Numbered from the stretch's first letter, positions 1 through 31,087 are shown. The stretch is DNA of 31,087 nucleotides from a virus (IMGVR_UViG_3300035665_000174:1-31087), one strand, 5' to 3'. Translations and numbers: made by a program. Notes: generated from the letters alone by a model not told the origin.

Positions 1-3000
1 GACTGGATTGATACAAATCGTGTTCCTAGGAGAGTCACTTCAATTGAGGGTAACTTCGAAGCAACAGCAAGAAGATTAAATGTCGATAATAATGGGTTTG
101 CTCCTATTGAATGGGGATCATGGCAGACTACATGGACTGGGGTAGCATCATGGACTAATTCTTGGAGGGAAGGTAATATTCCTATTCGTGATGTTTGGGC
201 ATCTACGACTACAACTACATCAGGTCAAGCAAGAACTGGTATTAGAACTAGGGTTCTACCTAGAGTTGATGAGCAATCATTGGGTGACACTCTTCTATCT
301 TCAACTAGTGTTCCATGGATACGTTCTAGAAATATCGCATTTACTGCAGCTAGAATGAAGCCAAGAACTAGACTTCATGCATTCTTTGATGGAATTTTAA
401 TTGACAATTATATTACTCCAAAAGTTATCGAATTGGTAAAAAATAGTGGTCAGGATATTAGAACTAATGAAACTCCATTTGTTATCGGTGAAACCGTCGT
501 TGGTCAAACTAGCAGATGTCGTTTGTTAGTAACGCCACCAAATGATGGAGTTGTAAAAAATCCATATTCTTTAACTGAAGAGAATCTACCAGAATCTTAT
601 GCATCACAAACTAGTGTTTTAAATATTGATACTATTAAACTATCAGAAATTATTAGCCCAAATTATTTCGGAAATGTGGCAATAGGTGAAGTATTGGTTG
701 GATTAACTTCTGGTGCCCGAGCAGTAGTCAAAGATAGAAGATTGATCACTGATAATGTTGGATCTATTTCTGGATCTTTCTTCATCCCATCTCCTTCTTT
801 AGATTCAAATCCAAGGTGGGCAACAGGAACAAGAACGTTAAGATTTACTACATCTTTAACTGATAGTAGAGTTCCTGGAACTGTAGATACTTCAGCAGAA
901 ACTGAATATATTGCATCTGGAACACTGAATACCGTTCAAGAAAATGTTCTCGCCATTCGTAATGCATCTTTAGTTAGAGATACTGTTAGTGATAGTAGAG
1001 TAATTTCTTCGACTAGAACCGAAGTTAGAGTTGGTGGTTGGTATGACCCTCTTGCCCAGTCATTTATTTCTGATGAACCTGGCGGAGTATTCCTAACTAG
1101 TGTTGATGTATATTTTGCAACCAAAGATTCTAATGTTCCAATTTCAATGCAAGTTAGAACAATGGAAAATGGTTACCCATCCAAAATCATTTTACCATTC
1201 TCTGATATTACATTAACTCCAGATCAAATTGAAATATCAGATAACGCTGCAATTCCTACCAGATTTAGATTTAAGGCACCTGTCTATATTAAACAATCTG
1301 AAGAGCATTGTTTTGTATTACTGTCAGACTCCAATGAATATAGAGTTTGGATATCAAGAATGGGTGATATTGATGTTTCTGGTAATAGAACAATTTCTGA
1401 ACAGCCATATGCTGGTGTTCTATTTAAATCACAGAATGCCTCTACATGGACTGCAGATCAATATGAAGATTTGAAATTCTCAGTTTATAGAGCGAAGTTT
1501 AATACTAATACTGGTAGTGTAATTTTTAACAATTCAGACTTGGGTATTGGAAATGGAGGAATAAGTAAATTAGCAGAGAACTCGATCAGAACAATTAATC
1601 CAAAGAGAGTAATTAACTTACCAACAGGTAACACATATTCTTATACTATTGGAGCGAGATTAATTCAAGAGCCCAGCAATGCTGAAGCAACTGTAGTTTC
1701 ATTTAGCACCCTTGGAGCAAATAATTCAATTACAGTTACTGACATTGCGGGAACTTGGGCGGCTGGTTTTGTTCAGGGAGATGGTGCTATATTCCAAAAT
1801 ATAAAATCATCTCAGTCATTAGCAACTGTTGTTCTCTCAACAATACAGAATGGAACCTTCGCTATTGGTGATGTTATCACTGGTAGCAATAGTGGAACAA
1901 CTGGTGTTGTTACTTCATATACTAGTGGAACATTAACACTAGAGTTAAATTATATGAATGGTGAATTTGATTCTTCTGATACATTATCAAATGAATCTGG
2001 AGTTAGTGCTACAATTTCATCGGATACTTATTCTGGTGATAGTGTAAATGGATATCCAGCATCAGCACCAACAGCAAGAATAGAAGATAAGGCAATTATT
2101 GTTTCTCACAACAATCATTGTATGCACAGTAGGCAAAATAATGTAGAAATTAGTGGAGTAATTTCTGAAGTTCCAGCTACTGTATTGACTGCAGATTTAA
2201 ATATTGGATCAAATTCAATTACTGTTCAGGATGCTACTGCTTTCCATAAAGTTATTAATGCTCAAGCAATTGGTAATTTGAATCCTGGTTATATTAAAAT
2301 TAACAATGAAATCATTCAATATTCTGCAATATCAACAAATGGTCAAATAATTACAGTAGCTACATCAGGAAGAGCAGCCGCAGGAACTTCGGAATCAAAT
2401 CATACTAGTGGTTCCGTAGTGGAATGCTATAACTTAGATGGCATTCCTTTAATTGAGATTAATAAAATTCATACTGCAATTGAAAATCCAACTCTAGATC
2501 AATACTTATTATCTACTAATTCTGTAGCTAGTATCGGTATTCTTGGTGGAGGAGAAAATATTTACGCCACTCAAAATGTTCAATTTGAATTATTAACTCC
2601 AAGAATTGCTACTTTAAATTTCCCAGAAACGAATATTACTGCAAGAGTTAATACTACTAGAGGAACATCTATTGGTGATGGAACTTCTATTATCGATCAA
2701 GCTTCATTTGTCAATACTGGAGAATATGATGATGTCGTATTAAATGATACGAACTATTTTGCTAATCCTAAGCTAATATGTTCCAAAGTAAATGAAGATA
2801 ATAAGCTCAGTGGTGATAAATCAATGACACTGAATGTTATATTAACTACAACAAAAGATACCCTGTCGCCAATTATTGATTTAGATAGAACTTCTATTAT
2901 CACAACAACTAATAGAATCAACAATTGGGTTGGCGGTGGAACAGGTGATGCTGGTTATGGATATGGTGATCCATTTGGTGATACTTCTACCGATCCATAT

Positions 3001-3360
3001 GGTGATCAAAATGAAGCTATCTATATTACAAAGCCTGCTAAACTATTATCTCCATCGAAGTCAATTAAGGTTGATTTTGCCGCAGATAGATCGCCACAAA
3101 ATAAAATCAAAGTTTATTACAAGGCATATTTGGCTTCTGGAACAACAAATCCAAACCAAATTAAGTGGGTAGAAATGAATCCACCTGAAGGAAAAAATAA
3201 TCCATCTCCATCAGAAACTATAAATTCATTTAAAGACTATGAGTTCTTTGCTAATAACTTAACATTTGATACTTATCAAATTAAGATTGTAATGACCAGC
3301 ACAAATCAAGCAATTGTTCCCCAAGTTAAAGAGTTTAGATCTATTGCATTGGCATCATGA
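1..3360 (+). CDS. Large tail/baseplate-associated virion structural protein, 5'-truncated
   Basis: The frame is open from base 1, so the gene begins upstream of the window; 1119 residues plus the stop are visible. It looks like the very large structural protein that precedes the neck genes in marine T4-like phages (known by family resemblance, not tested). The visible part is beta-rich and Ser/Thr/Asn-rich, with no membrane segment. It contains several loosely repeated units of the form GE-x-I-x-G-x-x-SG-x-x-A-x-V (near bases 478-545, 676-740, 1858-1945 and 1960-2030) and one module ending in an H-T-S-G-S-V-V motif (about 2185-2430). A Gly/Asp/Tyr-rich linker lies near 2930-3010, followed by a compact C-terminal domain ending in R-S-I-A-L-A-S. 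The next gene overlaps its stop by ATGA. Its exact place in the particle (baseplate, fibre connector or whisker) cannot be fixed from sequence. Confidence 0.75.
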   Translation, partial: DWIDTNRVPRRVTSIEGNFEATARRLNVDNNGFAPIEWGSWQTTWTGVASWTNSWREGNIPIRDVWASTTTTTSGQARTGIRTRVLPRVDEQSLGDTLLSSTSVPWIRSRNIAFTAARMKPRTRLHAFFDGILIDNYITPKVIELVKNSGQDIRTNETPFVIGETVVGQTSRCRLLVTPPNDGVVKNPYSLTEENLPESYASQTSVLNIDTIKLSEIISPNYFGNVAIGEVLVGLTSGARAVVKDRRLITDNVGSISGSFFIPSPSLDSNPRWATGTRTLRFTTSLTDSRVPGTVDTSAETEYIASGTLNTVQENVLAIRNASLVRDTVSDSRVISSTRTEVRVGGWYDPLAQSFISDEPGGVFLTSVDVYFATKDSNVPISMQVRTMENGYPSKIILPFSDITLTPDQIEISDNAAIPTRFRFKAPVYIKQSEEHCFVLLSDSNEYRVWISRMGDIDVSGNRTISEQPYAGVLFKSQNASTWTADQYEDLKFSVYRAKFNTNTGSVIFNNSDLGIGNGGISKLAENSIRTINPKRVINLPTGNTYSYTIGARLIQEPSNAEATVVSFSTLGANNSITVTDIAGTWAAGFVQGDGAIFQNIKSSQSLATVVLSTIQNGTFAIGDVITGSNSGTTGVVTSYTSGTLTLELNYMNGEFDSSDTLSNESGVSATISSDTYSGDSVNGYPASAPTARIEDKAIIVSHNNHCMHSRQNNVEISGVISEVPATVLTADLNIGSNSITVQDATAFHKVINAQAIGNLNPGYIKINNEIIQYSAISTNGQIITVATSGRAAAGTSESNHTSGSVVECYNLDGIPLIEINKIHTAIENPTLDQYLLSTNSVASIGILGGGENIYATQNVQFELLTPRIATLNFPETNITARVNTTRGTSIGDGTSIIDQASFVNTGEYDDVVLNDTNYFANPKLICSKVNEDNKLSGDKSMTLNVILTTTKDTLSPIIDLDRTSIITTTNRINNWVGGGTGDAGYGYGDPFGDTSTDPYGDQNEAIYITKPAKLLSPSKSIKVDFAADRSPQNKIKVYYKAYLASGTTNPNQIKWVEMNPPEGKNNPSPSETINSFKDYEFFANNLTFDTYQIKIVMTSTNQAIVPQVKEFRSIALAS

Positions 3361-3602
3361 TGGATGAAAATTTAATACCTGTAGAAAATGCAGATGGTTG
3401 GTTTCGAGATGCAAAAACAAATGCTATCGTATATGGCAACCAATTAGAATATGATAAATACATCGAAGCATACAATGCAAGGCAAAGAAATAAGAAAAAA
3501 TTTCAAGATTTGCAAAGTGATGTTTCTGTGCTAAAATCAGAGATGAGTGATATTAAAGCTCTATTAGTTAAATTAATTGAGGATAAGAAAAATGACAATT
3601 GA
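3357..3602 (+). CDS. Small conserved phage protein with C-terminal coiled coil
   Basis: 81 residues, starting at an ATGA overlap with the stop of the large tail protein, so probably translationally coupled to it. Residues 1-40 are aromatic and charged (motif D-G-W-F-R-D). Residues about 42-80 form a charged heptad-like helix (LQSDVSVLKSEM) that suggests a coiled coil. I recall a similar small protein at this place in cyanophage genomes, but no function is known to me. The position next to a tail protein and a second coiled-coil protein suggests an accessory or assembly role in tail building; this is inference only. Confidence 0.7.
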   Translation: MMDENLIPVENADGWFRDAKTNAIVYGNQLEYDKYIEAYNARQRNKKKFQDLQSDVSVLKSEMSDIKALLVKLIEDKKNDN

Positions 3603-3801
3603 TAATACTGAAGTAATGGAAAAAGAAGAACTTCTTCAACAGTTTCGTTCTAGATACGAGAATATTGTCAATGAAAATAGACAACTCTCGGCTAAGCTAA
3701 AAGAAAATGAAAATACTGCACTTAAGCTTCTTGGTGCAATCGAAACTCTAGAATATCTAACAAAAGACGGTTCTGAAGTTGAAGCTCAAGTAGAAGAATA
3801 A
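3592..3801 (+). CDS. Small coiled-coil protein
   Basis: 69 residues. I chose the ATG at 3592 because a GAGG ribosome site lies about 10 bases upstream; an in-frame TTG at 3577 overlaps that site and is less likely. It overlaps the previous gene by 11 bases. The sequence is almost entirely a charged amphipathic helix (Q-F-R-S-R-Y-E-N-I-V-N-E-N-R-Q-L) with an acidic end. It is followed directly by an intrinsic terminator, which marks the end of this transcript. It probably forms a complex with the preceding coiled-coil protein; function unknown. Confidence 0.65.
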   Translation: MTIDNTEVMEKEELLQQFRSRYENIVNENRQLSAKLKENENTALKLLGAIETLEYLTKDGSEVEAQVEE

Positions 3802-3807
3802 TTCATT

Positions 3808-3827
3808 GGGGGCGCAAGCCCCTTTTT
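3808..3827 (+). terminator. Intrinsic terminator with GCAA tetraloop
   Basis: A 5-bp GC stem (GGGGC/GCCCC, extendable by a G-T pair) closes a GCAA (GNRA) loop and is followed by five T. It ends the transcript of the large tail protein and its two small partners. The oxygenase start codon lies only three bases after the T run. Confidence 0.85.
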
Positions 3828-3830
3828 AAT

Positions 3831-4349
3831 ATGATTGAAATATACGATAACATAATTCCATATTCTTTAATAGAGGAAGCTGAAACTTATTTCTTAAGAT
3901 ATTCTTGGGATTTATTGATTGATAATATCAGAGATAATACTAATGCATCGTTTGGTAAGGTTTTCGAATCAGAAGATTTTGAGCCTTTGGCATTGAAATT
4001 TTTAAATTATATTGATGGATCTTATAAGAAGTGTATATATAATTTTTTCAGACATGGAGATTCACCTAAGTTACATGTCGATTCTAATGGAGATGAAGGT
4101 ATAACTATATTAATATATCTTAATACCCATTGGGATATTAATTGGGGAGGTGAAACAATATTTGCCAATAATGGAAATATTATAAGATCAATTAATCCTG
4201 TTCCTGGTCGAATTATTAAATTTCAATCAAATATATTGCACTCTGCAAGACCACCTGTATCATCTTGCCCAGCTCCAGGAAGATTCAGTTTAGTTTTTCA
4301 GTCTCATCCATATGAGATACCCTCACTTAAGGATATTTTATCAATATAA
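3831..4349 (+). CDS. 2-oxoglutarate/Fe(II)-dependent dioxygenase (prolyl-hydroxylase type)
   Basis: 172 residues, the usual length of phage single-domain enzymes of this superfamily. The iron ligands are visible as H82-x-D84 (motif L-H-V-D-S) and H137 (I-L-H-S-A-R), and R151 (G-R-F-S-L-V-F) fits the residue that binds the 2-oxoglutarate carboxylate. The jelly-roll strands between them (ITILIYLN, WGGETIF) match the family. The expected reaction is oxygen-dependent hydroxylation of a protein or small molecule, with release of succinate and CO2. Such genes are frequent in cyanophages; the substrate is unknown. It lies between tail genes, so a tail or fibre protein or a host protein are possible targets (inference). 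There is no visible ribosome site, and the start follows a terminator directly. Confidence 0.88.
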   Translation: MIEIYDNIIPYSLIEEAETYFLRYSWDLLIDNIRDNTNASFGKVFESEDFEPLALKFLNYIDGSYKKCIYNFFRHGDSPKLHVDSNGDEGITILIYLNTHWDINWGGETIFANNGNIIRSINPVPGRIIKFQSNILHSARPPVSSCPAPGRFSLVFQSHPYEIPSLKDILSI

Positions 4350-4352
4350 ATA
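4345..4352 (+). promoter_or_regulatory. T4-type late promoter (TATAAATA)
   Basis: An exact TATAAATA box, the T4 late promoter read by gp55 sigma, lies 38 bases before the fibre start. Its TAA is also the stop codon of the oxygenase gene. Confidence 0.8.
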
Positions 4353-4390
4353 AACCAGAAGAACTGTCTCCAATTTAGTTTTACTTAAAA

Positions 4391-7300
4391 ATGGCAAATA
4401 GAATTCAGTTAAGAAGAGATGGTGCTCAGCAGTGGGCAAATGTCAATCCAATTCTTGCGCAGGGTGAGCTTGGTATTGAAATTGATACATCTAGAATTAA
4501 GATTGGAGATGGTGTTACTCCATGGAATTCTTTAAAATATGAGCGACCAGTAGAAACAGAAACTAATACCGCAAATACTCTAGTCAAAAGAGATGCTGAT
4601 GGTAATTTCTCTGCTGGTGCTATTACTGCAAACCTAATTGGAAACGCTGCAACATCAACTAGACTTGCAAACGCTCGTCTAATTACATTATCTGGAGACA
4701 TGACTGGTAGCGGAACATTTGATGGTTCTGCTAACTTAACTCTTGTTGCAGAATTAGGATATGTAACTAGTTTACCACATTATGATGCTCAAGATTTGGG
4801 TGCTACTGGAACATATACCCAATTTGAGGTTGATTCTAGAGGAAGAATTGTTAACGCATTTAGCCCCAATACTCTTTCTCAGTATGGTATTACTGACGCT
4901 CAACCTTTAGACTCTGACCTATCAGCAATTGCAGGATTGACATCTCAGGGTCTAATTACAAGAACGGCAACTGGAGTTGCAGTTACTAGATCGATTGCAG
5001 GTTCTGCTGGAAGAATTTTAACTTCCAATTCTGATGGCGTTGGTGGCAACCCAACAATTGATCTAGCAGATACAACAGTCGTTGTTGGATCATATAACAC
5101 AGAATCTAAAACTTCAGTTCCTTTGGGAGCTGGATCTGCTTCTCCTCAAGAAACGGTAAACGCACCAAAATTTACTGTAGACCGTTATGGTAGGTTGACT
5201 GCTGCACTAACAGTTCCTATTGCAACCGCAACACAGGGAACAAAAGATGCATTATTCAGTTCTGCTACTACATACGCTAGATACGCAAAAGTAAAAACAG
5301 CAGCTGGAAGATTATACCAATCGATTCGAAGTATTTCTTCTGGTGGAGCTGAGCCAAATCATACTGATACTTCTGATACTAATGGATGGAGATATCTAGG
5401 AAGTGCTTTAACAGAGCAAAAAGGATTAGCATCGTTTGATCAAGAAGATTTTGATGTTGATGCAAATGGTCATGTAACTATTGCTGATCGAGGAATTGAT
5501 AATATTCAGCTACAAAATAACAGAATTTCATTTGCTGATGGAAACAGCAAAGAAGATTTTGAACTAGATCAAGAGTTAACCTCAACATCTGGTTATAGAG
5601 GATTTAATTACCTAAATTACGTTAAAGTCAATGACATATCTGGAAACCTTCTTTTTTCTGCTAATAATGTTGACAATTCTGGGGCTGGGGGCGTTGATAT
5701 CAATGTAGATACTAATATCTCTGCAGCTAATATTATTCTCGATAGACCTGGAACATCTCCATTACAAACTATTGAAAGAACTGCTGGAGATTTAAAAATC
5801 TACCATAATGTTAATTCTTCAGTAAATAGAACTTTAGAAATTATATCACAAAATATAGGATCTGGTTCATCCCAAATTAATATAAGATCAGATGGTCAAA
5901 TTTATTTGGAGTCTGTAAATAACGATGTAAGAATTGAAGACTTTTACATTATCAATAATGTTATTAGTTCAACAAATTCAACGATAGTTCTCGATCCTGC
6001 AGGCATTGATGATATTACGGGAACTGTTCAAATCAAAGGAAATCTACAAGTAGATGGAACTACTACAACAGTAAACTCTACAACTATTACTGTTGATGAT
6101 CCCATCATTACTCTTGGTGGTGATACTACACCAACTGTAGATGACAATAAAGATAGAGGTATAGAGTTTAAGTATTATGACACACAAGCAAGACTTGGAT
6201 TCTATGGTTGGGATGAAAACTATACGACACTGGCTGGCACGACTGGTGGATATCGTTTCTTGTATAATGCTACGAATACTTCAGAAGTCTTTTCTGGTAC
6301 TGATGCTGGTATCGTTGCTGGTAATCTTGCTCTTACCTCCAACGTTGGGTCTACTAGTAGCACTACTGGTTCTCTTGTTGTTACAGGTGGTGTTGGAATT
6401 TCTCAAAATTTAAATGTTGCTGGAAATTCTGTATTTACTAGCCAAGGTGAATTTAACCACAATTTAACTTTAAAGGCTGATAATAGAGACTTTAAAATTC
6501 AAACTGCTGCTGGTGTAGATAAATTTACTGTCGATTATGACAACGGTAATACTGTAATCGAAGGAACACTAGATGTTCAATTAGAATCTAGAATTACAGA
6601 TAATTTAATAGTTGCTGCCGACAATAAAGAATTTATTGTTAGAACTGCTGCAGGCGTTAATAAATTTGTAGTTGACACAGATAACGGTAATACCACTATC
6701 CAAGGAACACTTAATGTCGTAAGTGGAGTAGATTTTGATAGCACATTAAATGTTGATGCAAAGGCAGACTTCAACGCTAATGTGGAAATTGATGGTATCA
6801 CTACAATTCATAATAATATTATATTGGATACAACTGGAAAAACTTTCACTATAACAAATGGTAGTGTAACTAAATTCCAAGTAACATCTACTACTGGTAA
6901 TACTGATATTGAAGGAAACTTAAATGTTGCTCAAAATATTTACTTCGAATCAACAAATAATATAACAGTTGATACATCTTCGGCAACTGATATTACTATT
7001 GTTGGTGGTGATTATGGTTCATTGCGTCATGATGGTGGTGCTTATATTGCTCAAGATGCTCTAATTGGTGGTGATTTATATATTTCAGGTGCTTTAGATG
7101 TAAAGGATAGTGGAACAGCTAGAACTGCACCATCCAAACTAAACAATGTCGATGTGAGATATCATGCATATTTCGGTTCAACTAATGCTCAAAATGCAAC
7201 TTATGCTAATGACCCTTCAGCAAATGTAAGAATCGCTGGAGGCTTAGGTGTCGTTCAAGATTTACATGTTGGTGATGATTTCTATGTTGGTAAAGAAGGA

Positions 7301-10099
7301 TCCACTGATACCGTAGAATTTGAGATTCTCGGAGAATCTGGTAATACTACAATTGGTAGAACTGGTCAGGGATCAAATAGCGTAGGAACATTAACCGTTC
7401 ATGGAGATGTAACACTAAACCGCGATCTATTTGTAAATAGAAATGTTACTATTGGTGATGCATCTGTAGATACACTGACTGTTAATTCTACTACTACATT
7501 TAATGCACCAGTAACATTATCATCTGGTCAGAATTTATTGGTTGGGGGTAACACCACAATCACTGGCAATTTAACAGTAAATGGAACTACCACAACTGTA
7601 AATTCAACTAGTATCACAGTAGATGATCCTATCATTACTCTCGGTGGTGATACTGCTCCAGCATCAGATGATAATAAAGATCGTGGAGTTGAATTTAGAT
7701 ATTTTGATACTCAAGCAAGACTTGGATTCTTTGGGTGGGATGACTCTGCAGCAAGGTATGTATTTTTACATGCTGCAACTAATTCAGCAGAGGTATTTAC
7801 TGGAACTAGATCAGGTATTGATGCTGGCAGCATTAAATTATTTGATACTACAAATTCTACCAATTCTGCATCGGGAACATTAATTGTTGGTGGTGGTGTT
7901 GGAGTTGGATTGGATCTTTATGTTGGTGGATTACTTAATGTAACTGGAACAGCTTCAATAACTGGCAATACAACAATTACAGGAACTGCTAATATTGTTA
8001 ATGATTTTTCAGTCAATACTAACAGGTTTAATGTAGTGGCGGCTTCTGGTAATACTTCTATTGCTGGAACTCTAAATGTTACTGGAGCAACCACATTAAG
8101 TAACACTGCAAATATTGTAGGTAATTTTAGTGTTAATACTAATAAGTTTAATGTAATTGCTGCTTCTGGAAATACCAGCATTGCTGGAACCCTAGGTGTT
8201 ACTGCGGCAACTACATTAAGCAACACTTTGACTTTAACTGGAGCTGCAGATTTAAATTCAACATTAAATGTTGCTGGTCTTGTTAGATTCGAAAATATTG
8301 ATATTCCCAATATTGATGCTACAAACTTTACAATTTTAAGCTCAGATTATGGTGCATTTAGATTTGATGGCGGTGGTTATGTTGCTGGTCAAGTATTATT
8401 TGCTGATGACGTTTATGTTGCAGGTGAACTAAAAATTAAAGATACTGGAGGAGCAACTGGTTCTACACTAAACAATGTAACTGTAAGATATAAAGGTTTC
8501 TTTGGAAGCTTAGCATCATACACTCCAACATTCTCCACCGATAATAATGCAAACATTAGAGTATATGGTGGTATGTCAGTTGGAACTGATATCCAACTAG
8601 GAAGAGATTTAATTATCGGAAAAACTTCTAGTGGAGCAACAGCAAAAGCTTCTATTTCTGGAACTACTGGTAATGCATTATTTACTGGAACTTTAGGTGT
8701 AACTGGAATAACTAATCTTTCTAGTTCACTAAACGTAACTGGAGCTATTGTAGCTTCATCAACAATAAATGTTACTGGTTCGTTGATTGTTAATACTGAT
8801 AAGTTTTCAGTAACTGCTGCAACTGGTAACACTTCAGTTGCAGGAACTTTATCTGCTGGTGGTAACTTTGCAGTTAACACTAACAAGTTTAATGTAATTG
8901 CATCTTCAGGTAATACTTCGGTTGCTGGATCACTAGATGTAACTGGAGTTACATCACTATCATCGTCTCTTACTGTTACTGGAGCCGCAACTCTAAACTC
9001 ATCTTTAGGTTTACTAGGAAACTTTAATATCAATACTAATAAGTTTAGTGTTGTGGCTGCATCTGGTAATACTTCAGTTGCTGGAACTTTAAATGTGGCT
9101 GGCAACACTACACTTAGTGCAGCATTAGGAGTAACTGGATTATTAACTGCAACTGGGGGTGTATCTGGAAATGTTACAGGTAATTTAACTGGAACTGCAG
9201 ATAAATCAAATCTTGCTGCTATCACAAATACAACATCATCGAATCTAACTTACTATCCAACATTTGTTTCTGCTACAACTGGTTATTCGGAAATAAGAAC
9301 AGACTCAGATAACTTAACTTATAATCCTGCAACAAATACATTACAAGTTTCAAACTTCAGATCTACCACAGACTTCACGGTTGAAGGTAATTTAACTATT
9401 ACTGGAACTGCATTATATGGTCAGTCTCAAGTTGGTGATATTAGTAATCATAATACAGATGATCTTTCAGAGGGAACAACAAATCTATATTTCACTAACG
9501 AAAGAGTTGATGATAGAGTTTCCAATTTAATTATTGGTGGAACTGGAATATCTTCTACATATTCAGATAATGGAGATGGTGCTGGATCTCTTACTCTTGC
9601 TATTGACTTTGCAGAATTCTCAACTACAAATATTGCTGAAGGAACAAAACAATTCTTTACTACTGAAAGAGCAAGAACTTCTGTTAGTGCGGCAGGTGAT
9701 TTAGCATACAACTCGTTAACTGGTGTATTCAGTGTTACTACCTTCAAAACAGCAGATGCTAGATCATCAATCAGTGTTACTGACGCTGGCGGAGCAGGAT
9801 CACTAACATATAGTAGTTCAACTGGTGTTATTACATACACTGGTCCTAATATCAGTTCTTTTGGTGAATCATTAATCGATGATGTTGATGCAGCTGCAGC
9901 TCGTTCAACACTTGGGCTAGGAACTGCTGCTACTACAAATAGCACTGCATATGCTACTGCAGCTCAAGGAACTACTGCTGATGATACTAATAGTGATCTA
10001 TCTTCGCTATATACTGCGCTCGTAGCAATTGGTAATAATGCATCAATTACAACAGTAACTCAACTTAAAGCAGCTTTAGCTGCACTAGTTCGCCCCTGA
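4391..10099 (+). CDS. Giant repetitive tail fibre / adhesin with Mtd-like N-terminus
   Basis: 1902 residues. The N-terminus (R-I-Q-L-R-R-D-G, then G-E-L-G-I-E-I-D-T, then K-I-G-D-G-V-T-P-W-N-S-L) matches the N-terminal domain of major tropism determinant-type fibres, which attaches to the particle. The rest is beta-rich and built of repeats. There are at least eight copies of a unit like F-x-V-N-T-x-K-F-x-V-x-A-x-x-G-N-T-S-x-x-G-T-L, two copies of a block starting V-D-D-P-I-I-T-L-G-G-D-T (6041-6430 and 7568-7947), and two copies of a block centred on D-Y-G-x-x-R-x-D-G-G (6989-7410 and 8321-8715). The C-terminal part has fibre-type motifs (L-S-E-G-T-T-N-L-Y-F-T and A-A-A-R-S-T-L-G-L-G-T-A-A-T). 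It probably forms a long trimeric fibre that decides which host cells are bound. It has its own late promoter. The last 150 residues are the best candidate tip, but no receptor-binding domain is recognised. Confidence 0.85.
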   Translation: MANRIQLRRDGAQQWANVNPILAQGELGIEIDTSRIKIGDGVTPWNSLKYERPVETETNTANTLVKRDADGNFSAGAITANLIGNAATSTRLANARLITLSGDMTGSGTFDGSANLTLVAELGYVTSLPHYDAQDLGATGTYTQFEVDSRGRIVNAFSPNTLSQYGITDAQPLDSDLSAIAGLTSQGLITRTATGVAVTRSIAGSAGRILTSNSDGVGGNPTIDLADTTVVVGSYNTESKTSVPLGAGSASPQETVNAPKFTVDRYGRLTAALTVPIATATQGTKDALFSSATTYARYAKVKTAAGRLYQSIRSISSGGAEPNHTDTSDTNGWRYLGSALTEQKGLASFDQEDFDVDANGHVTIADRGIDNIQLQNNRISFADGNSKEDFELDQELTSTSGYRGFNYLNYVKVNDISGNLLFSANNVDNSGAGGVDINVDTNISAANIILDRPGTSPLQTIERTAGDLKIYHNVNSSVNRTLEIISQNIGSGSSQINIRSDGQIYLESVNNDVRIEDFYIINNVISSTNSTIVLDPAGIDDITGTVQIKGNLQVDGTTTTVNSTTITVDDPIITLGGDTTPTVDDNKDRGIEFKYYDTQARLGFYGWDENYTTLAGTTGGYRFLYNATNTSEVFSGTDAGIVAGNLALTSNVGSTSSTTGSLVVTGGVGISQNLNVAGNSVFTSQGEFNHNLTLKADNRDFKIQTAAGVDKFTVDYDNGNTVIEGTLDVQLESRITDNLIVAADNKEFIVRTAAGVNKFVVDTDNGNTTIQGTLNVVSGVDFDSTLNVDAKADFNANVEIDGITTIHNNIILDTTGKTFTITNGSVTKFQVTSTTGNTDIEGNLNVAQNIYFESTNNITVDTSSATDITIVGGDYGSLRHDGGAYIAQDALIGGDLYISGALDVKDSGTARTAPSKLNNVDVRYHAYFGSTNAQNATYANDPSANVRIAGGLGVVQDLHVGDDFYVGKEGSTDTVEFEILGESGNTTIGRTGQGSNSVGTLTVHGDVTLNRDLFVNRNVTIGDASVDTLTVNSTTTFNAPVTLSSGQNLLVGGNTTITGNLTVNGTTTTVNSTSITVDDPIITLGGDTAPASDDNKDRGVEFRYFDTQARLGFFGWDDSAARYVFLHAATNSAEVFTGTRSGIDAGSIKLFDTTNSTNSASGTLIVGGGVGVGLDLYVGGLLNVTGTASITGNTTITGTANIVNDFSVNTNRFNVVAASGNTSIAGTLNVTGATTLSNTANIVGNFSVNTNKFNVIAASGNTSIAGTLGVTAATTLSNTLTLTGAADLNSTLNVAGLVRFENIDIPNIDATNFTILSSDYGAFRFDGGGYVAGQVLFADDVYVAGELKIKDTGGATGSTLNNVTVRYKGFFGSLASYTPTFSTDNNANIRVYGGMSVGTDIQLGRDLIIGKTSSGATAKASISGTTGNALFTGTLGVTGITNLSSSLNVTGAIVASSTINVTGSLIVNTDKFSVTAATGNTSVAGTLSAGGNFAVNTNKFNVIASSGNTSVAGSLDVTGVTSLSSSLTVTGAATLNSSLGLLGNFNINTNKFSVVAASGNTSVAGTLNVAGNTTLSAALGVTGLLTATGGVSGNVTGNLTGTADKSNLAAITNTTSSNLTYYPTFVSATTGYSEIRTDSDNLTYNPATNTLQVSNFRSTTDFTVEGNLTITGTALYGQSQVGDISNHNTDDLSEGTTNLYFTNERVDDRVSNLIIGGTGISSTYSDNGDGAGSLTLAIDFAEFSTTNIAEGTKQFFTTERARTSVSAAGDLAYNSLTGVFSVTTFKTADARSSISVTDAGGAGSLTYSSSTGVITYTGPNISSFGESLIDDVDAAAARSTLGLGTAATTNSTAYATAAQGTTADDTNSDLSSLYTALVAIGNNASITTVTQLKAALAALVRP
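6041..6430 (+). repeat. Fibre block A, copy 1
   Basis: Encodes a block beginning V-D-G-T-T-T-T-V-N-S-T and running through D-N-K-D-R-G-I-E-F to G-G-V-G-I. A second copy lies at 7568-7947, about 1.53 kb downstream. The proteins are close, but many third positions differ, so the duplication is old and kept by selection. Confidence 0.8.
6989..7410 (+). repeat. Fibre block B, copy 1
   Basis: Block with G-D-Y-G-S-L-R-H-D-G-G-A-Y, then L-N-N-V-D-V-R-Y, then N-V-R-I-A-G-G. It matches the block at 8321-8715 in order and spacing. Confidence 0.7.
7568..7947 (+). repeat. Fibre block A, copy 2
   Basis: Second copy of the block at 6041-6430 (V-D-D-P-I-I-T-L-G-G-D-T, D-N-K-D-R-G-V-E-F, Q-A-R-L-G-F-F-G-W, G-G-G-V-G-V). 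It is slightly shorter, lacking the T-T-L-A-G-T-T-G-G insertion of copy 1. Confidence 0.8.
8321..8715 (+). repeat. Fibre block B, copy 2
   Basis: Block with S-D-Y-G-A-F-R-F-D-G-G-G-Y, L-N-N-V-T-V-R-Y-K-G-F-F-G and N-I-R-V-Y-G-G, parallel to 6989-7410. It is flanked by copies of the short F-x-V-N-T-x-K-F unit. Confidence 0.7.
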
Positions 10100-10105
10100 T
10101 AACTA

Positions 10106-10906
10106 ATGGCTAATCCAACTACAAAAGCAGAATTAAAAGAGTATTGTCTCAGAAGACTGGGTAAGCCAGTCTTGGAGATTAATGTATCTACAGATCAAAT
10201 TGATGATGCTGTAGATTACACTATTCAAAAATTCCAACAATTTCATTATGATGGTTGTGAAAGAGTTTATCTAAAACATCAAATCACGCAAGCAGATATC
10301 GATAGGTCTAAAACAAATATATCTCACACTGCCGTAGATAATACTACAACATGGTTAGAAGGTAATGGATATATTGATGTTCCAAGTCATATTATCTCTG
10401 TAGAAAATATTTTCACTTTTATTGATAAGGGAACATCGAACTTCTTTGATATCAGATATCAAATGAGACTCAATGACCTGTATGATTTCACATCAACGCA
10501 ATTTTATCACTACTACTTAATTCAAACTCATCTGGAAACAATTGATTTTTTACTAGAGGGAATGAAACCTGTTAGATATAATCACGTTAAGAATAGACTT
10601 TATATTGATTTTGATTGGGAATCGGATATTGCTGCTGGTCAGTTTATTATAATAAATGCAACAAGAGCAATTGATCCCAATAATTGGTCGAAAATATATA
10701 ATGAAATGTGGGTTAAAGATTACGCAACTGCCAAGATCAAAAAGCAGTGGGGGCAGAATTTAACCAAATACAATGGGGTTCAGCTTCCAGGTGGAGTTAC
10801 ATTGAATGGTGAAATGATATATAACGATGCTGTAGATGAATTAACTAAATTGGATGATCAATTAAGATCGACTTACGAATTACCACCGATGGATATGATC
10901 GGATAA
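10106..10906 (+). CDS. gp13: Neck protein gp13 (head completion)
   Basis: 266 residues; T4 gp13 has about 309. The N-terminus (T-K-A-E-L-K-E-Y-C-L-R-R-L-G-K-P) and the following helix (Q-I-D-D-A-V-D-Y-T-I-Q-K-F) are what I know of gp13 in marine T4-like phages. gp13 and gp14 form the neck that closes the filled head and joins it to the tail. The gene starts six bases after the fibre stop without a strong ribosome site and is followed three bases later by gp14. A perfect 8-bp hairpin lies at 10153-10173 inside codons 16-23. No odd features in the protein. Confidence 0.85.
   Translation: MANPTTKAELKEYCLRRLGKPVLEINVSTDQIDDAVDYTIQKFQQFHYDGCERVYLKHQITQADIDRSKTNISHTAVDNTTTWLEGNGYIDVPSHIISVENIFTFIDKGTSNFFDIRYQMRLNDLYDFTSTQFYHYYLIQTHLETIDFLLEGMKPVRYNHVKNRLYIDFDWESDIAAGQFIIINATRAIDPNNWSKIYNEMWVKDYATAKIKKQWGQNLTKYNGVQLPGGVTLNGEMIYNDAVDELTKLDDQLRSTYELPPMDMIG
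10153..10173 (+). other. Hairpin inside the start of gp13
   Basis: AAGACTGG pairs perfectly with CCAGTCTT around a GTAAG loop, 48-68 bases after the first base of the start codon. No T run follows, so it is not a plain terminator. Confidence 0.6.
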
Positions 10907-10909
10907 TAT

Positions 10910-11785
10910 ATGACAACCAATCCATATTTTACACAAGGAACCACCAATGAACAAGATCTATTGCAAGATCTTGTTGATGAACAGATCAAAATGTTCGGCA
11001 AAAATGTATACTATCTTCCTAGAAAATTAGTTAAGGAAGATCAAATTTTTGTCGAGGATACTCTTTCTAAATTCGAACATGCATATGAAATTGAAGTTTA
11101 CTTAGATGATGCTGGTGGTTTTAGAGGTGATGGTGATTTATTTTCAAAATTTGGTGTAAGAATTGCAGACTCGGTAACTTTTATAGTTTCTAGAAGAAGA
11201 TTTACTCAAGCTGTAGATAATTTGGGTGAGTTAATTATAGAAGGAAGACCCAATGAAGGAGATTTAGTTTTCTTCCCATTGGTTGGAAAAATGTTTGAAA
11301 TTAAGTTTGTAGATCACGAAGTTCCATTTTTCCAATTAGGTAAAATGTATGTTTGGGGTCTTCGTTGCGAAATGTTTGAATATAGTGAAGAAGATATCGA
11401 AACTGGTATTCCAGAAATTGATGTTGTTGAGCTTAATTTTGCAAATGCAATTTCTTTAGTATTTTCTTCTGGTGGAACTGGTAATTTTACCGTAGGTGAA
11501 CTAATCACTGGTGGAACTTCAAATGTAACCGCAGAAGTTAAATCTTGGGATTCTACAACTAGAACATTGATAGTAATAAACAGAACTGGATCATTTACTA
11601 TTCCAGAAACAATTACTGGGGAGGATTCTTCTGCTTCTTGGATTACCTCTTCTTATAATACTATAAATAATCAAAACTCATCATATGATGAAAATGCCGA
11701 TATTGAAACTGAGGCAGATGATATTTTAGATTTTACGGAGTCGAATCCATTTGGGGAGTATGGAAATAAAGGGGGTGTAGTCTGA
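10910..11785 (+). CDS. gp14: Neck protein gp14
   Basis: 291 residues; T4 gp14 has about 256. It directly follows gp13, as in T4. The N-terminal half (Y-F-T-Q-G-T, then E-Q-D-L-L-Q-D-L-V-D-E-Q, then Y-Y-L-P-R) is typical of the family, which forms the outer ring of the neck. A beta insertion of the F-T-V-G-E-L-I-T-G type begins near base 11485. A second, weaker copy (F-T-I-P-E-T-I-T-G) lies near 11590. The same unit occurs in the large tail protein at the start of the window. The C-terminus is acidic. Its stop overlaps the gp15 start (TGATG). A perfect 10-bp inverted repeat lies at 10950-10975. Confidence 0.85.
   Translation: MTTNPYFTQGTTNEQDLLQDLVDEQIKMFGKNVYYLPRKLVKEDQIFVEDTLSKFEHAYEIEVYLDDAGGFRGDGDLFSKFGVRIADSVTFIVSRRRFTQAVDNLGELIIEGRPNEGDLVFFPLVGKMFEIKFVDHEVPFFQLGKMYVWGLRCEMFEYSEEDIETGIPEIDVVELNFANAISLVFSSGGTGNFTVGELITGGTSNVTAEVKSWDSTTRTLIVINRTGSFTIPETITGEDSSASWITSSYNTINNQNSSYDENADIETEADDILDFTESNPFGEYGNKGGVV
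10950..10975 (+). other. Hairpin inside the start of gp14
   Basis: AACAAGATCT and AGATCTTGTT form a perfect 10-bp stem around the loop ATTGCA, 41-66 bases into the gene. It has no T run and is AT-rich, so its strength is moderate. Confidence 0.65.
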
Positions 11786-12588
11786 TGTTAGGAACATATA
11801 CATATCACGAAATAATAAGAAAATGTGTGGTATCATTTGGAACTCTTTTTAATAATATTGAAATTAGAAGAGTTAAAGATTCTAAGGTAGAGGTAATGAA
11901 AGTTCCTCTAGCATATGGACCTAAACAAAAGTTTCTAGCTAGATTAAGAGCTGTAGAAGATCTAACTAAAAAAGATGTTTTTCAAATCACTCTTCCTAGA
12001 ATAGCATTTGAATTAAAGGATATTTCTCCAGATCCATCTAGAAAAGTAGCCCCAACTCAATATATAAGATCAACTCAAAATGATGGGTCGGTCAAAAAAG
12101 TTTATATGCCAGTTCCATATAATTTGACTTTTGAGTTATCAATTTTATCTAAAAATCAAGATGATGGTCTTCAAATTTTAGAGCAAATTTTGCCAAATTT
12201 TCACCCATCATTTAATATAACTGTCAAATTAATTCCAGATCTTGGAGAATATAAAGACTTTCCTGTTACATTAAATGGCATTGATATTCAAGATGATTAT
12301 GAAGGTGATTACGATAAGCGTAGAACCTTAATTTACACTCTTACATTTACATGTAAAACTTATCTATATGGTGCCATTACAGATGTTACTGGAGATCTCA
12401 TTACAAAAGTTCAGGTCGATTATTCTACAGATTCTAGTGTCACTGCACCTAGGGAAGTTAGGTATACGGTGACACCAGATCCAGAATCTGCAGATCCAGA
12501 TGATGATTTTGGATTTAATGAGTTAAAGTCGGAGTTTACAGATGCAAGAGAATGGAATCCCGTCACAGGACAAGATGAAGAAATTTGA
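11785..12588 (+). CDS. gp15: Tail sheath stabiliser and completion protein gp15
   Basis: 267 residues, close to T4 gp15 (272). It is the connector that caps the contracted or extended tail and joins it to the neck. Recognised by position after gp14 and by segments typical of the family (P-R-I-A-F-E-L, M-P-V-P-Y-N-L-T-F-E-L, R-R-T-L-I-Y-T-L-T-F-T). The start overlaps the gp14 stop by one base, with a GGGGG-type ribosome site just upstream. It overlaps the small terminase gene by 14 bases. Confidence 0.85.
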   Translation: MLGTYTYHEIIRKCVVSFGTLFNNIEIRRVKDSKVEVMKVPLAYGPKQKFLARLRAVEDLTKKDVFQITLPRIAFELKDISPDPSRKVAPTQYIRSTQNDGSVKKVYMPVPYNLTFELSILSKNQDDGLQILEQILPNFHPSFNITVKLIPDLGEYKDFPVTLNGIDIQDDYEGDYDKRRTLIYTLTFTCKTYLYGAITDVTGDLITKVQVDYSTDSSVTAPREVRYTVTPDPESADPDDDFGFNELKSEFTDAREWNPVTGQDEEI

Positions 12589-13027
12589 AGGAATTGATGC
12601 TGCATTAAATGTTGATTTAACCGTAGTTCCTTCTTCATCTGAAATTGAGCCAATAAATGCTGGTAATGAAATTGAAGTGCCTGCAATTTTTGACAAAGAA
12701 CAATTAAAAAAAGATTATGAATTTACAAGAGGAAATTTATATTCTTTAATTCAAAAAGGTCAAGAAGCTGTAGATGGAATTCTAGAATTAGCTAGAGAAT
12801 CAGATCAACCTAGAGCATATGAGGTTGCTGGTCAATTGGTTAAACACATTGGAGATGTGGCAGAAAAATTAATGGATCTCCAAAAGAAAGTATCTGAAAT
12901 TGAAAATCCTACAAAGAAAAAGAGAGATACTCAGATTACCAACAACACGATGTTTGTTGGTAGCACTGCAGAGCTAGCAAAATTCCTAAAGCAGCAAAGA
13001 GAAATAAATAAATCAGAACAAGAGTGA
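12575..13027 (+). CDS. gp16: Small terminase subunit gp16
   Basis: 150 residues from the ATG at 12575; T4 gp16 has 164. An in-frame start at 12542 would add eleven residues deep inside gp15 and is less likely. The protein is mostly helical, with a long central helix pair (K-K-D-Y-E-F-T-R-G-N-L-Y-S-L-I and Y-E-V-A-G-Q-L-V-K-H-I) that fits the oligomerising core of small terminases. It recognises phage DNA and stimulates the gp17 motor. Unlike T4, the large subunit does not follow directly: 3.7 kb of other genes lie between. Confidence 0.8.
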   Translation: MKKFEGIDAALNVDLTVVPSSSEIEPINAGNEIEVPAIFDKEQLKKDYEFTRGNLYSLIQKGQEAVDGILELARESDQPRAYEVAGQLVKHIGDVAEKLMDLQKKVSEIENPTKKKRDTQITNNTMFVGSTAELAKFLKQQREINKSEQE

Positions 13028-13043
13028 AATTTTAATTTTAGAT

Positions 13044-13051
13044 AATAAATA
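13044..13051 (+). promoter_or_regulatory. Possible late promoter (AATAAATA)
   Basis: Matches seven of eight bases of the T4 late box TATAAATA, 31 bases before the gene at 13082, in the only clear gap after gp16. It would drive the insert genes. Confidence 0.45.
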
Positions 13052-13081
13052 TAAAAAGAAATCATCACCATCTTTCCCACC

Positions 13082-13621
13082 ATGAAAGCACCAAAGACTT
13101 ATGCTCAGTTTATTACTGAAGCTTCAAATTTAGCAGAGGGAAATCCTACTGCTAGGATGATGCAAAAATCTAAAACCAAAGTAACTGGTCATATTTCAGC
13201 AGATCGTGGTGATGATGAATCTGCTAATAGAGAAAAGAGAAAAAATGTAGAAACCAAACTCAAAAAGAGATTTGGTGGATATCAAAAGGGAGTTGGGGAG
13301 TATAAGTATTCTTCTGGTGAAGGAACTGGTAGAGAAGTTTCATATCAGGTAACAAAGCCTGAGAAAATGTCAAAGAGAAAATTTGGCAAATTGGTAAGAA
13401 GAACTGGGCGTGAAGCAGGTCAGGAGTCTGTAATTACCAAAGACAAAGACAAGCCAGCGAAGTTGCATTATACGGAAAAAGGTAGTAAGATGAAGTCTGA
13501 CACTATCGGCAAAACCAAAGCAGGAAAGCATCCTGAGGGTTATGGCGAAACTTCTGGAACTAAAGTCAGAAGTGGTAAACTTCCTAAAAAAACTACTAAA
13601 GGAGCAATGCATTATGGCTGA
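13082..13621 (+). CDS. Basic protein with capsid-targeting N-terminus (candidate internal head protein)
   Basis: 179 residues. Residues 5-14 (K-T-Y-A-Q-F-I-T-E-A) nearly match the capsid-targeting peptide that starts T4 internal proteins (M-K-T-Y-Q-E-F-I-A-E-A). The match includes the I-x-E site after which gp21 protease cuts, here after E13; a second possible site is L-A-E at E19. The rest is strongly basic and low in hydrophobics (many Lys, Arg, Gly, Ser, Thr), with no membrane segment, as expected for a DNA-associated protein inside the head. No known domain is seen. Its start has no clear ribosome site; the leader reads CCCACCATG. Inferred role: packed with DNA and injected. It could instead be an unrelated basic DNA-binding protein. 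Confidence 0.65.
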   Translation: MKAPKTYAQFITEASNLAEGNPTARMMQKSKTKVTGHISADRGDDESANREKRKNVETKLKKRFGGYQKGVGEYKYSSGEGTGREVSYQVTKPEKMSKRKFGKLVRRTGREAGQESVITKDKDKPAKLHYTEKGSKMKSDTIGKTKAGKHPEGYGETSGTKVRSGKLPKKTTKGAMHYG

Positions 13622-13760
13622 TGTAAAAATGTGGGAAGAAGATCAATTCAAATGTAAGTATTGTGGGATTACCCCACCAAAAGGTCATTGGAGACCTTTT
13701 ACTTGGATTCAAAAGCATGAATTAAATTGCGCAAAAAATCCTGATTTAGAAAAGAAATGA
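13614..13760 (+). CDS. 48-residue zinc-finger protein
   Basis: I chose the ATG at 13614 because a good ribosome site (AAAGGAG) lies 10 bases upstream, although it overlaps the previous stop by eight bases; a longer frame upstream is unlikely. C14-x2-C17 and H35-x3-C39 form a CCHC zinc-finger pattern, with aromatic residues between (H-W-R-P-F-T-W). Such tiny fingers bind nucleic acid or protein. It overlaps the next gene by ATGA, so all three are coupled. Function unknown; the placement suggests an early-infection or packaging accessory. Confidence 0.7.
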   Translation: MADVKMWEEDQFKCKYCGITPPKGHWRPFTWIQKHELNCAKNPDLEKK

Positions 13761-14233
13761 AATCTTTTAAAGAATATTCTTCTGTAGAAGTCTCTCCTGT
13801 TCAGGAGGGGCTTCTTTCTCGTATCGTAGATAAAGTGGATAAGGTTTTGGCTCCACCAAAGCCAAAATTTAAAGCAAGATATGGATACGATAGTAATACT
13901 GGAAAGCCATTAGCTGGAACTAAAGTAAAAAGTAAACCACAAGTCAAGTCTTCACATGAAGATGATCCATGGTTGAAGCATTCTTCTGGTGCAGAAAAGA
14001 AAGCTCATTATAGACAGCTAAGAGGGGAAGAGTATATTCAAGAAAAATCAGAAGAAAAATATTGTCGTTTATGCTGCAAAAAAGAAAAACGTGAGCAGTG
14101 TGGATATGGTCCTACCATGTGGGATAGGTATACAGTCAATGATGCAACTGCTGCAGAAAAGAAAGAGGCTGCGATAGAATCTGGCATAATTCAAGAATCT
14201 AAATTGAAATTGACTAAATTTAAAACAAAATAA
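13757..14233 (+). CDS. Basic cysteine-motif protein, weak capsid-targeting N-terminus
   Basis: 158 residues, starting by ATGA overlap with the zinc-finger gene. Residues 1-11 (M-K-S-F-K-E-Y-S-S-V-E) resemble the capsid-targeting peptides of its neighbours but lack the Ile/Leu two residues before the Glu, so targeting is doubtful. The protein is rich in Lys, and residues 103-115 carry a C-x2-C-C-x7-C cluster that could bind a metal. No known family is recognised. A 12-bp hairpin with two G-T pairs lies at 13787-13814 within codons 11-20. It is probably co-expressed with the two genes before it. Confidence 0.65.
   Translation: MKSFKEYSSVEVSPVQEGLLSRIVDKVDKVLAPPKPKFKARYGYDSNTGKPLAGTKVKSKPQVKSSHEDDPWLKHSSGAEKKAHYRQLRGEEYIQEKSEEKYCRLCCKKEKREQCGYGPTMWDRYTVNDATAAEKKEAAIESGIIQESKLKLTKFKTK
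13787..13814 (+). other. Terminator-like hairpin inside a gene start
   Basis: A 12-bp stem (two G-T pairs) closes a GTTC loop and is followed by TTTC. It begins 31 bases into the gene at 13757. It resembles an intrinsic terminator but is fully coding. Confidence 0.6.
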
Positions 14234-14236
14234 ATA
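14229..14236 (+). promoter_or_regulatory. Possible late promoter (AATAAATA)
   Basis: Seven of eight bases of the late box match, 22 bases before the gene at 14258. Its TAA is the stop of the gene before. Confidence 0.45.
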
Positions 14237-14257
14237 TTACTGATGAACTAAAGATAG

Positions 14258-14875
14258 ATGTCTTACATCAGGCACGATAAAGATAATAATACGGTTTCTC
14301 CACAACCATCCGCAAATCAACTGTCTGTATTTGATGGTTGTGAAGGATGGTCAGAAATTACGTACGATGTTTGGAATGGTGATTATGTCGCTAGAAATTC
14401 TGACAATACAGTGAGAACTCCTGGAGTATTTCAGGCAAGAAATTCTGATAATACAACCAGAACTCCAACAACATACCAACGTCATGATATCAACAATCAA
14501 CCAATTAATGATTGTGAGATTGGCGAAGATGACCCAGCAAACGCAGCAGAACCTGATGCTACGGCATGGGTGTTGATGGATGGTCCTTTTTACAACACTC
14601 CTGGTGATCCAAATTCTGGATTTGTTGGGGGTCAGAGTTGGAGAAAGATGGCTCCATCTGCTGCTGTAAATGGCAAAACTTCATACATCTATGGAGATGA
14701 AACAGTAACTTGGACTGGAACCGAATGGCAGTATGCCAATCTTTATACTGGAGTTATTGCCTCATCTTCAAGTGATGTTACATATCCATGGTTGGCAACA
14801 TGGAACAATGGATATACTGGTGCCAAGATTACATCAACATATATTAAGACAACTAATTACCCAGCGGTTCCCTAA
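14258..14875 (+). CDS. Unassigned protein with N-terminal tandem repeats, likely virion surface
   Basis: 205 residues, no family recognised. The first 90 residues hold four imperfect repeats of about 15 residues: I-R-H-D-K-D-N-N, A-R-N-S-D-N-T-V-R-T-P, A-R-N-S-D-N-T-T-R-T-P, and Q-R-H-D-I-N-N. The C-terminal part is rich in Trp, Tyr, Gly and Thr (W-R-K-M-A-P, T-W-T-G-T-E-W-Q-Y) and looks like a beta domain of the kind seen in adhesins. The next gene begins two bases after its stop and also looks like a surface protein. A 10-bp inverted repeat (14301-14310 with 14333-14342) lies in its start. Confidence 0.6.
   Translation: MSYIRHDKDNNTVSPQPSANQLSVFDGCEGWSEITYDVWNGDYVARNSDNTVRTPGVFQARNSDNTTRTPTTYQRHDINNQPINDCEIGEDDPANAAEPDATAWVLMDGPFYNTPGDPNSGFVGGQSWRKMAPSAAVNGKTSYIYGDETVTWTGTEWQYANLYTGVIASSSSDVTYPWLATWNNGYTGAKITSTYIKTTNYPAVP
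14301..14342 (+). other. Inverted repeat inside a gene start
   Basis: CACAACCATC and GATGGTTGTG form a perfect 10-bp stem with a 22-base loop, 44-85 bases into the gene at 14258. Confidence 0.55.
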
Positions 14876-14877
14876 TC

Positions 14878-16155
14878 ATGGCACAGTATAACAGAAATAC
14901 CCGAGAGTTCTTAAATCAAGAAAGAACGTTATTCGAAGTAATGATGCTTTCGGATAACTGGGGAACTCGTGCCGATTTTCGCCCTGACTTTACAAGCAAG
15001 AATAGACTAAAGACATCTCCATACGAAACATCATTCTTCAATACATTTCAGTTTGGAAAAGAAACTGATGTGTGGGATGAATCAACTGCTAATGGAGGAA
15101 CAGCAACTCATAATGTGAATCTTTCTGGTGTTGTAATGGCAGTAACTAGCACTGCTGGTTCTGAAGTAATTCGTCAGACCAAGCATGTGATGAGATATAT
15201 TCCTGGTAGAACATCTACAGTAAGTTTTGCTATTCGTTTAGAAACTCCTGTTACTGGTGTTCGTAGAAGATTTGGATTGTTTGATGTAAATAACGGTGCT
15301 TACTTTGAAGATGCTGGGGATGGAAATTACTATTGTGTATTGAGAAGCAAGGCAAGTGGCACTGTAGTTGAAACTAGAGTTGCTAGAGCGAATTGGAATG
15401 GTGATAAGTTGGATGGAACTGGTAAAAGTGGATACATTGCTAGCCCTACAGCACAACATATGATTAATATTGAATATGAATGGTATGGTGCTGGTCAAGT
15501 AAAATTTTCGTATATTATTGATGGAGAGACTCATCATATCCATACATTCAATACTGCAAATGTTTTGGATACGGTTTGGTCATCAACTCCATTTTTACCT
15601 ATTCGTTTAGAACTGACAAATGTAACTGGTGCTGCTGGAACACATTACATGTATCAAGGTTCTAACTCAATCATTAGTGAGGGTGTGCCAGAGAAATTGG
15701 GAACATCTCAAAATGTCATCACTCCACTAGCAGGTAGAACGATGGCGCTTGCTAATACTTTTTATCCAATAGTTAGCATTCGTTTAAAGAGCACTGCACT
15801 TCAAGGTATTGCTCTTCCTATGGCATTTCAGGCAGCAACAACTGATAATGCCAACATCTTCTACAAACTAATCCTAAATACAACTCTAACTGGTGCTTCA
15901 TGGGTTGATATGGCAGATCCAAATTCATTCACTCAATATGATGTAAGTGCCACTACTTTGAGTGGAGGAACAGATTTGGATGCTGGTTTTGTTGTTTCTG
16001 GTGTAAGTTCTACAATCCAAATTAATTCAAAAACAGCAAATCAAATTGGAAGAAGTTCCATGGGAACTGTTTCAGATACTCTTACTCTTGCTGTTGCTTG
16101 TGGAACAGCAAACAAAAGTGCAATTGCCTCAATGACCTGGATAGAACAACGATGA
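14878..16155 (+). CDS. Beta-rich virion structural protein / adhesin candidate
   Basis: 425 residues. The N-terminus (N-T-R-E-F-L-N-Q-E-R-T-L-F-E-V-M-M) is followed by a middle region (about 30-270) with the alternating strands of a lectin-like sandwich (T-V-S-F-A-I-R-L, R-F-G-L-F-D-V-N-N-G-A-Y-F). The C-terminal domain (about 280-425) contains N-A-N-I-F-Y-K-L-I, Y-D-V-S-A-T and A-S-M-T-W-I-E; I know similar C-terminal domains from marine phage structural proteins. It has no signal peptide or membrane segment. It probably decorates the capsid or tail and binds glycans (inference). It ends in an ATGA overlap with the next gene. Confidence 0.65.
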   Translation: MAQYNRNTREFLNQERTLFEVMMLSDNWGTRADFRPDFTSKNRLKTSPYETSFFNTFQFGKETDVWDESTANGGTATHNVNLSGVVMAVTSTAGSEVIRQTKHVMRYIPGRTSTVSFAIRLETPVTGVRRRFGLFDVNNGAYFEDAGDGNYYCVLRSKASGTVVETRVARANWNGDKLDGTGKSGYIASPTAQHMINIEYEWYGAGQVKFSYIIDGETHHIHTFNTANVLDTVWSSTPFLPIRLELTNVTGAAGTHYMYQGSNSIISEGVPEKLGTSQNVITPLAGRTMALANTFYPIVSIRLKSTALQGIALPMAFQAATTDNANIFYKLILNTTLTGASWVDMADPNSFTQYDVSATTLSGGTDLDAGFVVSGVSSTIQINSKTANQIGRSSMGTVSDTLTLAVACGTANKSAIASMTWIEQR

Positions 16156-16427
16156 AAACATTCAAAGACTTTATTTCAGAAGGAACAGCATGGACTCGAA
16201 AAGAGGGTCAAAATAAAAGTGGAGGTCTTAACGAAAAGGGTCGCAAATCTTACGAAGCAGAAAATCCTGGAAGTGATCTTAAGGCACCTTCAAAGAAAGT
16301 TGGAAATCCCCGCAGGGCGTCATTTTGTGCCAGAATGAAGGGAATGAAGAGGAAGTTAACCAGTAAAAAAACTGCATCAAATCCAGATTCTAGAATTAAT
16401 AAATCATTAAGAGCTTGGAATTGTTAA
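16152..16427 (+). CDS. Basic protein with capsid-targeting N-terminus (DUF6321-like)
   Basis: 91 residues from the ATG that overlaps the previous stop. It begins M-K-T-F-K-D-F-I-S-E-G, very close to the T4 internal-protein targeting peptide, with a gp21-type I-S-E cleavage site after E10. After it comes a conserved basic module: G-G-L-N-E-K-G-R-K-S-Y, then S-F-C-A-R-M-K-G-M-K-R-K-L-T, then S-R-I-N-K-S-L-R-A-W-N-C. This module also occurs in many marine phages and bacteria; I believe it is DUF6321, from memory. Its function is unknown. The leader peptide suggests it is placed in the head with the DNA. Confidence 0.75.
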   Translation: MKTFKDFISEGTAWTRKEGQNKSGGLNEKGRKSYEAENPGSDLKAPSKKVGNPRRASFCARMKGMKRKLTSKKTASNPDSRINKSLRAWNC

Positions 16428-16488
16428 TATTGTAACTGTTATTTGATTAGTTTTCCTATATAATACCATTGGTCTCGTGGTAAGACGA

Positions 16489-16722
16489 ATGGATACTAAA
16501 ACATGCCCTAAATGTGGTGCTTGCTGGATTGGAGGGCAACATTATTGGTCTGGAACCAATAAACTAGGAAATGAAAGTGAATTAGCTAGTCTAGTTTGCG
16601 ATAGATTTGGAGATAATACTTGCATTAATCCATGCAAGGGAACTACTAAAGGGGATGGTTGGGAAAAAAGATTAGCAAGTATGGAATCTTTAGATAAAGA
16701 CATAAGTAGAGTAAATGAATAA
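16489..16722 (+). CDS. Cysteine-rich small protein upstream of gp17
   Basis: 77 residues from the ATG at 16489. A GTG at 16477 would add four residues (M-V-R-R) and is possible. C6, C9 and C12 (C-P-K-C-G-A-C) with C37, C45 and C49 form a likely zinc site. I recall a similar protein just before gp17 in cyanophages, which suggests a link to packaging, but no function is known. It ends two bases before gp17. A perfect 8-bp hairpin lies at 16542-16562. Confidence 0.7.
   Translation: MDTKTCPKCGACWIGGQHYWSGTNKLGNESELASLVCDRFGDNTCINPCKGTTKGDGWEKRLASMESLDKDISRVNE
16542..16562 (+). other. Hairpin inside a gene start
   Basis: TTATTGGT pairs perfectly with ACCAATAA around CTGGA, 54-74 bases into the gene at 16489. 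Confidence 0.55.
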
Positions 16723-16724
16723 TT

Positions 16725-18377
16725 ATGCCATTAGAAGAAGTTTATCTTGGTAATCCAAATTTAAAAAAGGCAAACGTAGCCCAAGAATTCACATCTGATC
16801 AAGTAGAAGAATTCATCAAGTGCGCTGCCGATCCAGTTTACTTTATCAAAAAATATATTAAGATTGTATCTCTTGATGAGGGTTTAATACCCTTTGAGAT
16901 GTACGATTTTCAGGTGGGTATGGTAGAAAGATTCCATAATCATCGTTTTAATATAGCAAAACTACCAAGACAGTCTGGTAAATCAACCGTAGTCACATCA
17001 TATCTTCTTTGGTATATTATTTTTAATAGCAATGTTAACGTTGCTATTCTTGCTAACAAAGCTGCAACTGCTAGGGAGATGCTTAGTAGATTGCAGCTTT
17101 CATATGAAAATCTACCTAAGTGGATGCAACAGGGTATTTTATCTTGGAATAAAGGATCTTTAGAATTGGAAAATGGTTCTAAGATTCTTGCTGCATCTAC
17201 TTCTGCATCTGCAGTTCGAGGGATGTCATTCAATATAATATTCTTAGACGAATTTGCATTCGTTCCAAATAACATTTCTGATCAGTTTTTCTCGTCAGTA
17301 TATCCGACGATTTCATCTGGTAAATCCACAAAAGTTATTATTATTTCTACCCCACATGGTATGAACATGTTCTATAAGCTTTGGCATGATGCCGAGCTTG
17401 GTAGAAATGAATACATCAGAACTGAGGTTCATTGGTCTGAAGTTCCAGGTAGAGATGAGAGATGGAAAGAACAAACAATTAAGAATACCTCAGAAGAACA
17501 ATTCAGGGTAGAATTTGAATGTGAATTCTTAGGTTCAGTTGATACATTGATTAGCCCATCTAAGCTTCGTATGATGACCTACGATGATCCTATTAAAAGA
17601 TCTGGAGGTTTGGATGTATATGAAGACCCAATAAAAGATAAAACGTATGTAATTACAGTAGACGTTGCTAGGGGCATAAGTAAAGACTTTAGTGCATTTA
17701 CTGTTATTGACACTACGACAATACCATATAAATTAGTGGCAAAGTATAGGAACAGTGATATTAAACCTATTTTATTCCCTAATGTAATTTTTGATGTAGC
17801 TAAAGCATATAACCATGCATATATCTTAATTGAGGTAAATGATATTGGTGGTCAGATTGCTGATATTCTACAGTATGATTTGGAATATGACAACATACTG
17901 ATGTGTTCTATGAGAGGTAGAGCTGGTCAAATTGTCGGTCAAGGTTTTTCTGGAAAGAAATGTCAGCTTGGGGTAAAAATGTCATCTACAGTTAAAAAGA
18001 CTGGTTGCTCTAATTTAAAAGCTTTAATTGAAGAAGATAAACTACTCTTAAGTGATTATGAAATAATTTCCGAATTGACTACCTTTATTCAAAGAGGTCA
18101 GGCATGGGAAGCTGAAGAAGGATGTAATGATGACTTAGCTATGTGTTTAGTTATATTTTCCTGGTTAGCTCTTCAGCCATATTTTAAAGAGCTTCACGAT
18201 AATGACGTTAGACAAAGAATATATGATGATCAAAGAGAAGCCATAGAAGCTGATATGGCACCTTTTGGTTTTGTTGATGATGGATTAGATGATACGAGTT
18301 TTGTTGATAATGACGGTGATCGATGGCACTTGGATGAGTATGGAGACATGTCATACATGTGGGATTATAACAGCTAA
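16725..18377 (+). CDS. gp17: Large terminase subunit gp17 (packaging motor and nuclease)
   Basis: 550 residues; T4 gp17 has 610. The ATPase half shows a Walker A loop at 81-88 (P-R-Q-S-G-K-S-T), Walker B with the catalytic acid at 171-177 (I-I-F-L-D-E-F), and the coupling motif S-T-P-H-G at 208-212. The RNase H-like nuclease half has the metal-binding acids D313 (T-V-D-V-A-R-G), E370/D373 (I-E-V-N-D-I-G-G) and D469/D470 (C-N-D-D-L-A-M). It cuts the concatemer and pumps DNA into the prohead through the gp20 portal. The ribosome site is weak, so it may depend on coupling with the Cys-rich gene two bases upstream. All catalytic residues are intact. Confidence 0.95.
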   Translation: MPLEEVYLGNPNLKKANVAQEFTSDQVEEFIKCAADPVYFIKKYIKIVSLDEGLIPFEMYDFQVGMVERFHNHRFNIAKLPRQSGKSTVVTSYLLWYIIFNSNVNVAILANKAATAREMLSRLQLSYENLPKWMQQGILSWNKGSLELENGSKILAASTSASAVRGMSFNIIFLDEFAFVPNNISDQFFSSVYPTISSGKSTKVIIISTPHGMNMFYKLWHDAELGRNEYIRTEVHWSEVPGRDERWKEQTIKNTSEEQFRVEFECEFLGSVDTLISPSKLRMMTYDDPIKRSGGLDVYEDPIKDKTYVITVDVARGISKDFSAFTVIDTTTIPYKLVAKYRNSDIKPILFPNVIFDVAKAYNHAYILIEVNDIGGQIADILQYDLEYDNILMCSMRGRAGQIVGQGFSGKKCQLGVKMSSTVKKTGCSNLKALIEEDKLLLSDYEIISELTTFIQRGQAWEAEEGCNDDLAMCLVIFSWLALQPYFKELHDNDVRQRIYDDQREAIEADMAPFGFVDDGLDDTSFVDNDGDRWHLDEYGDMSYMWDYNS

Positions 18378-18395
18378 CCAGAAATATTTCAAATA

Positions 18396-18402
18396 CTAAA
18401 TA
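18396..18402 (+). promoter_or_regulatory. Late promoter variant (CTAAATA) before gp18
   Basis: CTAAATA lies 42 bases before the gp18 start, in a gap with a good AGGAG ribosome site further down. Two AAATATTT direct repeats flank it. Confidence 0.6.
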
Positions 18403-18444
18403 TTTGTAGAACTCACCTAGAGAAGTATTTTAGGAGATTAGCAG

Positions 18445-21213
18445 ATGGCATCAACGCAACTATCCCCTGGGGTTGTCGTTCTTGAAAGAGATTTAACTTC
18501 TGTAGCAAATGCAACCGTAGATAACATTGCTGCAATTGTTGGATCTTTCGAGAAAGGACCAATCGAGAAGATCGTTAACATTACATCAGAAAAGGAATTA
18601 CTCTCAGTCTTTGGTAGACCAAATGACTTTAACTACGAGTATTGGTTTTCTGCAGCTCAGTTTCTCCTTTACGGAGGATCATTAAAAGTTATCCGTGCAA
18701 ATAACAGTGCATTGAAAAATGCTATTGATACTGCACAGTTTGTTCTATCAACTTTTAGTGCTTCAGATACAACCTTAACCGTTGCATCTCCTACAGATAT
18801 TACTGTTGGGGATCTACTGTTAATCGATGCTGAAATTTTAACTGTATCTTCTGTTTCTGGAAACAACATTAGCGTTGCGAGAGGTCAGTTAGCATCATCT
18901 GCAGCATCTCACGCTGCTGGTGCAAGCATCACTTTAATTGAAGAGACTGGAACTTCAACAACAGTTAATGAGGGTGCGACATTCAGCAGTTCAGATCTAA
19001 CTCTTACTGTTACTTCTGCAGCAACACTTGCTGTAAATACCAACGACTATATTCGTATTGATGATGAAATTCTTCGTGTTTCTGCGATTGTTGGAAATGA
19101 TCTTACTGTAGTAAGAGCACAGTTGAATACAACTGCTGCAGCTCATACAAATGGATCTACTGTAGATCTATTAACTGTAACTACAGCAAAGACAACAATT
19201 AATGAAAGCACAACTACTGGTGTTGCTGCTCCTTTAATCAAGAATATCGAAACTTACGAATCAACAATTGAAGATGCAGCTAATAACTGGAAGTGGGCTG
19301 CTAGAAACCCTGGAAAATATGGCAATTCTCTAAGAGTTGTCATGACTGATGCTGGCGCAGATCAAATTCTCGCATTGAATCAGCCAACAACTTCAGAGTG
19401 GGAGTTCACAAATAATTCTGAAGTTTCATATGCATCAGCAAATATCTTTGGTAAGGTATACAATTACAGTGTTGTGTTAACACTAAAAGCTGATAGCACT
19501 TTAGTTGGTGATTTTGCTGCTGGAAATTTCTTTACTGCAAACTCTGGTAATACTACTGGTAGAATTGTTGCTTGGGATAGAGTATCCAGAAAATTAGAAA
19601 TTTCTATTAGCTCAACATCATCTGCAGTTTTATCAGCTAATCAGGCAATTACTGAACTTTCCAATAATAATGGTGTTGCTGGATCTGCTACTGGCGACTC
19701 AGCTTCTATTGAATCGATTGAAAGAAAACTATATGTTTATCTAAACCAAGGTTCACCTGCTTTCCAGGCAAACCAAACTATCGTTGATTCTAATGCAGCT
19801 AATATTTTAATTAGCGCAGTTAGAGATGAATATGAGGAGAGAACTTACGGTAAAAACCAGAAGTGGATTAATGTTGCACCAAAGCCTGCAACTTCACAGT
19901 GGGTAGCAGATCGTGGTGGTAGCAGAGACCAGTTCCACATTCTAGTTATTGATGGCGATGGTCTTCTAACTGGAACTCCTGGTTCACTACTTGAAAAGCA
20001 TCTATTCGTATCTAAGGCATCTGATGCGAAAGGCAATCAAGGTGAGTCAATCTACTATAAGGAAGTTCTAAAAAATTCTTCCAACTATCTATATTGGGGA
20101 TCACATGAAACAGCAAATCTACATGATGTAAATCCTTCAATTAATGGATCTATTGGTTTGAGTGGAATCAATAGAAACTTTGATATTTTCAAGGGTGTAG
20201 CTCTTGTAGACATCGACAATCCATCTGGAACTAATGCTCAAGCAGTTGCTTTAATTGGAACTGCAAATAATGCAACTCTCAAGTATTCATTACAGGGTGG
20301 TGTTGATGGATATGAGCTTTCAAGACCAGATGTGTTCTCGGCATATGATTTAATTTCTGATGCTGAGACTGAGAATGTAGATTACATTCTTTGTGGACCT
20401 AGCATGTCAACTGTCAATGACAGCATTGCAAAGGCACAAAAAGTAATTGACATTGCAGCAAATAGAAAAGATTGTATCGCATTTGTATCTCCACAAAGAT
20501 CTGATGTTGTCGGTGTTGCAACCACTGCACAAATTGTTGATAGAACTATCACTTTCTTTAATCAACTAACGTCTACATCATATGCAGTATTTGATAATAA
20601 CTACAAGTATGTTTATGATAAGTATAATGATAAGTATCGTTACATCCCATGTAATGCTGACGTTGCAGGTTTAACCTTGTCAACTACTCTTAATCAGGAG
20701 CCTTGGTATTCTCCAGCTGGATTTAATAGAGGTAATCTAAAAAATGCAATTAAGCTTGCATATTCACCTCTAAAAGATCAGAGAGATCAACTCTATAATG
20801 CAAGAGTTAATCCAATCGTAAGCTTCCCTGGTCAAGGAATTATTCTGTTCGGTGACAAGACTGCATTAGCATATCAATCTGCATTTGATAGAATTAATAT
20901 TCGTCGTCTATTCCTCGTTATCGAAGAAGCAATTTCTGGTTCTGCTAGAAGTCAGCTATTCGAACTAAATGATGAATTCACAAGATCATCATTCAAGAAT
21001 CTTGTTGAGCCTTATCTAAGATCGGTTCAGGCAAGAAGAGGTATTGTTGATTTCCTTGTTGTTTGTGATGCAAGCAATAATCCTCCTGAGGCAATTGATA
21101 GAGGAGAGTTCTATGCTGAAATTTTTGTAAAACCAACGAAGTCAGTTAACTACATTACATTAACCTTTACTGCAACAAGAACTGGCGCTTCGTTTGCTGA
21201 AGTTACTTCGTGA
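18445..21213 (+). CDS. gp18: Tail sheath protein gp18
   Basis: 922 residues; T4 gp18 has 659. The N-terminus (S-P-G-V-V-V-L-E-R-D, then G-S-F-E-K-G-P-I-E-K) and the C-terminal segments (F-P-G-Q-G-I-I-L-F-G-D-K-T, I-N-I-R-R-L-F-L-V-I-E) are standard sheath sequence; the C-terminal domain forms the contractile inner layer. The extra length is mainly two tandem modules at residues 98-166 and 174-244 (I-D-A-E-I-L-T-V-S and I-D-D-E-I-L-R-V-S, each ending H-x-x-G-x-x). A G-D-F-A-A-G type insert lies around 355-460. These would sit on the outside of the sheath. A strong ribosome site (TTAGGAG) fits high expression. Confidence 0.93.
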   Translation: MASTQLSPGVVVLERDLTSVANATVDNIAAIVGSFEKGPIEKIVNITSEKELLSVFGRPNDFNYEYWFSAAQFLLYGGSLKVIRANNSALKNAIDTAQFVLSTFSASDTTLTVASPTDITVGDLLLIDAEILTVSSVSGNNISVARGQLASSAASHAAGASITLIEETGTSTTVNEGATFSSSDLTLTVTSAATLAVNTNDYIRIDDEILRVSAIVGNDLTVVRAQLNTTAAAHTNGSTVDLLTVTTAKTTINESTTTGVAAPLIKNIETYESTIEDAANNWKWAARNPGKYGNSLRVVMTDAGADQILALNQPTTSEWEFTNNSEVSYASANIFGKVYNYSVVLTLKADSTLVGDFAAGNFFTANSGNTTGRIVAWDRVSRKLEISISSTSSAVLSANQAITELSNNNGVAGSATGDSASIESIERKLYVYLNQGSPAFQANQTIVDSNAANILISAVRDEYEERTYGKNQKWINVAPKPATSQWVADRGGSRDQFHILVIDGDGLLTGTPGSLLEKHLFVSKASDAKGNQGESIYYKEVLKNSSNYLYWGSHETANLHDVNPSINGSIGLSGINRNFDIFKGVALVDIDNPSGTNAQAVALIGTANNATLKYSLQGGVDGYELSRPDVFSAYDLISDAETENVDYILCGPSMSTVNDSIAKAQKVIDIAANRKDCIAFVSPQRSDVVGVATTAQIVDRTITFFNQLTSTSYAVFDNNYKYVYDKYNDKYRYIPCNADVAGLTLSTTLNQEPWYSPAGFNRGNLKNAIKLAYSPLKDQRDQLYNARVNPIVSFPGQGIILFGDKTALAYQSAFDRINIRRLFLVIEEAISGSARSQLFELNDEFTRSSFKNLVEPYLRSVQARRGIVDFLVVCDASNNPPEAIDRGEFYAEIFVKPTKSVNYITLTFTATRTGASFAEVTS
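18736..18942 (+). repeat. Sheath surface module, copy 1
   Basis: Residues 98-166 of gp18: L-T-V-A-S-P, then G-D-L-L-L-I-D-A-E-I-L-T-V, then V-A-R-G-Q-L, then S-H-A-A-G-A-S-I. Same layout as the next copy and as 2185-2430 in the first gene. Confidence 0.75.
18964..19176 (+). repeat. Sheath surface module, copy 2
   Basis: Residues 174-244 of gp18: L-T-V-T-S-A-A, then D-Y-I-R-I-D-D-E-I-L-R-V, then V-V-R-A-Q-L-N-T-T, then A-H-T-N-G-S-T-V. The repeat unit is about 76 residues. Confidence 0.75.
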
Positions 21214-21246
21214 TCAATTTATTAAGTTTACAAGAGGAAACTAAAA

Positions 21247-21942
21247 ATGGCAGATCCAGTTCAAAAAGAAAACGCAGTAATTGCAACATCAATTACTAAT
21301 TTCAGAGATCAAATTAGAGAACTTGCAAGACCTAATCTCTTCCAAGTTGAAATTATCCCGCCTCCAATCCTAGGAAATAGTTCAACTATTGCCACTGGAA
21401 ACGATGCTTCTGGATTGAATACTTCAACAAATGGTGGAGCAACAACTTCTAATGCAAGCGCATTAGCACTATCAACAGTATTAGTTAAAGCAGCCAATAT
21501 CCCAGCATCTACTGTTGGTGTTATTGAAGTTCCTTTCAGAGGAAGAATGCTTAAGATTGCTGGTGATAGATCATATGAGCCATGGACAGTTACTGTTCTC
21601 AACGATCAAGCATTTGCAATTCGTAAGTATTTTGAAATCTGGTCTTCATATATCCAAAGACTAGATGTAAACTTACAGACTGCTGCAACGATTGCTGATT
21701 ATCAATCAAATGCAATTGTTCGTCAATTGAGCAGACAGGGAACTGTTGTTAGATCATATAAGTTTGAAGGTATTTGGCCATCTGCAATTTCTGCAATCGA
21801 TCTTGCTTGGGAAACCAATGATACGGTTGAAGAATATACTGTTGAATTCCAAGTTCAGCATATTGACTTTGTAGACGACACAAATACAGCAAACGGTCAA
21901 ACTGATGGCAGAGGCAATGGCTCTGGAGCTACTGCTGGCTGA
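21247..21942 (+). CDS. gp19: Tail tube protein gp19
   Basis: 231 residues; T4 gp19 has 163. The core motifs are present: R-P-N-L-F-Q-V-E-I-I, then V-K-A-A-N-I-P-A-S-T, then V-P-F-R-G-R, then V-T-V-L-N-D. It stacks into the inner tube inside the gp18 sheath, which directly precedes it. The difference in length comes largely from a Ser/Asn/Gly/Thr-rich insertion at about residues 41-76 and a Gly/Asn-rich tail. An AGAGG ribosome site is present; no new promoter is seen, so it probably shares the gp18 transcript. A perfect 8-bp hairpin lies at 21276-21297. Confidence 0.92.
   Translation: MADPVQKENAVIATSITNFRDQIRELARPNLFQVEIIPPPILGNSSTIATGNDASGLNTSTNGGATTSNASALALSTVLVKAANIPASTVGVIEVPFRGRMLKIAGDRSYEPWTVTVLNDQAFAIRKYFEIWSSYIQRLDVNLQTAATIADYQSNAIVRQLSRQGTVVRSYKFEGIWPSAISAIDLAWETNDTVEEYTVEFQVQHIDFVDDTNTANGQTDGRGNGSGATAG
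21276..21297 (+). other. Hairpin inside the start of gp19
   Basis: AGTAATTG pairs perfectly with CAATTACT around CAACAT, 30-51 bases into the gene. Confidence 0.55.
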
Positions 21943-21944
21943 TA

Positions 21945-21952
21945 TATAAATA
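21945..21952 (+). promoter_or_regulatory. T4-type late promoter (TATAAATA) before gp20
   Basis: An exact TATAAATA lies two bases after the gp19 stop and 28 bases before the gp20 start. Confidence 0.8.
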
Positions 21953-21980
21953 CATTAGTAAATTATTTTGGTGTATTTGA

Positions 21981-23576
21981 ATGTCTCAATTGTTTGGTTT
22001 TTCACTTGAGAGGGCGAAGAAGAAGGGCTCTGGCCCTTCTTTTGTTCGCAAAGAATCGGATGACGCAGCATCTCCTATAGTTGCTGGGGGTTATTTTGGT
22101 CAGTATGTAGATATTGATGGTTATGTCAAAAATGAAAATGACTTAATCATGAGATACCGTGACATGTCAATACACCCAGAATGTGATAGAGCAATCGATG
22201 ATGTAGTTAATGAAGCAATTGCTGGAGAATTAGATGATACTCCAGTATCTCTTGATTTGACTAATTTATCAATAAGCAATAATTTAAAAGAAAAAATAAG
22301 AGAAGAATTTGAAAATATTTTAATACTATTAGACTTTGATAGAAAAGCGTATGATATTTTTAGACGCTGGTATATCGACGGAAGACTTTTCTATCATAAA
22401 GTAATAAATCCACAAAATCCTAAAGACGGAATTGTAGAATTAAGATATATTGATCCAAGAAAAATTAGAAAGGTAGTAGAGTTTGAAAAGGATAAGAGTA
22501 AAACTCCTCCAAATTCTAATACTGTATTAGTTCCAAAATCCGCAGAATATTATCTTTATAATGCAAAGGGGCATACCAGTGGATATGAAAGCCAAGGTGT
22601 AAGAGTTGCACCAGATGCAATTTGTTATGCTCATTCTGGAATCGTTGATATGAATCGTAATATGGTTCTATCACATTTACATAAAGCTATTAAGTCACTC
22701 AACCAATTAAGAATGGTTGAAGACAGCTTAGTAATTTATAGACTCTCTAGAGCGCCAGAGAGACGCATTTTCTATATTGACGTTGGTAATTTACCAAAAC
22801 AAAAAGCCGAGCAATACTTAAAGGAAGTAATGTCTCGCTATAGAAACAAGTTAGTATACAATGCAGACACTGGTGAAATTCGTGATGACAAGAAATTCAT
22901 GAGTATGCTTGAAGATTTTTGGCTCCCTCGCCGCGAAGGTGGTAGAGGAACCGAAATTACTACTCTTCCTGGTGGTCAGAATCTTGGTGAACTTGAAGAT
23001 ATTAAATATTTCCAAAAGAAGTTATATCGTTCATTAAACGTTCCTGAGTCTAGAATTGAATCTGATAGTGCATTTAATATTGGAAGATCTGCAGAGATTA
23101 CTAGAGACGAAGTTAAGTTTCAAAAATTTATTATTAGACTTCGTAAGAAATTTGCAGATTTGTTTAGTGATCTATTAAAAACTCAACTCGTTCTAAAAGG
23201 AATAATTAGCTTAGAAGAATGGGATGACTATAAAGAGCATATTCAATATGACTTCATTGCAGATAATTATTTCAGTGAACTGAAAGAAAAAGAAATTCTC
23301 AATGAGAGAATGAATTTAGTTACTGGAATGGATGCTTATGTTGGAAAGTATTTCTCTGTTGAATATATTCGTCGTCAAATACTTAAGCAAACTGATAATG
23401 AAATGAAAGATATTGATAAGCAAATTAAAAAAGAAAAACAAACAGGAATCATTGTTGATGAACAGGAGTTGATGATGCAGCAACAAATGGCTGCGGAACA
23501 GCAACCACCACAAGATCAACAAACACCAGAAACAACTGAAATTGATCCTAAGGATTATAAAAAAGGAGAATTCTAA
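21981..23576 (+). CDS. gp20: Portal vertex protein gp20
   Basis: 531 residues; T4 gp20 has 524. The sequence holds the well-known gp20 segments used as cyanophage markers (D-V-V-N-E-A-I-A, then R-Y-I-D-P-R-K-I-R-K, then F-W-L-P-R-R-E-G-G-R-G-T-E, then L-P-G-G-Q-N-L-G). It forms the dodecameric ring at one vertex that starts prohead assembly, docks gp17 and later joins the neck. The C-terminus is Gln/Pro-rich. Its own late promoter lies just upstream. A terminator-like hairpin at 22018-22043 lies within codons 13-21. No clear ribosome site is seen. Confidence 0.95.
   Translation: MSQLFGFSLERAKKKGSGPSFVRKESDDAASPIVAGGYFGQYVDIDGYVKNENDLIMRYRDMSIHPECDRAIDDVVNEAIAGELDDTPVSLDLTNLSISNNLKEKIREEFENILILLDFDRKAYDIFRRWYIDGRLFYHKVINPQNPKDGIVELRYIDPRKIRKVVEFEKDKSKTPPNSNTVLVPKSAEYYLYNAKGHTSGYESQGVRVAPDAICYAHSGIVDMNRNMVLSHLHKAIKSLNQLRMVEDSLVIYRLSRAPERRIFYIDVGNLPKQKAEQYLKEVMSRYRNKLVYNADTGEIRDDKKFMSMLEDFWLPRREGGRGTEITTLPGGQNLGELEDIKYFQKKLYRSLNVPESRIESDSAFNIGRSAEITRDEVKFQKFIIRLRKKFADLFSDLLKTQLVLKGIISLEEWDDYKEHIQYDFIADNYFSELKEKEILNERMNLVTGMDAYVGKYFSVEYIRRQILKQTDNEMKDIDKQIKKEKQTGIIVDEQELMMQQQMAAEQQPPQDQQTPETTEIDPKDYKKGEF
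22018..22043 (+). other. Terminator-like hairpin at the start of gp20
   Basis: A perfect stem of nine or more base pairs (AGAAGGGC / GCCCTTCT core, loop TCTG) is followed by TTTG. It lies 38-63 bases into gp20 and is coding (K-K-K-G-S-G-P-S-F). Confidence 0.65.
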
Positions 23577-23579
23577 ATA
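23573..23579 (+). promoter_or_regulatory. Late promoter variant (CTAAATA) before gp67
   Basis: CTAAATA lies 21 bases before gp67. Its TAA is the stop codon of gp20. Confidence 0.55.
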
Positions 23580-23599
23580 GTAATAGTGGGAGAACAATT

Positions 23600-23827
23600 A
23601 TGCCTAGTGAATATGCACAAGATATCGTAAATGCTCTTTTTTCTGGTCAAAAAGACCTATCAGATTATGTAGATGCTGGTATGAAAACTCTTGCATTAGA
23701 TGCAATTGATGATCTTAAACAGCAAATTGGTATGAATATGTTTGAGACTGAAGAAGAAGAGGAAGACGATGAACTAGAAACCGAAGAAGAGGAAACCGAC
23801 GATGAAGCTGATTACGGAGAAAGTTGA
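23600..23827 (+). CDS. gp67: Prohead core protein gp67-like
   Basis: 75 residues, like T4 gp67 (80), and in the same place between portal and protease. Residues 1-50 are a helical head (Y-V-D-A-G-M-K-T-L-A-L-D-A-I-D-D-L-K), and residues 51-75 are almost only Glu and Asp, as in T4 gp67. It is part of the scaffold core and is expected to be cut by gp21. The last 26 bases overlap gp21. A GGGAG ribosome site lies upstream. Assignment rests on size, acidity and position, since the sequence itself is low in information. Confidence 0.75.
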   Translation: MPSEYAQDIVNALFSGQKDLSDYVDAGMKTLALDAIDDLKQQIGMNMFETEEEEEDDELETEEEETDDEADYGES

Positions 23828-24446
23828 AGAAGCCAAACTTATTGTAGAAAATAAGAATGGTAAAAAATCATATACAATTGAAGGTATTTTTCTTCAAGGT
23901 AATCTGAAGAATAGAAACGGTAGATATTATCCCGTTGATATTCTTGAAAGAGAAGTAAAAAAATATGAAGACTCTTTTATTAAGAGTGGTAGAGCTTTGG
24001 GTGAACTAGGTCATCCAGACGGACCAACTATTAATTTAGATAGAGTATCACATTTAATTACTTCCTTAAATAGAGAGGGTAACAACTTTAAAGGTAAAGC
24101 AAGAATTCTCGACACTCCTATGGGGAATATTGCAAAGAATTTACTGGATGAAGGAGTTAAGTTAGGAGTTTCATCTAGAGGATTGGGAACTCTTAAAGAA
24201 GAGAACGGAATGAAAGTTGTTAGTGATGACTTTATGCTTGCAACTGCTGCTGATATTGTAGCAGATCCTTCTGCCCCTGATGCATTTGTTCAAGGTATTA
24301 TGGAAGGTAAAGAATGGATTTGGCAGGGAAATAGACTAACAGAAAAAAGAATTGAAACATATAAAAAGTCAATTGACAATTCACCAGTTAGTGAATTGAC
24401 TGAGCGAAAGATTCGAGCATTTGCAGATTTTATCCAAAATCTGTAA
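23802..24446 (+). CDS. gp21: Prohead protease gp21
   Basis: 214 residues, matching T4 gp21 (212), peptidase family S77. The catalytic His is H71 (G-E-L-G-H-P-D-G-P). The Ser lies in G-V-S-S-R-G-L-G (S124 or S125), and D151/D155 (A-D-I-V-A-D-P-S) fit the acidic position. It degrades the core and trims gp23 and internal proteins after (Leu/Ile)-x-Glu during head maturation, including the candidate sites in this window. The start is set by an AGAGGA site nine bases upstream, formed from the Glu codons of gp67. Confidence 0.93.
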   Translation: MKLITEKVEEAKLIVENKNGKKSYTIEGIFLQGNLKNRNGRYYPVDILEREVKKYEDSFIKSGRALGELGHPDGPTINLDRVSHLITSLNREGNNFKGKARILDTPMGNIAKNLLDEGVKLGVSSRGLGTLKEENGMKVVSDDFMLATAADIVADPSAPDAFVQGIMEGKEWIWQGNRLTEKRIETYKKSIDNSPVSELTERKIRAFADFIQNL

Positions 24447-24448
24447 AA

Positions 24449-24456
24449 CATAAATA
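24449..24456 (+). promoter_or_regulatory. Late promoter variant (CATAAATA) before gp22
   Basis: Seven of eight bases match TATAAATA, 44 bases before gp22. A strong AGGAG site follows. Confidence 0.6.
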
Positions 24457-24500
24457 ACTATATAAAGTTCCTATAATAGTAGCAACAGGAGACAAGAGAA

Positions 24501-25541
24501 ATGTCAAAGGGCTTTGAAAATCTAGAGGAAAACCAAGTGACTGCAAACGCAAAGGCTGCAGATCCTCAAGGCAAGCTTGAGAATGAAGGTTCAGGTTTAG
24601 GTTCTGTTGAGGATCTAGGCGGACCTACACCACAAAACAGCAAGCCAGATGATGAATCAAATAAATTGAGAACACCATCTAAGGGTCAGATTCAATCTCC
24701 AAAGAATAAGCCTTCTGATGCATCTGCTGATAAGCAGGAAACCATTCAGAAGAAGCCTACCTTTGAGGAGTCTGAAGTTGAAGGTGAAACTCTAGAAGAG
24801 GAAATTGAAGATGAAGTAGAAATGATCGAAATCGATCTTTCTGCAGATGTTGCTGCTTTGACAGAAGGTGAAGATCTAACTGAAGAGTTCAAAGAGAAAG
24901 CAAAGACTATCTTTGAAGCTGCAGTTATCTCTCGTCTTAATGAAGAGCTTGAGTATATTCACGAGCAATATGCAGAAGTTCTAGCAGAAGAAATTGAGAC
25001 CGTAAAGCAAGAACTAGCTGAGCAGGTAGATGACTATCTCTCATATGCTGTTTCACAGTGGATCGAAAATAACGCACTTGCTATTGAGCATGGCGTTAAG
25101 AGTGAAATGGCAGAATCTGTTCTAGAAGGTCTCAAGCAAGTTTTCGTCGAGAATTACATTAGTATTCCCGATGAGAAAGTTGATCTTGTAGATGAAATGG
25201 TAGATCAACTTGATGTTATGGAAGATAAGCTCAACGAGCAAATCGCAGAAAATGTAGAACTCCATAAGACACTTGGAGGATTTATCAAGAATGGGATTGT
25301 GGCAGAAATTTCTGAAGGTTTGAGCCTTTCCCAAAAGGAAAAGCTTTCATCATTAGCAGAAGCAGTTGAGTTTGAAACCGAAGAATCATTCCGCGAAAAA
25401 GTAAAGACTCTCAAAGAATCATATTTCTCAAGCAAGCCTCAGGCTGGCGGAGAAGTAATTTCAGAAGAGACTCAAGCACAAAATGCTCCAGTATCAGATT
25501 CTATGTCTAGATACGTCACAGCATTATCTCGCTGGAAATGA
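24501..25541 (+). CDS. gp22: Prohead scaffold core protein gp22
   Basis: 346 residues; T4 gp22 has 269. It lies between protease and major capsid protein, as in T4. Residues 1-90 are polar and likely unfolded (many Asn, Pro, Gly, Lys). Residues about 90-330 are strongly acidic, long helices with coiled-coil character (E-E-L-E-Y-I-H-E-Q-Y-A-E-V-L). It forms the inner scaffold and is then destroyed by gp21; several (Leu/Ile)-x-Glu sites are present (for example I-S-E near 275 and 320). The sequence overlaps no other gene and has its own late promoter and an AGGAG site. Confidence 0.88.
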   Translation: MSKGFENLEENQVTANAKAADPQGKLENEGSGLGSVEDLGGPTPQNSKPDDESNKLRTPSKGQIQSPKNKPSDASADKQETIQKKPTFEESEVEGETLEEEIEDEVEMIEIDLSADVAALTEGEDLTEEFKEKAKTIFEAAVISRLNEELEYIHEQYAEVLAEEIETVKQELAEQVDDYLSYAVSQWIENNALAIEHGVKSEMAESVLEGLKQVFVENYISIPDEKVDLVDEMVDQLDVMEDKLNEQIAENVELHKTLGGFIKNGIVAEISEGLSLSQKEKLSSLAEAVEFETEESFREKVKTLKESYFSSKPQAGGEVISEETQAQNAPVSDSMSRYVTALSRWK

Positions 25542-25557
25542 TTGAAGTTTTGTAATT

Positions 25558-25565
25558 TATAAATA
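25558..25565 (+). promoter_or_regulatory. T4-type late promoter (TATAAATA) before gp23
   Basis: An exact late box lies 50 bases before gp23, with a strong TTAGGAG ribosome site between them. Confidence 0.85.
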
Positions 25566-25615
25566 TTTTTAGTTATACAATAACACTCACTTAAACTTTT
25601 TAGGAGAAACAAGCA

Positions 25616-26989
25616 ATGTTCAATACAGAGCATCTGCAAGAGAAGTGGGCACCTATTCTTGAGCATTCGGAAATCGAATCGATTTCTGATCCTTATAGAA
25701 AGGCTGTTACTTCAATCTTGCTCGAAAACCAAGAGAAGTTCCTCAGAGAAGAGCGTGGATTCCTCTCAGAAGCTGCTCCAACCATGAACTTAGGTGGTTC
25801 AAGCAACGGCTTCACTGGCGCAGCTACATCGACTGGTCCTGTCGCTGGTTTCGATCCTGTTCTAATCAGCCTAATTCGCCGCTCAATGCCTAAGCTTATT
25901 GCTTATGACATTTGTGGTGTTCAGCCTCTCCAAGGTCCTACAGGTCTCATTTTCGCAATGAGAACTACTTATGGCACCAATCGTGATATGCAGAATGGTG
26001 CAACCGAAGCATTCTTCAACGAAGCAGATTCTGAGTTCTCATCTGAGAACAGTGGTGATTCGTTGGCTTCCAATGATATGACTGGAACTAACCCTGCAGT
26101 TCTAAACGACAGCGGAACCTACACCATTGGTGGTCAGGGCATGACAACCGCTCAGTCGGAAGCTCTAGGTGATGGTTCGGGTAATCACTTCCGCGAAATG
26201 GGCTTCTCAATCGAGAAGATTCAAGTTGGTGTTAAGTCAAGAGCACTAAAAGCTGAGTATACTCTAGAACTAGCTCAGGATCTTAAGGCTGTTCACGGTC
26301 TAGATGCTGAAAGCGAGCTAGCAAACATCCTCAGCACTGAAGTTCTTGCTGAAATCAACCGCGAGGTAGTAAGAACCGTATATAGAATTGCTCGCCCTGG
26401 TGCTCAGAACAACGTTGCTACCGCTGGTACTTTTGACCTTGATGTTGACTCAAACGGTCGTTGGGCTGTTGAGAAGTTCAAGGGTCTAATGTTCCAAATC
26501 GAGCGCGATCTAAATGCAATCGGTCATGAGACTCGTAGAGGAAAGGGCAACATGCTAATCTGCTCAGCAGACGTAGCATCCGCTCTAGCAATGGCTGGTG
26601 TTCTCGATTATTCATCTGGTCTATCAGCTGCAACTGGTGGAATCAGCAACAATATCGATGACAATGGTAGCACCCTTGCTGGTACTCTATTCGGTCGTGT
26701 TAAGGTATTCGTTGATCCTTACTCAGCAAACATCAGTGATACTCACTTCTATGTTGCTGGTTATAAGGGTTCAACTCCTTATGATGCTGGTCTCTTCTAC
26801 TGCCCATACGTTCCTCTTCAGATGGTTCGTGCAGTTGGTCAGGATACCTTCCAGCCTAAGATCGGCTTCAAGACCCGTTACGGAATGGTTGCAAACCCAT
26901 TCGCAGAAGGCACTAGCCAGGGTCAAGGTGCTCTTAATGCTAACGCAAACCGCTACTACAGAAGAGTTAGAATCGCTAACCTCATGTGA
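25616..26989 (+). CDS. gp23: Major capsid protein gp23
   Basis: 457 residues (T4: 521). The HK97-type capsid fold is expected. Diagnostic segments include D-P-V-L-I-S-L-I-R-R-S-M-P, G-P-T-G-L-I-F-A-M-R and Y-K-G-S-T-P-Y-D-A-G. The N-terminal region ends in F-L-S-E-A, a gp21 cleavage site after E52, so the mature protein would begin at A53 and have 405 residues. Codon choice differs from most neighbours, with more C-ending codons (CTC, AAC, CGC, TTC), as expected for the most abundant protein. A dedicated late promoter and a downstream terminator isolate it as its own transcript. A 9-bp hairpin with one G-T pair lies at 25667-25689. Confidence 0.97.
   Translation: MFNTEHLQEKWAPILEHSEIESISDPYRKAVTSILLENQEKFLREERGFLSEAAPTMNLGGSSNGFTGAATSTGPVAGFDPVLISLIRRSMPKLIAYDICGVQPLQGPTGLIFAMRTTYGTNRDMQNGATEAFFNEADSEFSSENSGDSLASNDMTGTNPAVLNDSGTYTIGGQGMTTAQSEALGDGSGNHFREMGFSIEKIQVGVKSRALKAEYTLELAQDLKAVHGLDAESELANILSTEVLAEINREVVRTVYRIARPGAQNNVATAGTFDLDVDSNGRWAVEKFKGLMFQIERDLNAIGHETRRGKGNMLICSADVASALAMAGVLDYSSGLSAATGGISNNIDDNGSTLAGTLFGRVKVFVDPYSANISDTHFYVAGYKGSTPYDAGLFYCPYVPLQMVRAVGQDTFQPKIGFKTRYGMVANPFAEGTSQGQGALNANANRYYRRVRIANLM
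25667..25689 (+). other. Hairpin inside the start of gp23
   Basis: TCGGAAATC pairs with GATTTCTGA (one G-T pair) around GAATC, 52-74 bases into the gene. Confidence 0.5.
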
Positions 26990-27013
26990 GCTAAGCCCTA
27001 TAGGGCTCAATTC

Positions 27014-27041
27014 AAAGATCCCCTTCGGGGGATCTTTTTTT
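27014..27041 (+). terminator. Strong intrinsic terminator after gp23
   Basis: A perfect 10-bp stem (AAAGATCCCC/GGGGATCTTT) with a TTCG tetraloop is followed by a run of T (27035-27041). A 14-base perfect palindrome (26994-27007, AGCCCTATAGGGCT) lies just before it. Confidence 0.95.
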
Positions 27042-27045
27042 ATAT

Positions 27046-27052
27046 CTAAATA
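27046..27052 (+). promoter_or_regulatory. Late promoter variant (CTAAATA) after the gp23 terminator
   Basis: CTAAATA lies four bases after the T run and 21 bases before the gp3-like gene, so transcription restarts after gp23. Confidence 0.6.
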
Positions 27053-27072
27053 AAAATAAACGACACTTCACC

Positions 27073-27621
27073 ATGTCTTGGAATAAACAGATTGAAAACA
27101 GAAATTTCTTATCTCCTTCTGGATTTAAGTTTACCCTAGCTAAGTTCCCAAAAATTGCATACTTTTGTCAGAGTGCAAATATACCAGGAATTAGTGTTGG
27201 AACTCCCATGCAGCCAACTCCATTTAGATCTATTCCTTTAGATGGTAGCTTTGCATATGATTCATTGAATATTACATTCCTAGTTGATGAAAACTTAGAC
27301 AACTATATTATTTTACATAACTGGCTTAAGGGAATTGGTGTTCCGAATGAATTTAGAGATCGTAATGCATATCGTGAAAAAATGAAAGAAGAGTTTGGTA
27401 ATGACTCATTAACTGCAGATGGTTCTCTGGCTATTTTGAATAGTAACTTTTCGGCAAAGTTTGATGTGTCATTTAAAGATCTAATCCCAACAAGTTTACA
27501 AACCTTGGAATTCTCAGCCAACGAAGATAGCACTAATTACTTTGTAGCTCAGGCATCATTCCAATATTCTTACTATGAAATAAGAACTATAGATGGTGCT
27601 AAAATTACTAAACTAACTTGA
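27073..27621 (+). CDS. gp3: Tail completion protein, gp3-like, with tube-protein features
   Basis: 182 residues; T4 gp3 has 176. In cyanophages the gene between gp23 and uvsY is called gp3, the tube terminator that stabilises the sheath end; I assign it by position and size. The sequence itself shows tube-fold features shared with gp19: F-C-Q-S-A-N-I-P-G-I, L-N-I-T-F-L-V-D-E-N, and a helix N-Y-I-I-L-H-N-W-L. It may therefore be a tube-like ring protein. There is no ribosome site; the leader reads CTTCACCATG. Another tube-family protein (gp54 type) is an alternative. Confidence 0.6.
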   Translation: MSWNKQIENRNFLSPSGFKFTLAKFPKIAYFCQSANIPGISVGTPMQPTPFRSIPLDGSFAYDSLNITFLVDENLDNYIILHNWLKGIGVPNEFRDRNAYREKMKEEFGNDSLTADGSLAILNSNFSAKFDVSFKDLIPTSLQTLEFSANEDSTNYFVAQASFQYSYYEIRTIDGAKITKLT

Positions 27622-27632
27622 TTTAAATTACT

Positions 27633-28058
27633 ATGAATCTTGAAAAGATACAAGAATTGTGGGAAACCGATTCGAAAATGAATGAGTTTAATCTCGATTT
27701 AGAATCAGTAAAAATACCACAACTTCATCAAAAGTATATGATTTTATATAATCAGTTTTATTTGATGCTCAAGGAAGCTCAAATGAAACAGAAAAAATTA
27801 TACAAAGAAAAATACGAATACTACGCTGGTAAAGCACCAAAAGAAGTTTATAGGGATAATCCTTTTGATCATAAAGTCATGAAGAATGACATTCCAATGT
27901 ATATTGAAGCGGATGAAGAGTTCCAAAAAGGTTCTTTAAAAATTTCATATCTTGAAACACTTATAAATTATATTGAAAGCATTCTTAAGCAATTAACAAA
28001 TAGAACATATCAAATTAAGAATGCAATCGAACACAGAAGGTTTGAGAGCGGTGCATGA
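27633..28058 (+). CDS. uvsY: Recombination mediator UvsY
   Basis: 141 residues (T4: 137). The shared motif Y-E-Y-Y-A-G-K-A (T4: L-D-Y-Y-S-G) and the helical C-terminus ending R-R-F-E-S-G-A (T4: R-A-F-E-A-G-K) identify it. UvsY is a ring-forming protein that loads UvsX recombinase on gp32-coated single strands; it drives recombination-dependent replication. UvsX is not in this window. It overlaps uvsW by ATGA, as expected for a coupled pair. Strongly helical and charged, no membrane segment. Confidence 0.9.
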   Translation: MNLEKIQELWETDSKMNEFNLDLESVKIPQLHQKYMILYNQFYLMLKEAQMKQKKLYKEKYEYYAGKAPKEVYRDNPFDHKVMKNDIPMYIEADEEFQKGSLKISYLETLINYIESILKQLTNRTYQIKNAIEHRRFESGA

Positions 28059-29515
28059 TCAAGATAGTAAAGAAGAATGAGGTTTATCTAAGAATTGACG
28101 CTGAACCTCATGTTCATAAAGAGCTATCAGATTACTTCACATTTGAAGTTCCTGAAGCCAAGTTCATGAAGAAAAATGATCGGTACAAATATTGGGATGG
28201 AAAAATTAGGCTTTATTCACCAGGAACTGGAGAAATGTATGTTGGGCTTTTCGATTATCTAATCGAATGGCTTAATGAGAGGAATTATCAATATGAGATT
28301 CAAGATTCAAAATTCTATGGTCATCCAGAAGATACTGAAGAATTTGTAACTCCAGAATCTATAGTTGCTTACATGAAAACTCTTGGCTTACCATTTAAAG
28401 CTAGAGATTATCAATTAAAAGCTATCTATGAAGCACTAAAAAATAATAGAAGACTTCTACTATCTCCAACTGCATCTGGAAAATCTTTAATCATTTATGG
28501 ATTAGTTAGATGGCATGTTGAAAGAGATAGGAATATTTTAATTATTGTTCCAACTACATCTTTGGTCGAACAGCTTTATAAAGACTTCATAGACTATGGC
28601 TGGAAGGCTGATGCATACTGCCATAAAATTTACTCTGGTAAAGAAAAATGGGTAGATGCTCAGGTTGTTATTTCCACATGGCAATCAGTTTATAAAGAAC
28701 CAAAAAGATTTTTCGACAGATACGATGCGATCATTGGAGATGAAGCTCACTTATTTAAAGCAAAGTCATTAACTTCTATACTAACAAAATTGCACGATTG
28801 TAAATATCGTATTGGATTAACAGGAACATTAGATGGAACACACACTAATAAATTAGTGTTAGAAGGGCTATTTGGCAAATGCAATAGAATTATCAAAACT
28901 AAAGAGTTGCAGGAAAAGGGATATCTAGCAAATCTAAAAGTTAATATTCTTGTGATGAAACATGGTTATGTAAAACATGAAACATATCAAGATGAGATTG
29001 ATTATATTATTTCCCACGAAAAGAGAAATAACTTAATTAAAAATTTAGCTTGTGATATATCTGGTAACACTTTAATTCTATTCTCATACGTTGAACGCCA
29101 TGGTGAGGTCTTGTATGAGATGATAAATAATAAAGTAAAAAACAAGAGAAAGGTCTTTTTTATTCATGGTGGAGTGGAAACAGAACTAAGAGAGTCTGCT
29201 AGGGCTATTTGTGAAAATGAGGAAGACGCAATAATTATTGCTTCGTATGGAACATTTTCAACTGGTATCAATATCAAAAATTTACATAATGTTATATTTG
29301 CATCACCAAGCAAATCAAGAGTTAGAAATCTTCAGTCAATAGGTAGGGTATTAAGAAAAGGAAATAACAAAACTGAAGCAACTCTATACGATATCGCTGA
29401 TGATATGTCAAAAGAAAATTTCCAAAACTATACACTAAAACATTTAATAGAGAGAATAAAGATATACAACGAAGAGAAATTCAATTACGAAATTACTGAG
29501 ATTAAACTAAAATGA
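28055..29515 (+). CDS. uvsW: Recombination helicase UvsW
   Basis: 486 residues, similar to T4 UvsW (about 500). SF2 motifs in order: R-D-Y-Q (117-120), Walker A S-P-T-A-S-G-K-S (137-144), D-E-A-H (229-232), L-T-G-T (255-258), Y-G-T-F-S-T-G-I-N (399-407) and Q-S-I-G-R-V-L-R-K-G (427-436). The N-terminal 100 residues fit the DNA-binding domain of UvsW. It unwinds branched DNA and R-loops and helps switch from origin-dependent to recombination-dependent replication. It overlaps uvsY and the next gene by ATGA each, so the three are translated together. Confidence 0.95.
   Translation: MIKIVKKNEVYLRIDAEPHVHKELSDYFTFEVPEAKFMKKNDRYKYWDGKIRLYSPGTGEMYVGLFDYLIEWLNERNYQYEIQDSKFYGHPEDTEEFVTPESIVAYMKTLGLPFKARDYQLKAIYEALKNNRRLLLSPTASGKSLIIYGLVRWHVERDRNILIIVPTTSLVEQLYKDFIDYGWKADAYCHKIYSGKEKWVDAQVVISTWQSVYKEPKRFFDRYDAIIGDEAHLFKAKSLTSILTKLHDCKYRIGLTGTLDGTHTNKLVLEGLFGKCNRIIKTKELQEKGYLANLKVNILVMKHGYVKHETYQDEIDYIISHEKRNNLIKNLACDISGNTLILFSYVERHGEVLYEMINNKVKNKRKVFFIHGGVETELRESARAICENEEDAIIIASYGTFSTGINIKNLHNVIFASPSKSRVRNLQSIGRVLRKGNNKTEATLYDIADDMSKENFQNYTLKHLIERIKIYNEEKFNYEITEIKLK
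28077..28111 (+). other. Inverted repeat inside the start of uvsW
   Basis: ATGAGGTT (28077-28084) and AACCTCAT (28104-28111) form a perfect 8-bp stem with a 19-base loop, 23-57 bases into the gene. Confidence 0.5.
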
Positions 29516-29934
29516 GTTTAGATTACATCAAACATGATGAGCAATTTTATGCCTGTATAAAACTTCTCAATGGAGAAGAAATTATAGGTGAAACCATTGT
29601 CACTATGGATGATGAATCTGAACGTGTCTATATTCAGAATCCAGCTAAAATAGTTACTACTGAAATAAAAAAAGAAAACGTAAAAGGAATGGGATACACA
29701 CTAGTAAAGTGGTACCCATTCTCTGATGAGATTCTTTATATTATTCCTGAAGACAGAATTCTAACTATTGCACCTCTCAGTAGTGAATCATTATTCATGT
29801 ATAAGGTATGGCTGAAGAATGAGAACTTAGAAGAATCTGAAGTCAAAGAAGTTCCATTAAATAAGAACATGGGAAAAGTATCATCTGTCAATGAAGCTAG
29901 AATGCTTTTAGAAGATATCTTTAAGAAACTATAA
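29512..29934 (+). CDS. LSm/Sm-like fold protein, unassigned
   Basis: 140 residues, ATGA overlap with uvsW. Residues 14-50 read like an Sm1 motif (C-I-K-L-L-N-G-E-E-I-I-G-E-T, then Q-N-P-A-K-I), and residues 76-90 like an Sm2 motif (I-L-Y-I-I-P-E-D-R-I-L-T-I-A-P). The rest is a helical, charged tail. If the fold is right, it may form a ring and bind RNA; this is inference. I recall unassigned cyanophage proteins at this position. The sequence gives no catalytic residues. A 6-bp hairpin (GAAACT-ATA-AGTTTC, 29925-29939) spans its stop but has no T run. Confidence 0.65.
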   Translation: MSLDYIKHDEQFYACIKLLNGEEIIGETIVTMDDESERVYIQNPAKIVTTEIKKENVKGMGYTLVKWYPFSDEILYIIPEDRILTIAPLSSESLFMYKVWLKNENLEESEVKEVPLNKNMGKVSSVNEARMLLEDIFKKL

Positions 29935-29991
29935 GTTTCAACCCTCTACAGTGTTGATTATAATTAGTTTATTAGGGCTTGTCAACCCCCC

Positions 29992-30020
29992 TTGACGAAA
30001 GATTGATTTTTCTCTATACT
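29992..30020 (+). promoter_or_regulatory. Sigma70-type promoter before gp55
   Basis: TTGACG and TATACT are separated by exactly 17 bases, and the start point would lie near 30027, giving a leader of about 21 bases. GTCAA and TTGAC around six C (29982-29996) form an inverted repeat covering the -35 box. This is the only host-sigma promoter of good quality in the window. The rest of the 114-base gap holds no gene that I can see. Confidence 0.85.
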
Positions 30021-30048
30021 ACTGAGGTGAAAAAGATTTTTTGTTAAG

Positions 30049-30537
30049 ATGCCCATCACCAGACTACCCATGAAAAAGAAAGAGCATTACGTTGATAACA
30101 AAAAGTTCTTGGAAGCCCTTGTTGTGTACAAGAAAAAAGTTAATGCAGCTAAAGAATTAGAAAAGGCTAGACCTAGAATAGATAATTATCTAGGAGAGTG
30201 CTTCCTAAAAATAGCTACGCACCTATCATATAAACCAAATTTTATTAACTATATGTATAGGGAAGATATGATCTGTGATGGGGTAGAAAATTGTGTGCAG
30301 TATATTGATAATTTTGATCCAGCAAAATCTTCGAATCCCTTTGCATATTTCACTCAAGTTATTTACTATGCTTTCTTAAGGAGAATAAGCAAAGAAAAAA
30401 GACAAATGGAGATAAAGGAAAAGCTTCTAGAAAAATCTGGATTTGATGAAGTTTTTTATGCAGATGATAATTCGGGTTCATACTCTGATATGAATAGTAT
30501 TAAGAATCGAGTAGAAACTAGCATGAGAAATAATTAA
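30049..30537 (+). CDS. gp55: Late transcription sigma factor gp55
   Basis: 162 residues (T4: 185). Segments shared with T4 gp55 include Y-V-D-N-K-K-F (T4: Y-V-N-N-K-E-L), D-M-I-C-D-G-V-E-N (T4: E-M-I-A-D-G-I-E-A), N-F-D (T4: N-F-D) and N-P-F-A-Y-F-T-Q (T4: N-P-H-A-Y-I-T-Q). It binds host RNA polymerase core and recognises the TATAAATA boxes seen here. The ATG at 30070 is an alternative start that would remove seven residues. A GAGG lies at 30024-30027 but 21 bases from the start, at the edge of the predicted transcript, so initiation is unusual. Nuclease gene gp47 follows with one base between. Confidence 0.9.
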   Translation: MPITRLPMKKKEHYVDNKKFLEALVVYKKKVNAAKELEKARPRIDNYLGECFLKIATHLSYKPNFINYMYREDMICDGVENCVQYIDNFDPAKSSNPFAYFTQVIYYAFLRRISKEKRQMEIKEKLLEKSGFDEVFYADDNSGSYSDMNSIKNRVETSMRNN

Positions 30538-30538
30538 T

Positions 30539-31087
30539 ATGAAAGTTCTATTGATTACTGATCAACACTTCGGTGTTAGAAATGACAATACTTCTTATAT
30601 TGATAGATATAGAAAGTATTACGGTAATGTAGTATTACCCTTTATTAAAAAAGAAGGTATCACACATGTTATTTGTTTAGGTGATACTTTTGATCGTCGT
30701 AAATCAATTAACTTCAATTCCTTAGAAGCAGCAAAAGAAATGTGGTTCACTCCATTGGAAGAGCTTGGAGTTACCATGACTATGCTTGTTGGAAATCATG
30801 ATATTTATTTTAAAAATACTCTTTCTGTAAATGCCCCAGAGTTGCTTTTAGGTGAGTATTCCAACATAAATGTTGTTGCAAAACCTAACGTGACTACTAT
30901 TGGGGGTATAGATATATTATGTTTGCCTTGGATTTGTGACGAGAATAGACAAGAGGCATTTGAGCTAATTGACAATACAACGGCAAATGTTTGTATGGGT
31001 CATTTAGAACTTAATGGATTTGAGCCTCTTCCTGGTCATGTCATGGATCATGGTGATGATCCAGAACGATTTAAAAAATTTAAATTG
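30539..31087 (+). CDS. gp47: Recombination endonuclease subunit gp47, 3'-truncated
   Basis: 183 residues are visible; the gene runs past the window end (T4 gp47 has 339). Calcineurin-type phosphoesterase motifs are present in order: D-Q-H-F-G (8-12), G-D-T-F-D-R-R, G-N-H-D and G-H-L-E-L-N-G. With gp46 it forms the Mre11/Rad50-like complex that resects DNA ends to start recombination-driven replication. gp46 is expected downstream. A short hairpin with a TTCG loop (30564-30577) lies over the D-Q-H-F-G codons. Confidence 0.95.
   Translation, partial: MKVLLITDQHFGVRNDNTSYIDRYRKYYGNVVLPFIKKEGITHVICLGDTFDRRKSINFNSLEAAKEMWFTPLEELGVTMTMLVGNHDIYFKNTLSVNAPELLLGEYSNINVVAKPNVTTIGGIDILCLPWICDENRQEAFELIDNTTANVCMGHLELNGFEPLPGHVMDHGDDPERFKKFKL

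Follow-up and report, generated by a model that had tools for sequence, protein, structure and literature searches.

Two small basic proteins with a putative T4-type capsid-targeting peptide, one of them with a predicted SAM-lyase fold, are encoded between the terminase genes of a cyanophage

In the ocean, T4-like cyanophages rank among the most abundant viruses. The closest described head cargo is that of T4 itself, in which residues 4 and 7 of the N-terminal peptide of IPIII act in targeting and residues 8 and 10 in processing, and the prohead protease gp21 cleaves after L/I-x-E (PMC9026906). Two of the T4 internal proteins, IP2 and IP3, block type IV restriction (PMC12373910). In cyanophages, enzymes have been seen in the particles without a known entry route: S-CREM2 virions contain a SAM hydrolase, a kinase, a Cas9-like protein, a cytidylyltransferase and several unknowns (PMC10665884). 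A cytidylyltransferase is also present in virions of S-SM1 (PMC3037559) and of S-SZBM1, where its N-terminus is MRFRQFIIEA (PMC9146016), and a related one has been reported from S-SCSM1 virions. The statement in the initial annotation that nothing of this kind is described in cyanophages therefore needs to be narrowed, as virion enzymes are reported in PMC10665884 and PMC3037559, but in the papers found none is linked to a capsid-targeting peptide. The accessible part of the S-CREM2 paper does not mention such a peptide, and a literature search of open papers found none that ties one to cyanophage cargo. A readable address label would explain how these enzymes enter the head, and would let the head cargo of cyanophage genomes be listed from sequence.

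The window, meaning the whole stretch of DNA analysed (31,087 bases, from an IMG/VR virus record), covers late genes of a T4-like cyanophage. These are arranged in the order necks, gp16, seven small genes, gp17, gp18-gp20, gp21, gp22 and gp23, and all features described here are on the plus strand. The genes starting at 13082, 13757 and 16152 all lie between the terminase small subunit gp16 (12542..13027; phrog_445, 7.5e-52) and the large subunit gp17 (16725..18377; PF03237, 3e-24). As had been pointed out, packaging genes thus adjoin them, and gp21, the presumed processing enzyme, is encoded in the same phage (23802..24446; Peptidase_S77, 1.2e-34). It is followed by the gp22 scaffold, presumed to be part of the core that binds targeting peptides (24501..25541; PF25623, 1.3e-75), and the major capsid protein gp23 (25616..26989; PF07068, 1e-140), whose own predicted site, GFLSE52/AAP (a slash marks a predicted cut), follows the same L-x-E/A rule in its sequence. 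The small genes also include one for a 48-aa protein with a zinc-finger-like sequence pattern, CKYCG...HELNC (13614..13760; ortholog S-SZBM1_193), whose start codon overlaps the stop of the gene at 13082, and one for a 425-aa virion structural protein (14878..16155; phrog_1645, 2.6e-163), the ortholog of which, S-SZBM1_190, is virion-detected (PMC9146016 Table 1). The ATG at 16152 overlaps the stop of this virion gene as ATGA and suffices as a start; a mechanically called TTG start at 16098 is unneeded. In S-CREM1, ORF177 and ORF179 are the nearest orthologs of this region.

The proteins starting at 13082 and 16152 had been noted to be small and basic and to begin like T4 internal proteins, and both N-termini are as described. 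The first protein (13082..13621; 179 aa, net charge +23) starts with MKAPKTYAQFITE/ASNLAEG and the second (16152..16427; 91 aa, net charge +15) with MKTFKDFISE/GTAW; the candidate targeting peptides can be written MKAPKTYAQFITEASNLAEG and MKTFKDFISEG, and the corresponding T4 N-termini are MKTYQEFIAEAR in a 100-aa ORF and MKTYQEFIAEAS in a 193-aa ORF. The 91-aa protein has F4, F7, I8 and E10 in the exact register of IPIII, and its putative capsid-targeting peptide, MKTFKDFISE (16152..16181), ends at a conserved junction with a predicted cut after E10 (I-S-E/G). In the 179-aa protein, Y7, F10, I11 and E13 correspond to Y4, F7, I8 and E10 of IPIII, with the register shifted by three; the putative peptide (13082..13120) retains the T4 spacing and its predicted cut is after E13 (I-T-E/A). 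A second predicted prohead-protease site (L-A-E/G) follows directly at the end of ASNLAE (13121..13138), and it is this one, NLAE19/G, at a conserved domain boundary, that is conserved in homologs. The third protein (13757..14233; 158 aa, net charge +11) begins with MKSFKEYSSVEV, followed by PVQE/G, and carries a YCRLC module. It had been described as lacking a clear cleavage site, which is partly so: positions 4 and 7 (F and Y) are kept and the processing positions 8 and 10 are lost, but PVQE17/G is a possible later site.

Across the roughly 30 genes of the window, the pattern [FY]xx[FY][ILMVF]xE is matched only twice, at the N-termini of the 13082 and 16152 proteins. In five cyanophages pooled, the stricter [FY]xxF[ILMF]xE was found at 12 of 22,458 positions within the first 25 residues against 14 of 271,120 elsewhere, which is about ten times denser. 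The T4-type pattern at the two N-termini is not due to chance. The strict pattern had no match in S-PM2 in this census, and the N-terminal matches in UvsY-like and oxygenase-like ORFs look like chance.

Residues 38-148 of the 179-aa protein (13193..13525) match the S-adenosylmethionine (SAM) lyase family PF23780 (8.5e-8), with a score of 32.7 bits that exceeds the cut-off of 28 by 4.7 bits. A sequence-profile search of the PDB returned only chance matches to G proteins, and a fold search was therefore needed. A model built from 30 homologs (mean pLDDT 64.6) has the order strand-helix-strand-strand-helix-strand, which is that of the SAM-lyase fold, in this family a trimeric alpha-beta sandwich, and in a search of 350,542 PDB chains (fold-match E-value 2.9e-3) the top three were 6znb and 6zm9, both the phage SAM lyase Svi3-3, and 7ock_L, the T3 SAMase bound to host MAT. 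The active-site equivalents are G72-E73-Y74, E85 and Q114-E115, and G72, Y74, E85, Q114 and E115 are invariant in the 30 homologs; matched by eye from motif and spacing, they correspond to G56, Y58, E69, Q104 and E105 of Svi3-3, with a Tyr-to-Glu spacing of 11 in both. The protein is probably a SAM-lyase-fold enzyme, for which a SAM-destroying activity is predicted; the narrow Pfam margin, the pLDDT of the model and the fold-match E-value weigh against it.

The 91-aa protein consists of its putative peptide and DUF6321 (PF19846; residues 20-89, 16209..16418; 5.4e-23), which scores 81.8 bits against a cut-off of 28.5. The domain is modelled as helices (pLDDT 76.5) that had no match in a fold search against the PDB; a search of open papers found none on DUF6321, and a plasmid search found no relative of the query. 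T4-GC119, which is a DUF6321 protein, is structural in the S-P4 record and hypothetical in the text of Sullivan 2010, and is left out of the virion evidence here. The two proteins could in principle be packaged and cut and still serve a structural purpose, as basic head proteins that condense DNA, with the SAM-lyase fold having no enzymatic role in infection. Their net charges of +23 and +15, long lysine-rich C-terminal tails, the weak Pfam score of the 179-aa protein and the absence of a PDB fold match for DUF6321 would agree with this, but the active-site equivalents are invariant in the 30 homologs, and S-CREM2 gp6, a larger relative, keeps G-Q-Y, an equally spaced E, and Q-D, which makes a purely structural role unlikely.

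Virion proteomes of relatives give evidence on packaging. In PMC10665884, the SAM lyase gp6 of S-CREM2, which shares its Pfam family with the 13082 protein (PF23780, 2.3e-19), is represented by 19 peptides in purified virions, and gp137, which has DUF6321 in its C-terminal part according to Pfam, by 4 peptides at 4.1% coverage, although these four may fall outside DUF6321. The initial annotation's proposal that such proteins are packaged is supported by these two relatives but not by S-SZBM1, where the SAM-lyase polyprotein _194 and the motif-bearing _191 and _192 are absent from the 30 detected virion proteins (PMC9146016). That virion list, at 30 proteins, is short, and the neighbours _191 and _192 are small. 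In S-CREM2, the N-termini are MKDFDSFLEE in gp6, MKDLHSFLTE in gp13, MKRFDAFLTEE in the gp14 kinase, MQTFSMFFSE in gp136 and MKNFSSFLTEA in the gp154 cytidylyltransferase; the Cas9-like gp12 has RFASFMAE/A 17 residues in, and the N-terminus of gp137 (MSDQNFKDYAKSL) has no clear motif. Of the 52 virion proteins, 4 have the T4 pattern within their first 20 residues, as against 0 of the 166 other proteins (p=0.003); with a looser pattern, which was settled on only after the fact, the counts are 5 and 0 (p=0.0007).

If the proteins instead had their role inside the infected cell, close to the terminase, the virion detections in relatives would be contamination. The position of the genes between gp16 and gp17 would suit this, and the S-CREM2 authors do warn that non-virion proteins may be present in CsCl preparations (PMC10665884). 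However, the motif is on 4 virion proteins and on 0 of the others, and gp6, gp12 and gp14, which are represented in virions by 19-28 peptides (PMC10665884), have genes distant from the terminase and the N-terminal motif in common; we regard action in the infected cell as very unlikely.

Conservation of the peptide was examined in two of the enzymes. For the virion cytidylyltransferase, scanning with the S-CREM2 sequence gave one relative and the P-SSM2 sequence worked. The 41 distinct N-termini of its environmental relatives have F4 in 41, F7 in 41, L/I8 in 40 and E10 in 39, with positions 2-4, 7, 8 and 10 fixed or nearly so, 5, 6 and 9 variable, and the T4 pattern complete in 39. For SAM lyases encoded on their own, the 32 distinct N-termini have F/Y4 in 32 (an aromatic here was required by the search pattern itself), F/Y7 in 32, M/I/V/L8 in 32 and E/D10 in 30. 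Homologs that drop the motif and keep the rest had been named as evidence against targeting, and here DUF6321 lacks the peptide in phages that do not have the head machinery of T4. The profile search found both the S77 protease and gp23 in T4, P-SSM2, S-CREM2 and S-SZBM1, and neither in P-SCSP1g, MEP401, S-CBP4 and the Planktothrix phage Pra-JY27; these four carry DUF6321 proteins from which the peptide is absent. Their N-termini are MAKSPAWTRKEG, MAKTPAWTRKEG, MAQKKNVRL or similar, and the MAKSPAWTRKEG and MAKTPAWTRKEG starts coincide with the start of the domain in the 16152 protein. This is what the targeting idea predicts. That the peptide is a remnant, shared because genes were duplicated or domains shuffled, and plays no part in targeting is highly improbable, even with modules clearly shuffled and fused and the S-SZBM1 carriers undetected in virions, in view of positions 4, 7, 8 and 10 being fixed and 5, 6 and 9 variable across 41 and 32 distinct N-termini, its presence on cargo of unrelated kinds (SAM lyase, cytidylyltransferase, kinase, nuclease and DUF6321) and its loss in phages that lack a gp21-type protease.

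Many relatives have the SAM-lyase domain as the last part of a longer ORF (400-1046 aa), where it is preceded by the motif, repeated within the ORF (SFSAFLAEG, TYREFIAEG or SYKDFIAEG), or by a shorter [ILVM]-x-E; in 167 of 167 SAM-lyase ORFs the residues immediately ahead of the domain are Glu or Glu-Gly. DUF6321 has a Glu at most five residues before its Trp in every distinct context. At these DUF6321 junctions P3 is hydrophobic in 77% (71% with another clustering) against 27% for other Glu in the same ORFs (p=5e-12), and P2 in 2%; the P3 preference at these predicted sites is that of the gp21 rule. Both domains are thus preceded in relatives by the prohead-protease consensus [ILVMF]-x-E. The KCWK module boundary has a borderline P3 preference (p=0.018), and the DACY, YCRLC and DWF boundaries, of which there are few contexts, have no significant one, which leaves the SAM-lyase and DUF6321 junctions as the basis for the idea of a cargo chain.

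One relative, L005, is 98% identical to the window in the SAM-lyase protein and carries a fusion of the 13757 and DUF6321 modules, ESGIIKE/SAWTRKEG; the window's own 13757 protein ends at this fusion point, with ESGIIQE/SKLKLTKFKTK. In L006 and L008 the SAM lyase is fused to DUF6321. The modules are therefore either separate, with a peptide of their own, or joined at a protease-type site. Fused modules with the consensus before both domains suggest cargo chains that would be cut in the head, a reading that is new here, with gp21 as the hypothetical protease for the fused forms. We tentatively propose, at somewhat less than even odds, that cyanophage cargo chains consist of one targeting peptide, effector modules and protease sites at which gp21 would cut to give separate injected effectors, and that recombination at these sites adds, fuses or splits modules. 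Within this proposal the window would represent the split state and L005 the fused one, and junction sites between modules would be an added way to build and release several effectors from one gene.

Our preferred reading, to which we give a probability of roughly 0.78, is that the genes at 13082 and 16152 encode peptide-targeted, gp21-cut head cargo, with a SAM lyase that would disarm SAM-dependent defence if injected; the two proteins would then be the cyanophage counterpart of the T4 internal proteins. The peptide (aromatic, two residues, aromatic, aliphatic, any, Glu) would guide both proteins into the prohead's scaffold core, the gp21-type protease would cut after the Glu, and the freed cargo would remain with the DNA in the head. 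Head targeting by the T4-type peptide is supported by the positions known from T4 genetics, the virion proteome of relatives, the conservation, and the absence of the peptide where gp21 and gp23 are missing. Cleavage after the Glu is predicted, on the basis of the site logos; no published cut N-termini for cyanophage cargo were found. If injected with the DNA, the SAM-lyase-fold protein would deplete host S-adenosylmethionine at once, and SAM-dependent restriction and methylation would thereby be disarmed, a likely counter to cyanobacterial restriction at DNA entry. The very basic DUF6321 module may be DNA-bound.

Multi-domain phage proteins thought to be packaged and injected have been described as polyvalent proteins (PMC5512222), but neither cyanophages nor prohead-protease junctions are mentioned in the accessible part of that work. 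The internal proteins of phiKZ and SPN3US are likewise head ejection proteins cut by a prohead protease after x-x-E, sometimes at several sites, and differ in their propeptides and in a P3 preference for S/A. S-CREM2 gp6 resembles the 13082 protein in Pfam family and T4-type N-terminus, and is virion-detected, but has 414 aa and a second region and is encoded far from the terminase. The T3 SAMase and Svi3-3 have the fold, active-site residues and Y-to-E spacing in common with the 13082 protein, which unlike them carries a putative capsid-targeting peptide in front and a very basic tail; with the peptide ahead of its domain it is presumably virion-delivered, whereas those enzymes are made early in infection. 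Closest are IPI, IPII and IPIII of T4, which share with the 13082 and 16152 proteins the N-terminal determinants, their spacing and the small basic character, in phages that both have a gp21-type protease, scaffold and capsid protein. Unlike in T4, the 13082 protein has its motif three residues further in and a second site at the boundary of its domain, and there are fused multi-module forms. The cargo differs as well, being GmrSD inhibitors in T4 and a SAM-lyase-fold enzyme and DUF6321 in the window; given the anti-restriction activity of IP2 and IP3, an injected SAM lyase would fit the role of such cargo, although it would, unlike them, act on SAM-dependent systems.

The T4-GC119 proteins, the cluster containing DUF6321, carry many small domains in series ahead of DUF6321 (RDWFSKSKSSDGKPGWVQLGG, DACYHKVKSRYSVWPSAYASGALVKC and KCWKGYEKKGTQ), and form a mosaic protein family of the head region; S-SM1_115 belongs to this cluster (L376:4262-5749; L-numbers denote comparison sequences). 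S-CREM2 gp12 (L162:7704-10313), a virion protein annotated as Cas9-like, has the sequence RFASFMAE|A near its N-terminus, where the bar marks a predicted cut. Comparison of gp12 with Pfam found no domain; it is a candidate packaged nuclease.

A short LGL...G-x-G-x-W-x-D-like stretch lies behind the targeting peptide in S-CREM2 gp14 (L162:10579-12846), a P-SSM2 protein (L290:18143-19417) and Syn9 gp184 (L377:2236-3384), a putative small module common to kinase, cytidylyltransferase and nuclease cargo.

The cargo genes of the window are flanked by two small Cys-rich proteins, possibly zinc ribbons, at 13614-13760 (CKYCG...HELNC) and 16477-16722 (CPKCGACWIGGQHYW). The acidic 205-aa protein at 14258-14875 (phrog_17325) has N-terminal RNSDNTTRTP-like repeats. 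In S-SZBM1, the 87-aa S-SZBM1_195 (L161:8122-8385) adjoins gp16 and has the third-highest emPAI of the virion (2.66).

In T4 itself (L255), a 54-aa ORF at 18966-19130 begins MKTFKEFIKED, the same N-terminal pattern as that of the T4 internal proteins.
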